From NCBI RefSeq assembly GCF_021654165.1, contig NZ_JAKFZN010000002.1, positions 301,001 to 365,000 on the forward strand: a stretch of DNA of 64,000 nt, read 5' to 3'. Source of the stretch: Nereida sp. MMG025 (lineage in GTDB: Bacteria > Pseudomonadota > Alphaproteobacteria > Rhodobacterales > Rhodobacteraceae). Under the pieces are notes generated by a model. That model saw nothing but the letters and a program-made list of their open reading frames with translations. It ran no database searches and was not told the origin of the DNA. Positions within the stretch are counted from its first letter, which is position 1; every line of letters starts with the position of its first letter. Of this stretch, positions 1-64,000 are shown piece by piece. A program made the position numbers and the translations under genes.

Positions 1-1930
1 GGTCGAGGCCCTTGGGGTGGTTTCGCACATGTTGGCCGAGCCCCGCAAAATCCAAAGCCGCCATCAGGCGGTCATCATCGCGCTCAAGCATGTTGAGGTT
101 CAGGTTATCGCGCAAGGTGCCCGTAAACAGGCGCACGTCCTGACTGAGGTAGCCAACATTGCGGCGAATATCGCGGGGGTGGACCTGATTCATATCCACA
201 CCGTCCAACAGGATACGCCCTTCTGTCGGTGCATAAAGACCCGACAGCATTTTCAGCATCGTAGATTTACCCGAACCGTTGCTGCCCAAAACAGCAACAG
301 ACTGGCCGGGATTGATCAGCAAACGCGCGACATCCAAAGTCGGCGCACCTTCTTCATCATATTGGAATTTGACATCTCGCAGCTCGAAACTGCCCTGCAT
401 GGTTTCGCGGCGCAGATATGTGCGGTCGTCCTGCATATCCTGCTCGGCTCCCGCAACATCTTCCAAACCATCGAGTGCGGCTTTTACATTGGTCCAACGC
501 GCCATCGTCCCCGCAAGTTGCGTGAGCGGTGCAAGCGTGCGGCTCGTCAGGATGCCAACGGCGATAATCGATCCAACCGTGAATTCACCCGCGAAAACCA
601 TGTAGGTGCCAAAAACGACGGCAGAGACATAGGTGGCTTGCTGAACCCCTTGGCTCCAGAACGTCAAAGTGCTGGCCAGTTTGCGCTGCTCTGATGACTT
701 CAACGATGACAGGGTCATCAATTCTGTCCAGATACGGCGAAAACGCTCTTCGCCGCGTTGGGCCTTAACAGTGTCTGCTTCGTAGATTGCTTCATGCAGC
801 AAGCGGCTTGCCTTGGCGCTGGCACCTTGGGTTTCTTGTGTCAGGCGGATCATCCGTTTTTGGAAAAAGAAGCCGGGCACAACCATCAAGAAACCGCCCA
901 AAACCAGAACCCACACCAGATTGCCCGCGATGGAATAGACCAATGCAAGGAAAACAAAAATAAACGGAATATCTGTCAGACTGCCGATGGTGGACGCCGT
1001 GAAAAACTCACGCACAGAGCCGAATTCGCGCATGGCATTGTAAAGGGATGAGGGCGATGCGCCCCGGCCCGATTTCATACCAAGGACACGCTCCATCAAC
1101 AGGTTTTGCACGCTGAGTTCAATCTGGCGTCCAGCCGAGTCCAGAAGGCGGGCACGCGCTACTTTCAAAAACGCTTCCATCAAAAGCGCCAGGCCAGCGC
1201 CCACAAACAAGACCCACAAGGTTGCTGTTGATTGGTGTGGAATCACGCGGTCGTAAACCTGCAATGAAAACAACGCGACAGACACAGCAAGAATGTTGGC
1301 CACAAAAGAGCCCACCCCGACCTCTAGAAGCTGGCGCTTGTATTTCGGAAACTCACCCCAGAACCAATGTGTGCTTTCACGCTTGGCAACATGCCGTTCT
1401 GTCAGTTGGCTGACCTGAACCTCGCCACGAATGATAATGCCCGTGAACACGCGCTCGAATTCTGAAACAGGGACTTCGGCACGATTGTCCGTGCAGGTGG
1501 TGTCATAAAGCGTCAGGGTATCGGCCGTTTGATCCAGAACCAGAACAAACTGCCCACTGGTCATCATCGCAATTGCGGGCCAATGGTCAGCCGTGCAGAA
1601 ATTGACGGTAGCAACTTCAGTGGTCAGTCCCGCCTGCTTCAAGCCGCGCGCCATATCACCGGGCGAAACATCGTTTTCAGTCTCTGCATCAGAGATAATG
1701 GCTTCCAGAACGTCCGACGAAACGGCGTCTAGGCCCAAAATGCCCGCATAAACAGTTGCCAGCTGCGCACGATTTTTGGCTTTTTCCGAATAGCGGTCCA
1801 TCGCGCTTTGCGCAGGAACCTCGGGTGCTTTTTCGGCTGGACGCACGGCATCTGCAACGCGGCGCGTGATCTTTTGCAATTTGCCGTTCTTACGTGCGTT
1901 AATATCAAACGCGAGGACTGGACCCGTCAA
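1..1930 (-). CDS. Type I secretion system ABC transporter (LssB/LapB-like), partial
   Basis: Inner-membrane ATPase of a type I secretion system, expected to export the adhesin encoded upstream. The C-terminus lies beyond the left edge; about 643 codons are visible. In order there is a degenerate C39-peptidase-like N-terminal domain in which I see no catalytic Cys/His pair, then a membrane region, then a nucleotide-binding domain with Walker A GSNGSGKS (about 263-286) and the LSQD Q-loop-like segment. No ATG fits the 5' end. A TTG at 1930-1928 overlaps the stop of the upstream gene (TTGA) and has GGGGA about 7 bases upstream, so I chose it. Translationally coupled to the TolC-like gene. A membrane-fusion protein would be expected further left, outside the window. 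Confidence 0.9.
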   Translation of the reverse strand, partial: MTGPVLAFDINARKNGKLQKITRRVADAVRPAEKAPEVPAQSAMDRYSEKAKNRAQLATVYAGILGLDAVSSDVLEAIISDAETENDVSPGDMARGLKQAGLTTEVATVNFCTADHWPAIAMMTSGQFVLVLDQTADTLTLYDTTCTDNRAEVPVSEFERVFTGIIIRGEVQVSQLTERHVAKRESTHWFWGEFPKYKRQLLEVGVGSFVANILAVSVALFSLQVYDRVIPHQSTATLWVLFVGAGLALLMEAFLKVARARLLDSAGRQIELSVQNLLMERVLGMKSGRGASPSSLYNAMREFGSVREFFTASTIGSLTDIPFIFVFLALVYSIAGNLVWVLVLGGFLMVVPGFFFQKRMIRLTQETQGASAKASRLLHEAIYEADTVKAQRGEERFRRIWTELMTLSSLKSSEQRKLASTLTFWSQGVQQATYVSAVVFGTYMVFAGEFTVGSIIAVGILTSRTLAPLTQLAGTMARWTNVKAALDGLEDVAGAEQDMQDDRTYLRRETMQGSFELRDVKFQYDEEGAPTLDVARLLINPGQSVAVLGSNGSGKSTMLKMLSGLYAPTEGRILLDGVDMNQVHPRDIRRNVGYLSQDVRLFTGTLRDNLNLNMLERDDDRLMAALDFAGLGQHVRNHPKGLD

Positions 1931-3261
1931 ATCTCTTCCCCATCAGCAAGAAGGCCAAGTTCCTTGGCAATTTTTAATTTGGTGCGCGCGATGTCATAGG
2001 CATGGCTAATGTGATCGCGCTCTGCATTTATTTTGGTTTCATAGACCCCGATCAGGTCCATCACAGGGCGTTGGCCCGCTTCATATTGTTCTTCGAACAA
2101 CGCAAGGTTTGCATCTGCCTGATCCAGAATGGACTGCGATTGCGACCGCTTCCGCTCAATTGAAATCAGTGTCTGTTTCAGCTTGGCAAGGCTTCTGTTG
2201 CTGTCTTCGCGTGTTTGGCTCACGCGGCGTTCAGCCATATCTTTTTGGGCTTCAACGGCGGCAAGGTTGTCGCGCAACCCAAACCCGATCCCGTTTTCTG
2301 TTTTCAGGGTCAGACCTGCACTGGAATTCCCATCTGAGTCAGCTGAACCTGTAAGCGATACGCCAGGTAAAAGCCCCGCGCGTGCAATAACCGCTTCGGC
2401 AATCGTGCGGTCTTTTTCGGCACGCGCTTTTAGCACATCTAGTGTATCGCCCGATGCATTGACCCCGCCAAGAGACGTCAGGCCCGATACCCCGTTTACC
2501 GGATCCGCCGCCATTGCATTAAGTTCGGCAATCGCTGTGGCGGACAATTCTTGATCCGCTGACAGATCCGATCGCATTTGGGTCAGTTTCTGCTGAATGA
2601 CTTGAAGGTCGGCCCGGTTTGAGACGCCACCACGGACACGTTCGCCCATAATGTATTCAAACCGCTCCATGCGCGCGATGCCTTTACGGGTCACCGCCGC
2701 GCGGCGCTTGGCCTCTTCGGATGCGATATAGAGTTCGAGACCATCCAAGACGCGCTCATTGGTATCAACAACAAGGTTTACCGCGGCGACCTCGACATCT
2801 GCCGCAGCAAAAGCGCGTTCTGCTTTTTTCTTTCCGTTATCGAACAGAACCTGTTCGATTAAGATCCCGGCAACAAGCGACCCGAGCGAATTGAGGCTGA
2901 TCGTTGGCCCGAGGGTTGGCAACCAGTTTTTGGATCGCGCTTCGGCACGCAGTTTGGCACTGCGCAATTCCGCTTCAGCCGTCCGAGAGCTTGCGGCCAT
3001 GACAGATCCAGCCACACGGTCAAAGCTGCTGCCAGACGGAAGTATGCTTTTACGCTGTGTTAGAGACTGAATAATGACACTTTCGCGGGCTTGCTTTTCA
3101 GCCGCTGTTTCGGTCTTGGTGCCATCTTCAGACTGAACAGATGGTTTTAAAAGCGCCATCGGGCCGCGTGTGGCCTGGGGATCAGCATTCATACATCCAG
3201 CCAAACCTCCAAGCGCCAAAACTGCGACGCTGTATTTCAAGGATTGGAAAGATGATTTCAC
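1927..3261 (-). CDS. TolC-family outer membrane efflux lipoprotein of type I secretion
   Basis: Outer-membrane channel component (TolC/LapE-like, 444 aa) for the adjacent ABC exporter. The N-terminus is a lipoprotein signal: basic start, hydrophobic stretch and lipobox LAGC at residues 20-23, so the mature protein would be acylated at Cys23. The remainder is Ala/Gln/Glu-rich helical sequence typical of TolC. An upstream GTG in the same frame exists at 3282, but the GTG at 3261-3259 has a perfect GGAGGT Shine-Dalgarno 7 bases away and starts directly before the signal peptide. A strong hairpin lies between this gene and the adhesin gene. The family call is from overall pattern and context. Confidence 0.85.
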   Translation of the reverse strand: MKSSFQSLKYSVAVLALGGLAGCMNADPQATRGPMALLKPSVQSEDGTKTETAAEKQARESVIIQSLTQRKSILPSGSSFDRVAGSVMAASSRTAEAELRSAKLRAEARSKNWLPTLGPTISLNSLGSLVAGILIEQVLFDNGKKKAERAFAAADVEVAAVNLVVDTNERVLDGLELYIASEEAKRRAAVTRKGIARMERFEYIMGERVRGGVSNRADLQVIQQKLTQMRSDLSADQELSATAIAELNAMAADPVNGVSGLTSLGGVNASGDTLDVLKARAEKDRTIAEAVIARAGLLPGVSLTGSADSDGNSSAGLTLKTENGIGFGLRDNLAAVEAQKDMAERRVSQTREDSNRSLAKLKQTLISIERKRSQSQSILDQADANLALFEEQYEAGQRPVMDLIGVYETKINAERDHISHAYDIARTKLKIAKELGLLADGEEI

Positions 3262-3300
3262 TGCTTTGACCTCCGAACACACTTTACAAACCCCCTCGAA

Positions 3301-3331
3301 AGGGGCGCAGGCATGAAAATACTGCGCCCCT
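3301..3331 (-). terminator. Hairpin between adhesin and exporter genes
   Basis: A 10-base-pair perfect stem (3301-3310 with 3322-3331, core GGGGCGCAG / CTGCGCCCC) with an 11-base loop, just downstream of the adhesin stop codon. On the minus strand it is followed only by TTTCG, so it is a weak intrinsic terminator at best. It could equally be an RNA-stability or partial-termination element. Confidence 0.6.
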
Positions 3332-3338
3332 AAGGGAT

Positions 3339-6300
3339 TTAGATGATGACGTTGATGTCTTCGTTGATGATCAGGCTGCCGCCTTCGTCACCAAGCGAGT
3401 AAACGTCATAGGTCTGGCCATTGATCGTTTCGGTTTCACCCGTTGCGATGGCACCTGCGATTGTGACGGTATCGTCTTCACCACCGTGGATGCGCACCTC
3501 GTTCGAGTGATCAGAAAGCCCTTCAAGATCAGCCGCTGTCAAAGTCAGATCAGCGTTTTCGGCCAAGGCAAGATTGATCGCTCCGATATCGAAGTTATCA
3601 AGCCCGGGCGCATTGAGGTTCACGACATCGGTGTTCACATCATCAAGCACCAGAAGTGTGGAATTTTGGTTGCCAGCCTCATCCGCTGCAGACACAACAA
3701 GCTGCGACCCGTCTGGAACGGCTTCGTTGAATTCGAAGTCCAGACGCCCACGGTTTGTATTTTCGCTGGTTGTGTAAGTCACCGGGTTCGACTGACCATC
3801 TGCTGTGATCTCGGTGATCGAGAATGTTTCGTCCGTCAGTTCGGTCCCGATTTCCCAAACACCATCCACTTCACGTGTGAACGAGCGGATAACAGGTGCA
3901 TCCGGAGCGGTGGTATCGACCACAAAACTGTCGTTCAGCGTTTTGGTGTTGCCCACTGCATCTGTCGCGGTGACAACCATCTGTGCGGTATACTCACCTT
4001 CTGCAATCGAGCCTGCAGGATAGGTCACCGACCAGTTGCCATTGGCATCGACACTCGCATTCATCGCAACGCCATCAACCGTCACCATAACCGATGAACC
4101 AACTTCCGTTGTCCCAGTCAGCGTGACACCGGCTGCCATATCATCCGCGCCCACCAGATCATCACCTGTGACAGGTGTATCCGAGATAGACATGTTCGAG
4201 ACGATTGTATCAATCAGAACCGATCCGGTGACATCATCAACGTTGCCCGCCAGATCAGTTGCTGTGGCCGTCATCGTCGCAAGGTTTTCACCCTGCGGGA
4301 TTTCACTTGCAGCGAAAGATGCGCTCCATGTTCCGTCAGGGCCTGTCACCACGGTTTTGCTGGCGATACCAAGTTGAACCACAACGGTTGAGCCGACTTC
4401 CGATGTGCCTGTCAGCACAACACCGTCGGCAGCTTCTGCACCGCTGATGATATTGTCGCCTTCAACAGGCTGGATACCGATGGCAAGGTTATCCACGACC
4501 GTGTCAACCTGCACGCTATCGGCGACCGACAAGCTGTTTCCAGCCGCATCTGTCGTGGATGCTGTGATCTCGGATGTGTATGTGCCGGGTGCAACTTCGC
4601 CCGGTGCATATGTCGTTGTCCACTGACCCGCGGCATTTGACACGGTTGTATGTGTCACGCCGCCCAAGGTCACCTCAACAGTGGCACCGGGTGTCGCGGT
4701 GCCTGTAATCACAACACCGTCGCTTGCTTCAACTGCGTTGATCAGATCGTCGGTTTCAATCGGTGCGCTGCTCAGCGTCAGGTAGCCCGCATCCGTATCA
4801 ACAGTGACCTGTTCGCTCAGTTCCGATGTATTGCCAGCCGCATCTGTGGCCACGATTGTCATCGAAGTCGTATATTCGCCACTTGGGATCTGGCCTGCGC
4901 CGAAGTTGACACTCCAGCTGCCATCCGCAGCAACAGTCGCGGGCAGTGTAACGCCTGCAAGTGTAACCAAGACGCTCGACCCCGCTTCAACCGTACCAGT
5001 CAGCGAAACGCCCGATTGTGCCTCGGCTGCGTTGATGACGTTGTCACCACCAATTTGGCTTGTGGTTGTCAGGTTGTTCACATAAGTGTCGATTTCGATC
5101 GAACTTGTGGTGCTTGTCTGGTTTCCGTTGGCATCCGTTGCCACAACCTGAACAGGCGCTGTGTATTCACCTTGGGGAATTTCAAAGCTGGCAAAGTCTG
5201 CGGACCATGTTCCGCCAGCGGTTGCCATAACTGTATGGCTGACCGACCCAAGGGTCACGACAACGCTTGCACCCGGTTCGGCAGTACCTGTTAGCGTGAC
5301 GCCGTCAGAATGTTCTGTGAAGTTAACAACGCCTTCGCCTTCAACAGTTGCCGTGTTTACCGAAACATCCGTGATCGTATCGATCTGGAAAGTGTGATTG
5401 GCCGTGGCGGTGTTGCCCGCTGCATCTGTGGTGGTTGCAACTGCAGTCACCTCATACTCACCATCTACAAAGTCGCTTGCAGGGTATGTAACGCTCCAGC
5501 TGCCATCTGCCGCCACTGTGGCTGCATAGGTAATGCCGCTGATGTCAACGGAGACCGTTGATCCAGGTTGGCTTGTCCCTGTCAGCGTAACGCCTGACTG
5601 AAGTTCGGACGCGTTGACAATGTTGTCACCTGCGACCTGAAGTGAGGTGAATTCGATCGACGTTTGCGTATCAATTTGCAGGGTCGAGCTTGTCGAGGCG
5701 CTGTTGCCATAGGCATCTGTCGCTGTCGCAACGACAGTCGCATCATATTCGCCGCCAGGAATTTCGCTTGCTGCAAAATCCACGGTCCAAGTGCCATCGG
5801 CCGCAACCGTGGCGTCATGTGTTACGTCGCCCAATTGCACCACAACGGTGGAACCGGCTTCTGCAGTGCCTGTGATTGTCACGCCGTCGCTGGCTTCTTC
5901 GGCATTGACGATCCCGTCCATTTCAACCGTATCGGTTTCCATGGTCACATGCGCAACTGTATCGATGACAAGTGTATCAGTGATCGTTGTTGCGTTGCCT
6001 GCTTCGTCTGTTGCGACGACCGTGACAGGCGTTGTGTATTCGCCGCCTGCAACCGCTTCATCATCAAAGGTGACAGTCCAAGTGCCATCTTCGGCGACGG
6101 TTGTTTCGGCGTCTACACCTTCGACAGTCACAACAATCGAGGCACCGGGTTCACCTGTGCCAGAGATATCAACACCATCGCTGTAATCGTCCGCATTTAC
6201 GACGTGCCCTACTGATTCCGTACCACCAGTCACAGCAACGTCAGGGGCTGTCGTATCGGCACCGTCGTCGCCATCAGGAAGCAATGCAACACCACCAACC

Positions 6301-6800
6301 AACGCCGCAGCGCCCAGACCAGCCGTGCTGCCCAAACCGCCAAGGCCGGTCAAAAGGGCCGTGCCCAACATGCTCGCTTCTGGTTCTGTTACAGCCGCGT
6401 CCGCAACCGCATAATCATTTGCACCCGTAAAGAAGAGGTCGTCGTTCGGGCTCCATTTCCCAAAAACCTCTGCCTCTTGATAGTACGCCGCGATTTTATC
6501 GCCACCTTCTTCGGTGATTTGCACCTCGGTCAAGAAACCCTCATCACTCAGGAACAGCTGGTTTCCAACGGTTACACCTGAGGTGAAATACCCGTCCAGT
6601 GTGATTTGTGTGCCGTCTGTAAGCGTCACAATCAGGTTCGATCCCTCGCGGCCAAAGCTTGCGATATCGGATCGACGCAAATTTAGGGAAATATCTTGGC
6701 TTGAACCAACTTCTATGGTGTCTGATCCGCGGTCACCGGAAAGGATACCACGTTGGATATTGCCCGCACCATCACGGACAACGAAATTAATCGCTGACAT
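3339..6800 (-). CDS. Large secreted adhesin: BapA-prefix-like domain, Ig-like tandem repeats, T1SS C-terminus
   Basis: Predicted cell-surface or biofilm adhesin of 1153 aa. Residues 1-130 resemble the BapA/LapF prefix domain (short beta-rich, IxLNLRRSDI-like). Residues 144-174 are a Gly/Ala-rich hydrophobic stretch. From about 184 to 965 there are eight Ig-like repeats of about 97 residues, each with the pattern VINAxExxxGVxLTGT, GTWSV, GEYT and TDAxGN and ending in IDT. A ninth, divergent repeat follows. The last ~90 residues, with GGEDDTVTIAG and the end INVII, look like a type I secretion signal region. There is no N-terminal signal peptide and I see no cysteine, as expected for T1SS substrates. 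The start has GGAG 10 bases upstream. It is followed by the TolC and ABC genes of its likely exporter. Confidence 0.88.
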   Translation of the reverse strand: MSAINFVVRDGAGNIQRGILSGDRGSDTIEVGSSQDISLNLRRSDIASFGREGSNLIVTLTDGTQITLDGYFTSGVTVGNQLFLSDEGFLTEVQITEEGGDKIAAYYQEAEVFGKWSPNDDLFFTGANDYAVADAAVTEPEASMLGTALLTGLGGLGSTAGLGAAALVGGVALLPDGDDGADTTAPDVAVTGGTESVGHVVNADDYSDGVDISGTGEPGASIVVTVEGVDAETTVAEDGTWTVTFDDEAVAGGEYTTPVTVVATDEAGNATTITDTLVIDTVAHVTMETDTVEMDGIVNAEEASDGVTITGTAEAGSTVVVQLGDVTHDATVAADGTWTVDFAASEIPGGEYDATVVATATDAYGNSASTSSTLQIDTQTSIEFTSLQVAGDNIVNASELQSGVTLTGTSQPGSTVSVDISGITYAATVAADGSWSVTYPASDFVDGEYEVTAVATTTDAAGNTATANHTFQIDTITDVSVNTATVEGEGVVNFTEHSDGVTLTGTAEPGASVVVTLGSVSHTVMATAGGTWSADFASFEIPQGEYTAPVQVVATDANGNQTSTTSSIEIDTYVNNLTTTSQIGGDNVINAAEAQSGVSLTGTVEAGSSVLVTLAGVTLPATVAADGSWSVNFGAGQIPSGEYTTSMTIVATDAAGNTSELSEQVTVDTDAGYLTLSSAPIETDDLINAVEASDGVVITGTATPGATVEVTLGGVTHTTVSNAAGQWTTTYAPGEVAPGTYTSEITASTTDAAGNSLSVADSVQVDTVVDNLAIGIQPVEGDNIISGAEAADGVVLTGTSEVGSTVVVQLGIASKTVVTGPDGTWSASFAASEIPQGENLATMTATATDLAGNVDDVTGSVLIDTIVSNMSISDTPVTGDDLVGADDMAAGVTLTGTTEVGSSVMVTVDGVAMNASVDANGNWSVTYPAGSIAEGEYTAQMVVTATDAVGNTKTLNDSFVVDTTAPDAPVIRSFTREVDGVWEIGTELTDETFSITEITADGQSNPVTYTTSENTNRGRLDFEFNEAVPDGSQLVVSAADEAGNQNSTLLVLDDVNTDVVNLNAPGLDNFDIGAINLALAENADLTLTAADLEGLSDHSNEVRIHGGEDDTVTIAGAIATGETETINGQTYDVYSLGDEGGSLIINEDINVII
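3905..6251 (-). repeat. Eight tandem ~290-base coding repeats
   Basis: DNA encoding the eight ~97-residue Ig-like repeats of the adhesin. The repeats are clearly diverged in sequence but hold the same motif order, so they are old duplications. Copy number could still vary between strains by recombination. Confidence 0.85.
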
Positions 6801-6859
6801 AACTACTACTCCGCCTCATGTTACGGCTTATTTTTGGTGCCGTTTATAATCTACTCACA

Positions 6860-6877
6860 AATACAATATCTTGTATT
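6860..6877. promoter_or_regulatory. Operator-like dyad upstream of the adhesin gene
   Basis: A perfect 7-base inverted repeat AATACAA-TATC-TTGTATT in the 135-base gap between the rRNA methyltransferase gene and the adhesin start. Its size fits a dimeric repressor or activator site. The regulator cannot be named. Confidence 0.45.
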
Positions 6878-6889
6878 CGCACATATTTC

Positions 6890-6930
6890 TAGATTTTTTT
6901 TACCTAGCGGAATACGGGGAAAAAAATCTA
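6890..6930 (-). terminator. AT-rich inverted repeat, possible weak terminator of the methyltransferase operon
   Basis: An 11-base stem, TAGATTTTTTT at 6890-6900 with AAAAAAATCTA at 6920-6930, around a 19-base loop, immediately downstream of the methyltransferase stop. It is A/T only, so it would be a weak hairpin. It may also be part of the adhesin promoter region. Confidence 0.35.
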
Positions 6931-6935
6931 CATGA

Positions 6936-8150
6936 TCACCGCGAAAAATTTGCTGCTATTTCAATATGTGGTGACCATCGAAATTGATCCACTACATTTA
7001 GGTTTTCGAGCGTGAATCCAGCCGCGACCAAATGTTTGGCATCTCGGGAAAATGTCACGGGGTTGCACGAAATCATCACAACCGTTTCCAAATCACTTTC
7101 AGCAATGTGTTTGATTTGCGCCTCTGCGCCGGCGCGGGGTGGGTCGATCACAGCGCAATCGAAGTGCCGAAGCTCATCCGCCATGAGCGGTCTGCGAAAC
7201 AGATCGCGGGTTTCGGTGGTCACTTTGTGCAGCCCTTTTGACTGCCGCCATCCCGCATCGACCGCGTCCATCATCGCGCGGTCCCCTTCGACTGCGTGGA
7301 CATCACAGGTTTCGGCCATCGGGAACGAAAAGGTGCCGCTGCCTGCAAAGAGGTCCACGGCGCGTTTGGCCGATCCCGCATGATGGCGCACAAATTCAAC
7401 CAAAGCGCGTTCGCCTTCTTGTGTGGCTTGCAAAAAGGATCCCGGTGGCGGTGTCACTAAAGCCGCGCCCATCGGGATCGCTGCAGGGTTTTCACCGGCC
7501 AATAGGTCGTTTCCCCATGTTAGACGGGCAATACCAAACGACCGCGTAATCGCCGCAAGCTCGGCCTGTTCGATTGCCGACACCTCGCGCGCGCCCAAAA
7601 CCAAAACGTCCAAGCCGTTCACGGTAACAGTGACTTGAAACTGTATCTCTCCTTTGCGCGAACATACCTTTTTGGTCACATCGCCCAACATTGGAAGAGC
7701 CGCCAAAATCTCGGGCGCCAAAACAGTGCAGTCCGGAATCTCGACCACTGTGTTAGAGCCGCGCGCGTGAAACCCGACAATCGCACCTGATTTCGTGCGC
7801 CGTCCAGACAGCTTTGCGCGCCTGCGGGTTGAAGCGTTACTGGTAAACACCTTTGGTATCTCAATCGAGATACCATTGGCGGCAAGCGCGGTTTGAACAG
7901 CCTGCGCTTTCCAGTTTTCAACAAACGCGTCAGAGGCGTGTTGCAACGCACAGCCGCCACACGCATTGTAATGCCTGCATGGTGCCCTAACCCGATCAGA
8001 CGATGGGGTCAGCACCTTCACGTCCTCCAGATCGGTTCCATTCAGGCGTCCCGTTACTAATTCGCCCGGCAGAACACGTGGAACGAAAACAGGGCCTTCG
8101 GCTACACCTTTTCCGTGATGGTTTAATCGTTCAATTTTATATTGGGTCAT
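6936..8150 (-). CDS. Class I SAM-dependent 5-methyluridine RNA methyltransferase (RumA/RlmD-like)
   Basis: Transfers a methyl group from SAM to C5 of a uridine in RNA, most likely 23S rRNA (COG2265). 404 aa. An N-terminal TRAM-like region is followed by an iron-sulfur site, C58-x5-C64-x2-C67 (CRHYNACGGC) with a further Cys in PDCTVL. The SAM motif is AVDLFAGSGTF and the catalytic nucleophile Cys is in VVMISCNPVTF. The start overlaps the upstream CCA gene by 4 bases (ATGA), so it is the last gene of a four-gene leftward operon. The exact target uridine cannot be told from sequence. Confidence 0.93.
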   Translation of the reverse strand: MTQYKIERLNHHGKGVAEGPVFVPRVLPGELVTGRLNGTDLEDVKVLTPSSDRVRAPCRHYNACGGCALQHASDAFVENWKAQAVQTALAANGISIEIPKVFTSNASTRRRAKLSGRRTKSGAIVGFHARGSNTVVEIPDCTVLAPEILAALPMLGDVTKKVCSRKGEIQFQVTVTVNGLDVLVLGAREVSAIEQAELAAITRSFGIARLTWGNDLLAGENPAAIPMGAALVTPPPGSFLQATQEGERALVEFVRHHAGSAKRAVDLFAGSGTFSFPMAETCDVHAVEGDRAMMDAVDAGWRQSKGLHKVTTETRDLFRRPLMADELRHFDCAVIDPPRAGAEAQIKHIAESDLETVVMISCNPVTFSRDAKHLVAAGFTLENLNVVDQFRWSPHIEIAANFSR

Positions 8151-9289
8151 TGGCCAGCCTGCTTCAAAAGTTCTTGGCGGTTCATAGTAAAATCAGACGC
8201 AATCCATAGCCGCTCCAACTCCTTGAGCATGCGGCCCAAGGCAGGCCCGTGATACCGCGGCATAAGATCATCCGCTTTGATCGGGAAAACGGCTTTCGCA
8301 CCTTTCTCTAACAAAGCAATACCTGTCATTGGTGTTTCCAAAAGTGCACTGCGCAAAGCCAAACAGTTTTTGCCAATCTCGGCCCCATGCCAGTATCCAA
8401 GCGCACCTGCGGATGTCATCGCACTTATCTCTTTTTGATAGATAGAAAGACGTGCGGCCTCAGCCTTGCTGAGGCGCAACGCCGCTTCACTGTCTTGACC
8501 ACCAAGAGAGGCAAGACGCGCGATCGGGTCTATTGGCCACCCGTCAGTGAGATGAATGAACGGCCCAAGCCCGCGATCATCTGCACCCAAAAGAACAGCG
8601 TTCAAAACACCAGACGCGCGCATCGCGGCAACTGCCGGCGCGGGATCAGACGCACTGAGCAATTTTCGCATCTCTTGGCCGATCCGTTCCTTTGCGATTG
8701 CCGCTAACCCGTGAACACCGCCTGCGCAGGCCGCCAGGCTATCGGCATCCAAGCCATGTTCAGGGGCGCCGTATTGTGCGTGAAATCGAAAGAACCGCAG
8801 AATACGCAGATAATCTTCGGCGACCCGCGATGGGCCATCGCCGATAAATCGAACACGCCGCGCCCTTAGATCCTCGAGTCCGCCCAATGGATCATGCAAG
8901 TGACCACCTGCATCCATGTAAAGCGCATTCATGGTGAAATCGCGTCGCCGCGCATCATCAGCGATATCGTCGGAAAACAAGACCTTGGCGTGGCGCCCAT
9001 CGGTTTCTATGTCTTCGCGAAAGGTCGTAATCTCAAATGCTGTTCCATCCACAACGGCTGTGATGGTTCCGTGGTCAAACCCCGTGGGGATTACCTTATG
9101 CCCTGCTGCTTTGAACACCTTCGTTGCTTCACTTGGGGGGCAAGAGGTTGCAAGATCAATGTCCGTGGCGGCCAGCCCCATCAGCGTGTTTCGAACGCAG
9201 CCGCCAACCGCAAAGGTGTCGTGCCCTGCCTCGTTCAGAACGCGAAAGACCTCTTGCGTGTTTGAGCGTGCCAACCAATCAGGGATCAT
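8147..9289 (-). CDS. cca: CCA tRNA nucleotidyltransferase / poly(A) polymerase family
   Basis: Adds or repairs the 3' CCA of tRNA. 380 aa, class II nucleotidyltransferase. GGCVRNTLMG and DIDLATS (catalytic aspartates) lie in the first 60 residues, then the RRDFTMNA and RILRFFRFHA-like motifs. The frame stays open a further 51 codons upstream, but the ATG at 9289 forms an ATGA overlap with the upstream Nudix gene, and MIPDWLARS is a family-typical start. Co-transcribed between the Nudix and methyltransferase genes. Confidence 0.94.
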   Translation of the reverse strand: MIPDWLARSNTQEVFRVLNEAGHDTFAVGGCVRNTLMGLAATDIDLATSCPPSEATKVFKAAGHKVIPTGFDHGTITAVVDGTAFEITTFREDIETDGRHAKVLFSDDIADDARRRDFTMNALYMDAGGHLHDPLGGLEDLRARRVRFIGDGPSRVAEDYLRILRFFRFHAQYGAPEHGLDADSLAACAGGVHGLAAIAKERIGQEMRKLLSASDPAPAVAAMRASGVLNAVLLGADDRGLGPFIHLTDGWPIDPIARLASLGGQDSEAALRLSKAEAARLSIYQKEISAMTSAGALGYWHGAEIGKNCLALRSALLETPMTGIALLEKGAKAVFPIKADDLMPRYHGPALGRMLKELERLWIASDFTMNRQELLKQAGQ

Positions 9290-9885
9290 TTGCCGTGCAC
9301 ATCGGCCAAACCGCGCAGAATACGCGCAGTCGCCCCCCAAATGTAATAAGGACCATAAGGAACCGCGTAATAGTGGCGCTGCACGCCCTGCCATTGACGC
9401 GATTGCACCACGTAATTTGACGGCGTCATCACATGATCCCAAGGTGTGAAAAATACTTCTTCCACTTCGTTATCTTCTGGGCGCGCCAAAAACGGTGCGC
9501 GGATCAAACCCACGACGGGCGACACCGAAAACCCCGTCACGGTGTGATGGGGTGGTAATGTTCCGATGATGTCAACCGATGCAGGCGGAAGGCCAACCTC
9601 TTCATACGCTTCGCGCACAGCCGCGTCCTGAAGGGAGGCATCGCTATCGTCTTTCTTGCCCCCTGGAAAAGCAATTTGCCCGGGGTGGTTGCGCAGCCGT
9701 GAAGACCGTTTGGTCAGCAACAGGTCCAGTCCGTTCGGACCATCAATCAGACCTATAAGAACCGCCGCTTCGCGCAGCTTTATCTTTGGCGGATCCACAT
9801 CAGGGTTCAGGTCAAAGTCAGAGGACGACTGGCCAATCGCCTCGCATTGATTGGCCAGCAATTTACGCAAATCAGTTTGAGCCAT
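9286..9885 (-). CDS. Nudix hydrolase, CoA pyrophosphatase-like (NudL type)
   Basis: Probably hydrolyses CoA or related nucleotides. 199 aa with a Nudix box GGKKDDSD..REAYEEVGL; the preceding LLTKRSSRLRNHPGQIAFPGG is the UPF0035/CoAse signature. I start at ATG 9885 (MAQTDLR), with AAGG just upstream, overlapping the end of hslO by 14 bases; a start at 9945 would run far into hslO. Part of the hslO-Nudix-cca-methyltransferase operon. Confidence 0.9.
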   Translation of the reverse strand: MAQTDLRKLLANQCEAIGQSSSDFDLNPDVDPPKIKLREAAVLIGLIDGPNGLDLLLTKRSSRLRNHPGQIAFPGGKKDDSDASLQDAAVREAYEEVGLPPASVDIIGTLPPHHTVTGFSVSPVVGLIRAPFLARPEDNEVEEVFFTPWDHVMTPSNYVVQSRQWQGVQRHYYAVPYGPYYIWGATARILRGLADVHGK

Positions 9886-10876
9886 CCTTGGCCTCTTCGG
9901 CCTCAAATCCGACGGACTTTGGATCGAATTCATAATGCGCACCACAAAACTGACAGTCTGCGGTCACGATACCTTCGTCAGTGGTCATATGTCCAATGTC
10001 CTTGGCCGAATAGATCGAAAGGCTTTGGCGCACGCGATCAGCCGAACAGGTGCAACCAAACTCAACGGGTTGCGCCTCAAACACACGTGGGCTTTCCTCA
10101 TGGAAAAGACGCACGAGCAGTTCTTTTGGCGGAACCGTTGGGCCAATCAATTCAAGGTCCTCAACGGTGTCCAGAAGCGTATTTGCACGCAACCAGTTTT
10201 CGGCCGCGTCATCATCCAACAGATCACTTGCAGTCGGCAAACGGCCGGCCTCGGCCTCAGGATCGGACTTGGCCATCAGTGGCGATGCTTTTGGCATATG
10301 TTGCAACATCACACCGCCAGCACGCCAGTGTTCCGCCTCATCCGCCATGGTGGAACGGCCAAAGCTAAGCGCAAAGCGCGTTGGCAGCTGCTCGGATTGC
10401 GCGAAGTAAGTCTCGGCACAAGATGACAACGAGCCCCCTGCAATCGGTGTAATGCCCTGATAGGGGGCCATGCCTTCGCCTTGGTCGATCAGAATGGCAA
10501 AATACCCTTTGCCAATCTGTGAAAAAGGATCCGCGCCATGATCCAGCGTTTCCGCGTCATAGCTTGCATAGGCCCGAATACGCGCAGGCGCGCCGTCTTC
10601 CGTCGGGCCATAGTAGTCCGTCGCAATCAACCGTGCGGGCCCATCGCCGCGCACCTGCAAAGACAGCTTCCAACGAAGCGAAATAGTCTGACCAATCAGC
10701 GCAGTCAGCAAAGACATTTCCGCCACAAGTGCTTCGATGCTTCGGGGATAGTCATGTTGATCAAGCACACGGTCCAGCACGCCATCAAGACGCGCAACGC
10801 GACCGCGCACATCCGCAGCGTCCAATTGGAACGGCAGCACTGTATCATCCCACTCAATCTGGCTAGTGTTTATCAT
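9872..10876 (-). CDS. hslO: Hsp33 family redox-regulated chaperone
   Basis: Cytoplasmic holdase activated by oxidation through release of zinc from four cysteines. 334 aa. The C-terminal zinc site is visible as C-x-C (GCTCSADR) and C-x2-C (CQFCGAHY). The longer frame reaches 10996, but MINTSQIEW at 10876 follows GAGGATC at a good Shine-Dalgarno distance and matches family length. First gene of the leftward operon, divergent from a second Nudix gene. Confidence 0.94.
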   Translation of the reverse strand: MINTSQIEWDDTVLPFQLDAADVRGRVARLDGVLDRVLDQHDYPRSIEALVAEMSLLTALIGQTISLRWKLSLQVRGDGPARLIATDYYGPTEDGAPARIRAYASYDAETLDHGADPFSQIGKGYFAILIDQGEGMAPYQGITPIAGGSLSSCAETYFAQSEQLPTRFALSFGRSTMADEAEHWRAGGVMLQHMPKASPLMAKSDPEAEAGRLPTASDLLDDDAAENWLRANTLLDTVEDLELIGPTVPPKELLVRLFHEESPRVFEAQPVEFGCTCSADRVRQSLSIYSAKDIGHMTTDEGIVTADCQFCGAHYEFDPKSVGFEAEEAKDGSN

Positions 10877-10967
10877 GTCTTGATCCTCTGTGCGCCTGAT
10901 GGCGTTCTGCGGCTTGGCAATACCGAGGCTATATAGGCGCGTAAAGAGCGGTTGTAAGGGGCAGAAC

Positions 10968-11417
10968 ATGAACCGACGGTTTGAAAAGCCACCCATCGCG
11001 GGCCAACGCTATCGGCCGCGCCCCGGCGCCTATGCGGTCTTAATGCGTGGCGGACAGGTACTTCTGACACACCAATCAACGCCCCTGCCTGAATACCAGC
11101 TTCCAGGTGGCGGAGTAGAAAGCGGCGAACAAATGATCGCCGCCCTTCATCGTGAAATTCTGGAGGAAACAGGCTGGAAGGTTGGCCGTTTGCGAAAATT
11201 AGGCATGTTTCGTCGGTTCACCTATATGCCTGAATATGACCTCTGGGCAGAAAAGTTATGTCACATCTATTTTGGTCGCCCTTCCTTGCAGGTGGACGCG
11301 CCATCCGAGTACGGTCACTCGGCGGTTTGGATGGCACCTGAACCTGCCTTGGAAAACGTCGGCAACGATGGCGACCGCTGGTTTCTTTCAAAAGCCATCA
11401 ATTCAGTGGAGCGCTGA
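10968..11417 (+). CDS. Nudix hydrolase, substrate unknown
   Basis: 149 aa. Nudix box GGGVESGEQM...REILEETGW (G-x5-E-x7-REUxEE complete), so a pyrophosphohydrolase of a nucleoside diphosphate derivative; the substrate cannot be assigned. The ATG at 10968 has AAGGGG upstream; an in-frame ATG at 10890 would overlap the divergent hslO promoter. The last 20 bases overlap the 3' end of the convergent phosphatase gene. Confidence 0.9.
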   Translation: MNRRFEKPPIAGQRYRPRPGAYAVLMRGGQVLLTHQSTPLPEYQLPGGGVESGEQMIAALHREILEETGWKVGRLRKLGMFRRFTYMPEYDLWAEKLCHIYFGRPSLQVDAPSEYGHSAVWMAPEPALENVGNDGDRWFLSKAINSVER

Positions 11418-12663
11418 TCATCAAGGCCGAAACGTCATCATCGAAATCATCTTTTAATTGGCTTGAAACAGACCAAACCAGTGTTTCAAGAAAATCCTTT
11501 CCTGTTTTTTCTCTGTTATCGGCAAGCGCATTTATAAGGCCCTGTTCCCCCAATAGGTCACCGTTTTCTAAAATAGCCTCGGTCAGGCCATCAGACACAG
11601 TAATAAACCGGTCACCTTTGGACAGCTTCACTTGCGTTGTCTCGTAGCTTGCGTGTTCGATCAATCCGACAGGCAGACCACCGTTGCCCAGTTGTTCAAG
11701 CGACCCATCCGCGCGCATTGCAACGGGATGCGGGTGTCCTGCCTGACAAAAACGAAGAACGCCCGAAGTGATGTCAAAAACGCCGTATAAAACCGTGAAG
11801 TAGTGGTCTGTATCTGTGCTGTTGAGCATCACCTTATTCAGGCTTTCGACGACATGAGCAGGATCATGGGGGTGCGTGCAACCCGCCCCATCAAGCGCGA
11901 TGGCAACGTTTTGACGTGGATCGGTGCCCGAAAAATATCCCGCCAATCGCGCGGTAAGCAAGGCGGACGAAATACCATGTCCCGACACATCAAGAGAGAA
12001 GAACCCAAATTGCATTGGCGTGATCGGGAAATGCCCCACCAAATCACCGCCAACATGACCACATGATTGCAAAAGCAAGGACACGTCCGCGGGCCCGTAA
12101 CAGACTGCGCGGTCTGGTAGCAAAGACAGCTGTAGCTTTTTGGCTTCCAGCAAATCACTATCAAGCAGATTATAGAGCCGCCGGATTTCATCCAGGGCTG
12201 CGTTCACTTCTTGGTTCTTTCGATGCACCTCCGCCTGCATTTCGACGATGCGCTGACCCGCTGCGATACGTGCGGTCAGTTCACCAGAGTTGACGGGTTT
12301 TGTCAGGAAATCATCTGCCCCGCTTTGAAGGCCAAAGGCGATATCTTCCTTTTCGCCCTTTGAGGTCAGCAAAATAATATAGCTGTAGCGGTCGTTATCC
12401 TTTTTTCGAAAAGCTTCGCAAAACTGCGGACCGGACATTTCTGGCATCATCCAGTCGCTCAAAATCAGGTCAAAATGGTCTTCTTCGCAAGCGCAGAGAG
12501 CTTCGATACCGGACGCGGCTTCGCGCACATGATACCCCAACTTACGAAGGGTTACATTTAGAATACGGCGCTGCATGCGGCTGTCATCAATGACAAGCGC
12601 TTTGCGATCTGGCAACTTTTGGGACGCCGTAAGAGCCGGTTCAATGGGGCGCGATTCAAACAT
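11398..12663 (-). CDS. Response regulator fused to SpoIIE/RsbU-type PP2C phosphatase
   Basis: Two-domain signalling protein of 421 aa. The receiver domain spans about residues 22-140, with acidic pair D26/D27, phospho-acceptor D70 (LILSDWMMP) and the conserved Lys in FLTKPVN. A helical linker (about 150-190) precedes a PPM/SpoIIE phosphatase domain with GGDL, DVSGHG and SDGLTE metal-binding motifs. Such proteins usually dephosphorylate an anti-sigma-antagonist; no STAS or anti-sigma gene is in this window. ATG 12663 has AAAGG upstream; an earlier GTG at 12714 is possible. A stand-alone Hpt gene is divergently transcribed 96 bases away and is the natural phosphodonor. Confidence 0.92.
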   Translation of the reverse strand: MFESRPIEPALTASQKLPDRKALVIDDSRMQRRILNVTLRKLGYHVREAASGIEALCACEEDHFDLILSDWMMPEMSGPQFCEAFRKKDNDRYSYIILLTSKGEKEDIAFGLQSGADDFLTKPVNSGELTARIAAGQRIVEMQAEVHRKNQEVNAALDEIRRLYNLLDSDLLEAKKLQLSLLPDRAVCYGPADVSLLLQSCGHVGGDLVGHFPITPMQFGFFSLDVSGHGISSALLTARLAGYFSGTDPRQNVAIALDGAGCTHPHDPAHVVESLNKVMLNSTDTDHYFTVLYGVFDITSGVLRFCQAGHPHPVAMRADGSLEQLGNGGLPVGLIEHASYETTQVKLSKGDRFITVSDGLTEAILENGDLLGEQGLINALADNREKTGKDFLETLVWSVSSQLKDDFDDDVSALMISAPLN

Positions 12664-12759
12664 TAGAGACCTTTGGGTTTCCGCACACCTTCCCAGAAAA
12701 TCTCTAAATTTCACTTAACGGCTTAGAGTATTTTAACACTTTGACCGTAGCCTTGCAGA

Positions 12760-13071
12760 ATGGATGACAATCTGCCGCTCATAGACTGGGACCAAATCAA
12801 AATCCTCAAAGCCGATCTGGGTCAGGACGGCTTTGAAGAAGTGCTGGCATTGTTTCTTGAAGAGATGGCCGGGATGCTGTCAGATCTTGATGCAGCAGTT
12901 GACACGTCACAGACCATGCACGCCATCAAAGGCGTCGCGTCTGGTCTGGGATTTACAAAGGTTGTGCATTTGGCCAGCCGATTTGAACAAAATGGCGCCA
13001 AATTTGATGACATTGCTTCGCTCACCGACGCCTTTGAAACCTCAAAAGCTGCATTTTTAAATGGGCGCTAG
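12760..13071 (+). CDS. Stand-alone Hpt (histidine phosphotransfer) protein
   Basis: 103 aa, essentially one Hpt domain, with the phospho-accepting His54 in MHAIKGVASGLGF (HxxKG motif). It would shuttle phosphate between a hybrid kinase and a receiver. The divergent neighbour encodes a receiver-phosphatase fusion, so these two probably interact. No sensor kinase is adjacent. Ends with a 4-base CTAG overlap with convergent ilvA. Confidence 0.88.
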   Translation: MDDNLPLIDWDQIKILKADLGQDGFEEVLALFLEEMAGMLSDLDAAVDTSQTMHAIKGVASGLGFTKVVHLASRFEQNGAKFDDIASLTDAFETSKAAFLNGR

Positions 13072-14315
13072 ATCAAGAATTCTGACAGGGCGCTATCGTT
13101 GGTAATATCTCGGAATGCAAAACCACCTTCATCCATCAGCTTTGTGAGTTGGCCGAAATTATCAGCATCTTTTGTTTCAATCCCAATAAGTACAGAGCCA
13201 AAATTACGCGCTGATTTCTTCAAATACTCGAACCGCGCGATATCGTCATCCGGGCCAAGCATGCCCAAGAATTCTTTCAGCGCGCCGGGGCGTTGGGGCA
13301 TCCGAAGGATAAAATACTTCTTGAGACCTGCAGACCGTTGCGCGCGTTCTTTTACTTCTGGCAACCGTTCAAAATCAAAATTTCCGCCCGAGGCGATACA
13401 GACCACGCGCTTGCCTTTAATCTGTTGTCTCAGATCTTTGAGCGCATCCAGCGCCAGCGCACCAGCGGGTTCCAGAACCACCCCTTCGGTGTTGAGCATA
13501 TCAAGCATCGTGGTGCAGATCCGATCCTCCTCAATCTTCAACACGTGATCGGGGGGCGTATCCTTAAGCACCTCGAACGTCGCGCCACCAATGCGGGCAA
13601 CGGCCGCCCCGTCGACAAAGGTGTCAACGGTGTCCAGTGTAACAGGCTGACCTGCCTGCAGTGCAGCTGCCAGATTTGCACCACCCGCAGGCTCAATCAA
13701 AAACAGCTCTGTTTGCGCTTTGATTGCGCGCAGATATGCCGTGACACCCGATGACAATCCACCGCCGCCGACGGGCAAAATAACAACATCTGGCACCGCG
13801 CCCATCTGTTCGATCATTTCGACCGCGACAGAGGCCTGTCCTTCGATCACATCAGGGTCGTCAAAGGGTGACAGAAAATGCGCCCCTTCACGCTCGCAAT
13901 ACGCCTGAGCAGAGGCAAGGGTCTGGTCAAAGTAATCCCCCGTCAAAACAATTTCGATGTTCGCGCCGCCAAAGATACGTGTTTTGTCGATCTTTTGTTG
14001 CGGCGTCGTCACGGGCATGAAAATCACGCCTTTCCGATCAAAGTGTTTGCACACAAAGGCCACACCCTGCGCGTGGTTTCCCGCACTGGCACATACGAAC
14101 AGCTGTTGGTCGGGATGATGCTTTAGCACTTTGCGCATGGCATTAAAGGCGCCACGTATTTTATAGCTGCGAACAGGAGTCAGATCTTCGCGCTTCAACC
14201 AGATGTCAGCGTCATAGATCGCACTCAGGTGCGCATTTTGTTGCATCGGAGACGCCCCGAACAAAGCGCGCATTTCTTTGGACGCCGCAACGGCACGATT
14301 GGCAAAATCACTCAT
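13068..14315 (-). CDS. ilvA: Threonine ammonia-lyase (threonine dehydratase)
   Basis: PLP enzyme converting threonine to 2-oxobutanoate, the first step toward isoleucine. 415 aa. The PLP lysine is K52 in SYKIRGA, the phosphate-binding loop is GGGGLSSG, and SAGNHAQG is conserved. The C-terminal ~85 residues (KKYFILRMPQRPGAL...) are an ACT-like regulatory domain, consistent with the shorter one-ACT form. Start overlaps the upstream membrane-protein gene by ATGA. Confidence 0.93.
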   Translation of the reverse strand: MSDFANRAVAASKEMRALFGASPMQQNAHLSAIYDADIWLKREDLTPVRSYKIRGAFNAMRKVLKHHPDQQLFVCASAGNHAQGVAFVCKHFDRKGVIFMPVTTPQQKIDKTRIFGGANIEIVLTGDYFDQTLASAQAYCEREGAHFLSPFDDPDVIEGQASVAVEMIEQMGAVPDVVILPVGGGGLSSGVTAYLRAIKAQTELFLIEPAGGANLAAALQAGQPVTLDTVDTFVDGAAVARIGGATFEVLKDTPPDHVLKIEEDRICTTMLDMLNTEGVVLEPAGALALDALKDLRQQIKGKRVVCIASGGNFDFERLPEVKERAQRSAGLKKYFILRMPQRPGALKEFLGMLGPDDDIARFEYLKKSARNFGSVLIGIETKDADNFGQLTKLMDEGGFAFRDITNDSALSEFLI

Positions 14316-15055
14316 GTCAGGTCGCGCCCCTCTACGGTGATCCCGTAAATTGTGGTCAGGATGCTAGCCCCAAGCAAGATGCTGAACCAGCCTGTCACAA
14401 TTGAAAAAACGATACCAAGGGGGCCTGAAAGCGGCAAAAAGCTAACAAACCCGCCAATTGCAATGAGGATCAGTGCAAGGCCGGCAATGCTTGTTGAAAG
14501 GTTGGCCGTCTTTGCCCAACTTTCCTTGATTGGCATCCGCGCCCCGACCGAAATAGCAGGCAACACCAGGCTAAGACGAAGCGAAAGCCAAACCAGCGCC
14601 ACACCGATAATGGGCAACCCGATCACAAGCGACGCTTCACCCCCACCCGCTGCCAAAAGACCGATAACAACAGACAGTGGAATCAGCGCAACGACCAAAA
14701 TAAGGGAGATCATCAGCAGACGCCCAAGATACCCCCATATATTCGGTCCATGAAATTTCGGAAGGTAACTTTGTGGGTATTCTTGCAGCAAAACAAACCG
14801 GTGCCATCCAACAGCAACCCATCCCGATAGAAAAAACTGCGCCAGAACTGCCAGGAGATAAGGAAAAACCGCCGAAGGCTCTGCCATTGGGATATCGCCT
14901 TGGTTTATTTCTTGAGGGGTGCCGCCAAAGGCCTGAAAGCTGAAATAAAGAACGGCGATTTGCCCAATCACACTTAGAACCAATGACACCTTCAAGGCGT
15001 CGCTGAAACTGTTAAAAATCATGCGAAGGGCATGGTTAAAAATTCGTATGGTCAC
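14312..15055 (-). CDS. Hypothetical polytopic membrane protein
   Basis: 247 aa with about six hydrophobic segments; I do not recognise a named family or catalytic motif. The ATG at 15082 lacks a Shine-Dalgarno. The GTG at 15055 has AAAGGA nine bases upstream and begins VTIRIFNHALRMIF, so it is the more likely start. Overlaps ilvA by four bases, so they are co-translated, but I see no functional link to isoleucine synthesis. Transport or cell-envelope roles are possible. Confidence 0.8.
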   Translation of the reverse strand: MTIRIFNHALRMIFNSFSDALKVSLVLSVIGQIAVLYFSFQAFGGTPQEINQGDIPMAEPSAVFPYLLAVLAQFFLSGWVAVGWHRFVLLQEYPQSYLPKFHGPNIWGYLGRLLMISLILVVALIPLSVVIGLLAAGGGEASLVIGLPIIGVALVWLSLRLSLVLPAISVGARMPIKESWAKTANLSTSIAGLALILIAIGGFVSFLPLSGPLGIVFSIVTGWFSILLGASILTTIYGITVEGRDLT

Positions 15056-15178
15056 TGTTGCGCATCCTTTGCTTTCGTTCATGTCTTAGCACGTCAAGCG
15101 CGTTAGGACAGTGCGTCCCTTGCCCAGACCGCCAAAACCCGCTACCCCGCCCGCGATGTCTTGCGAAGGAGCACGCCA

Positions 15179-16396
15179 ATGTCTGCGCCCAAAAAAGTTG
15201 TTCTGGCCTATTCGGGTGGCCTTGATACCTCGATCATTCTGAAATGGCTGCAAACCGAATACGGTTGCGAGGTGGTAACCTTCACCGCCGATCTCGGCCA
15301 AGGTGAAGAGCTTGAACCCGCACGCGCCAAAGCGGAAATGATGGGCGCATCAGAAATCTATATCGAAGATATCCGCGAAGAATTTGTGCGCGATTTTGTC
15401 TTTCCGATGTTCCGTGCCAACGCACTTTACGAAGGGCTTTATTTGCTCGGCACGTCCATCGCGCGGCCGCTGATCTCCAAACGTCTGGTCGAAATTGCCG
15501 CCGAAACAGGTGCCGACGCTGTGGCACACGGGGCAACCGGCAAGGGCAATGATCAGGTGCGCTTTGAACTGGCCGCCTATGCGCTTAACCCCGATATCAA
15601 AGTGATCGCCCCTTGGCGCGAATGGGACCTGTCAAGCCGGACCAAACTGATCGACTTTGCCGAAAAGAACCAAATTCCGATCGCAAAAGACAAACGCGGC
15701 GAAGCACCCTTTAGCGTTGACGCGAACCTGTTGCACACATCATCCGAAGGTAAGGTCCTTGAGGACCCTGCCGTTGATGCACCCGATTACGTCTATCAGC
15801 GCACCGTCAACCCCGAGGACGCGCCAGATACGCCGCAATTTATCGAAGTTGGTTTCGAACGCGGTGACGCTGTTAGCGTTGATGGCGAAGCGATGTCGCC
15901 AGCGACCATTTTGACCAAACTGAACGAATTGGGCGGTGCGCATGGCATTGGCCGGCTTGATCTGGTCGAAGGCCGCTTTGTTGGCATGAAGTCACGCGGC
16001 ATCTATGAAACGCCAGGTGGCACGATCCTTTTGGAAGCGCACCGCGGTATCGAGCAGATCACCCTTGATCGCGGTGCGGCCCACCTGAAAGACGAACTGA
16101 TGCCGCGCTACGCAGAGCTGATCTACAACGGCTTTTGGTACAGCCCAGAGCGCGAAATGCTGCAAGCCGCCATCGACAAAAGCCAGGAACACGTCACAGG
16201 TACCGTTCGCCTGAAACTCTACAAAGGCTCTGTGCGCACGGTTGGCCGCTGGTCGGATCATTCGCTCTATTCCGAAGCGCATGTGACATTTGAAGACGAC
16301 GCAGGTGCATATGATCAAAAAGACGCGGCTGGTTTCATCCAGCTCAATGCGTTGCGTCTGAAACTTCTGGCTGCCCGCGACAAGCGCTTGAAATAG
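15179..16396 (+). CDS. argG: Argininosuccinate synthase
   Basis: Joins citrulline and aspartate using ATP in arginine biosynthesis. 405 aa, normal length. The PP-loop ATP motif SGGLDTS is at residues 12-18, followed by TADLGQGEE and [16 protein letters not shown] 15179 follows GAAGGA by eight bases; the TTG at 15161 overlaps that site and is rejected. Transcribed alone, divergent from the membrane-protein gene and three bases from the convergent sulfotransferase stop. Confidence 0.96.
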
Positions 16397-16399
16397 AGA

Positions 16400-17110
16400 C
16401 TATTCCTGCGCAATCAGTCGATGTTTGCGCAGTTTTTCATATATCGGCAAAGCGCGCTCTAGCAGGGGCGCGTTTTCCATATCCACCTTCGGCAATGGTC
16501 CTTCAGGGCCTGCAAATCCGGTGCTGTCGTGAACTGCGCCATACCAATGGCTGGCCCAAACGCCATCGTAGGGTTTTGGTCCTTTTGCCCATTTTAACAT
16601 CTTGCGATCAAACGGAATGCCGATTGACACACACAGTTGCCGCAACATCGCCTCGGGCGCCGCGCGAATATCAAGACTGTCGATCACAATACCGCCGAAA
16701 CGTTGAAACAGGTCAAGCTGCTGTGCAAACCCAAGGTCTTCGAACAATGGCCGTTCACGCTTGGCCGAATAGCTGGCAATGACGCGCGCGGGATGGCGCA
16801 GCAAAAACACATTTGTCAAATCTTCGATCCAGCCCTTTGGGAACCCCTCAAGCATGTGATGGGACATATGCTTTTGGTAGAAAATCGGGGCTTCTTTTGG
16901 CTCTAAACATGCGGAAATCACGGTTTCTACATCTGTCGGTTGCGCAGCCAGAATTGCCTTTTGCTTCGGATGGGACTTACCAGTGATATTCAAATAAGCC
17001 GCATAGAGCGGCTCATCGACCACCACACAATCATCACGGCTTGCAAAAGAATACATCATGGTCGTCGAAAGATTTCGGGGGCCCGACCACATGGCAATTC
17101 GTTTGGTCAT
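16400..17110 (-). CDS. Sulfotransferase-like P-loop protein
   Basis: 236 aa. The N-terminal MWSGPRNLSTTMM resembles the 5'-phosphosulfate-binding loop of PAPS-dependent sulfotransferases, and VFLLRHPARVIASY matches the 3'-phosphate-binding region (RxPxxxxxS). The acceptor is unknown. Stands as a single gene, divergent from msrA. Confidence 0.75.
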   Translation of the reverse strand: MTKRIAMWSGPRNLSTTMMYSFASRDDCVVVDEPLYAAYLNITGKSHPKQKAILAAQPTDVETVISACLEPKEAPIFYQKHMSHHMLEGFPKGWIEDLTNVFLLRHPARVIASYSAKRERPLFEDLGFAQQLDLFQRFGGIVIDSLDIRAAPEAMLRQLCVSIGIPFDRKMLKWAKGPKPYDGVWASHWYGAVHDSTGFAGPEGPLPKVDMENAPLLERALPIYEKLRKHRLIAQE

Positions 17111-17230
17111 CTCGTCACCTCTTGTGTTGGGATGACGCTAAGCCGCTCACATCCACGTGACAACACAGATTGGTGAATTGCGGTTTTGTTGCGTGCACGG
17201 TCATTTCGTATCCATGCAAGGAGACGCAGT

Positions 17231-17905
17231 ATGATTACGCATAAAACTTGGAAACCCATAACTCTTATTTCCGCTATTCTGCTCAGCATGACGATTGATT
17301 GTTGCAAGGCACAAGCGGCAGATCTTGAAACCCTGACAGTCGCGGGCGGTTGTTTTTGGTGCGTGGAATCCGATTTTGAAACTATCGAAGGCGTTGTGGG
17401 TGTCACATCTGGCTATACCGGCGGGGACACGCCTAATCCCGAATATCGTGAGGTCGCAAGGGGCGGAACAGGTCATTTGGAAGCTGTTGAGATCAACTAT
17501 GACCCGGAAATTATCAGCGCCGATCGTCTGCTACGTCTTTTTGTGCGCTCTATTGATCCGCTGGATGCGGATGGCCAGTTTTGCGACCGCGGCGCACATT
17601 ATTCGACGGCAATTTTCGTGTCTAATCCTGCGGAAAAGGCACTGGCAGAGCAGGTAATCTCCGAAGGCGAAGCACAAATAGGCCAGCCATTCGCGACCCG
17701 TATCCTACCTGCAAAACCGTTTTATCCTGCAGAGGCGTTTCATCAGGACTACTACAAATCGGATAAAATAACGCTTACGCGATTTGGCCCCAAAACGCGG
17801 GCAGAGGCATACACGCTCTATCGAAAAGGCTGTGGCCGCGACGCGAGGGTCGCGCAGGTCTGGGGCAATGATGCCCCATTTGTCGGAAAATACCTGACAA
17901 ACTAG
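17231..17905 (+). CDS. msrA: Peptide-methionine (S)-S-oxide reductase, exported
   Basis: Repairs oxidised methionine. 224 aa. Catalytic Cys41 in GGCFWC, and a likely resolving Cys near the C-terminus (KGCGRD). Unlike cytoplasmic MsrA, it starts with a basic, hydrophobic signal peptide ending around CCKAQA-AD, so a periplasmic enzyme is likely. ATG 17231 follows AAGGAG. Convergent with the sugar-kinase gene through a 4-base CTAG overlap. Confidence 0.93.
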   Translation: MITHKTWKPITLISAILLSMTIDCCKAQAADLETLTVAGGCFWCVESDFETIEGVVGVTSGYTGGDTPNPEYREVARGGTGHLEAVEINYDPEIISADRLLRLFVRSIDPLDADGQFCDRGAHYSTAIFVSNPAEKALAEQVISEGEAQIGQPFATRILPAKPFYPAEAFHQDYYKSDKITLTRFGPKTRAEAYTLYRKGCGRDARVAQVWGNDAPFVGKYLTN

Positions 17906-18771
17906 CGCAATCTGCTGTCCTCGATGTCTTTCAGGTCAGGGATAACATCGGCCGTGCCGACACGCGTCACCATAATTGCAGCTGCAAGGCTTGCCAGATC
18001 AAGCGCCTGCTGCGCCGGCATCCCGCGATCTAGCCCCGCAATGTAGAACCCTGCAAACGTATCGCCTGCACCTGTTGTATCAACGGCTTCCACTGGGATA
18101 GCCGCGATGTCAAAATGATTGCCGTTCTCATACACTGTCGCGCCTTTTGACCCTTTGGTCATAACAACCTGCGCAATGCCCAAATCGGTCGCTGGCATGC
18201 CCATCGCAGATGACAGTTGTTCTGCCTCAACCTCGTTCAGGATCAAAATATCTGTCAGATCCTTCACCGCGGCGACAGCAGACACATCAAACGGGGCGGC
18301 TGCATACACAGTCCGCAACCCCATCGATCTTGCTGTTCTCATGGCCTCTATTTGACCCGAAGTTTCGTTTTGCGTCACAAAAATGTCGCCTGCATTGGCT
18401 TGTGACAACGCACTTAAAATCAGGTCTTTAGGCACATGATGGTTGGCCCCTGGATGCAAGATGATCTGGTTTTCACCACCTTCATCGACAGCAATAATTG
18501 CATGAGCGGTGGAGTGCTCCACCTGCGCAATAAAGCGGGTGTCGACACCGTATTCCAAAAGCCGGTCTTTGGCCCAAACACCATCTGACCCAATCGCCCC
18601 AATGTGATACACATGGGCGGCGGCACGTGCAGCGGCCACCGACATATTTGCACCCTTTCCGCCCAACCCACGGCTCATTGCAGTTGAGGCGAGAGTCTCT
18701 CCCGCAGTTGGTAAATGCGGGACACGATACGTGAAATCAGCGTTGATAGAGCCCAAATTCCAGATCGCCAT
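17902..18771 (-). CDS. PfkB-family carbohydrate kinase (ribokinase-like)
   Basis: Phosphorylates a sugar or nucleoside with ATP. 289 aa. Signature 1 is GGKGANMSVAAAR near residue 37, and signature 2 DTTGAGDTFAGF (catalytic Asp) is near residue 235. Ribokinase is the closest pattern, but no ribose transporter is nearby, so the substrate is open. Lies 3 bases downstream of maeB on the same strand. Confidence 0.88.
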   Translation of the reverse strand: MAIWNLGSINADFTYRVPHLPTAGETLASTAMSRGLGGKGANMSVAAARAAAHVYHIGAIGSDGVWAKDRLLEYGVDTRFIAQVEHSTAHAIIAVDEGGENQIILHPGANHHVPKDLILSALSQANAGDIFVTQNETSGQIEAMRTARSMGLRTVYAAAPFDVSAVAAVKDLTDILILNEVEAEQLSSAMGMPATDLGIAQVVMTKGSKGATVYENGNHFDIAAIPVEAVDTTGAGDTFAGFYIAGLDRGMPAQQALDLASLAAAIMVTRVGTADVIPDLKDIEDSRLR

Positions 18772-18774
18772 TGC

Positions 18775-21030
18775 CTAGTCCATGCTACAGGCAGCAATCA
18801 CTGCCATGTTCAGAATATCGGTTTCGGATGACACCGTAGAACAAATCTGAATGGGCCGGTCCACACCTGTCAGGATCGGACCAAGTACAGTTGCGCCAGC
18901 CATTTCCTGCATCAACTTCGTACTGATCGAGGCAGAGTGGCGCGCTGGCACAACCAAAACATTTGCAGGGCCCGTGAGGCGTGAAAACGGATAGCTTTTT
19001 TGCGCCTCTGCGTTCAGGGCAACATCTACGGCCATCTCGCCCTCATACTCAAAATCGACACCCATCTGATCAAGTATATTGGGTGCGATGTGCATTTTCT
19101 CGGACCGTTCTGAAACGGGATACCCGAAGGTCGAAAAACTGACAAAAGCCACGCGCGGCTCTAGCCCCAATTCGCGGGCGATTGCGGCGCCCCGGACAGC
19201 AATCGTGGCAAGATCATTCTCGTCGGGCCATTCATGCACCAGCGTATCGCCAATCAAAACAATGCGCCCTTTGTGCAAAAGAGCGGTAATGCCAACAGCA
19301 CCGTCCTTGGCGCTTGCATCGAACACATGGTTGATCGCGCCAAGCACATGTGCAGATTTTCGGGTGGCCCCTGTCACCAACCCGTCACCGTGGCCATGCG
19401 CAAGCATCAGCGCCGAAAACACATGACGGTCCCGCGCGGCAAGGCGGTGAATATCAGACACGTCAAACCCCTTGCGCTGCAACCGTTTATACAAGAAATC
19501 CTTGTAGGTTTGCAGATGCGGCGTATTGCGTGCGTTGATCACATCAAGTTCGCGGATCGCATCATGCAAACCTGCGCTTTCCAGCTTGGCCTTCACATCA
19601 TCTTCACGGCCCACAACCATGGCCTTACCCATGCCAGAGCGTTGGTATTGCACAGCAGCGCGTAGCACCCTTGGATCATCGCCTTCGGCAAAAATCATTC
19701 GGGCCTGAGCGCGCTTTGCCCGCGCATGAATACCACGAAGGATAGAGGCCGTTGGATCCATACGGGACTTCAGGCTAAGTTCGTAACCTTCCATGTCCAC
19801 GATGGGACGACGTGCGGCACCTGTATCCATCCCCGCCTGTGCAACAGCGGGCGGCACAACGTGGATCAGCCTTGGGTCAAAAGGTGTCGGGATGATGTAG
19901 TCGCGCCCGAACGTCAGTTTGCGGCCGTAAGCAACCGCAACCTCATCGGGCACATCTTCACGGGCCAGTTCAGCCAGGGCGCGCGCGCATGCCAATTTCA
20001 TTTCATCATTGATGGCACGGGCGTGAATATCCAGCGCACCGCGGAACAGATAGGGAAAGCCAAGAACGTTATTCACCTGATTGGGATAATCACTGCGACC
20101 CGTTGCAACAATCGCATCCACACGGACCTCATGTGCTTCTTCGGGCGTAATTTCAGGATCAGGGTTTGCCATGGCAAAAATAACGGGATTGTCCGCCATG
20201 CTTGCGACCATGTCAGGTGTGACAGCACCTTTGACAGAAACACCCAAGAACACATCGGCACCTTTCATGGCGTCCTCTAGCGATCGGGCCTTGGTATTGG
20301 CGGCATGGGCGGACTTCCATTGGTTCATCCCCTCCGTGCGGCCCTGATAGATCACCCCTTTGGTGTCACACATGATGCAATTATCGTGCCGGGCCCCCAT
20401 CGCCTTGATCAACTCTAGACAGGCAATGCCAGCTGCGCCCGCACCATTCAAAACAATGCGAACATCTTCAATCTTTTTCCCTGAAAGATGCAGCGCATTG
20501 ATCAAACCTGCCGCACAAATCACGGCGGTGCCATGCTGGTCGTCGTGAAAAACAGGAATGTCCATTTCCTCTTTCAGACGCTGTTCAATGATAAAGCATT
20601 CGGGTGCCTTGATGTCCTCTAAATTGATGCCACCAAAGGTTGGCCCCATCAGTTTGACGGCATTAACAAAAGCGTCCGTGTCTTGGGTATCCAATTCAAT
20701 ATCGATCGAGTTTACGTCAGCGAACCGCTTGAACAACACGGCCTTGCCTTCCATCACCGGTTTGCTTGCCAAGGCCCCCAGATTTCCAAGTCCCAAAATG
20801 GCAGACCCGTTAGAGATGACTGCCACAAGGTTGCCTTTGGTGGTGTAGTCATATGCCGTTTCGGGGTTCTCGGCGATGGCTTCAACAGGCACGGCAACAC
20901 CGGGTGAATACGCAAGAGACAGGTCGCGTTGCGTTGTCATCGGAACGGTTGCAGCAATCTCAAATTTGCCAGGTGTCGGTTTCAGGTGAAAGGCAAGCGC
21001 CTCTTCTGCAGTGACTTTGGTATTGGACAT
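18775..21030 (-). CDS. maeB: NADP-dependent malic enzyme with phosphotransacetylase-like domain
   Basis: Oxidative decarboxylation of malate to pyruvate. 751 aa, the two-domain MaeB length: malic enzyme in roughly residues 1-410 (SLAYSPGVAVP, GNLGALASKPVMEGK, VLNGAGAAGIA) and a phosphate-acetyltransferase-like domain to the C-terminus that is usually regulatory. The frame is open 115 codons further upstream, but MSNTKVTAEEA at 21030 is the family-type start. Divergent from mutS. Confidence 0.95.
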   Translation of the reverse strand: MSNTKVTAEEALAFHLKPTPGKFEIAATVPMTTQRDLSLAYSPGVAVPVEAIAENPETAYDYTTKGNLVAVISNGSAILGLGNLGALASKPVMEGKAVLFKRFADVNSIDIELDTQDTDAFVNAVKLMGPTFGGINLEDIKAPECFIIEQRLKEEMDIPVFHDDQHGTAVICAAGLINALHLSGKKIEDVRIVLNGAGAAGIACLELIKAMGARHDNCIMCDTKGVIYQGRTEGMNQWKSAHAANTKARSLEDAMKGADVFLGVSVKGAVTPDMVASMADNPVIFAMANPDPEITPEEAHEVRVDAIVATGRSDYPNQVNNVLGFPYLFRGALDIHARAINDEMKLACARALAELAREDVPDEVAVAYGRKLTFGRDYIIPTPFDPRLIHVVPPAVAQAGMDTGAARRPIVDMEGYELSLKSRMDPTASILRGIHARAKRAQARMIFAEGDDPRVLRAAVQYQRSGMGKAMVVGREDDVKAKLESAGLHDAIRELDVINARNTPHLQTYKDFLYKRLQRKGFDVSDIHRLAARDRHVFSALMLAHGHGDGLVTGATRKSAHVLGAINHVFDASAKDGAVGITALLHKGRIVLIGDTLVHEWPDENDLATIAVRGAAIARELGLEPRVAFVSFSTFGYPVSERSEKMHIAPNILDQMGVDFEYEGEMAVDVALNAEAQKSYPFSRLTGPANVLVVPARHSASISTKLMQEMAGATVLGPILTGVDRPIQICSTVSSETDILNMAVIAACSMD

Positions 21031-21159
21031 GTAGGGCGCTCTCTTATTTGGACTTTCATAGTCATAGCCGCGCAAACCTTCGCAAACAACGTGCCGTTTT
21101 GGTCTTTTCCCTTCACGGGTCGCCCGATAGGTTGCTCGAAACTCTGGATGGGGGTCCAC

Positions 21160-23805
21160 GTGTCTGCCAAATCGCAAACGGTTACGCCTATGATGGCACA
21201 ATACCTCGATATCAAATCGGGGTACCCAGACGCGCTTTTGTTTTACCGCATGGGCGATTTTTACGAACTGTTTTTCGATGATGCCGTCCAAGCCGCTGCA
21301 GCCTTGGATATCGCGCTGACCAAACGCGGCAAGCACGAGGGCGAAGACATTCCCATGTGCGGCGTGCCTGTTCATGCTGCGGAAGGATATCTACTTACCC
21401 TGATCCGCAAAGGATTTCGCGTGGCGGTCGGTGAACAGCTCGAAAGCCCTGCGGACGCAAAGAAACGTGGCTACAAAGCAGTCGTCAAACGTGATGTTGT
21501 GCGGCTGGTTACCCCCGGCACATTGACAGAAGACAGCCTTTTGGAAGCGCGCCGCAACAACTACCTGTGTGCGTATAACGAGGTGCGCGGCGATGGTGCG
21601 ATTGCGTGGGCCGATATCTCTACGGGTGAAATGCGGGTCTTGGCTTGCACGCGCGCCAAGCTGTCGCCAGAACTTGGCAGGCTTCTTCCCAAGGAGATTT
21701 TGCTAACCGAGGCTCTGGAAGCTGATTGCGCTGAAATAGTGACTGAAATGGGAGGCGCACTTACCGTTTTGGGGGCTGCCAGTTTTGACAGCGGGCGCTG
21801 CGAGGACCGTCTAAAAGACACATTCAAAATCAATTCTCTGGATGCGTTTGGCCAATTCAGCCGCGCTGAGATCGGTGCGCTTGGTGCCATCATCGACTAT
21901 CTTGATATTACCCAAAAAGGAAACATGCCTTTGTTGCAACCGCCCGTTCGAGAAGAGCAAGGCGGCTTTATGCAGATTGATGCAGCAACACGCCGGAACC
22001 TAGAAATTTCCCAAAGCTTGGGCGGCAGTCGGGATGGCAGTCTTCTGCACGCCATTGACCGAACGGTAACAGCAAGCGGCGGGCGTCTTTTGGAAAAACG
22101 TCTATCTGCGCCATCGCGCGATCATACGCTGATCCAAGACAGGCTGGATGCTGTTACCTTTTTCACGCAAGATGCGTTGTTGCGTCAGGACATTCGCCAA
22201 GCGCTGCGAAAATGCCCCGATATTGAACGTGCAATTTCAAGGCTGTCTCTGGATCGTGGAGGCCCCCGTGATCTGACGGCCATTCGTCAGGGCTTGGCCC
22301 AAGCAAAGACGATCGATTCACTTTTTTCAGAGACTGTTCCAGCGGAATTGGTAGGATCGGCGGCGGATCTGACGGGCCATGATGCACTCATTACACTTTT
22401 GGAAAATGCATTGATCGCGGAGCCCCCCCTACTTGCGCGAGACGGCGGGTTCATCGCCCAAGGCTATGATGCGGAACTGGATGAGGTCCGCAAGCTGCGC
22501 GACGAAGGGCGCAGCGTGATTGCCGCGATGCAGGCCAAATTTATTGAGATGACAGGCGTGTCGTCACTTAAGATCAAACACAACAATGTTCTTGGGTATT
22601 TCATCGAAACAACGGCCACGCATGCCGAAAAGATGTTGTCCCCACCCCTTTCGGACACGTTCATCCACCGACAAACCACAGCAAATCAAGTGCGCTTCAC
22701 AACCGTCGAACTTTCGGAACTTGAAACGCGCATCCTGAACGCGAATGGCCGCGCCCTTGAGATTGAAAAACGTCTCTATTTTAGCCTGAAAGACGCATGT
22801 CTTGAAAAATCTGGACAGGTTCTTGCAGCATCGCAGGCCTTGGCAAAGATTGATGTAGCCACCGCCTTCGCTGATCTTGCGATCGAATTGAACTGGTGCC
22901 AACCCAAGGTTGATAGCTCAAACGCATTTGCAGTGGTTGGTGGCCGCCACCCTGTTGTGGAACGCGCCCTTAAAAGCGCCAATAGCCATTTCGTGGCCAA
23001 TGATTGTGATCTTTCCAAAAACAAGGATGCCGCCGCGATTTGGCTTCTCACGGGTCCAAACATGGCTGGTAAATCGACCTTTTTGCGCCAAAACGCTCTT
23101 ATCGCTCTGTTGGCACAGGCAGGAAGTTACGTTCCTGCCGATATGGCGCATGTCGGGATTGTCTCGCAACTTTTTAGTCGTGTCGGCGCCTCTGATGATT
23201 TAGCCAAGGGCCGTTCGACCTTTATGGTTGAGATGGTCGAGACAGCAGCAATCCTGAACCAAGCAGATAGCAACGCACTGGTTATCCTTGACGAAATCGG
23301 GCGCGGCACTGCGACGTATGATGGCTTGTCGATCGCGTGGTCAACGCTGGAACACCTGCATGATGAAAACAAATGTCGCGCGCTCTTTGCAACGCATTAT
23401 CATGAAATGACCCAACTTTCGGACAAGCTGGATGGCGTGGACAACGCAACTGTGGCGGTCCGAGAACATGACGGCGATGTCGTTTTTCTGCACGAGGTCC
23501 GCAAAGGTGCGGCCGACCGGTCCTATGGTGTTCAGGTCGCAAAGCTTGCAGGTTTGCCGCCGAAAGTGATTGAACGGGCCAAAATGGTCTTGGACGCTTT
23601 GGAAAAAGGCGAGCGGGAAGGCGCAATCGGTCAAAAAGCCCTGATCGATGATTTACCACTATTTTCGGCAGTGCCATCCGCACCCGTAAGGGAAATCGGA
23701 CCGTCCGAAATTGAAGAGCGCCTGAAGGACATATCGCCCGATGAGTTAACACCGCGCGATGCGTTGGCCGCACTTTACGATTTGAAAGCGTTACTGAATA
23801 ATTAA
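21160..23805 (+). CDS. mutS: DNA mismatch repair protein MutS
   Basis: Recognises mismatches and recruits MutL. 881 aa. The N-terminal mismatch-binding motif GDFYELFFDDA (Phe-x-Glu) is at about residue 32, and the ABC-type ATPase has Walker A TGPNMAGKST and Walker B VILDEIGRGT. The start is uncertain: GTG 21160 has a G-rich stretch upstream and gives MSAKSQTVTPMMAQYL; ATG 21148 adds four residues. The longer frame back to 20929 overlaps maeB and is not used. Confidence 0.95.
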   Translation: MSAKSQTVTPMMAQYLDIKSGYPDALLFYRMGDFYELFFDDAVQAAAALDIALTKRGKHEGEDIPMCGVPVHAAEGYLLTLIRKGFRVAVGEQLESPADAKKRGYKAVVKRDVVRLVTPGTLTEDSLLEARRNNYLCAYNEVRGDGAIAWADISTGEMRVLACTRAKLSPELGRLLPKEILLTEALEADCAEIVTEMGGALTVLGAASFDSGRCEDRLKDTFKINSLDAFGQFSRAEIGALGAIIDYLDITQKGNMPLLQPPVREEQGGFMQIDAATRRNLEISQSLGGSRDGSLLHAIDRTVTASGGRLLEKRLSAPSRDHTLIQDRLDAVTFFTQDALLRQDIRQALRKCPDIERAISRLSLDRGGPRDLTAIRQGLAQAKTIDSLFSETVPAELVGSAADLTGHDALITLLENALIAEPPLLARDGGFIAQGYDAELDEVRKLRDEGRSVIAAMQAKFIEMTGVSSLKIKHNNVLGYFIETTATHAEKMLSPPLSDTFIHRQTTANQVRFTTVELSELETRILNANGRALEIEKRLYFSLKDACLEKSGQVLAASQALAKIDVATAFADLAIELNWCQPKVDSSNAFAVVGGRHPVVERALKSANSHFVANDCDLSKNKDAAAIWLLTGPNMAGKSTFLRQNALIALLAQAGSYVPADMAHVGIVSQLFSRVGASDDLAKGRSTFMVEMVETAAILNQADSNALVILDEIGRGTATYDGLSIAWSTLEHLHDENKCRALFATHYHEMTQLSDKLDGVDNATVAVREHDGDVVFLHEVRKGAADRSYGVQVAKLAGLPPKVIERAKMVLDALEKGEREGAIGQKALIDDLPLFSAVPSAPVREIGPSEIEERLKDISPDELTPRDALAALYDLKALLNN

Positions 23806-23808
23806 TCA

Positions 23809-24369
23809 TCAGCCAGGTGTCGATGAAACGCCGACCTGCGCGGGGCGCAAAAGGCGATCATGCAGCATGAACCCTTCAGCAGCGACCTGAATAATATCAC
23901 CCGCTTTGGTATCCGGAACAGGTGCTTCAAACATGGCTTGATGCGTTTGCGGATCAAATTTATCCCCGACTTGCGGTGAAATAGGCTCGATTCCGTGCTT
24001 TTTGAACGTGTTCACAAGCTCGCGCATTGTAAGCTCTACCCCCTCAAGCAAGGCGGCCGATACCTCGCGCTGTTCATCGGTGGCAGCTTCAAGCGCGCGT
24101 TTCATATTGTCGTAGACGGGCAAAAGATCGCGAGCGAGTTTAGAGCCACCGTAGTTCTCTGCTTCTTTACGGTCGCGTTCGGAGCGTTTTCGCGAATTCT
24201 CTGCATCAGCCAAAGCGCGCATGAATTTGTCACGCAGCTCATCACGTTCCGCGCGCAATGCGTCCAACTCAAGCTCTTCATCTGAAAAATCGACGTCGTT
24301 TTCTGCGTCGATTTCGGCTTCTGCTTCGGCCAGATCGTCCAAAAAGTTTGTCGGTTCTTTATCGCTCAT
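23809..24369 (-). CDS. grpE: GrpE, DnaK nucleotide exchange factor
   Basis: Heat-shock co-chaperone, 186 aa. An acidic N-terminus is followed by a long coiled coil (about 35-95) and the C-terminal beta domain (VNTFKKHGIEPI...GDKFDPQTHQAMFE). Ten bases downstream of hrcA, so in one operon with its repressor. I see no CIRCE element near it. Confidence 0.95.
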   Translation of the reverse strand: MSDKEPTNFLDDLAEAEAEIDAENDVDFSDEELELDALRAERDELRDKFMRALADAENSRKRSERDRKEAENYGGSKLARDLLPVYDNMKRALEAATDEQREVSAALLEGVELTMRELVNTFKKHGIEPISPQVGDKFDPQTHQAMFEAPVPDTKAGDIIQVAAEGFMLHDRLLRPAQVGVSSTPG

Positions 24370-24379
24370 GATGTGTCCT

Positions 24380-25447
24380 CTATCCGCGGTCAGAGATCAG
24401 CTTCCCTACCAGTTGGGCGGTGTAGTCCACAATAGGAACAATGCGCCCATAGTTCAGTCTGGTGGGGCCGATCACGCCAACAGCTCCAATAATCTTACGG
24501 TCCGCGTTCATATAAGGGGAAACGACGAGAGATGAACCCGAAAGTGAAAAAAGCTTGTTCTCCGAGCCAATAAAAATGCGCACGCCCTCGCCCGTTTCGG
24601 CAAGATCAAGGAATTCGGCGATATCGCGCTTACGTTCAAGATCGTCAAAAAGCGTTCTGATGCGTTCAAGCGTTTCGGGATCTTCGTTCTCCTGACCAAG
24701 CAAATGTGACCGACCACGCACAATCAGACGTTCAGATGCAGTGCCTTCGTTCTCCCAAATAGCGATGCCACTTTGAACAAGATCAGAAGCAAGGCTGTCA
24801 ATTTCCTGTCGGCGGCGCTTGATTTCGGTGGCGACGACGGTTTGCAATTCCGAAATTGTTTTCCCTTCAGCCACTGCATTGAGGAAATTTGCGGCCTCGC
24901 GCATGGACGATGGAGTTTGGCCCATGGGGGGCGTGAACACGCGGTTTTCAACATGTCCATCGGCCGTGACCAACACAACCAACGCACGATCAGGACCAAG
25001 TGAGACGAATTCGATATGTTTGATTGGCGCCTCTTGCTTCGGCGTCAAAACAAGTGAAGCCCCCTGCGTAAGCCCTGAAAGTGCCCCACCAATCCGATCC
25101 ATCATGGTGCCAACATCGCCGGAATTGGAGCTGACGGTTTCGTGCAAATGTGTGCGGTCCGTGCTGTCCATGTCGCGCACTTCCAGAAGGCCATCCACAA
25201 ACATACGCAAACCAAGTTGGGTGGGAATGCGCCCTGCGGAAATATGTGGGCTGTCCAGCAGTCCCATATATTCGAGGTCTTGCATAACATTCCGAATAGT
25301 CGCGGCACTTACCTTTTCGGACATGGTGCGCGTCAACGTCCGCGACCCAACGGGATCCCCGTTTTCCAAGAACCCCTCCACGACAAGTCGAAAGACCTCG
25401 CGAGAGCGTTCATTCATTTGATCCAAAGAGGGCGATTGATCTGTCAT
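24380..25447 (-). CDS. hrcA: Heat-inducible transcription repressor HrcA
   Basis: Represses chaperone operons by binding CIRCE. 355 aa. N-terminal winged helix (RSREVFRLVVEGFLENGDPVGSRTL) and the conserved SAATIRNVMQDLEYMGLL; the GAF-like middle and C-terminal LNYGRIVPIVDYTA complete the family pattern. MTDQSPSLD at 25447 is chosen over an upstream in-frame start at 25549 that would abut the divergent rph. No CIRCE inverted repeat is visible in the 102-base divergent region. Confidence 0.95.
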   Translation of the reverse strand: MTDQSPSLDQMNERSREVFRLVVEGFLENGDPVGSRTLTRTMSEKVSAATIRNVMQDLEYMGLLDSPHISAGRIPTQLGLRMFVDGLLEVRDMDSTDRTHLHETVSSNSGDVGTMMDRIGGALSGLTQGASLVLTPKQEAPIKHIEFVSLGPDRALVVLVTADGHVENRVFTPPMGQTPSSMREAANFLNAVAEGKTISELQTVVATEIKRRRQEIDSLASDLVQSGIAIWENEGTASERLIVRGRSHLLGQENEDPETLERIRTLFDDLERKRDIAEFLDLAETGEGVRIFIGSENKLFSLSGSSLVVSPYMNADRKIIGAVGVIGPTRLNYGRIVPIVDYTAQLVGKLISDRG

Positions 25448-25549
25448 GCGACTTAATTTGAGGACATTGCGCCTCGCTTGCAAGGGGATTGGCTTGCTAT
25501 CAGATACGCTGCGTGAGATTGCAAAGATAATCAGCGAAAAGGATACCAC

Positions 25550-26263
25550 ATGCGCCCGTCAAACAGAGCCCTCGATCAGTTGCGTCATATTGAGATTAAA
25601 ACCAATGTCACCCGGCATGCAGAGGGAAGCTGTTTGATCAAATGTGGTGACACGCATGTTCTTTGCACAGCATCGGTGGATGAACGCGTTCCACCTTTTA
25701 TGAAAAACTCAGGCCTTGGGTGGGTCACGGCCGAATACGGTATGCTGCCACGCGCCACACACACACGGATGCGCCGCGAAGCCAAAAACGGCCAATCAGG
25801 TCGAACGCAAGAAATTCAACGCCTGATTGGGCGAAGCCTGCGCGCGGGCGTGGACCGCGTGGCACTGGGCGAACGTCAGATCACAGTGGATTGCGATGTC
25901 ATTCAGGCGGATGGCGGAACGCGGTGCGCCTCCATCACGGGTGGATGGGTTGCGCTATCGTTGGCTGTTCAAAAGCTGATGGCCGCAGGCGAAATCAAAA
26001 CGGATCCGCTTGTGACACCAGTTTCGGCAATCAGCTGCGGTATATATGCGGGCCAACCTGTTCTGGATTTGGACTATCCCGAGGACAGCGAAGCAGGTGT
26101 TGATGGCAATTTTGTTATGACGGGCGATGGCAGCTTGATCGAAATCCAGATGTCGGCAGAAGGGTCGGTGTTCAGCCGTGCGCAAATGGATGCGCTGCTG
26201 GATCTTGCAGAAAAAGGCTGCACAGAATTGACAGAGGCGCAATTGAAAGCCGTGGGAAAATGA
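25550..26263 (+). CDS. rph: Ribonuclease PH
   Basis: Phosphorolytic 3' exoribonuclease that trims tRNA 3' ends. 237 aa. [12 protein letters not shown] is the family start; [19 protein letters not shown] and the acidic [13 protein letters not shown] (metal) motifs are present. First gene of rph-rdgB-hemW, coupled to rdgB by an ATGA overlap. Divergent from hrcA, a conserved alphaproteobacterial arrangement. Confidence 0.96.
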
Positions 26264-26874
26264 CACGTCGCCTGTCTGAACCCAAAATCGTTTTGGCCAG
26301 CCACAACGCAGGGAAATTGCGCGAGACGATACCCTTGTTTGAGCCGTTTGGCATCGAAGTGGTGTCTGCCGGATCGCTTGGGCTTGCCGAGCCAGAGGAA
26401 ACCGAAAACACCTTCCACGGAAATGCCCGTATCAAAGCGCATTTCGCTGCCAAAGAATCGGGTCTGCCCGCAGTGTCAGACGACAGCGGTATCATTGTGG
26501 ACGGGCTGGGTGGCGCACCAGGTGTCTTTACCGCTGATTGGGCCGAAACACCGACAGGTCGGGATTTCGAACTTGCGATGACCAAGGTTTGGAACATGTT
26601 GGAAAAGCGTGACGCGCCCTACCCCAGAACTGCGCGCTTCCATTGTACCCTATGCATCGCTTGGCCCGATGGACATGACGAAATATACGATGGGCAGGTG
26701 GAAGGCCAAATCACGTGGCCGATGCGCGGTGCACTGGGGTTTGGGTTTGATCCTGTTTTTCTTCCAAATGGTGAAAGCGTCACCTTTGGCGAGATGGACC
26801 CCCAGAAAAAACATGGAATGAGCCACCGTGCTGTTGCCTTCAGAAAACTGATCGAGGGCAGCCTTGCAGGATGA
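26260..26874 (+). CDS. rdgB: XTP/dITP pyrophosphatase (RdgB/HAM1 family)
   Basis: Removes non-canonical purine triphosphates from the nucleotide pool. 204 aa. [14 protein letters not shown] at the N-terminus, [18 protein letters not shown] in the middle and [10 protein letters not shown] then [10 protein letters not shown] at the end are family hallmarks. Overlaps rph by 4 and hemW by 11 bases. Confidence 0.96.
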
Positions 26875-28027
26875 CTGGCAAAATGCAGGCTTCGGTCTTT
26901 ATATCCACTGGCCTTTTTGCAGCGCGAAATGTCCTTATTGCGACTTCAATTCCTATGTAGCTGATCACATCGATGAGGACAGATGGGTCCGCGCTTATAT
27001 CCGTGAGATTGAGCGAATTGCATCGCAGACGTCTGATCGCATTCTGAAATCCGTTTTTTTCGGCGGCGGGACACCGAGCCTGATGTCGGAAAATGCAGTT
27101 GGCGCTATTCTAGAGGCTGTCGGAAAGAACTGGCGCTTCACCAACGATATTGAAATCACGTTGGAGGCGAATCCAACTTCTGTGGAGGCGTCTCGTTTCG
27201 AAGGATATCGCGCTGCGGGCGTGAACCGTGTGTCGCTTGGAATACAGGCGCTGAATGATCCAGACCTCAAGCGTTTGGGGCGCCTTCATTCCGTCGCTGA
27301 AGGGCTTGCAGCGCTTGAAATTGCGAAAAAGACCTTTGAGCGAACCAGCTTTGATCTGATTTATAGCAGGCAAGATCAGACGCTCGCGGATTGGGAAACT
27401 GAATTACGTGTCGCGTTGGATTTGGCGGGGGATCATCTGTCGATGTATCAACTGACCATCGAGCCGAATACAGCCTTTGGAGACAGATATAAGGCAGGCA
27501 AACTAAAGGGTTTACCGTCGGAAGATGCCGAAGCTGATATGTATTTTCGAACTCAGGAATTGTGCGCTGATCGCGGTCTTTGTTCGTATGAAGTCTCTAA
27601 CTTTGCCCAAAAGGGTGCAGAAAGCCGTCACAACCTGATTTACTGGCGATATGGCGACTATGCCGGAATTGGGCCGGGCGCCCATGGGCGGCTCACACTT
27701 GGCGGGCACCGGTTTGCCACGGAAACAGAGCTTTCACCGATGGGGTGGCTGACAAAGGTCGAAAAAAACGGATCAGGAGAGGTCGCACGCTCCTCTTTGT
27801 CAAAACAGGAACAAGGCACGGAGTTTCTATTGATGGGCCTTCGGTTGGCGGAAGGCGTTTCATTGGATCGTTATAGCCACCTAACAGGCAGTGCAATATC
27901 GCCGTCAGTGATCGAGAACCTCAGCGAATTGGGCATGGTTCGTCTCGAAAACGGCATTTTGCAAGTGTCTGAAAAAGGGCGCCCACTTATCAATGCAATC
28001 CTACGCGATCTTCTTGCCGATCAGTAG
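26864..28027 (+). CDS. hemW: Radical SAM heme chaperone HemW
   Basis: 387 aa radical SAM protein related to oxygen-independent coproporphyrinogen oxidase but, as HemW, involved in heme trafficking. The 4Fe-4S motif is CSAKCPYC (C-x3-C-x2-C) near residue 19; FGGGTPSLM and DLIYSRQDQT follow. HemW rather than HemN is judged from length and the CSAKCPYC variant. The last 7 bases overlap the 3' end of convergent parB. Confidence 0.92.
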   Translation: MQDDWQNAGFGLYIHWPFCSAKCPYCDFNSYVADHIDEDRWVRAYIREIERIASQTSDRILKSVFFGGGTPSLMSENAVGAILEAVGKNWRFTNDIEITLEANPTSVEASRFEGYRAAGVNRVSLGIQALNDPDLKRLGRLHSVAEGLAALEIAKKTFERTSFDLIYSRQDQTLADWETELRVALDLAGDHLSMYQLTIEPNTAFGDRYKAGKLKGLPSEDAEADMYFRTQELCADRGLCSYEVSNFAQKGAESRHNLIYWRYGDYAGIGPGAHGRLTLGGHRFATETELSPMGWLTKVEKNGSGEVARSSLSKQEQGTEFLLMGLRLAEGVSLDRYSHLTGSAISPSVIENLSELGMVRLENGILQVSEKGRPLINAILRDLLADQ

Positions 28028-28908
28028 CCAGACAGAAGCCTGCACAGATCATCTAATTGATCGAGATCTTTATATCCGATCGAAAGCGTCCCGCCCTCAT
28101 GACCGGGTGCATGGGAAATTGACACCTTCATCTTAAGTTGCGCAGAGAGATCGCCCTCTAGTGCCTTGGTATCAGCATCTTTCTCAGGCGCTTTCCCTTT
28201 AGACTTGGATGTCTGGCCAGACGCCTTTTCCTTTGCAACCAATGCCTCGGTCTGACGGACATTGAGTGCGTGCCCTATCACCTGCTTTGCAACACCAAGA
28301 GGATCTTCGGCTGGTATTAGTGCGCGTGCATGTCCTGCGGTAAGTTTCCCCTCGCGCAAATACTTGAGCACAGGTTCGGGCAATTGGAGCAAACGCAGGA
28401 TGTTTGCAATGTGACTGCGGCTTTTGCCCATAGCGGTTGCCATCTGCTCTTGGGTGTGACCGAAGCTATCCATCAGTTGACGATAACCCAATGCTTCTTC
28501 AACGGGATTGAGATCAGCGCGCTGAATGTTCTCGATGATCGCCAGCTCTAGAACTTCGGTATCGGAAAGGTCCCGCACGACGACGGGAAGGCTGTGCATT
28601 TTCGCGATTTGAGCAGCACGCCAGCGCCGCTCACCTGCAACGATTTGAAACTTATTGCCACCATTTGGCGAAGGCCGCACGATAAGCGGCTGGATGATCC
28701 CCTTTTGGCGGATTGAGTCGGAAAGTTCACGTAACTCATTGTCATTAAACGTTTTTCTGGGTTGATTGGGATTTGCTTCAATAAGCTCCGTTGGGATATG
28801 CCGCTCGGCCACTGCGGGCGCTGCATCGGTCTCGGGGGACGGCACATCAGACATCAAAGCGGAAAGGCCACGGCCAAGACCGCGAGATTTGGGAGGTTGC
28901 TTAGCCAT
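28021..28908 (-). CDS. parB: Chromosome partitioning protein ParB
   Basis: Binds parS and spreads as a CTP-dependent clamp, acting with ParA to segregate origins. 295 aa. MAKQPPKSRGLGRGLSALM start, GERRWRAAQIAKM (CTP/arginine-patch motif) and the helix-turn-helix around GKSRSHIANILRLL and LTAGHARALI. A Lys-rich linker (ASGQTSKSKGKAPEKD) precedes the dimerisation domain. Overlaps parA by 8 bases. Two parS sites lie upstream in the same operon. Confidence 0.97.
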   Translation of the reverse strand: MAKQPPKSRGLGRGLSALMSDVPSPETDAAPAVAERHIPTELIEANPNQPRKTFNDNELRELSDSIRQKGIIQPLIVRPSPNGGNKFQIVAGERRWRAAQIAKMHSLPVVVRDLSDTEVLELAIIENIQRADLNPVEEALGYRQLMDSFGHTQEQMATAMGKSRSHIANILRLLQLPEPVLKYLREGKLTAGHARALIPAEDPLGVAKQVIGHALNVRQTEALVAKEKASGQTSKSKGKAPEKDADTKALEGDLSAQLKMKVSISHAPGHEGGTLSIGYKDLDQLDDLCRLLSGY

Positions 28909-29692
28909 GAGTCGTTACCTTTTCCTGCTTTTCGAGAAATTCTTTTGCCAATTGACGATAGGCGCGCGTGCCTTTGGACTTGGGGTCATATTCCAAAACG
29001 GGCATGGCAAAGGATGGCGCCTCGCTCACCCGAACGTTTCGGGGGACGATCGTTTTGTAGACCAATTCGCCCAACACGTTGCGCGCATCTGCTTCAACCT
29101 GTTGGGCGAGGTTATTGCGCACATCATGCATGGTCATAACAATCCCCTCGATCCGAAGGTCAGGGTTTGCCGATTCTCGCACTTCGCGGATTGTTTTCAT
29201 CAGTTGCGATAGACCTTCGAGCGCGAAAAATTCACTTTGTAGCGGAACAAGAATGCTATGGGCTGCGACCATTGCATTTACGGTCAGCAAATTCAGCGAT
29301 GGAGGGCAATCAATAATGATGTAATCATACTGTGAAGTCGCGGCAGCAGGACCGCGCAAGGCATCCCGCAAGAGAAAGCTGCGTTTTTCGTTGGCGATAA
29401 GATCGATGTCAGCAGAGCTTAGATCAGTTGTAGCAGGAACGACCTCTATCCCCTCGAAACTGGTTAATTTCGTCGCTTCCCGCAGCGGCACCTCGCTGAG
29501 CAATACGTCATATATTGTCAAATCATCGTCAGATTTCTCTAGTCCTAGTCCAGTCGTCGCATTCCCCTGGGGATCCAGGTCAATCAAAAGGACGGTGCGG
29601 CCCAATTCTGCCAAACCGGCTGACAGGTTTATCGCGGTCGTGGTTTTCCCAACGCCACCTTTTTGGTTCGCAACTGCGATTGTTTTGGTCAT
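28901..29692 (-). CDS. parA: Chromosome partitioning ATPase ParA
   Basis: Nucleoid-bound ATPase that pulls ParB-parS complexes. 263 aa. Deviant Walker A KGGVGKTTT at residues 11-19 and Walker B-like IIIDCPPSL. No N-terminal HTH, so this is the chromosomal (Soj-like) class. ATGA overlap with rsmG. Confidence 0.97.
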   Translation of the reverse strand: MTKTIAVANQKGGVGKTTTAINLSAGLAELGRTVLLIDLDPQGNATTGLGLEKSDDDLTIYDVLLSEVPLREATKLTSFEGIEVVPATTDLSSADIDLIANEKRSFLLRDALRGPAAATSQYDYIIIDCPPSLNLLTVNAMVAAHSILVPLQSEFFALEGLSQLMKTIREVRESANPDLRIEGIVMTMHDVRNNLAQQVEADARNVLGELVYKTIVPRNVRVSEAPSFAMPVLEYDPKSKGTRAYRQLAKEFLEKQEKVTTHG

Positions 29693-30297
29693 TGAACTGC
29701 GTCAGCCTCTGATTTCATTTTTAAGTCTGTTATAATCAATATGCGAGCAGATGTATTGGTAGAGCTAGACCTTTTTTCACATTGGAATGCCCATTTCTCC
29801 TCAGCTTCGTCAATTTCGAATTGATATCTTTCGCCTTTGGGAAAGATCGCACGACTACCCCGATGACCATGTATAGATGTCCACTCAAGAAGCTGAGAAA
29901 GGGATGCGGTTGCCCGGGCAGTGATAACATCTGATGCCACTGGGTTAGCTGATTCAACACGTTCTGTGATAACCTGCCCGTTCAAACCGAGCTCTCTTAT
30001 GCATGTGCGAAGAAACGCCGACTTTCTGTGATCGCTTTCGATAAGGGTGAATGAAAGCTCGGGCTGATGTGCCTTTGCGTAAATCGCGAGAACAATAGCG
30101 GGGAGGCCACCGCCACTGCCAAAATCAACAAGTGACCTTGCATCTTCGGGAATAGAAGCGGCCAGCTGATAGGAATCCAGAATGTGACGCGTCCAGATAT
30201 CCTGTCCTTTGGACACCAGATTGATTTTAGAATTCCATTTCTCGATCAAGGCCTCATAGGTTTTGAGGCCTTCCAATGTTTCACGTGAAACATCCAT
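29689..30297 (-). CDS. rsmG: 16S rRNA (guanine527-N7)-methyltransferase RsmG
   Basis: SAM-dependent methyltransferase (GidB), 202 aa. SAM motif LVDFGSGGGLPAIVLAI. ATG 30297 forms TGATG with the mnmG stop and has GGAAG eight bases upstream; a TTG one codon earlier is less likely. Codons 2-7 (DVSRET) are encoded by a perfect parS site. Confidence 0.96.
   Translation of the reverse strand: MDVSRETLEGLKTYEALIEKWNSKINLVSKGQDIWTRHILDSYQLAASIPEDARSLVDFGSGGGLPAIVLAIYAKAHQPELSFTLIESDHRKSAFLRTCIRELGLNGQVITERVESANPVASDVITARATASLSQLLEWTSIHGHRGSRAIFPKGERYQFEIDEAEEKWAFQCEKRSSSTNTSARILIITDLKMKSEADAVQ
30277..30292. other. parS site 1 (inside rsmG)
   Basis: Exact match to the canonical 16-base palindrome TGTTTCACGTGAAACA, the ParB binding site. 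It lies in codons 2-7 of rsmG, about 4.5 kb left of the proposed origin. Confidence 0.96.
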
Positions 30298-32156
30298 CAA
30301 GCAGACTTCCGTTTTTTTGTTTTAGAAACGGCAATCAAAATGGCGAGGCACGCTGGAGTCATGCCATCAATTCGGGCAGCTTTGGCGATATTCTCAGGTT
30401 TCGACGCGTTCAGCTTCTGCTTCATCTCGTTTGAAACACCTTGCAAGGCGTCATAATCGAAGTCTTTCCCAAGGACCATTGCCTCATCACGCTCAATAGC
30501 CTCGGCATCTTTCGTCTGCCGCGCCATATAATTCGCGTATAGAGCTTCTTTCTCAAGCTGAATGCGATCATCTATCGCAATACTGGACAAATCCGGAACC
30601 AGTGGCTCTATATCCGCGAAACTAATTTTTTGATGGGAGAGTAGCTCAAACGGTGTGCGCTTTACGCCATCTTTATTCCGGTGGATCCCAACCTTAGAAA
30701 GATCTTGCGGTGAAAAGCTGCGTGATTGCAAGAGCTTGCGCCCCGCATCCAGCCGCGCCATCTTTTGCTCAAACGCCTCCTTACGATTGGCGGAAACACA
30801 ACCGAGGTCGATTCCCAAAGCGGTCAGCCGTTGATCCGCATTATCAATCCGCAATGATAGCCGAAATTCAGCCCGAGATGTAAACATCCGATACGGCTCC
30901 ATCACACCCCGTGTTGTCAGATCATCTATCATGACACCAATGTAAGACGTTCTGCGGCTAAATAAGACCTCGTCTTTCCGTTGCGATTGAAGCGCGGCAT
31001 TCAAACCCGCAACCAATCCCTGCGCAGCAGCTTCTTCATATCCCGTCGTCCCATTGATCTGACCAGCCAAGAAAACACCGCTTTGTTCTTTTAACTCAAG
31101 AGTTTGCCGAAGCGCCCTTGGATCCACATAGTCATACTCAATCGCGTAGCCCGGCTGAAGAATGACCGCCTTCTCAAGCCCTTTGATCGAATGGACGTAA
31201 TCCTCCTGAACTTCAATCGGCAAAGACGTGGAGATACCATTTGGATAAATCCAATCTGTGCTCAGGCTCTCTGGCTCCAGGAAAATCTGATGGGAGTTCT
31301 TATCCGCAAATCGAACAATTTTATCTTCGATCGATGGACAATACCGCGGACCAATACCATCTATATGGCCGCCATACATGGCCGATCTAGACAGATTTTT
31401 CTCAATTATTTCATGGGTTTGCGTATTCGTATGCGTGATAGCACAAGAAACTTGTCCGGCCTCGGTTTGGTTGGAAAGGAAGGAAAAAAAGGTCGGCGCA
31501 TCATCACCGGGCTGAACGTCAAGATCATCGAAATTTATCGTTCGCCGGTCGAGGCGTGGCGGTGTCCCTGTTTTGAGCCGGCCAAGAGGCAGACCAAATG
31601 CCTTGAATTGCTCAGCAAGCCTGCAGGACGCATTCTCGCCCATTCGACCACCTGAGTGGGACACATCGCCAACATGTATTTTACCGTTAAGGAAAGTGCC
31701 CGTTGTGACAACAACGGCACGCCCTGCAATATGCGATCCGTCCGCTAGAATGACACCGTTGATCACCCCGCCCGCATAGGCCAAAGCAGCGACTTCGCCT
31801 TCTAAAATGTCAAGATTTGGGGTGTTAGCCAACTCATCTTGCATAATTTGCCGATAGATGGCGCGGTCAACTTGCGCACGGGGGCCTTGGACAGCTGGCC
31901 CTTTACTACGATTTAACAAACGAAACTGAATACCAGCACGGTCCGACAGCCTGCCAATGATGCCATCCAACGCATCAATCTCGCGAACGAGGTGGCCCTT
32001 ACCCAGTCCACCCATAGCAGGATTGCAGGATAAAGCGCCAAGGTCATTTCTTGACATGGTAATCAATGCCGTGCGCGCGCCCAAACGCGATGATGCAGCC
32101 GCGGCTTCAGCACCCGCATGACCACCCCCAATAACGATGACATCAAATTGTTTCAC
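30297..32156 (-). CDS. mnmG: tRNA uridine-5-carboxymethylaminomethyl synthase subunit MnmG
   Basis: FAD-binding partner of MnmE that modifies U34 of tRNA. 619 aa from GTG 32156. Dinucleotide motif [10 protein letters not shown] at the N-terminus, [23 protein letters not shown], and [21 protein letters not shown] choose GTG 32156 (MKQFDVIV) because AGGAG sits exactly 8 bases upstream; GTG 32165 (MFHVKQF) overlaps that Shine-Dalgarno. Either way the start region lies within a parS palindrome. Eleven bases from mnmE. Confidence 0.95.
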
Positions 32157-32164
32157 GTGAAACA
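32149..32164. other. parS site 2 (at the mnmG start codon)
   Basis: Second exact TGTTTCACGTGAAACA. The preferred mnmG start codon (GTG 32156-32154) is the central GTG of this palindrome, and the Shine-Dalgarno AGGAG directly abuts it. Confidence 0.96.
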
Positions 32165-32167
32165 CTC

Positions 32168-33454
32168 CTACTTACCCAAACAGAAGGAAGAAAAGACTTC
32201 GTCTAACACATCTTCTACATCAACAACACCAATCAAGGTATCCAGCGCATACCCTGCGAGACGCAAGTCTTCAGCGATCAACTCAACGTCCAGTCCCTCA
32301 GTTAGACCAAAAATGGCTTTTTCAAGAAAATCGACTGCTTCCCGAAGAGCCACGCCATGTCGATCTTTCGTTGCAACACCGACCGACGCCGCTCGAGTAT
32401 CCAACACGTTCCGAATACGCACCAGCGCTTGCTCAACGCCATAACCCGATATTCCAGAAATACCATTTTCAAACCGCCCACTATCGTCCTGAGCTATCAG
32501 GATCAGATCATCCGGCATCATCTCAATTTCCGAATTATCATTCTCGCCTGATGACAACCAAATTCTAAGATCCGCTCCGGCAGCACGTTGCGCCGCGCGT
32601 TCAATGCCGATTTTCTCAACCAGATCATCAGATTTTCGAATGCCAGCCGTATCTAGAAACGTGACAGGATACCCAAACACGTCCATCTGCACCTCAATCA
32701 CATCCCTGGTCGTACCTTCGACATCCGAAACAATCGCCACATCCCTTTTTGAAAGGTAATTCAGAAGTGTCGATTTTCCAGCATTCGGTCGTCCCAAAAT
32801 GGCAATTTCAAAACCACTTCTGATACGCTCTGATACATCTAAACCACTGATTTCGTTATTTAAAATACCAATCAGATCACTGACGATCTCTTTCACTTCA
32901 GGCGTCACATCGACAGGCACATCTTCATCCGCAAAATCAATCGTCGCCTGTATCAAAGCCGAGGCACGGATCAGAGAAGCGCGCCACTCGATTGTTTTAT
33001 CCCGCAGATGCCCATCAAGAAGCTTTCGCGCCTGTAACAACTGCGCTTCTGTTTCAGCCTCAATAAGATCACCAAGACCTTCAACTTCATCCAGCGTCAT
33101 TTTGCCATTTATCAAAGCACGTCGCGTGAATTCCCCAGGTTCCGCCATTCGAAACGAGGCGATTGAATCAAGAACCGTAAGGGCCGCGCGAACAATCGCC
33201 GGACTACCATGCAGCTGCAACTCTACCGTTGGCTCACCTGTGAAGCTTTTACCATCCCCAAAGACCAAAACCATAGGTGTATCGATCAAGTCACCGTCAC
33301 CATTTCGAAGGGCACGAAGCTGTGGTGACCGGCGTGTTGTATCCAGACCGTCCAAGTAAGGGGCTAACCCATCATACGCCGAAGGACCCGACACACGAAT
33401 AACCGACACGCCAGCGCGTCCCGATGCCGTCGCAACCGCAAAAATCGTATCCAT
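32168..33454 (-). CDS. mnmE: tRNA modification GTPase MnmE
   Basis: 428 aa. N-terminal folate-binding domain ([22 protein letters not shown]), a G domain with [12 protein letters not shown] and FLDTAGIR, and the C-terminal catalytic-cysteine motif CLGK (usually CIGK). ATG 33454 has GGAGG seven bases upstream, preferred over the GTG one codon earlier. Works with MnmG. Confidence 0.96.
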
Positions 33455-33484
33455 CACAGGCCCTCCGTGGCAGGCAGTCCTGAT

Positions 33485-34756
33485 TTAGGTGTTCATGGAA
33501 TCAAAGAACTCGGAGTTTGTTTTTGTTTGCTTGAGTTTCGACAGCAGGAATTCGATCGCATCTGTCGTCCCCATGGGGTTAAGGATCCGCCGCAACACAT
33601 AGGTCTTTTGCAAATCAATCTTATCGACCAACAAATCTTCCTTACGCGTCCCGGACTTCAGAATATCCATGGCAGGGAACACCCGCTTATCGGCAACCTT
33701 GCGATCCAGAACAATCTCGGAGTTGCCGGTGCCTTTGAATTCTTCAAAGATCACCTCATCCATCCGTGATCCAGTGTCGATCAGCGCAGTGGCAATAATC
33801 GTAAGTGATCCGCCCTCTTCGATATTTCGTGCCGCACCAAAGAACCGCTTGGGCCGTTGAAGCGCGTTGGCATCCACACCACCTGTCAGCACCTTGCCCG
33901 AAGATGGCACAACCGTATTAAAAGCACGTCCCAAGCGGGTGATCGAATCCAACAAGATCACAACATCCCGTTTATGTTCCACCAAGCGCTTGGCCTTCTC
34001 AATAACCATCTCTGATACGGCCACGTGGCGTGTCGCTGGTTCATCGAAGGTCGAAGACACAACCTCGCCTTTGACCGAGCGTTGCATGTCCGTCACCTCT
34101 TCGGGTCGTTCATCAATCAGCAGCACAATCAAATAGCATTCAGGATGGTTTTTCTCGATGCTGTTGGCAATATTCTGCAAAATAACGGTTTTACCCGTAC
34201 GTGGTGGCGCCACGATGAGCGAACGTTGCCCCTTACCAATAGGCGCAACCAGGTCAATCACACGGGCCGAACGGTCTTTGATCGTCGGATCCTCGACTTC
34301 CATCTTCAAGCGTTCGTCAGGATAAAGAGGCGTCAGGTTATCAAAAGCCACCTTATGACGCGCGCGTTCTGGATCTTCGAAGTTGATCTTCTCAATCTTG
34401 GTCAGCGCAAAATAACGCTCATTGTCATCCGGCGCGCGGATCACACCCTCGATGGTATCCCCTGTTCGCAATGAAAACTGACGGATCATATCAGGCGAAA
34501 CATAGATATCATCAGGACCTGGAAGATAATTGGCCTCAGGCGAACGCAAGAAGCCAAAACCATCCTGCAGCACTTCCATCACCCCGTCGCCGCTGATTTC
34601 CCATCCATCCTCAGCACGTTCCTTGAGGATCGAGAACATCATGTCCCCTTTACGCATGGTCGAAGCGTTTTCGATCTCAAGCTCTTCCGCCATGGAAAGC
34701 AAATCTTTAGGGCTCTTGGCTTTTAGCTCAGCCAAGGTCAAACGGTCTTGTGACAT
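33485..34756 (-). CDS. rho: Transcription termination factor Rho
   Basis: Hexameric RNA helicase for factor-dependent termination, 423 aa. N-terminal Rho-N/CSD RNA-binding region, Walker [15 protein letters not shown], Walker [15 protein letters not shown], and the Q/R-loop region. ATG 34756 follows AGGAT. First gene left of the proposed origin. Its function is relevant here because convergent genes in this window lack spacer terminators. Confidence 0.97.
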
Positions 34757-35216
34757 TTTATAATCCTGACAGCGCGCGGGTAGCGAAGCTGTTTACGTCT
34801 ATGGGAAAAATTGTTCGGACGAACGCCATTCACTTACGTCCTTGTCGTGTTCGAGTCAAACGAAGCTCTTCTTAATATAATATATTAAAAAGAAAGAATG
34901 ATGATGATGTAGGTAAGCGATCAGTCTGTGGATTATTTTTTCTCCACATATTTATCCCGATATAGCGATGCAGATTTTCAGACGTTCAACCTAGAAAACA
35001 TATATTTATGAATGCGTTACCAGTTCCAAATTTCCCAGCTATTAGATCAGCAGAGACTTATCCCAAGCCAGAAAGGCCCCGAGTTATCCTTGTCCACATT
35101 GGAAAAAACCCCCAAAGACAGCTGAAAGACGCCGATAAACTCCACACATCGAATGTATTGCCCAATCGAAACTTTTTTCTCCAATAAAATCCCTTAGTCA
35201 TCCATAGGTTTTCCAC
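34757..35216. other. Proposed chromosomal replication origin (oriC)
   Basis: The only gene-free gap over 300 bases. It separates leftward rho-mnmE-mnmG-rsmG-parAB from rightward maf-aroE-coaE-dnaQ, the same genes that flank the alphaproteobacterial origin. It holds DnaA-box-like 9-mers (consensus TTATCCACA): TGTGGATTA 34927-34935 (minus strand), TTCTCCACA 34940-34948, TTGTCCACA 35090-35098 (one mismatch each), TTTTCCACA 35209-35217 (fits TTWTNCACA), and weaker TTATCCCGA 34952 and TTATCCCAA 35058. An AT-rich stretch at 34870-34900 contains a 17-base palindrome. A smaller dyad GTTCG-GA-CGAAC is at 34813-34824. The rho and maf promoters must also lie here. hemE, next to the Caulobacter origin, is absent. 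Confidence 0.78.
34872..34888. repeat. AT-only 17-base palindrome in the proposed origin
   Basis: TTAATATA-A-TATATTAA, perfect 8-base arms around one A, with no G or C. A candidate for a DNA-unwinding element or for a protein that binds TTAA half-sites. Confidence 0.7.
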
Positions 35217-35816
35217 ATGGCTCACGACCTCATCTTGGCGTCCAAATCGCAAATACGGGCGGAATTGCTCGAAAATGCGGGCCTGACAATATCGATTCTC
35301 TCGGCTCCGGTTGATGAAGATATGATCAAAGATGCACTGCTGTCTGATGGTGTTGCGCCCCGTGACATTGCCGATGCCTTGGCCGAAGCAAAAGCAAAAA
35401 GGGTTGCAACCAAGGGGCACGATGGCCTTGTTTTGGGATGCGATCAGGTTCTCGCGCTTGAGGACCAGCTTTTTTCTAAACCACAAACACCACAAGATGC
35501 CAAAGATCAGCTGCAAAGTCTCAGTGCCAAACGGCACCAACTATACTCGGCGGCCGTTCTTTATGAAGACGGCAAACCCGTCTGGCGACAGGTGTCGCGC
35601 TGCGATATGCGGATGCGACAGCTCAGTTCGGCATATATCGAAAGCTACGTCGCCCGAAATTGGGAAGATATCCGCCATTGCGTGGGGTGTTATCAGCTTG
35701 AAGCAGAAGGCGCGCGCCTCTTTTCCCAAATTCAGGGTGACTATTTTGCTGTGCTTGGCCTACCCTTGGTCGAACTTTTGTCCTTTTTGGTGCTACGCGG
35801 AGATATTGAGGGATGA
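35217..35816 (+). CDS. maf: Maf family nucleotide pyrophosphatase
   Basis: 199 aa. Hydrolyses non-canonical or UTP/dTTP-type nucleotides and has been linked to division arrest. SKSQIR (SxSxxR) at residues 9-14, DEDMIKDAL and LVLGCDQVLAL are typical. Its start codon overlaps the last base of a DnaA-box-like TTTTCCACA. First gene of maf-aroE-coaE-dnaQ, running away from the proposed origin. Confidence 0.94.
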   Translation: MAHDLILASKSQIRAELLENAGLTISILSAPVDEDMIKDALLSDGVAPRDIADALAEAKAKRVATKGHDGLVLGCDQVLALEDQLFSKPQTPQDAKDQLQSLSAKRHQLYSAAVLYEDGKPVWRQVSRCDMRMRQLSSAYIESYVARNWEDIRHCVGCYQLEAEGARLFSQIQGDYFAVLGLPLVELLSFLVLRGDIEG

Positions 35817-36643
35817 GTGACGGACCTATTCTCGCAGGTGTCCTGGGCCATCCGATTGGGCACAGCCTTTCACCGCGGTTGCACGGCCATTGGCTAGAGC
35901 GCTACGGCATTAACGGTCATTACGTCCCCTTGCGGGTTTTGCCGCGCAATCTTGCGCAAACACTCAAGCTTTTGCCAAAGCTCGGCTTTGCTGGCGTCAA
36001 TGTCACGATCCCGCACAAAGAAGCTGTTTTTAAACATGCTGATACCGTGACAGAACGGGCCAAGCTGATTGGTGCAGCGAATACGCTTGTTTTTCAAAAA
36101 GGCGGGAAAATTCTGGCTGACAACACCGATGGTTATGGATTTATGGCAAATCTGAAATCAGGTGCGCCAGACTGGTCCGCAAAAAACGGTAAGGCCGTCG
36201 TCTTAGGCGCTGGCGGCGCGTCGCGGGCTGTCATCGTTTCTCTTTTAGCTGAAGGCGCACCTGAAATCCTGCTGACCAATCGCACATTTGAAAGGGCTGA
36301 GGCACTGGCCGAAGAATTTGGCCCCCGCGTCACCCCGATTGACTGGATTGATGCGGGCGCAATCGTTGATGATGCGAATGTTTTGGTAAATACGACATCT
36401 CTTGGCATGGCGGGTCAATCAGATCTGCGTGTTCCTTTGGACGGTCTATCGCCAGATACGCTTGTAACTGACATCGTTTATAATCCACTGGAAACGGGCC
36501 TGCTTCGGGCAGCCAAGGCAAAGGGTTGTGTGACCGTGGATGGTTTAGGTATGTTGCTTCATCAGGCGGTTCCTGGGTTTGCTGCGTGGTTTGGCCAAAA
36601 ACCGGAAGTGGATGACGCATTGCGCAAGGCCGTTCTGGCGTGA
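35813..36643 (+). CDS. aroE: Shikimate dehydrogenase
   Basis: NADPH reduction of 3-dehydroshikimate for aromatic amino acid synthesis. 276 aa. GHSLSPRLHGHWL (substrate Ser), NVTIPHKEAV (catalytic Lys), ADNTDGYGF and GAGGASRAV (NADP loop). ATGA overlap with maf. Confidence 0.96.
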   Translation: MSDGPILAGVLGHPIGHSLSPRLHGHWLERYGINGHYVPLRVLPRNLAQTLKLLPKLGFAGVNVTIPHKEAVFKHADTVTERAKLIGAANTLVFQKGGKILADNTDGYGFMANLKSGAPDWSAKNGKAVVLGAGGASRAVIVSLLAEGAPEILLTNRTFERAEALAEEFGPRVTPIDWIDAGAIVDDANVLVNTTSLGMAGQSDLRVPLDGLSPDTLVTDIVYNPLETGLLRAAKAKGCVTVDGLGMLLHQAVPGFAAWFGQKPEVDDALRKAVLA

Positions 36644-37245
36644 GCTTTGTCATCGGTTTGACCGGGTCTATTGGAATGGGGAAATCCACGACCGCGCAAC
36701 TGTTCGCAGATCGCGGTGTCCCGGTTTGGGATGCCGATACCGCCGTTCATCGCCTTTACATGAAAGGTGGCGATGCCGTTGACCCGATCCAACGCATTTT
36801 TCCGCAGGCCATTAAAGACGGCTCTGTTGATCGCGGTCGCCTTAAAGAAGCGATTCAGCAAAATCCGAACGCTTTGGCACAGATCGAAAGTATCGTGCAC
36901 CCACTGGTTAGGGCTGATCGGGAGCGTTTTATCAAAACCACATCCTCCGACATCATATTGCTCGACATACCGCTACTGTTTGAAACAGGCGCACAGGACA
37001 CTGTAGATACCGTGATTTGTGTCTCTGTTTCACCAGAACTTCAAAAAAAACGTGTTTTGGACCGCGGCACAATGGACGAAGCGATGTTTGATCGGATCCT
37101 CGCCAAACAAGTGCCCGATGCTGAAAAACGGCAGCGATCTGATCACGTGATCGAAACCTATACACTTGAAGATGCCGCACAGCAGGTGGATACTATCTTG
37201 GGCAATATCAAAGCAGGTCTGAGCGATGCGCGAAATCGTACTTGA
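36640..37245 (+). CDS. coaE: Dephospho-CoA kinase
   Basis: Last step of CoA synthesis. 201 aa, P-loop GSIGMGKST at residues 9-17, DADTAVHRLY and IDIPLLFETG-like (LLDIPLLFETG). The start is GTG 36640 in a GTGA overlap with the aroE stop. Confidence 0.95.
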   Translation: MSFVIGLTGSIGMGKSTTAQLFADRGVPVWDADTAVHRLYMKGGDAVDPIQRIFPQAIKDGSVDRGRLKEAIQQNPNALAQIESIVHPLVRADRERFIKTTSSDIILLDIPLLFETGAQDTVDTVICVSVSPELQKKRVLDRGTMDEAMFDRILAKQVPDAEKRQRSDHVIETYTLEDAAQQVDTILGNIKAGLSDARNRT

Positions 37246-37915
37246 TACGGAAACAACGGGGTTTGAACCTAACGAAGGGGACCGCATCGTTGAAATCGGT
37301 GCGGTAGAGCTTTGGAACCACCTGCCGACTGGCAAGACCTATCATCAATACATCAACCCAGAACGCGCGATGCCGGCAGAGGCGTTTGCAGTGCATGGTT
37401 TGGGCGATGAATTTCTGTCGGATAAACCGAAATTTGCCGAAATCGCGCAAGACTTTTTGGACTTCGTGGGGGATGCCAAAATGGTCATCCACAACGCGGC
37501 CTTTGATATGAAGTTTATCAATGCAGAGTTGGGTTGGCTCAAAATCAATCCCCTGCCCTATGATCAGGCGATTGATACGCTGATGATTGCCCGCAAGCGG
37601 TTTCCGGGCTCGCCCGCATCGCTTGATGCGCTGTGTCGTCGTTTTGATATCGATAACTCATCACGGACGTTGCACGGCGCACTCCTGGACAGTGAGATTC
37701 TTGCCGAGGTTTATCTGGAGCTTGTCGGCGGCCGCCAGCCAGATTTTACGCTTGGAACATCTCAATCAGAGACTGTTTTTGCTGAAAACGGTGAATGGCG
37801 CCCGATGCGGCGGGCCACGCCATTGCCGTCTCGTCTGACAAATGAAGAACGCGCCGCCCATGATGCTTTTGTATCAAAACTGGGCGACGCGGCGATGTGG
37901 AAGCAGATATCTTAG
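37226..37915 (+). CDS. dnaQ: DNA polymerase III epsilon subunit
   Basis: 3'-5' proofreading exonuclease. 229 aa. ExoI motif D7-x-E9 (VLDTETTG), ExoII HNAAFDMKFIN and ExoIII region TLHGALLDSEI. Overlaps coaE by 20 bases and convergent secB by 4. Lies close to the proposed origin, as in related genomes. Confidence 0.96.
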   Translation: MREIVLDTETTGFEPNEGDRIVEIGAVELWNHLPTGKTYHQYINPERAMPAEAFAVHGLGDEFLSDKPKFAEIAQDFLDFVGDAKMVIHNAAFDMKFINAELGWLKINPLPYDQAIDTLMIARKRFPGSPASLDALCRRFDIDNSSRTLHGALLDSEILAEVYLELVGGRQPDFTLGTSQSETVFAENGEWRPMRRATPLPSRLTNEERAAHDAFVSKLGDAAMWKQIS

Positions 37916-38400
37916 GAAACAGGCTGCCCTTCGGCTTGCTGTTCCAAACGACGCGCAGCTTCGGCGCGATAAAGCTGCATGAAATCGATTGTCTCAAGGT
38001 TCAGCGGCGGGAAGCCCCCGTCACGTGTGATATCACTGACGATGCGACGCACGAATGGAAACAACATCCGTGGACATTCAATCAGCAAGAACGGGTGAAG
38101 CTGGTCATCTGGCACATTTTCGATTTGAAAGACGCCGCCATACTCAAGCTCTAGAACGAACAAAGTCGCATCTGATCCTTTGGACGTGCTGTTCACTTCG
38201 AGTTTCATCACCACTTCGTATTGGTTATCGGTTGGACGCTTTTTCGCATCCAGATTAACCTGAACCTTCACATCTGGCGTCACCTCGCCCTGTGTGCCCT
38301 TTTGAACCAGAATATTTTCAAACGACATATCGCGAATGAATTGGGCCAAGATAGACATCTTGACGGGTGCAGGGGCTTGAGCGGCTGTTTCTTCGGCCAT
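37912..38400 (-). CDS. secB: Protein-export chaperone SecB
   Basis: 162 aa tetrameric chaperone delivering preproteins to SecA. ILAQFIRDMSFENI near the N-terminus, VLELEYGGVFQIENVP and ECPRMLFPFVRRIVSDITRDGGFPPLNLE are signature segments. Long acidic-poor N-terminal tail (MAEETAAQAPAP). Confidence 0.96.
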   Translation of the reverse strand: MAEETAAQAPAPVKMSILAQFIRDMSFENILVQKGTQGEVTPDVKVQVNLDAKKRPTDNQYEVVMKLEVNSTSKGSDATLFVLELEYGGVFQIENVPDDQLHPFLLIECPRMLFPFVRRIVSDITRDGGFPPLNLETIDFMQLYRAEAARRLEQQAEGQPVS

Positions 38401-38455
38401 TTTGGCGTCTCCAATTAATAAATTCGGCGTGTGGTATCAGGTTGTGAAAGAACGC

Positions 38456-38935
38456 TCAATGCTTGGTCCAACCAGATGAGCCCTTTGGCGTGTTCGGGTC
38501 GGTTGTAACCTCGTGATATTCGGTTTCGATCGTTGAGGCATCCTGCGGATCACGTTGTTGCGGGTGCGCGCCCATTTGAAAACTGGCAACATTCACTCGG
38601 GCGCGCAGGTATTTGTAAACGGCGGTCCGCACGCCTGGGATCAGCAATGAAAAGCCGACCGCGTCCGTGAAGAAGCCAGGTGTCAGCAAAAGTGCGCCAG
38701 AAAACAAAATCATAGCGCCATGCGCCAACGGTTCTGTCGGATCATTGAGTTGGGAAAAGCTGTTGCGCACCTGTGACATGGCCAACGCCCCTTGCTGGCG
38801 CACAAGAAATGTTCCCAAAAATGCGGTGACAACCACAATTGCCAGTGTCGGCCAAAGCCCAATCCAACCACCAACTTGAATGAACAAGGCGATTTCGATC
38901 AACGGCACAGCGACAAAAAGTGCAAACAACCACAT
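38456..38935 (-). CDS. fxsA: FxsA-family membrane protein
   Basis: 159 aa. MWLFALFVAVPLIEIALFIQVG and two or three further hydrophobic segments with FLVRQQG fit FxsA, whose E. coli member relieves exclusion of phage T7 by F. The start at 38935 has AAAGGA upstream, and the 22 upstream in-frame codons look non-coding. Same strand as secB, 55 bases upstream of it. Confidence 0.88.
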   Translation of the reverse strand: MWLFALFVAVPLIEIALFIQVGGWIGLWPTLAIVVVTAFLGTFLVRQQGALAMSQVRNSFSQLNDPTEPLAHGAMILFSGALLLTPGFFTDAVGFSLLIPGVRTAVYKYLRARVNVASFQMGAHPQQRDPQDASTIETEYHEVTTDPNTPKGSSGWTKH

Positions 38936-39051
38936 AACTGATGTCCTTTTCAAAAGCAGATTGGGCCGTTTAGTGGACTTGACCCCTACGCTGACATACA
39001 TAAGTGGAGACTAAGCGAATTTCCATGTTTCAACACGGGACCGAGGACAAT

Positions 39052-39711
39052 ATGAGCCAAGCCTTAATTCAACTTCTGGTCCTTGCGGGGATTGCGGTGT
39101 TTCTTATCCTGCGCTTGAAAAGCGTTCTGGGCACGCGCGAAGGTTTTGAAAAACCGCCAACACCCGTTGCACCGGAACGCACGGCAGATCGCCCTGATTT
39201 CGAGGTGATCGAAGGTGGCCCTGATCGCGACATTACAGATCATGCAACCGAAGGGTCCGATGATGCCGAGGCGCTGGCCAAGATGAAGGGTGTTGACCCA
39301 TCCTTCAGCGTAACGGAATTTTTGGGCGGCGCGCGCGGCGCCTATGAAATGATCCTCATGGCGTTTGAGCGTGGTGAGTTGGACGAGATTAAGGATTTCC
39401 TGTCTGATGAAGTTTACGAAAGTTTCGCAGATGTCGTGAAGATGCGCGAAGATCAGGGCCTTACCGTCAGCGCCACCTTCGTTGGCATCCGTGAAACGGC
39501 ATTCAAATCTGCGCAGTTCGACGATGTGACGACAGAAGGCGAAATCACGGTGCGTTTTGTGGGCGAGCTGACCTCTGCCGTTCGTGATGCAAGCGGTGAA
39601 ATCGTTGAAGGCAGCGAAAAAGAGATCAAGCGCCAGAAAGATACATGGACCTTTGCGCGCGTGATGAATTCGGATGATCCCAACTGGCAACTGGTTGCCA
39701 CGGGCGAATAA
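39052..39711 (+). CDS. Tim44-domain (TimA-like) membrane-anchored protein
   Basis: 219 aa. N-terminal membrane anchor (ALIQLLVLAGIAVFLILRLKSVLG), an acidic linker, then a Tim44-like domain (FLGGARGAYEMILMAFERGELDEIKDFLSDEVYESF). Relatives are studied as bacterial counterparts of mitochondrial Tim44; a role at the inner membrane is inferred. ATG 39052 follows GAGGA. Divergent from the FxsA-like gene. Confidence 0.9.
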   Translation: MSQALIQLLVLAGIAVFLILRLKSVLGTREGFEKPPTPVAPERTADRPDFEVIEGGPDRDITDHATEGSDDAEALAKMKGVDPSFSVTEFLGGARGAYEMILMAFERGELDEIKDFLSDEVYESFADVVKMREDQGLTVSATFVGIRETAFKSAQFDDVTTEGEITVRFVGELTSAVRDASGEIVEGSEKEIKRQKDTWTFARVMNSDDPNWQLVATGE

Positions 39712-39843
39712 GCACGAAAAACGTAATTCGATCCTAAGGTTAAGGCGTGGCGTCACACAGATGCGGCGTGTTTCTTTTTGTGTCGCTTGGATGTCTCGGC
39801 TCCGGACGCTATGTAATGCATCGCAACGGACAGGGCGTTGGAT

Positions 39844-40434
39844 ATGTCAAAGCGACGTAAACAATTATCGGATCAGGAGAAAGAGCTTTGGGCGCGGGTC
39901 GCTCAAACGGCTATTCCTATGCGCAATGCTCCTGTTGAAGCGCCACATATCATTTCGCAAAAACCCAAAGAGCGCGCCACGCAGCATCCTGCGATTTCCA
40001 AATTTCAGGTGGGCAGCCACGCACCGCAACGGCCCAAACCCCATGATTTGAAGCCCGATGTCCGCGCAGATGTGGCCAACGCACCTTTGATGATGGACCG
40101 CAAGTCATTTCAAACAATGAAACGGGGCAAACTAAGCCCTGAGGGACGCATTGATTTGCATGGTATGACATTGGCACAGGCGCACCCTGCCCTGACATCT
40201 TTTGTTATGAATGCCTTTGCAGATGGTAAACGGCTGGTCCTTATCATTACCGGCAAAGGAAAGATGCGCGATGAAGGCGGGCCGATGCCCGCGCGTTTTG
40301 GTGTTTTGCGTCATCAGGTGCCTGAGTGGTTGCGCATGGCACCGCTTGCGCAATGCGTTTTGCAGGTCACGGAAGCGCACCTGAAGCACGGTGGCTCAGG
40401 TGCATATTACGTTTATCTCAAGCGTCGGCGTTAA
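39844..40434 (+). CDS. Smr-domain (MutS2-like) endonuclease domain protein
   Basis: 196 aa. A basic N-terminal half is followed by the Smr domain with [13 protein letters not shown] (LDLHG motif) and [12 protein letters not shown]. Smr domains nick DNA or cleave RNA; the target here is unknown. ATG 39844 has AGGG 8 bases upstream. Overlaps convergent hslU by 4 bases. In many relatives I recall a lytic transglycosylase gene (mltA) just before it; here only about 130 non-coding bases are present. Confidence 0.88.
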
Positions 40435-41735
40435 AGCACATACCGGCTTACATCGGTCGAGCGTGACAGCTCTCCCAGATGTGTTTCGACGAATGCCGCA
40501 TCAACCGTGATGCTCTCGCCCGACCGATCAGGGGCTGTGAACGATAACTCCTCAAACACGCGTTCCAAAACTGTATAAAGGCGCCGCGCGCCGATGTTTT
40601 CGACGCTTTCATTCACCTCCGCGGCAATGTGGGCCAGCGCCTTGATCCCTTCTTCGGTGAAGGTGACTGTCACCTCTTCGGTCTGCATCAGCGCCGTATA
40701 CTGACGCGTCAGCGCGTTGTCTGTTTCGGTCAGAATGCGTACAAAATCGTCCTCGGTCAGCGCGCGAAGTTCAACGCGAATGGGCAAACGCCCCTGAAGT
40801 TCGGGCAGCAGGTCAGACGGTTTTGCGATATGAAATGCACCAGAGGCAATGAACAGGATGTGATCCGTTTTGACGGGACCATATTTGGTGCTGACAGTGG
40901 TGCCTTCGATCAGCGGCAGAAGATCACGCTGAACACCTTCGCGGCTCACATCACCACCCCGTGCATCTGTGCGGGCGCACACCTTGTCGATTTCATCCAA
41001 AAAGACGATGCCACTGCTGGAAACAGACTCTAATGCGGCCTTATTCACCGTTTCATCGTCCAAAAGCTTGTCGGCTTCTTCGCCGATCAGAACATCATAG
41101 CTTTCCGCGACAGTCATCTTGCGGCGCACCGTCCGACCACCAAAGGCTTTGCCGAATATATCCCCAAGGTTCATCATGTTTCCCATGCCAGGCTGCCCGG
41201 GAATGTCCATCATCGGCATTTGCGGCGCGGCATCAGCCACCTCAAGCTCGATGATCGTGTCGTCCAAATCACCTGCGATCAGCTTTTTGCGAAACATCTC
41301 GCGCGTGCCGTCCCGCGCGTCCGAACCTGCAATCGCTTCGATTACACGGTCCTCGGCGGCACTCATCGCTTTGGCTTTGACGTCCTCGCGCATGGTTTCG
41401 CGTGTCAGGGCGATGGCAGCATCAACCAGATCACGGATGATCTGTTCTACATCGCGGCCCACATAGCCTACTTCGGTAAACTTGGTTGCCTCGACCTTAA
41501 TGAAAGGCGCATTCGCAAGTCGCGCCAAGCGGCGGCTGATTTCCGTTTTGCCGACGCCAGTAGGTCCAATCATAAGAATGTTTTTTGGATATACCTCGTC
41601 GCGCAGATCATCGGCTAGCTGCTTGCGGCGCCAGCGATTGCGCAGCGCAACGGCAACAGCGCGTTTTGCATCGTTTTGACCAATGATGAAGCGATCAAGC
41701 TCGGATACGATTTCACGTGGGGTCAGGTCTGTCAT
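40431..41735 (-). CDS. hslU: HslU, ATPase subunit of the HslVU protease
   Basis: AAA+ unfoldase (ClpY), 434 aa. Walker [16 protein letters not shown], the pore-type segment [17 protein letters not shown], and Walker [12 protein letters not shown]-terminal [15 protein letters not shown] inserts into Hsl[11 protein letters not shown] at 41735 forms an ATGA overlap with hslV. Confidence 0.97.
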
Positions 41736-42286
41736 GCTGAAATAGTCTCGATTGTGAGGTTGCCGTTTGTGTAAACGCAAATGTCTGCCGCAATGCCCAT
41801 CGCCTTGCGCGCGATCTCTTCGGCGCTGGCATCGGTGTCCACAAGGGCGCGTGCAGCGGCCAAGGCGAAATTGCCGCCCGATCCGATGGCCGCGACATCA
41901 TATTCGGGTTCAAGGACATCGCCTGCGCCCGTGATCACGAACAGGTCTTTGCCGTCAGATACGATCAACATTGCTTCCAGTTTTTGCAGATATTTATCGG
42001 TGCGCCAGTCCTTTGCCAGCTCAACAGATGCGCGTGCCAGCTGGCCTGGTGTGGCTTCCAGCTTTGCTTCCAGACGTTCAAGCAGGGTAAAGGCATCGGC
42101 GGTGGATCCCGCAAAGCCCGCGACAACATCGTAACCACCGGGGTTAAGGCGGCGCACTTTGCGCGCTGTGCCCTTCATGACGGTTTGGCCAACGCTGACC
42201 TGCCCGTCCCCTGCAATGACGACCTGCCCGTTTTTACGCACGCCAATAATTGTGGTGCCGTGCCAACCTGGAAATTCATCCGACAT
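41732..42286 (-). CDS. hslV: HslV, proteolytic subunit of the HslVU protease
   Basis: Threonine peptidase, 184 aa. A 10-residue propeptide ([10 protein letters not shown]) precedes [10 protein letters not shown], so Thr11 should be the N-terminal nucleophile after processing. GDGQVSVG and the Lys/Arg-rich [10 protein letters not shown] are conserved. Upstream of hslU in the same operon; a trxA terminator lies just upstream. Confidence 0.97.
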
Positions 42287-42347
42287 TATAAACCCTCTTT
42301 TGCTGCGATATATATGGCGTTGCGCTTTGCATGGCACAACCCCAACG

Positions 42348-42376
42348 AAAAAGCCCCCGCGATGTGCAGGGGCTTT
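42348..42376 (-). terminator. Intrinsic terminator after trxA
   Basis: On the minus strand an 8-bp stem AAAGCCCC / GGGGCTTT (42369-42376 with 42350-42357) with an 11-base loop runs into TTTTT. It ends the trxA transcript before hslV. Confidence 0.85.
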
Positions 42377-42403
42377 GGGGTATTGCTCGCAAGGCGCAAT
42401 GTT

Positions 42404-42724
42404 TTAGATCGCGTCTTCAATCCAGCTTTGCAGCGCGGCTTTTGGTGCCGCACCATTGCGGTTAGACACAACTTCGCCGTCCTTAAAGACAAACAGCGCT
42501 GGAATACCGCGCACGCCCATCGACGCTGCAGAATTCGGATTGGAGTCGACGTCAACTTTGACGATCTTCACCTTGCCATCCATCTCGGCCGAAAGCTCTT
42601 CCAAAGCCGGGCCGATTTGCTTGCACGGGCCGCACCATTCGGCCCAAAAATCTACAACAACAGGTACGTCCGAGTTGCGGACCTCTGCATCAAATGTTTC
42701 GTCTGTTACAGCGACAGTCGCCAT
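42404..42724 (-). CDS. trxA: Thioredoxin
   Basis: 106 aa cytoplasmic disulfide reductase. Active site C31-G-P-C34 in [12 protein letters not shown], and the cis-Pro loop [11 protein letters not shown]. 58 bases downstream of addA and followed by an intrinsic terminator. Confidence 0.96.
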
Positions 42725-42782
42725 TGGAAGTCTCCTAGGAAAAGTGCGGTTGAGGCGAACCTAAGTACGGCAAGCCACATCG

Positions 42783-45700
42783 TCAAGATAAGGTGGCTGA
42801 CTGCAGCGCCTCCCGCATCATATTGTCAGGGATTTCCATCAGCGTTGCCGATTTGGTCCAAAGCAGCGCCGCTTTAACAGGCTTATCGGGATAGATTTGG
42901 CGCAACGCACTTTCATAGGCCCCCATTTGCCGCAAAAGACCAAGTGGAACATCGCTTACATTTTCGGGGACGACCTCGTTTGATTTGAAGTCAACAACCA
43001 ACACGTGATCGGGACGGTCAATCAGCCGATCAATCGCGCCATGAATACGGATGTTATCCAACTCGGGCAGATATGCGGTCACATCTACCTCAGCCAGCGC
43101 CGTATCTGTGAACAGGAACGCCAGGTCAGGATGCTCCAGCACCTTATACGCGTGATCTTTAAGGATCGTCGCCTCCGCGCCTTCTGCAAAATCTTCTCCG
43201 CTGGTCATCAAAAACGTGGCGTGACTGTCCCAATGTTCGCGCGGCACAGAAGGCAGGTGTTCCAGCAAAAGATGGATCAACCGACCACGGCGTAGGGCGT
43301 TATCTTCGTCAACAGGGTCACCTGCCCTTGCGATGGCTTTCGCCCCACCCAGTTTTGATGGCGCAACGGTTTTCAACCGCTCCGCCGCGGCAGCGGGGCG
43401 CAGCCATAAATCAGCGGGCGCGGTCAGGGCGGTCACGGTTTGTTTGGGAATGGTCTTGGCCTTGGCGCCCCAATCGCCGAATTCATACCGCGTGACCGGT
43501 TCAGCGCCGATCATGGTGGAAGCGCCACCCAAAGTGACCGCCGCTTGTTTGACGCGGTCATACCATGTGCCTGCTTCATCGCCTTGTTTGGTCGACACGG
43601 CATCGATCATCAGCCATTTTTCAGCACGTGTAAGCGCCACATACAAAAGGCGTTCGCTTTCCTCGGCGTCTTTGGCATCCAGAAGCGCTTTTGCATCCAG
43701 CAGAATTTCTGGCGAGCCAGATTTGCTTGGGGGCCAAACGGCGCTGTCTTGGATGTTCATCGCCACAGGCATCGTGTTGCGCCCTGTGTGTTTGCCAGTT
43801 TCAGGCAAAATCACAATCGGTGCTTCCAGACCCTTGGCGCCATGTACCGTCATCACCCGAATTTCATTTTTCGGGCCATCATTCTGGCGCTTGATCTCAA
43901 CCTCTTCCACCTGAAGCCATGTCAGAAATCCTGTCAAATGGGGAATATCGGTGCGCTCATAGCTTTGTGCCTGATCCAAAAGCGCATCAATGCCCTCTTC
44001 GGCCTGTTTCCCAAGCCGCGCGATCAGTTTTGTGCGCCCCCCATGACGCGTCAGCACACGTTCGATCAAATCATAGGGCCGCAGGAAATCAGCTTTGTCG
44101 CGCAAATCACGTAAAACAGAGACTGTTTCGGCGTAAAGCGCCTCGTTGTCTTGCAGCGCACGCCACAGGTAGACGCGATCTCCACGGTGATGGGCCAGGG
44201 TAAACAACATCTGTTCGGTCCACCCGAACAGCGGGGATTTCAGAACAGTAGCAAGGGAAAGATCATCTTCTGGTGTGACAAGAAAAGACAAAAGCGCGGT
44301 AAGGTCGGCCACGGCCGTTTCCCCACCGATTTTCAGCCGATCGGCGCCTGCAATTTTCAAACCCTGCTCTTTGCAGGCGCGGTTGATTTCGGCAAACAAC
44401 TCCTTGCGGCGTCTCACAAGGATCAGAAAATCGCCTTCATGAACGGGCCGCATATATTGCGCGCCATCTTTTTCATCGGGGATCGTCGCGCCCGTCTCGA
44501 TCAGGTATTTGATGCGCGCGGCAATGCGTTCGGCCAGCTTCACCTTTGCATCCGCGGGCGAAGTGCGATCAATCGGCGTATGCCAAGGGGGTTTTTCGGC
44601 GTCTTCGGGCTTCATTTCCAGTTCAAAGACATCAACCCGCCCCGGCAGCCTGTCTTTGAATGCCTTGTGCTGGACTGCGCCATCCATCGCGGCCTCTGCG
44701 CCAGTGGCAAACACCTCATCCACAACATTCAAAATCGCAGGTGATGACCGGAAAGAGTGTTTGAGTTGAATATCCGTAAAGGGTTTATCGATCGACGTCA
44801 GACGCCCCTCAAAAACAGATCGCATCCGCCCAAACCCAGAAGGGTCCGCCCCTTGGAACGAATAGATGGATTGCTTGGGATCGCCCACCACAAAAATGGT
44901 GCGCTCGACATCATCGCGCGCACCTTCCCCGCTGGTCATCTCTTGCGTCAGGCTTTCGATCACATCCCATTGCTCTGGGCTGGTGTCTTGCGCTTCATCC
45001 ACCAGAATATGGTCAATACCGCCATCAAGCCTGAACAACACCCATTGCGCCATGCTTGGATCACGCAAAAGCGTTCGTGTTTTTTCGATCTGATCGTCAA
45101 AATCCAACCAGCCATTTCGATCCTTGGCCTTGGCGTATTCGGGCAGGAAAACGGTGGCAAAGGCATTGAGCGCCTGACTGCGTTTCTTGGTCAGTAAGGC
45201 CAACCTTCGGTTACGCGCGGCTTCTACACGCAGCATCAGGTTTTCGGTTTCTGTCCATAAATCGGGCGGCATCGCCTTTCGACAGTTTTTTGTCGGGAAC
45301 CGATCAATTTTCGCGCCATATGGATTGCTGGCGCTGCCACCATACAAAAAGACGGACTCAAGCTGATCGATGGCTTGCAAATCAAACGTGCTAATGGCCC
45401 CAAGTATGGCGGCGGCTTTGTTGTCCGTAGGTGATCCGGTTTTCAAATGCGCCGCCAGACGGCGCAGGATATCTGCTTCCTGACCCAGAAAAACCTCAGC
45501 CAACAGGGCGGTTTCATCATAATTCTGGGGTAGCCCAAGAATACGATCAAAATCGATATTGGGCTGAAACAGAGCCTTTTTACCGATAATGGCCTTTGCC
45601 ACTTGCTCGAAATCCTGATCCGAAAGATAGCTTGCGATACCATCAACCAGCCCACGATGCGGGCCAGATGCCATGTTTTCCAGGATGTCTTCTTGCAGCA

Positions 45701-46163
45701 GTTTGGCAGCGCGATCTTCAATTTCAGTGAACTGTGGCGCAACGCCTGCCTCAAGCGGGAAGCGCCGCAATATAGAGGCGCAGAAAGAGTGGATCGTCTG
45801 AATTTTCAAACCACCGGGGGCTTCAATCGCGCGGGCGAACAAACGACGCGCTTGTGCAAGATCAATGCCCGCCGCGTCAGCCCCAAGGCCCAGATCACGC
45901 AGCTCTGACTGTAGGTCTGCATCGGGCTTCATGGCCCAAGCGCCCAAGCGTTTGAACAAACGGTTTTGCATCTCGGAGGCAGCGGCTTTGGTATATGTCA
46001 GGCACAAGATGCGTTCAGGCGCCACACCCTTAAGCAGCAGTCGCGCCACACGGTCGGTCAAAACACGTGTCTTGCCCGATCCCGCATTGGCGGCGACCCA
46101 GGTTGAAACGGCAGGGCGTGCGGCCTGAATTTGCAACGCAGTCGCTTCATTTGGTGCGGTCAT
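42783..46163 (-). CDS. addA: Double-strand break repair helicase-nuclease AddA
   Basis: 1126 aa UvrD-like helicase with C-terminal nuclease. Walker A AANAGSGKTRVLTDRV near residue 24, Walker B ILVDEAQDTSPEQW, motif III-like VGDPKQSIYSFQGAD, VMTVHGAKGLEAP, and nuclease motif VLVVDFKSNE. The start at 46163 makes ATGA with the addB stop. With AddB it processes broken ends for RecA. Confidence 0.95.
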   Translation of the reverse strand: MTAPNEATALQIQAARPAVSTWVAANAGSGKTRVLTDRVARLLLKGVAPERILCLTYTKAAASEMQNRLFKRLGAWAMKPDADLQSELRDLGLGADAAGIDLAQARRLFARAIEAPGGLKIQTIHSFCASILRRFPLEAGVAPQFTEIEDRAAKLLQEDILENMASGPHRGLVDGIASYLSDQDFEQVAKAIIGKKALFQPNIDFDRILGLPQNYDETALLAEVFLGQEADILRRLAAHLKTGSPTDNKAAAILGAISTFDLQAIDQLESVFLYGGSASNPYGAKIDRFPTKNCRKAMPPDLWTETENLMLRVEAARNRRLALLTKKRSQALNAFATVFLPEYAKAKDRNGWLDFDDQIEKTRTLLRDPSMAQWVLFRLDGGIDHILVDEAQDTSPEQWDVIESLTQEMTSGEGARDDVERTIFVVGDPKQSIYSFQGADPSGFGRMRSVFEGRLTSIDKPFTDIQLKHSFRSSPAILNVVDEVFATGAEAAMDGAVQHKAFKDRLPGRVDVFELEMKPEDAEKPPWHTPIDRTSPADAKVKLAERIAARIKYLIETGATIPDEKDGAQYMRPVHEGDFLILVRRRKELFAEINRACKEQGLKIAGADRLKIGGETAVADLTALLSFLVTPEDDLSLATVLKSPLFGWTEQMLFTLAHHRGDRVYLWRALQDNEALYAETVSVLRDLRDKADFLRPYDLIERVLTRHGGRTKLIARLGKQAEEGIDALLDQAQSYERTDIPHLTGFLTWLQVEEVEIKRQNDGPKNEIRVMTVHGAKGLEAPIVILPETGKHTGRNTMPVAMNIQDSAVWPPSKSGSPEILLDAKALLDAKDAEESERLLYVALTRAEKWLMIDAVSTKQGDEAGTWYDRVKQAAVTLGGASTMIGAEPVTRYEFGDWGAKAKTIPKQTVTALTAPADLWLRPAAAAERLKTVAPSKLGGAKAIARAGDPVDEDNALRRGRLIHLLLEHLPSVPREHWDSHATFLMTSGEDFAEGAEATILKDHAYKVLEHPDLAFLFTDTALAEVDVTAYLPELDNIRIHGAIDRLIDRPDHVLVVDFKSNEVVPENVSDVPLGLLRQMGAYESALRQIYPDKPVKAALLWTKSATLMEIPDNMMREALQSATLS

Positions 46164-49105
46164 GTCAAATCCTCTGGCACAGCAGTGTCTGTTTCTGCCC
46201 ATTCACCAAAACGCGACAGCCCGTCATAGGGGCTGTCATAGCCGTCCTTTTCCATCATGCGCCGTGCGGTGTAGCCTTGTGCGGGCAGATCATAAGCCGC
46301 AATCAGGTCTGTGACATCTTCTTCGATTGATTGACCCCATTCGGACTCGAGCGGGGCTGCAACAACAGGGGAACCTGTCCCAAGGCCAAGGAAAAACGCG
46401 CCTTGCACCTTCAACTTCGCCAGGTCCTTGAATGCGCCGTTTTCAAGCATCAAAACCTGAAGCAAAAGCTGGCGATCAAACACCTCTTGCTGGGCGACGG
46501 TGGGCGGCTTTCCCGTTTTGTAATCATAAAGAACGGCTTGGCCATCGTCGCTCAGATCAATGCGGTCCGCTTTGGCAGTGATCGTGAAGTCAACCTTCGG
46601 CAAATACATCTCGCCTTTCAGCTCGATACGCGCGGGGTGGGGAGAGGCCAGCTTGCGCCGTTCGGCTTCTGCGGTCAGGAAATCGTCAACCACCCGTTCA
46701 AACTTGGCAAACCAAAGCCGCTGGATGGCAGGCCAAGGCGCATCGCTGACGATTTCCTCTTCCGCCAGCCGCATCAGAAATGCGCGTTGATCCTCTGCCG
46801 CGTCGGGCGTTTCCTTGATGAACCGTTCCATCACCGTGTGCATGATTGTCCCGCGCATCGGCGCGTCAGGCGATTGCCTTAGCGGATCAAGCGGCTTTAG
46901 CTTCAGAATTTCGCTGGCATAAATATCGTAGGGGCTGCGCACCAGCGTTTTGAAACGCGTGACCGATAGTTTCCTCGGCCGGCTTGCCACAGGGGGGCGC
47001 GGCGAAGGGCGATGCGCAAGCCTTGTCACCTCACGCGGCGCCTCAAAATCGGCGGCATAGTCAAGCCAGACCTGACCGCGTGCGCGCATCTCATCAAGGG
47101 CTTGTAGGCCGTGGTTATCCTCAAGCCCGCCAATCAGGTTTGTCAGCCTGTTGATCCACCGTGATGGCACGGTTTCCGCATCGCTTGACCGCAAGGAACG
47201 GGTCATCACAACCTGTTTTGCGCCCATCGCGATTTGATAGTCATGTGCAGAAAGACCGATCTTGCGGTCTGGTGACAAAAGCCCGACATCCGCACGCATT
47301 TTCCGATTTAGCCAAGGATCAGGGGCAGGGGATGCAGGCCAACTTCCCTCGTTCAAACCAGACAGAACAACAACATCTGTGCCACCAATGCGTGCCTCCA
47401 GCGTGCCCCAGATCATCACATCAGAACGGGGCAAGGCCTCCTCACGCACCTCTTCATTGATGAAAACCTGCCGTAAAAACCCGCGATAGTCGAAGCCGGT
47501 AAAGTCACCGCCGTAGCCTGCATCTGCCTCAATCAACGCCATGACCTGGCGCGCTTTGCGCCCGTCATTTCCGCGCCATAGCGTTGCGGCGGCATCTTCT
47601 TGCGATCCACCCACCAGACGAAGTGCAATATCTTGGTGCGTTTTGACCATATCAGGCAAGGTTAGAGACTGTATCGCCATAAGCGCGTCAAGTGTGTCGG
47701 CAAGGTAGGCGGCCCATGTATCAATGCCGTTGTCCTTTGATTTTGCAGCCCAATCGATCAGATCCTGACCCACAGGAAACGGCATCCCCCTGCGGCGCAC
47801 ATCAAGTTCAAGATCACGGGTCCACCTAAGATGATTTCCGCGATCGCCGGCTTGCATCGTCAAAGGGTTCTTGAGCAAAGCCAACAACGCCTCGGAGGTT
47901 AATTTCTCTCCGATCAAATCGGCGACCTGCATCAAAAACCGTCCAGACGCAGTAAGCGGTAAGGCCACGCCAGCACTGTCGTCTGGCAAAATACGCCAGC
48001 GGTCCAGCGCGGCAGTCACTTGCCTGGCGATGCTGCGGTCCGGTGCAATCAAAGCGATGGATTTGCCGTCTTGGATGGTGCTGCGGATCAACGCGGCAAT
48101 GGCTGTTGCCTCGCCGCGCATAGACGGGGCTTCGATAAGAGAAATATCGTTTGTAGCAGCGCGAAGATCACCAAGGTTTGGTCCCTCGACCATCCACTGA
48201 TCCGTTGTCGGGGCAGGGCGAAGCGATAGGGACACCAGCTTGTGTCGCAATGGTGCATATGGCGTGGTGTCAGACCATGCCTTGAGCGTTCGAGGCGCAA
48301 GGCCCAACCGATCACAATAGGCCTTCAACCGATACTGCGGATGATCTTCGACCGCGCGGGTATCAGTCTCTAATCCATCCCAAACATGGTCTGGCATCCT
48401 ATCATCGAAGCCGGGCAATATAACAGCGCCTTGCGGAAGGGTGGCGATGGCTTCCATCAATTTCGATGTTGTTCCACGCGATCCTGTAGACCCCGCCAGA
48501 ATAATGGGATCTTCGGGGGGCGCCTCTTGCCAATCGGCAATCAAAGCATCCGCAATCATGTTTTGACGTGCGTCCGCATCGGGTTGTGTTTCAGCGGCCA
48601 GATAAGCCTCGACAATCGCCAGGAACGCCTTTGATCTGGCCCAATGCGCTGAATGTTCGGACACATCAATTGACTGGATCGATGCGGGATCAACGCCTTC
48701 GCTATGCGCCTCATCCATCAGTTTTGCCAAACTGTCGGCCAAATCAAAAACCGATGATCGTGGCGCAAGGTCGGGCGAAACGTCCAAAAGTTTTTCGATC
48801 AGTTGGGCCAGCTCCAAGCGTCGCTTGATTTTGGAAGTGGGCGGCGGCACGCGTTTCGCGTTTGGCGTAATGGCCACATCGGTCAGCAATCTGACGCGCG
48901 GCAACAGGCGGGCCGGCCCGGAATCAAAAAGCGCCATCACACGTTTTTGCATGCGCGCCGTGTTCACGATGACCGTTACCCGCGCCCAATCGGCCGGCGC
49001 CGCGTTGGCCAATCGGGCCTCAAGCCCTGCAACGATGCTTTGCGCAAAATCAATGCCGATCGGCATTTGAAAAACGCGGGGGTCTTTTTGCGGGGCGAAC
49101 ATCAT
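46160..49105 (-). CDS. addB: Double-strand break repair protein AddB, alphaproteobacterial type
   Basis: 981 aa. An inactive-helicase-like core is followed by a C-terminal PD-(D/E)XK nuclease with AVLYDYKTGKPP. I find only one clear cysteine in the reading frame, so the four-Cys iron-sulfur cluster of Bacillus AddB is absent, as in the alphaproteobacterial subfamily. ATG 49105 makes ATGA with murU; ATG 49102 is the alternative. Confidence 0.93.
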   Translation of the reverse strand: MMFAPQKDPRVFQMPIGIDFAQSIVAGLEARLANAAPADWARVTVIVNTARMQKRVMALFDSGPARLLPRVRLLTDVAITPNAKRVPPPTSKIKRRLELAQLIEKLLDVSPDLAPRSSVFDLADSLAKLMDEAHSEGVDPASIQSIDVSEHSAHWARSKAFLAIVEAYLAAETQPDADARQNMIADALIADWQEAPPEDPIILAGSTGSRGTTSKLMEAIATLPQGAVILPGFDDRMPDHVWDGLETDTRAVEDHPQYRLKAYCDRLGLAPRTLKAWSDTTPYAPLRHKLVSLSLRPAPTTDQWMVEGPNLGDLRAATNDISLIEAPSMRGEATAIAALIRSTIQDGKSIALIAPDRSIARQVTAALDRWRILPDDSAGVALPLTASGRFLMQVADLIGEKLTSEALLALLKNPLTMQAGDRGNHLRWTRDLELDVRRRGMPFPVGQDLIDWAAKSKDNGIDTWAAYLADTLDALMAIQSLTLPDMVKTHQDIALRLVGGSQEDAAATLWRGNDGRKARQVMALIEADAGYGGDFTGFDYRGFLRQVFINEEVREEALPRSDVMIWGTLEARIGGTDVVVLSGLNEGSWPASPAPDPWLNRKMRADVGLLSPDRKIGLSAHDYQIAMGAKQVVMTRSLRSSDAETVPSRWINRLTNLIGGLEDNHGLQALDEMRARGQVWLDYAADFEAPREVTRLAHRPSPRPPVASRPRKLSVTRFKTLVRSPYDIYASEILKLKPLDPLRQSPDAPMRGTIMHTVMERFIKETPDAAEDQRAFLMRLAEEEIVSDAPWPAIQRLWFAKFERVVDDFLTAEAERRKLASPHPARIELKGEMYLPKVDFTITAKADRIDLSDDGQAVLYDYKTGKPPTVAQQEVFDRQLLLQVLMLENGAFKDLAKLKVQGAFFLGLGTGSPVVAAPLESEWGQSIEEDVTDLIAAYDLPAQGYTARRMMEKDGYDSPYDGLSRFGEWAETDTAVPEDLT

Positions 49106-49782
49106 TTGCGCAACATATCCTCTGCAATCTGGATGCCTTCGGGATGACCCACGTCGCACCAAGCGCCCTCATACACCAAGCCAAATAGTCTCTGTTCTTG
49201 CTGAAACCCCTCCCAAAGCCGCGAGATCGAAAATTTGGAATCTGTGATTTCGGTAAGGCCATCGGTCTTGATGATCTGAAGCCCGCTGTAAACAAATGGC
49301 CCGCCGCGGCGCAGCCGCCCTTCGGCGTCTATCTCGAAATCCCCGCCCGTATGACCAAAACAGCGATCAGGATGGACTAGCAACAAAAGCGCATCCATCT
49401 CATCTGGGTTCCAAGCCGCGCGCATGGACAGAACCGGATTTGCGCCCCGCCATACAGCATCGGTGTTCATTGTTAACACAGGGTCGCTTCCAAGCTGGCT
49501 AAGTGCCTTTTTCAGGCCGCCACCGGTTTCCAGAATGTGGTCGGTTTCATCAGAAACAGAGATACCACGCGCATCCAAATGTGCGGCCATCATCTTTGGA
49601 AAATAGTGGATATTGGCAACAATAGTGTCGAAATCTGCATCCTTGATATGGTCCCACGCATGATCAAAAAGCGGTTTTCCAGCAACCTTGATCAATGGTT
49701 TGGGACGATCCTTCGTTAACGCCTTCATCCGCGTGCCAAACCCCGCGGCGAACAGCATCACAGATTTGGGACTGTCGCACAT
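49102..49782 (-). CDS. murU: Nucleotidyltransferase, N-acetylmuramate-1-phosphate uridylyltransferase (MurU-like)
   Basis: 226 aa. The nucleotide-binding signature is MLFAAGFGTRMKALTKDRPKPLIKVAGKPLF-like at residues 9-35. Family enzymes activate MurNAc-1-P with UTP in peptidoglycan sugar salvage. It directly follows an AmgK-like kinase, the known partner step, which supports MurU over a generic sugar-phosphate transferase. The start is uncertain: 49782, or ATG 49758 (TGATG with the amgK stop). Confidence 0.85.
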   Translation of the reverse strand: MCDSPKSVMLFAAGFGTRMKALTKDRPKPLIKVAGKPLFDHAWDHIKDADFDTIVANIHYFPKMMAAHLDARGISVSDETDHILETGGGLKKALSQLGSDPVLTMNTDAVWRGANPVLSMRAAWNPDEMDALLLLVHPDRCFGHTGGDFEIDAEGRLRRGGPFVYSGLQIIKTDGLTEITDSKFSISRLWEGFQQEQRLFGLVYEGAWCDVGHPEGIQIAEDMLRK

Positions 49783-50783
49783 TTGTCTTTGAGCCTTTGT
49801 AGAACATCAGAAGTCGGGGGCGGGAGCGTATCGGCGCAGACCGTGCGAAGCACCGCAAGCTTGGGATGCGCCAGATCGCGTTGCAGATGGTCCCAGACGC
49901 GGGGGATGAGATCGACATAATTGGGTTTGCCGAAATGCATGGACAGCCGCGCAAAAACCCCAAGGATACGCAGATTTCGTTGGGCCGCCTGCACCGCAAA
50001 GGCCGCGCGGAACGCCTCAAGATCGAAACCGCGTGTTTGCGCATAATAGACAAGCATGTCCTCTTGGGTTTCGCGGCTTACATCGCGCCGCGCGTCTTCC
50101 AAAAGCGAGGCAAGATCATACGCAGGGTTCCCGATGCGGGCATCTTGAAAGTCCAGCAAACCCACCCGCGAGACGCCATTTTCGTCGGGCAACCACAGCA
50201 GGTTTTCCGCATGATAATCGCGCTGGACCAAAACAGATGAACCGATGTGGGTATCCGCAATTTGTGTCTCTAACTCTGCGATAAGCGCTGATTTTTGATC
50301 AGCGCCAAAGTCATGATCCGCGCCCTTGGCATACCAGTCCAGCGCCAAGGCACCCAACTCGGGCATTGTTGTTTCATCATAGGGCAAAAGATCCGATGGC
50401 GGCGCGGCTTCATGCAGGGTGACCAACACGTCAACGGCGGCGCGGTAAAGCGTTGCTTCGCTTTCGGGCGTTTTGTCCAGAACGCGCGCAAACAGATCAT
50501 CCCCAAGGTCTTCTAGCAAAACCAGGCCAGACGGTTCATCCCATGCAAAAACCTGAGGCGCGCGCAGGCCTACGCCCGTCAGATAGCGTGCGATCTCGAC
50601 AAACGGGCGCGTCTCTTCGCCCTTGTCGCGTGGCGCATCCATCAAAACGGCTGTGCGCCCCGACCCGTTTTGAACGACACGTTCATACCGACGGTTCGAA
50701 GCATCGCCCGCCAAGAGAGACCGGGTCCCATCTGCCCAATCCGTCTGCTTTAGAAATGAATTGATCTGATCATTGCGCTGCAT
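49758..50783 (-). CDS. amgK: Anomeric MurNAc/GlcNAc kinase (AmgK-like aminoglycoside phosphotransferase fold)
   Basis: 341 aa. SLLAGDASNRRYERV near the N-terminus, VQRDYHAENLLWLP (catalytic loop HxDxxxxN variant) and VGLLDFQDARIGNPAYDLASLLEDARRDV (metal-binding DFQD) define the fold. With MurU it converts recycled MurNAc to UDP-MurNAc. Overlaps tsaE by 14 bases; the longer frame to 51023 would run into tsaE. Confidence 0.87.
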   Translation of the reverse strand: MQRNDQINSFLKQTDWADGTRSLLAGDASNRRYERVVQNGSGRTAVLMDAPRDKGEETRPFVEIARYLTGVGLRAPQVFAWDEPSGLVLLEDLGDDLFARVLDKTPESEATLYRAAVDVLVTLHEAAPPSDLLPYDETTMPELGALALDWYAKGADHDFGADQKSALIAELETQIADTHIGSSVLVQRDYHAENLLWLPDENGVSRVGLLDFQDARIGNPAYDLASLLEDARRDVSRETQEDMLVYYAQTRGFDLEAFRAAFAVQAAQRNLRILGVFARLSMHFGKPNYVDLIPRVWDHLQRDLAHPKLAVLRTVCADTLPPPTSDVLQRLKDKCATVPNL

Positions 50784-51249
50784 GCGATATCCCTGCCAAC
50801 CGTTCGGCCCACGCCCGTTTATCGCCTGAAATGGTGATGTCCCGAGTCTGACTTCCCGCGTCGGCAAGCGCAACATGCAAAGCAGTCTGCGGCGCAAGGT
50901 TTCCCAAGCGATCTGGCCATTCGACCAGACAAATAGAGGTTTCAAATGCGTCCAGCAAACCGAGTTCTGCAATCTCGAACGGGTCATTGATACGGTAAAG
51001 ATCACAGTGCCAAACCTCGCCACTTCCGGTGTCGTAGGTTTGGATTAATGTGAAAGTGGGGCTAGGGACATCTTCGGGCGTGTCTTGCAGGGATTGAATA
51101 AGCGCACGACAAAAAAGGGACTTTCCTGCGCCCACCGGACCTTCGAACAGCAGGCAATCGCCCGCACGAAGTTTCTGCCCTAACGCCTGGGCTATGTCGG
51201 CGGTGTTTTGTGGGGAATGGCTTTGAAGCGTGATACGGTGTGACGACAT
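50770..51249 (-). CDS. tsaE: tRNA threonylcarbamoyladenosine synthesis ATPase TsaE
   Basis: 159 aa. P-loop GPVGAGKS at residues 37-44, SPTFTLIQTY and the HCDLYRI motif. Acts with TsaD (encoded at 60601-61692) and TsaB to make t6A37. An in-frame GTG at 51270 is an alternative start; neither has a clear Shine-Dalgarno. Confidence 0.93.
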   Translation of the reverse strand: MSSHRITLQSHSPQNTADIAQALGQKLRAGDCLLFEGPVGAGKSLFCRALIQSLQDTPEDVPSPTFTLIQTYDTGSGEVWHCDLYRINDPFEIAELGLLDAFETSICLVEWPDRLGNLAPQTALHVALADAGSQTRDITISGDKRAWAERLAGISHAAQ

Positions 51250-51291
51250 GGGCGTGACTTTATAGGTCACACCAAGGGTCGCAAGGTCTTG

Positions 51292-52815
51292 CTATTGGGT
51301 AAGTTCGATCGTGCGGGCCCTTGTTGGAAGTTCGCTGGTCATGAAGCCAACAACAAAACGCCCATCCGCAAGTGGCGTCATCCGCAGCGCGGTTTGTGTG
51401 CCATCCTTCATCTGGATTTGATCGGTCCAAGCCTCGCGGTTGGCGGCCCCGTTCAGGCAATCGCGGATATCACCCCAAAGCGGTGTGGGGTCAGACAGCT
51501 CCGCCCAATGCCGCGTGCAATCCGTTACCGTCATTTGGCCGAAGGCTGCATCTGGATCAACCTTCCACATCGTGCGGTAAGCGGCGTTACAGAAGGTAAG
51601 CGCCCCTGATGGATCAAACACGGCAATCGCTTCGGGACTGGCATCCAGGATTGCGCGATGCTGTTCAATCGCGCTTCTGTTTTTGCGGGTTGATGACACC
51701 TGCTGTGTGACGTCTTCAAACATCAGGGTAATCGCCCCTTCTGAATGAGGTTTGGCCGTGACCTGAAAGGTGGATCCGTTTGGAATGTCCCATGTCTGGC
51801 AAATGGGTTCGATGCTGTCTTGGGTGCCGATGGACAAAAAACCGTCCCGCCATTCCGCATATGCCTTTTGTTCGGGAAGCATGCGCAACTCGCGCATTTT
51901 ATCAAAGAACGCGGGCATTTTCGGTCGTCCGATCAGCATGTCGACGGGCATGTTCAAAAGATCAGACAGCGCGGGGTTAAAGAGTGTCAATTCCCGGTCG
52001 CGGTTGAAAATTGCAAGGCCCGTTGGCAATTCTGCGAAGGTTTTGGTGAGGGTCTGGACAAAGTCATGCAGCGATCGTTCTGCCTTTACGATCTCGTCGG
52101 CGGGGCAGGCAAAAAACAGATAGGATTCATCGTGGTGCACGCAGGTCACATCAAACCACTGTTCCTGCCCTTCCGTGATTTTAAGGCGTCTTGTCGCCGC
52201 GCCACCGCGGGCATTTTTGATCGTTTCGGTGGCGAACAAAGGTGGCAATGGCCATGTGCGCAAATCAGCCTGCTGCGCTGAAATGCGCCCCAGATAGGCA
52301 TCATTCGCCCAGATCACATCGCTATCGCTGCTTTCCTGCCAAAGCAGGTAGGGGGCGTTTTTAACTGTGGCCCGCAGCAATGTCAGCTCGCTTTGCGCAC
52401 CCGTCGGGGCAGATGGGTCTGCATTATGGTGAAGGGCGATGCGTGTAAGCCCCTCCCAAGCCTCAAGACACAAGGTGTTGTTTGGATGGCTGGGCGACGA
52501 AAGGGTGATGTTCTGGGCATCAAGAGGAGAGGCCAAAATTTCACCAATCTGCGGAAACATGAGTGACAGCTGCGCAAGCAGCGTATCAAAATCGTTTGTT
52601 TGGTGCGGGCCGTTGCGCAAATACCCTTCCGCACTGTCCGTTGCATCAAGGATCCGGTCGCCATCCACAATCCAGACCGTTTCTTGCGCCGCCTCGCTTA
52701 CCATCAACCGTGCCGAGACGCGTTTGGGTGTCGTGGCATAATAGACGCGATACGCCAGTCCTGCGCCAATCATGGCACCTATCACACCAACCGCAGCCCA
52801 AATACCAAGCGACAC
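51292..52815 (-). CDS. Membrane-anchored multi-PAS protein without an output domain
   Basis: 507 aa. One N-terminal membrane segment (GIWAAVGVIGAMIGAGLAYRVYY). Three PAS-like regions follow: about residues 150-245, 255-370 (LPTGLAIFNRDRELTLFNPALSDLL) and 385-490 (ILDASPEAIAVFDPSGALTFCNAAYRTMW). I see no histidine-kinase, GGDEF, EAL, receiver or methyl-accepting domain, so the signalling partner must be another protein. Lies between regB and tsaE on the same strand. Confidence 0.82.
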   Translation of the reverse strand: MSLGIWAAVGVIGAMIGAGLAYRVYYATTPKRVSARLMVSEAAQETVWIVDGDRILDATDSAEGYLRNGPHQTNDFDTLLAQLSLMFPQIGEILASPLDAQNITLSSPSHPNNTLCLEAWEGLTRIALHHNADPSAPTGAQSELTLLRATVKNAPYLLWQESSDSDVIWANDAYLGRISAQQADLRTWPLPPLFATETIKNARGGAATRRLKITEGQEQWFDVTCVHHDESYLFFACPADEIVKAERSLHDFVQTLTKTFAELPTGLAIFNRDRELTLFNPALSDLLNMPVDMLIGRPKMPAFFDKMRELRMLPEQKAYAEWRDGFLSIGTQDSIEPICQTWDIPNGSTFQVTAKPHSEGAITLMFEDVTQQVSSTRKNRSAIEQHRAILDASPEAIAVFDPSGALTFCNAAYRTMWKVDPDAAFGQMTVTDCTRHWAELSDPTPLWGDIRDCLNGAANREAWTDQIQMKDGTQTALRMTPLADGRFVVGFMTSELPTRARTIELTQ

Positions 52816-52884
52816 CGTTCCAAATCCTTACCAAAGGTTTCGATGCCCCTTTGGTAGCGCAAATTGCTTAATGCCGTCTTAACG

Positions 52885-54315
52885 TCAGATTTCGAGAGGT
52901 TGGTTCCGACCCAACGCAGGCGATGCACCACCCAATCGGCTTACAATTTTTTCCACGGGCCAGACCACCTCGACAATCGCGCCGCTTTGTTCCGGCACCT
53001 CGCTTGAGGTCAGGAACGGGTCGGTGCCATTGGCAAACCGCAGTTTCGCACCAGAGGTTTCCAGAAGGGTTTTGGCGATGAACAGGCCAAGCCCCATCCC
53101 CTCATAACCCGGGCGCGCAGAAGATGTGTTTTCAGCCCGTCTGCGCACAAAAGGATCCCCGATACGGTTAAACACCTGACTGGAAAACCCGTCGCCATCA
53201 TCAACGATGCGGATTTTGATATTCTGATCGCTCCAGTCGCCCTCTATCCAGATTTGCGTGTCAGAAAAGTCGACGGCGTTCTGGATCAGATTGCGCATAC
53301 CGTGAATAACTTCTGGCTTCCTGAAAATTGTAGGTTGGGCAAGGTCAGGGTCGAAACTGGACAGAAAATCGAAATGAATGGTCTTGCCGCGGTCCAAATG
53401 CGGTTCGGCGGCTTCGCGCATCACAGCAGACAAAGGGGCCGTGCGCAGGTGCAGATCATCATTTCCCGCACGCCCCATGGACCGCAGGATATCGCGGCAG
53501 CGATCCGCCTGATCACGGATAAGGGCGGCATCGTCGCGCAGATCCTCGTTATCACCCAGTTCGTCTATCAATTCCTGACTGACCAGCTTGATGGTTGCCA
53601 ACGGTGTGCCAAGCTCGTGCGCTGTGGCGGCAACAACCGCGCCCAGATCTGTCATCTTTTGCCCACGGGCAAGCGCCATTTGCGTGGCCACCAATGCTTC
53701 TGACATATCATTCATTTCTTCCGTCACGCGGCGGGCGTAGAGCGCGATGAACACAATCCCGATGGCCATCGCCGACCAAAAGCCGAACAAAAGCACCTGT
53801 GGCATCCGGTGGATAAACCCGTTTTCGGTGCGAAGCGGAAAGTGGAAAAACGCCAATAGCGTAACAAAGATCAACGCAATCATACCCAAAACAACCGTCT
53901 CGCGCCCACCCAATGCGGTGGCCGAAATCGTCACAGGCGCCAACAGCAGCAGGGCAAACGGATTGTTCAAACCCCCGGTCAGGAACAGCAAAAACGACAG
54001 TTGTGCCAGATCGAACAGGATCATGAAAAAGGCTTCGTTTTCATTCAGCCGTTTGTTTTCGGGAAATATGAAAACCGCCAAAAGGTTTGCCATGACGGAT
54101 ACGCCAATCGCAAAAAAGCAAAAGGCCAGCTCCAACTGCAAATCGAAATAGCGTTGCCCCGCGACAATGGCGGTCATCTGCCCTGCAATCGCAAGCCATC
54201 TGAGGAAAATCAGCGTGCGCAGCCGCAGCCAGTTTGAATTCCCGACCTTCGAAAAACGGCGGGATTGTTCTGCACCTGATTGTGATGTGGTCTGTGACCC
54301 AAAGTCGCTTTGCAT
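52885..54315 (-). CDS. regB: Redox-sensing histidine kinase RegB/PrrB/ActS
   Basis: 476 aa. Six membrane segments in the first ~200 residues, with the quinone-binding motif GGLNNPF at 114-120. H-box ATAHELGTPLATIKL with phospho-His233, and redox Cys273 in QADRCRDIL, exactly 40 residues after the His as in Rhodobacter capsulatus RegB (H225/C265). HATPase region with NLIQNAVDFS and GMGLGLFIAK. Divergent from sco and regA, its cognate partners. Controls redox-dependent energy genes. Confidence 0.95.
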   Translation of the reverse strand: MQSDFGSQTTSQSGAEQSRRFSKVGNSNWLRLRTLIFLRWLAIAGQMTAIVAGQRYFDLQLELAFCFFAIGVSVMANLLAVFIFPENKRLNENEAFFMILFDLAQLSFLLFLTGGLNNPFALLLLAPVTISATALGGRETVVLGMIALIFVTLLAFFHFPLRTENGFIHRMPQVLLFGFWSAMAIGIVFIALYARRVTEEMNDMSEALVATQMALARGQKMTDLGAVVAATAHELGTPLATIKLVSQELIDELGDNEDLRDDAALIRDQADRCRDILRSMGRAGNDDLHLRTAPLSAVMREAAEPHLDRGKTIHFDFLSSFDPDLAQPTIFRKPEVIHGMRNLIQNAVDFSDTQIWIEGDWSDQNIKIRIVDDGDGFSSQVFNRIGDPFVRRRAENTSSARPGYEGMGLGLFIAKTLLETSGAKLRFANGTDPFLTSSEVPEQSGAIVEVVWPVEKIVSRLGGASPALGRNQPLEI

Positions 54316-54375
54316 GGTATAAGTCTTAGCCTAAATCAAACGGTGAGAAAGCCAAAGATTGTAGGAGATGACTTA

Positions 54376-54990
54376 ATGGCCAAGGGTTTTGCGATTGCCG
54401 CAGGCGTTTCTGTGACAGGGCTGGTTATTGCAGGCGTCTTGGCGGCAACTGTCATGGCGCCAAAAAACCGGTTTGAGGCTTGCAATATCGCCGCGGTTGC
54501 AGGTGATAAAATCGGTGGTCCGTTTGAACTGGTGAACGCCCAAGGCCAGACAGTGACCGACGCGGATGTGATAACACAACCCAGTCTTTTGTATTTTGGC
54601 TATACCTTCTGCCCCGACGTCTGCCCGCTGGACGTGGCGCGCAACGTTGAGGCGATCGATATTCTGGCCGAACAGGGCACGCAGGTGCAGCCTGTCTTCA
54701 TCTCAATCGATCCTGGACGCGACACGCCCGAGGTGGTGGGTGACTTTGCAAGCAACATGCACCCCAAGATGGTGGGGTTGACCGGCAGCGAAGATCAGGT
54801 GGCAGCCGCGTCTCAAACATACCGCACCTTTTATCAAAAGCAGGAAGGCGATCCTGACTATTATCTCGTGAACCACTCCACCATGAGTTATCTGGTTTTG
54901 CCCGAAGAAGGCTTTGTTCAGGTGTTCTCGCGTGAGTTGCGCCCAGATCAAATGGCTGAACAGCTAGCCTGTGTGCTTGAGAATGTTTGA
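54376..54990 (+). CDS. senC: Sco/SenC/PrrC copper chaperone for cytochrome oxidase
   Basis: 204 aa. N-terminal membrane anchor (about 5-28), then a thioredoxin-like domain with copper ligands C79-x3-C83 (FCPDVC) and H167 (VNHSTMSY). Delivers copper to CuA/CuB centres and is linked to RegB signalling. ATG 54376 follows TAGGAG. Sits between regB (divergent) and regA. Confidence 0.94.
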   Translation: MAKGFAIAAGVSVTGLVIAGVLAATVMAPKNRFEACNIAAVAGDKIGGPFELVNAQGQTVTDADVITQPSLLYFGYTFCPDVCPLDVARNVEAIDILAEQGTQVQPVFISIDPGRDTPEVVGDFASNMHPKMVGLTGSEDQVAAASQTYRTFYQKQEGDPDYYLVNHSTMSYLVLPEEGFVQVFSRELRPDQMAEQLACVLENV

Positions 54991-55053
54991 CCTTTACAAC
55001 TAACTGGCCTTAGTCTGATGAAATAACAATAATCGACAAGTCGGGAGGGACTC

Positions 55054-55608
55054 ATGTCGAATACTGAACTACGCGATATTGGCGAAGATAAATCACTTCT
55101 CTTGGTAGATGACGACGAACCGTTTCTGCGGCGTCTGGCCAAAGCGATGGAAAAGCGTGGTTTTGAGGTGGAGACATCCGAGAGCGTTGCAGGCGGCAAA
55201 GCTATCGCAACAGCACGTCCTCCTGCCTATGCCGTGGTTGATCTGCGTCTTGAGGACGGCAACGGTTTGGACGTGGTCGAAGTGTTACGCGAAAAACGCC
55301 CTGATGCGCGTATTGTCGTGTTAACAGGCTACGGCGCGATTGCCACAGCCGTGGCCGCCGTCAAAATTGGCGCAACGGATTATCTGTCGAAACCCGCTGA
55401 CGCCAACGACATCACCAATGCGCTTCTGTCGCCAGATGACGAGCTACCGCCGCCACCAGAAAACCCGATGTCGGCCGATCGCGTGCGCTGGGAACACATC
55501 CAACGCGTTTACGAGCTGTGTGATCGTAACGTTTCGGAAACCGCACGCCGTCTGAACATGCACCGTCGCACCTTGCAGCGCATCCTGGCCAAACGCAGCC
55601 CGCGCTAG
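55054..55608 (+). CDS. regA: Response regulator RegA/PrrA/ActR
   Basis: 184 aa. Receiver domain with phospho-Asp63 (VVDLRLEDGNG), T/K residues (VLTGYG, YLSKPAD), a short proline linker (ELPPPPENPM) and a C-terminal Fis-type HTH (ETARRLNMHRRTLQRILAK). Asp63 has the same number as in R. capsulatus RegA. Ends exactly where the convergent GNAT gene ends. Confidence 0.96.
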   Translation: MSNTELRDIGEDKSLLLVDDDEPFLRRLAKAMEKRGFEVETSESVAGGKAIATARPPAYAVVDLRLEDGNGLDVVEVLREKRPDARIVVLTGYGAIATAVAAVKIGATDYLSKPADANDITNALLSPDDELPPPPENPMSADRVRWEHIQRVYELCDRNVSETARRLNMHRRTLQRILAKRSPR

Positions 55609-56076
55609 TTACAGCGTCAGACGTTTGAAAATCCGGTCAATCGGTTTGCCGTTGCGGGTTGCGTCATTTTTCATGCGCTTCCAATCGGTGAACCCAACAG
55701 CTGAATAATAGGCCAGGCCCGGCACATTATCTTCAGTGATCTTGGCCACGATATGGGTAAAACCTTTGGCCTTCGCATCCGCTTTCGTCGCCGCAATCAA
55801 CGCGCGTCCCACACCTTTGACGGGGGTGCGCTGATCAGCAAATGTGCCCACTGAAATGCGGTGTTCGCCATCGTCAAAGCCCCCCTGAAACCCGACAACG
55901 CGCTGGCCATCCAAAGCCACAAAACATGTGGCCGTTTCGCCAATGTAATGCGCAGCAAACGCTTCAACCGTATATGGTGCTTCATAAGCGGTCGTGCCGC
56001 CCAGCGCGATGGTGTGGTTCAGCAACTCTGTGCAAGCGGCGGCATCGCCCATCTCGATTTCGCGCACGTGGATCAT
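55609..56076 (-). CDS. GNAT N-acetyltransferase, phosphinothricin-acetyltransferase-like
   Basis: 155 aa. [21 protein letters not shown] start and acetyl-CoA loop VGRALIAATKADAKAKGF; AYYSAVGFTDWKRMKN near the end. Substrate unknown. ATGA overlap with the HD-domain gene. Confidence 0.85.
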   Translation of the reverse strand: MIHVREIEMGDAAACTELLNHTIALGGTTAYEAPYTVEAFAAHYIGETATCFVALDGQRVVGFQGGFDDGEHRISVGTFADQRTPVKGVGRALIAATKADAKAKGFTHIVAKITEDNVPGLAYYSAVGFTDWKRMKNDATRNGKPIDRIFKRLTL

Positions 56077-56669
56077 CCCATCGCCTCCAGCAATTCAGCA
56101 TGCCGCGCCGTGAAATCGGCCCGCACCAGCGGGGCAGGGCGCAGCACAATGTCCAACCCTTCGGTCAACGCCATATCAGGCCGCCCGAAAAACTTATCCG
56201 CTTCGGCCTCTGAAAACCCTGCGATTTGCACCGCCTCCATCCATGCACTCACGCGGTCGGCTTTCTTGATCTGCTTTTTTACCGCGGCAGGCACCTTGGC
56301 AGGCAGGCCGAACCGAATATGGATCGCTGCTTCCAACCGCTCGTCCAGTGCACCGTAGCCCGGACCAACGGCCGCCTTCACAGGACTGATCATATCGCCG
56401 ATCACATATTCAGGCGCATCATGCAGCAATGCGGCCAGCTTCCATTTGGCGGGGGCTTTGGGCACCATCCGCCCAAACAATACCTCAACCAGCAGCGAAT
56501 GTTCCGCCACCGAATAGGCATAGTCCCCGATTGTTTGCCCGTTCCAACGCGCAACAAAGGCCAGCCCATGGGCAATATCTTCGATCTCGATATCTACGGG
56601 CGTTGGGTCCAGCAGGTCCAACCTGCGCCCCGATAACATCCGCTGCCATGCCCGTGGTTGCTTCATCAT
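56073..56669 (-). CDS. HD-domain hydrolase, YfbR 5'-nucleotidase-like
   Basis: 198 aa. Metal ligands of an HD domain are visible: H57 in [11 protein letters not shown]83-D84 in [12 protein letters not shown], and a later Asp. The arrangement resembles YfbR/YedV-type nucleotide phosphohydrolases, but the substrate is not established. Divergent from ahcY. Confidence 0.82.
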
Positions 56670-56705
56670 TTTTTACCCTACCAAATCGCGCCAGAATCTA
56701 AGGCG

Positions 56706-56752
56706 CGTCTGCCGCATTGTCGAGACGGGGCAGGGGTGCTATCTGCCCACCC
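56706..56752 (+). promoter_or_regulatory. Structured leader upstream of ahcY
   Basis: Two adjacent hairpins can form: CGTCT/AGACG (56706-56710 with 56723-56727) and GGGCAG/CTGCCC (56728-56733 with 56743-56748). The loop GGGT (56734-56737) is complementary to ACCC (56749-56752) right after the second stem, giving an alternative or pseudoknot pairing. I cannot match it to a known SAH or SAM/SAH riboswitch. Confidence 0.35.
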
Positions 56753-56781
56753 AAACGACTTACCCAAAAAGCGAGGCCACC

Positions 56782-58170
56782 ATGGCAAACGACTATATCG
56801 TCAAAGACATTTCGCTGGCTGACTATGGCCGCAAAGAACTTGATATCGCAGAAACAGAGATGCCGGGCCTTATGGCGCTGCGCGAAGAATACGGCGAAGA
56901 ACAACCGCTCAAGGGCGCGCGCATCGTTGGTTCGTTGCATATGACAATCCAGACTGCCGTTCTGATCGAAACGCTGGTCGCGCTTGGCGCCGATGTGCGT
57001 TGGGCGTCTTGCAACATCTTTTCCACCCAAGATCACGCGGCAGCGGCGATTGCCGAAGGTGGCACGCCCGTCTTTGCGATCAAGGGCCAGTCGCTCGAAG
57101 AACACTGGGACTACCTTGATAAGTCCTTCATGTTCCCCGAAGGTGCGAACCTGATCCTTGATGATGGGGGCGATGCGACGCTTTATGTTCTTCTGGGCGC
57201 ACGCGCCGAAGCAGGCGAGGAGATTATCCCCGTTCCGCAATCCGAAGAAGAAGAAGTGATCAAAAAGCAGATCATGAAGCGCATGAAAGAAAGCCCCGGT
57301 TGGTTCACCAAAACCCGCGATGCCATCAAAGGTGTTTCGGAAGAAACCACCACGGGTGTTCACCGCCTTTATGAATTGCACCGCGATGGGCAACTGCCCT
57401 TCCCTGCGATCAATGTGAACGACTCGGTCACGAAATCGAAGTTCGACAACAAATATGGCTGCAAGGAATCGTTGGTCGATGGCATCCGCCGCGCCACCGA
57501 TACCATGATGGCAGGCAAGGTTGCCGTGGTCATGGGCTACGGCGATGTCGGCAAAGGATCGGCCGCGTCCTTGCGCGGCGCTGGCGCGCGCGTGAAAGTG
57601 ACCGAAGTTGATCCGATCTGTGCGCTTCAGGCTGCGATGGACGGGTTCGAAGTTGTCTTGCTCGAAGACGTGGTTGGCGATGCCGACATCTTTATCACCA
57701 CCACTGGCAACAAAGACGTCATCCGCATCGAACATATGCGCGAGATGAAAGACATGGCGATCGTTGGCAACATCGGCCACTTCGATAATGAGATTCAGGT
57801 CGCCGCCCTGAAAAACCACAAATGGACCAACATCAAAGAACAGGTCGACATGATCGAAATGCCAAACGGCAATCGTCTGATCCTTCTGTCCGAAGGCCGT
57901 CTGTTGAACCTTGGTAACGCCACGGGCCACCCGTCCTTCGTGATGTCGGCATCCTTTACCAATCAGGTTCTGGCCCAGATGGAACTGTGGCTGCGTGGGG
58001 ATGAATACGGTAACGAAGTCTACATCCTGCCCAAACATCTGGACGAAAAAGTTGCGCGCTTGCACCTCAAACGGATCGGCGTGAAACTCTCGACGCTCGA
58101 TCCTGAGCAGGCTGCGTATATTGGTGTGAAACCCGAAGGCCCGTTCAAGCCCGAACACTACCGCTACTGA
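56782..58170 (+). CDS. ahcY: Adenosylhomocysteinase (SAH hydrolase)
   Basis: Splits S-adenosylhomocysteine into homocysteine and adenosine, keeping methylation going. 462 aa, usual length for the bacterial form with the extra insert (about 150-190). NAD site [15 protein letters not shown], the substrate region [13 protein letters not shown], and C-terminal [19 protein letters not shown] precedes ATG 56782. Lies near regA as in Rhodobacter. Confidence 0.97.
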
Positions 58171-58179
58171 CCCTGTCAA

Positions 58180-58212
58180 GCACCGTGCGTTGTAACACGC
58201 AACGCGCGGTGC
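58180..58212 (+). terminator. Hairpin downstream of ahcY
   Basis: A 13-bp stem (58180-58192 with 58200-58212, one G-U pair) with a 7-base loop, nine bases after the ahcY stop. There is no T-run, so it may protect the 3' end or slow polymerase for Rho rather than act as a classic intrinsic terminator. Confidence 0.65.
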
Positions 58213-58374
58213 ACTGTCAGCCAAGTGTCTGACGCATTGCCATACGCCCAGCAGACGCTAGGCCATACATCGATTTTTGGCGAAAATTTTTTCCTTTGAG
58301 TTGGCACATTTAGCTATTAACGTTTGGTTCAAGCAGCCCAGGGTGGGGTGCATTCTATAGGTAGGAGAAACCTT

Positions 58375-58716
58375 ATGGGCAAACGTGATGATCTGATCGC
58401 AAAGTATGCAGATGACCTTAAAAATAAATGCGGTATGACCCCCGACATGGACCTTTTGACAAAGGTTACTATCGGATGTGGTCCAGCAATCTACAACGCC
58501 GACGCATCGACAGTTGCAGCTGGTCAAGACTCTGAGCTTGAAACAGTGAAGCAGAACTTCCTGATCAAAAAACTCGGCCTCGCTGACGGCCCCCAACTGA
58601 TGGAAGCCATCAACTCGGTCCTCGACACATATGGCCGTTCAGAGCGCAACAAATACCGCGCTGTCGTCTACTACATGCTGACAAAGCACTTCGGCAAAGA
58701 AAGCGTCTACGGCTAA
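58375..58716 (+). CDS. DUF2853 family small protein
   Basis: 113 aa, function unknown. MGKRDDLIAKYADDLKNKCGM start, all-helical-looking sequence, two cysteines (C20 and one in TIGCGPAIYNAD) and a C-terminal RNKYRAVVYYMLTKHFG. ATG 58375 follows GTAGGAG at good distance; an in-frame upstream ATG at 58324 is rejected. It is monocistronic, with its own leader and a strong terminator, which suggests high expression. Confidence 0.85.
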   Translation: MGKRDDLIAKYADDLKNKCGMTPDMDLLTKVTIGCGPAIYNADASTVAAGQDSELETVKQNFLIKKLGLADGPQLMEAINSVLDTYGRSERNKYRAVVYYMLTKHFGKESVYG

Positions 58717-58740
58717 GCCTAACACGTTGAATAGACAACA

Positions 58741-58772
58741 AAAAAGCCCGTAGGTCGCCTGCGGGTTTTTTT
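58741..58772 (+). terminator. Intrinsic terminator of the DUF2853 gene
   Basis: Stem CCCGTAGG / CCTGCGGG (one G-U pair, 3-base loop, extended by A-T pairs) followed by seven T. Starts 24 bases after the stop codon. Confidence 0.92.
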
Positions 58773-58882
58773 GCTCTGTCGTATTTGAAACGGATTTTAA
58801 GTGCTCTTTTCTTGCGTGATACAAGGCTTTCACGCTAAGCATAGACCACGGCCAAGAATGGTTCGGACCTTCAAAATTCAGA

Positions 58883-58943
58883 CACGTGTGGTGCTAGGGG
58901 AGCACGTGGGGTGATGGGGGGTCCGGGGGGTCGGATCCCCCAT
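58883..58943 (+). other. G-rich intergenic element with hairpin and direct CACGTG repeats
   Basis: CACGTG occurs at 58883 and again at 58903. A hairpin GTGCT-AGGGG-AGCAC (58891-58905) is followed by G-runs at 58897-58900, 58908-58911, 58916-58921 and 58925-58930, then TCGGATCCCCC, which can pair back with the last G-run. On the minus strand it lies just after the EVE gene stop and could act as its terminator; on the plus strand it could form a G-quadruplex. Confidence 0.5.
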
Positions 58944-58944
58944 T

Positions 58945-59364
58945 TTATTTGCCGTATCTGCCCATCTCACAGATGGTATCCCACTGCTCTTTCGTAACTG
59001 GCTGCACCGATAACCGCGGGCTTTTGACCAAGGGCATATCTTGCAATCCTTCATGCGCTTTTATGTCTGCCAAAGTTACAGATTTGGGCATTGGCGCAAC
59101 CGCTTCGATATCGACGCAGTCCCACCGCTCATCATCTGTTGTGCTATCGGGATGCGCCTCAGCACAGATGCGGACAACACCTACAATCTCTTTGTCTTTC
59201 TGCGAATGATAGAAAAAACCAAGATCACCCAGTTTCATCTCTCGCATGAAATTGCGCGCCTGGTAGTTGCGCACACCGTCCCATTCCTCGCCGTCCTCGC
59301 CCTTTGCAACTTGATCGGCCCAGGACCATTCCGAGGGTTCGGATTTAAAAAGCCAGTATCTCAT
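58945..59364 (-). CDS. EVE-domain protein
   Basis: 139 aa. MRYWLFKSEPSEWSWADQ, WDGVRNYQARNFMREMKLGDLGFFYHS and IVGVVRICAEAHPD are the EVE (PUA-like) signature. The family binds modified nucleobases in DNA or RNA; the ligand is unknown here. ATGA overlap with the YciI gene sets the start. Confidence 0.93.
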   Translation of the reverse strand: MRYWLFKSEPSEWSWADQVAKGEDGEEWDGVRNYQARNFMREMKLGDLGFFYHSQKDKEIVGVVRICAEAHPDSTTDDERWDCVDIEAVAPMPKSVTLADIKAHEGLQDMPLVKSPRLSVQPVTKEQWDTICEMGRYGK

Positions 59365-59636
59365 CCGCCAATCACGCGGTTCCACTGGATCAGCTCAACC
59401 GATTGAAACAGATCAGCGTTTTTGTAGGGATCACCGGCCGCCCAATCCTTTGCCTCCTGCATGGTATCAACGTCCAAGATGATCAGTGAACCAATCATTT
59501 TGCCAGTGTCGTCCAAGAACGGTCCTGCCTGCATCACTGCATCAGAGGCCTTCAAATAAGCAACATGCGCCTCACGGTTGGCTTTGCGTATCTCCAACGC
59601 GCCTTCTTTGTCTTTTGCCATCAAAGCGACAAGCAT
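59361..59636 (-). CDS. YciI-family protein
   Basis: 91 aa. [30 protein letters not shown] and GPFLDDTGKMIGSLIILD are typical. Ferredoxin-like small protein, activity unknown in most members. Starts within TGATG at the gpsA stop and overlaps the EVE gene by 4 bases. Confidence 0.9.
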   Translation of the reverse strand: MLVALMAKDKEGALEIRKANREAHVAYLKASDAVMQAGPFLDDTGKMIGSLIILDVDTMQEAKDWAAGDPYKNADLFQSVELIQWNRVIGG

Positions 59637-60604
59637 CAGTTTTCCTTCCTCAAAGGGCGCGCCATCAAAATTTCGAGCGCCGTTTCGACACTTAGCTTTC
59701 CGTCAACAAGTTGCGCGACAATCTTGATCAATGGAAGATCAAGGTCGCGATCCTGCGCTATTTTGGCAAGGGCGCAAGCGGTTGCTGCACCTTCCACAGT
59801 TTCCGCGCTATGCCAGATTTCACGCGCACCGATCGCCATGCCAAAGCGGAAATTCCGCGACTTGGAAGAGCTTGCCGTTAGCGTCAGATCGCCAAGCCCA
59901 GACAGCCCTAACAGGGTCTGTTCCTGCGCATTTCCCACGTTTGCGGCGTAACTTCGCATTTCCGCAAACCCGCGCGTCAAGATCGCGGCACGCGCACTTT
60001 CGCCCAATCCGGCGCCCTCAACCACCCCGCAGGCGATGGCCATGACGTTCTTGAGAGCGCCGCCAAGCTCAACACCTTCAATGTCGGTGGTGGCATACAG
60101 ACGCAAATGTGGGGTCGTTAACCTGTCTTGTTGCTGCGTTAGCTTGGCGGCATCTGACATGGCAATGGTCAGGGCTGTTGGAAGGCCCTCCGCAAGGTCG
60201 CGTGCAAAACTTGGACCGCTAAGAATACCAGTTCGATCGCTATCAAAATACTGATTTAAGATGCCGACAGGCCCAAGCCCGCTTTTCAAGTCGACACCTT
60301 TGCAGCACGCAAAAAGATCGAACCTGTCCAAAGCGGTTTTGTTAGAGACACAAAAAGGCGCAAGGCTTTGCATCGGGATCGATAAAAGGCAGGGCGCACC
60401 TTCGGACAGATCGTAAATTTGCGCAGTAACAGAGACGTTTTTAGGAAGTTTATACCCCGCCAACCGAAGCTTATTTTCCCGGTCCAAGTTGATCTGATCA
60501 GCGGCCTCTTGCGACCGTGCCCACAAAACCACATCCTCGTGTTGCGCATAAGAAATGGCGAGTGCCGTGCCAAATGCACCGGCCCCAAGGATATTGATGG
60601 TCAT
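59636..60604 (-). CDS. gpsA: Glycerol-3-phosphate dehydrogenase [NAD(P)+]
   Basis: 322 aa. Makes sn-glycerol-3-phosphate for phospholipids. NAD motif [12 protein letters not shown] at residues 7-18, [17 protein letters not shown], catalytic Lys in [13 protein letters not shown], and [10 protein letters not shown]-like [19 protein letters not shown] overlap with tsaD, in the order tsaD-gpsA-yciI-EVE. Confidence 0.95.
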
Positions 60605-61692
60605 GCCTTGGCTCCCTTCTTTCCAGACCCCAAGATTGGCGCAGAGGTCTGATCAAGCGGCCATCGGGGGCGTGCGATTAACTCGGGTCCGTCTCTCCGG
60701 CCTGCCACGAATTGCTCGGCTCCTGCATAAGCGATCATGGCAGCGTTATCGGTGCAAAGGGACAGCGGTGGAGCAACAAAAGGGAGGTCAAATTCGCTTG
60801 CGACCGCCTCTAGGGCAGAGCGGATGTCCCGATTGGCGGCAACACCCCCTGCAACAGCAATTCCGGTAATTTTCTGCTGTGTTAGAGACTGTTTTACTGC
60901 GCGTCGCAGCTTTTCGGACAAGACATCACAGACCGCACGCTGAAACCCTGCACAAAGGTCTGAACGGGTTTGGCGGAACAACCCGCCATGCGAAGCGATT
61001 TCGGCGTCTCTTGCGCGCAGAAGTGCTGTCTTTAGGCCCGAGAAGGACATGTCACATCCATCACGGTCCAAAAGAGGACGGGGCAGTTTGAAGCGTTTGG
61101 GATCGCCGGTCCTGGCCTCTGCCTCAACGGCCGGCCCCCCAGGCTGCGCCAACCCCAAGAGCTTGGCGCTTTTGTCAAATGCTTCTCCAGGGGCGTCGTC
61201 GATCGTGCCGCCCAAGCGTTGAAATTGGTCTTGCGCGGTGACCAGCAAAAATTGGCAATGCCCACCAGATACCAAAAGCATCAAATAGGGATAAGCCATT
61301 TGATCTGTCAGGCGCGGTGTGAGCGCGTGACCCGCAAGATGGTTAACGCCAATGAGAGGTATGCCAGAGCCCGCTGCAAGACCCTTGGCAAACATGACGC
61401 CCGACATCACACCGCCGATGAGACCCGGCCCCGATGTAACGGCGACCAGATCAATGTTTGGCAATGTTAGACCCGCTTTTTGCAAGGCAGCTGCCGTGCA
61501 ACCATCAAGCTTTTCAGCATGGGCGCGCGCTGCGATTTCGGGGACGACCCCGCCGAAATCCGCGTGAAGCGCGGTTTGGCCTTCAACCACAGACGCTAAT
61601 ATATCGGGACGACCATTTTTGATTTGTACGACTGCGGCAGCCGTGTCGTCGCAGCTGCTTTCCAAGCCCAATATGGTAAGGTCTGTTGTCAT
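60601..61692 (-). CDS. tsaD: tRNA N6-adenosine threonylcarbamoyltransferase TsaD
   Basis: 363 aa ASKHA-fold protein that makes t6A37 with TsaB and Tsa[16 protein letters not shown], the NHLAGHAL metal site, and [16 protein letters not shown] 61692 (MTTDLTILG) is the family start; the frame upstream to 61866 is antisense to hemD. Divergent from hemD. Confidence 0.96.
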
Positions 61693-61775
61693 TGCGGTGC
61701 GCCATTGCTCTGCTGTGATGCTCCAGCTACCATTTGCGGGTGATGCCGACAATGCCCCGCCCTGTTTCCCAAAGT

Positions 61776-62474
61776 GTGCCAACCCTGTTGATGACCCGCC
61801 CGCAGGCGGCTTCAATGGATTTTTTGGACCGTTTGGGCGTGCAAATGAGGGTCTTGCCTCCGTCAATCACGTCGCCGCTTTTGCGTATCGCGCCTTTCGG
61901 TGAAGGCCGTGCCTTGCCGAAAGACAGCATCGCGATTTTCACATCGCGTAATGGGATAGTCTATGGTCCGAAAGGTTCTGGGCAGTTGGCCTATTGCGTG
62001 GGGGACGAGACAGCAAAGGCCGCAACGCAGGCTGGATACACAGCGATTTCGGCGCAAGGAAATGCAGAAAACCTGCTGGAACGCGTGCTGTTGGACCGCA
62101 ACCCGAACGAACATGTGCACTTCAGCGGGGCACAAACACGCGGTGACATTGTTGAACGGCTTGTTTCCCAAGGTCTCAAAGCGAGGCGAGAGGTGGTGTA
62201 TCAACAAGTGGCAGAACGCTTGAGCCGAACGGCGCAGGAATTGGTTTTTGGGCCTGAACAGACACTGATTTTGCTTTTCTCACCTATGACGGCGCGTAAT
62301 TTGCGAGATCAGATTAACAAACCGATGCCCCATACACAGGCGGTCTGTTTAAGCGATGCCATCGCACGGGAAATAACCGACCTGGGGATAGAGATCAGCG
62401 TTTCTGCACGGCCTGATGCAGATGCCCTGATCGACAGGGTGTGCCAAATTTATACAGGGTTTCCCCCGCCTTGA
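61776..62474 (+). CDS. hemD: Uroporphyrinogen-III synthase
   Basis: 232 aa from GTG 61776 ([10 protein letters not shown], a family-like start); ATG 61791 is the alternative. Sequence conservation in HemD is low; TRPQAAS at the N-terminus, [22 protein letters not shown], and the downstream hemY and mitofilin-like genes support the call. Closes the tetrapyrrole ring toward heme and bacteriochlorophyll. Confidence 0.85.
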
Positions 62475-62553
62475 GGCTGGCACCCCCTGAAAATAACCTT
62501 ACTGTGACACAGAACGAAAGACGGATCCGAAGATTCGAGAAGGGTAAAGTGGC

Positions 62554-63801
62554 GTGGCGGACACTGGTAAGTCGGACAAGACTGACAAAAACGAAGACAA
62601 AGACATCGTAGACGGAACGGTTGAAGAGATCGTTGATGCGTCGGGTGATACAGCGGACGCACACCCTGATGACACATCGAATGTGCAAGATGATGTCCAG
62701 GACGCTGAAGAGGTAATAGAAGCGACCTCTGATAAGGAGGAGCCCGAAGCGGAACCTGAGGTCACGGCGATTGTACCAACGCCAGAAGTTATCAAAGAAA
62801 CGACAGTTGTGCGCAAAGGCGGTTTCTTTTCGATGGTGATTGGTGGCTTGATTGCCGCTGGTTTGGGGTTTGTGGTTGGCAAAGGCGATCTCATCCCGCA
62901 AGAGAATTTGCCCGCCTTTCTGCAAAGTGAACAAGCAGATTTTGCTCCGATACTGCAGGCGCAGACAGATCGGATCGATGCGTTGCAAGCGATTGTTGAA
63001 GATGTGGCCGTGCAAGCGCGTGATGCCGCCGCACCTCTGCCCGAATTGAACGAAACCGTCGCGTCCCTGCAATCCGAACTGACATCTATGAACGAAGATC
63101 TTTCGGCGCGGATTGATGCGATTGGAACTGCGGCAGTTGCGCCATCGGATGGAGCGAGCCCCGATGTATCGGCCCTGCGCGCGATGATCGAAGAGCAAAA
63201 CGCAAAGATTACAGAAATGGTCGCGCAAGCCGAGGCGCAAATGACGGCCACTGAACAAACCGTTGCCGAGATTGAAGCCGAAGCGATCGCAGAGGCGAAA
63301 GCCGCCGAAGCGCGTTCCGCCTTGGGGCGTATCCAAGCGTCGATACAAACAGGTGACGGTTTTGCAGGCGCGCTTAACGATCTGCAGGCGGCAAGTGATG
63401 CACAGATACCAGATGCGCTTGTGGCGGTTGCCGACAACGGCGTGCCATCTGTCACACAGCTGGCCGAAGACTTTCCCGCTTATGCGCGATCCGCTCTGGC
63501 TGCGGCACGGGCATCTGATGCAGACGGCGCGGAGGGCACCGGTGGACGCCTGGCCGCATTTATTGCGCGCCAGACAGGTGCCAGATCGGTTGAGCCGCGT
63601 GAAGGCACTGATCCCGACGCAGTGCTGTCGCGCGTCGAAGCGGCAGTGCGCGATGGCGCCTTGACGGATGCGCTTGCTGAAATTGAATCCCTTCCCGAAA
63701 CCGCCCGTGTTGAACTGGCGGATTGGCTGGCGCTTGCCCAGTCGCGTGTAGACGCGGTTGCTGCAACAAATGCGCTGTCCGATATTCTGAATTCCAACTG
63801 A
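62554..63801 (+). CDS. Mitofilin (Mic60)-family inner membrane protein
   Basis: 415 aa. Acidic N-terminal tail (1-80), one membrane segment (about 90-109, GGFFSMVIGGLIAAGLGFVVG), a long coiled coil (about 115-260) and a C-terminal mitofilin-like domain (LAEDFPAYARSALAAARA ... LPETARVELADWLALAQSR). Alphaproteobacterial Mic60 is encoded between hemD and hemY and shapes intracytoplasmic or envelope membranes. GTG 62554 has AAGGG upstream. Confidence 0.9.
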   Translation: MADTGKSDKTDKNEDKDIVDGTVEEIVDASGDTADAHPDDTSNVQDDVQDAEEVIEATSDKEEPEAEPEVTAIVPTPEVIKETTVVRKGGFFSMVIGGLIAAGLGFVVGKGDLIPQENLPAFLQSEQADFAPILQAQTDRIDALQAIVEDVAVQARDAAAPLPELNETVASLQSELTSMNEDLSARIDAIGTAAVAPSDGASPDVSALRAMIEEQNAKITEMVAQAEAQMTATEQTVAEIEAEAIAEAKAAEARSALGRIQASIQTGDGFAGALNDLQAASDAQIPDALVAVADNGVPSVTQLAEDFPAYARSALAAARASDADGAEGTGGRLAAFIARQTGARSVEPREGTDPDAVLSRVEAAVRDGALTDALAEIESLPETARVELADWLALAQSRVDAVAATNALSDILNSN

Positions 63802-63812
63802 GGTCGCCTGCT

Positions 63813-64000
63813 ATGCTCTGGTCATTGATTAAAATTCTTTTGTTTTTTGCAATCGTGGCGGCGCTTGCTTTTGGCGCGGTCACATTGCTGAGCTTGGATG
63901 GCGATGTGCAAATCACATTCGGCGGGGTCGAGCGCACCTTTGGCCCGCTGGAAACGGTGATCGCGCTGGTTGTTCTGGTGGTTGCTGTTTATCTGCTTCT
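63813..64000 (+). CDS. hemY: HemY-family heme biosynthesis protein, partial N-terminus
   Basis: First 62 codons only; the gene leaves the window. Two hydrophobic segments (MLWSLIKILLFFAIVAALAFG and ETVIALVVLVVAVYLL) separated by a short stretch match the HemY N-terminal domain. Starts 11 bases after the mitofilin-like gene, in the hemD-mic60-hemY order. Confidence 0.82.
   Translation, partial: MLWSLIKILLFFAIVAALAFGAVTLLSLDGDVQITFGGVERTFGPLETVIALVVLVVAVYLL

Follow-up and report, generated by a model that had tools for sequence, protein, structure and literature searches.

A gene-free gap between divergent rho and maf

The window, a 64,000-nt stretch of DNA (positions 301001–365000 of the 628-kb contig C12, from a 3.13-Mb assembly of 40 contigs), contains a 460-bp gap at 34757–35216 (putative oriC, no strand assigned) between two genes that face away from each other. 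On one side lies rho, encoding the transcription termination factor (33485–34756, − strand; NCBIfam TIGR00767), and on the other lies maf, a member of the nucleotide pyrophosphatase family (35217–35816, + strand; NCBIfam TIGR00172); gene names in the window are based on NCBIfam matches. The bounds of the gene-free gap in the original prediction are exact, with the rho reading frame starting at 34756 and maf at 35217. Its claim that this is the only long gene-free gap has had a rough check only, in which what looked like a gap of 1.2 kb where the window begins proved to be a transporter reading frame running off the edge. Relatives identified through rho, which include named loci from Marivivens, Sulfitobacter and Roseovarius, assign the source to the Rhodobacteraceae sensu lato.

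With an AT content of 59.8%, compared to 43.9% for the contig, the gap contains a likely unwinding stretch (34858–34917, no strand assigned) with 75% AT, a value reached by only 93 of the 628,486 60-mers across the contig. An AT-only near-palindrome, TTAATATAATATATTAA, is located at 34872–34888 (no strand assigned); its spacing of 9, not 7, excludes it as a CtrA site. No CtrA sites of the form TTAA-N7-TTAA were found in the gap with up to one mismatch allowed, and there was no match in it to the strict IHF consensus WATCAANNNNTTR. Searches of 34757–35216 also yielded no Rfam family and no tRNA gene.

A cluster of DnaA boxes

We counted as a DnaA box any 9-mer with one mismatch to the E. coli consensus, TTATCCACA. 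Four such boxes are present in the gap, compared to about 0.07 expected in 460 bp at the shuffled-window rate, and none of them is a perfect TTATCCACA box. Box 1 (TAATCCACA, 34927–34935, − strand) and its head-to-head partner, box 2 (TTCTCCACA, 34940–34948, + strand), form the pair predicted at 34927–34948, which is real. Box 3 (TTGTCCACA) spans 35090–35098 (+ strand), while box 4 (TTTTCCACA, 35209–35217, + strand) touches the maf start codon, its last base being the first base of maf. Several DnaA-box-like 9-mers had been proposed, and the four starting at 34927, 34940, 35090 and 35209 are confirmed. A weaker box-like site with two mismatches, AACTCCACA (35138–35146, + strand), has a TCCACA core at 35141.

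One-mismatch boxes are not enriched in the window as a whole (12 observed, 10 by chance), and therefore single boxes mean little and the cluster is the signal. Across the 628-kb contig, this gap is the sole 500-bp stretch with four near-boxes. The entire assembly has a single occurrence of the head-to-head pattern TGTGGATTA-N(0-20)-CCACA.

The gap and its boxes are conserved in Rhodobacteraceae

A DNA-level search of the family with the gap sequence matched only 12 of 149 genomes. Because the gap sequence diverges so quickly, we located the gaps of relatives by rho-anchored synteny, which biases the sample toward genomes whose rho is most similar. With rho as the anchor, maf lies opposite rho at this position in 30 genomes of the family, and nearly all Rhodobacteraceae loci that are readable on both sides retain the gap. 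Among more distant members, a few have no maf at the locus or no recognisable boxes (L182, L189, L190 and L193).

We found that the boxes are conserved along with the gap. The last 450 bp before maf in 48 Rhodobacteraceae gaps (21.6 kb in total) contain 104 one-mismatch boxes (4.8 per kb), compared to a mean of 5.6 boxes in shuffles and to 7 boxes in 60.7 kb of rho genes (0.12 per kb). A reversed box, TGTGGAT(T/A/C)A, is found 265–360 bp before maf in 40 of the 48 relatives, compared to 5% by shuffling, and box 1 of the window is this conserved box.

Gene order around the gap

The window carries the alphaproteobacterial origin block, with secB–dnaQ–coaE–aroE–maf on one side of the gap and rho–mnmE–mnmG–rsmG–parA–parB on the other. 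In other alphaproteobacteria (Caulobacterales, Rhizobiales, Sphingomonadales, Pelagibacterales and others), maf–ppsR is followed by a gap of ~260–830 bp and then by hemE–(others)–hemJ–rho. In most sampled Rhodobacteraceae, the origin is flanked by maf on one side and hemJ–rho on the other. At 16 of ~70 loci (about a quarter), including the window, maf and rho are direct neighbours of the origin, with neither hemE nor hemJ. L182 is the only Rhodobacteraceae locus sampled that keeps both ppsR and hemE; three more (L181, L196 and L198) keep hemE.

The original prediction had described a rearranged variant lacking hemE. The gene is indeed absent here and is located on another contig (C38), and no ppsR was found between the gap and maf in the window; but the absence of hemE and ppsR/COG1806 is the usual Rhodobacteraceae layout rather than a peculiar rearrangement. 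Judged from gene order, the window layout is the usual family state plus one further loss, that of hemJ, which is seen in several lineages. The loci without hemJ at the origin are scattered, comprising the window together with L052, L054, L057, L060, L067, L068, L071, L085, L090, L091, L095, L098, L184, L186 and L187; this distribution likely reflects independent losses or relocations. The only HemJ-family match in the genome (G000:C34:16296-16700, L160) scores well below the family cut-off and could represent either a diverged HemJ or a different membrane protein. The gap itself persists, though different lineages have lost the neighbouring genes hemE, ppsR and hemJ from this locus.

GC skew, parABS and the location of the origin

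The cumulative GC skew of the complete contig is V-shaped, falling over 330 kb at the left and rising over 260 kb at the right, with a broad trough at 336–363 kb of the contig that includes the gap. Averaged over 10-kb blocks, skew changes sign across the gap, from −0.057 on its left to +0.039 on its right (Mann-Whitney P-value about 6e-9). A local minimum lies at window position 35256, just beside the gap. Within this one contig of a 40-contig assembly, skew forms a clear V whose trough spans the gap; the raw minimum is 26 kb off, at window position 61801. By a step-change fit, skew turns at 362 kb, with a 95% bootstrap interval of 342–376 kb that, read literally, excludes 336 kb. Because the raw minimum lies 26 kb away within a broad trough, skew alone cannot pinpoint the gap. 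Skew becomes negative again over 600–628 kb, the right-hand end of the contig, where the sequence may be inverted, misjoined or part of an island.

Two closed relatives were also analysed. In G045, sampled around its chromosome, the rho–maf gap lies within the 133-kb interval, or 4% of the chromosome, where skew switches from negative to positive. In G123, from sampled stretches, the switch is blurred (~2.47–2.82 Mb) and possibly up to a few hundred kb from its gap at 2.456 Mb.

The partitioning genes parB and parA (28021–29692, − strand) are 5–7 kb from the gap, and two perfect copies of parS, TGTTTCACGTGAAACA, are located at the rsmG start (30277–30292) and at the mnmG start (32149–32164), both without strand; in total, parAB and parS are 2.6–7 kb from the gap. 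The sole dnaA match above the family cut-off is on the same contig, 66 kb from the gap.

If the gap merely held the divergent promoters of rho and maf, it would be AT-rich for that reason, and its box-like words would reflect chance or DnaA-regulated transcription. Divergent genes do need promoters in the gap, and its AT content is high, but sigma-70-like sites are no commoner there than in shuffles, relatives carry boxes at ~19 times the density of composition-matched shuffled gaps, and the GC skew turns at the gap. Moreover, Rhodobacteraceae gaps measure ~350–600 bp whether they adjoin hemE, hemJ or rho, a constancy across neighbours that would follow if what is preserved were the gap rather than the promoter of any one gene. 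We therefore consider a promoter-only gap very unlikely. That the true origin lies at a different point of the skew trough, such as the vicinity of window position 61801, with the rho–maf gap as an ancestral or secondary site, would agree with the skew minimum and step-change fit at 362–363 kb of the contig, but is exceedingly improbable given that no second 500-bp stretch on the contig has four near-boxes, that conservation and parS sit at the rho–maf gap, and that gene-orientation effects can move skew minima by tens of kb.

The proposal that the gap is oriC is supported by skew, box clustering, parABS proximity and family conservation. The points against it are the lack of a perfect DnaA box, the offset of the raw skew minimum and of the fitted turn, the blurring in G123 and the lack of CtrA and strict IHF sites. 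Based on this sequence evidence, the rho–maf gap is very probably the chromosomal replication origin of this Rhodobacteraceae bacterium. Its placement in an unfinished genome would fix the replication direction of neighbouring genes.

A conserved element beside box 1 and proposed initiation

A family-conserved element adjoins box 1, consisting of a purine tract followed by GATGATGATGTAGG (34887–34913, + strand). GATGATG is present at most 60 bp upstream of the reversed box in 24 of 40 relatives, compared to 0.24 expected by shuffling, and in only 1 of 42 other origin gaps, including those of three hemE-keeping Rhodobacteraceae. The purine tract with GATGATG, which together with the adjoining reversed box covers 34887–34935 of the window and is also present in relatives (L048–L098), is nearly absent from other alphaproteobacterial origins.

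Under the DnaA-trio rule (PMC8287927), a box needs three or more NAN trios no further than 16 nt away. We rejected the GATGATG tract as DnaA-trios, as its run of five NAN has a spacer of 18 nt compared to the maximum of 16; across the family, NAN runs are no commoner than in shuffles. A speculative alternative, which we regard as rather unlikely, is that Rhodobacteraceae origins have an unwinding element of their own (an A/G tract with GATGATG...TAGG beside the conserved reversed box) that DnaA would read in a manner unlike the DnaA-trio rule. As a family-wide feature, the GATGATG element offers a specific starting point for work on origin opening in alphaproteobacteria.

The location of the origin rests on sequence, while we infer DnaA binding, duplex opening and helicase loading from other bacteria. 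By this analogy, DnaA would bind the four weak boxes, beginning at conserved box 1 and its head-to-head partner, and the DnaA oligomer would grow in the direction of rho, toward the AT-rich stretch. The duplex would then open at 34858–34917, and helicase loading would set up two forks moving in opposite directions. Segregation of the duplicated origin would then fall to ParB, bound at the pair of parS sites 2.6–4.5 kb away.

Comparison with known origins

The Caulobacter crescentus origin, Cori, was mapped experimentally between hemE and COG1806 (PMC1914354). It resembles the window locus in its syntenic block, divergent genes and weak DnaA boxes, and the shared block includes maf, aroE and coaE on one side and rho, mnmE, mnmG, rsmG and parAB on the other (seen in Brevundimonas, L113). 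Unlike Cori, the window locus is without hemE, hemJ and ppsR/COG1806, and none of the Caulobacter-type features (hemE and COG1806 flanks, TTAA-N7-TTAA CtrA sites or a strict IHF site) was found at the gap. The basal unwinding system (BUS), composed of a DnaA box, a spacer and DnaA-trios, is similar in placing a box by a trinucleotide-repeat tract and an AT-rich stretch, but differs from the window in the length of the spacer to the first NAN run.

A conserved oriC adjacent to maf has been described for Rhodobacteraceae on the basis of DoriC (PMC4793288); the published oriC reports consulted for Rhodobacterales are mostly Ori-Finder predictions only. Compared to these predicted origins, the window has no hemJ between the gap and rho, while most sampled relatives do. 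Based on the published statement, it is like them (e.g. Ketogulonicigenium vulgare) in lying on the same side of maf, in its DnaA boxes and in having parAB near. Because an oriC beside maf and the Caulobacter origin have both been published, the gap counts as a known kind of origin; it is almost certainly, as judged by its position, an ordinary oriC that occupies the place of the predicted origin in its relatives.
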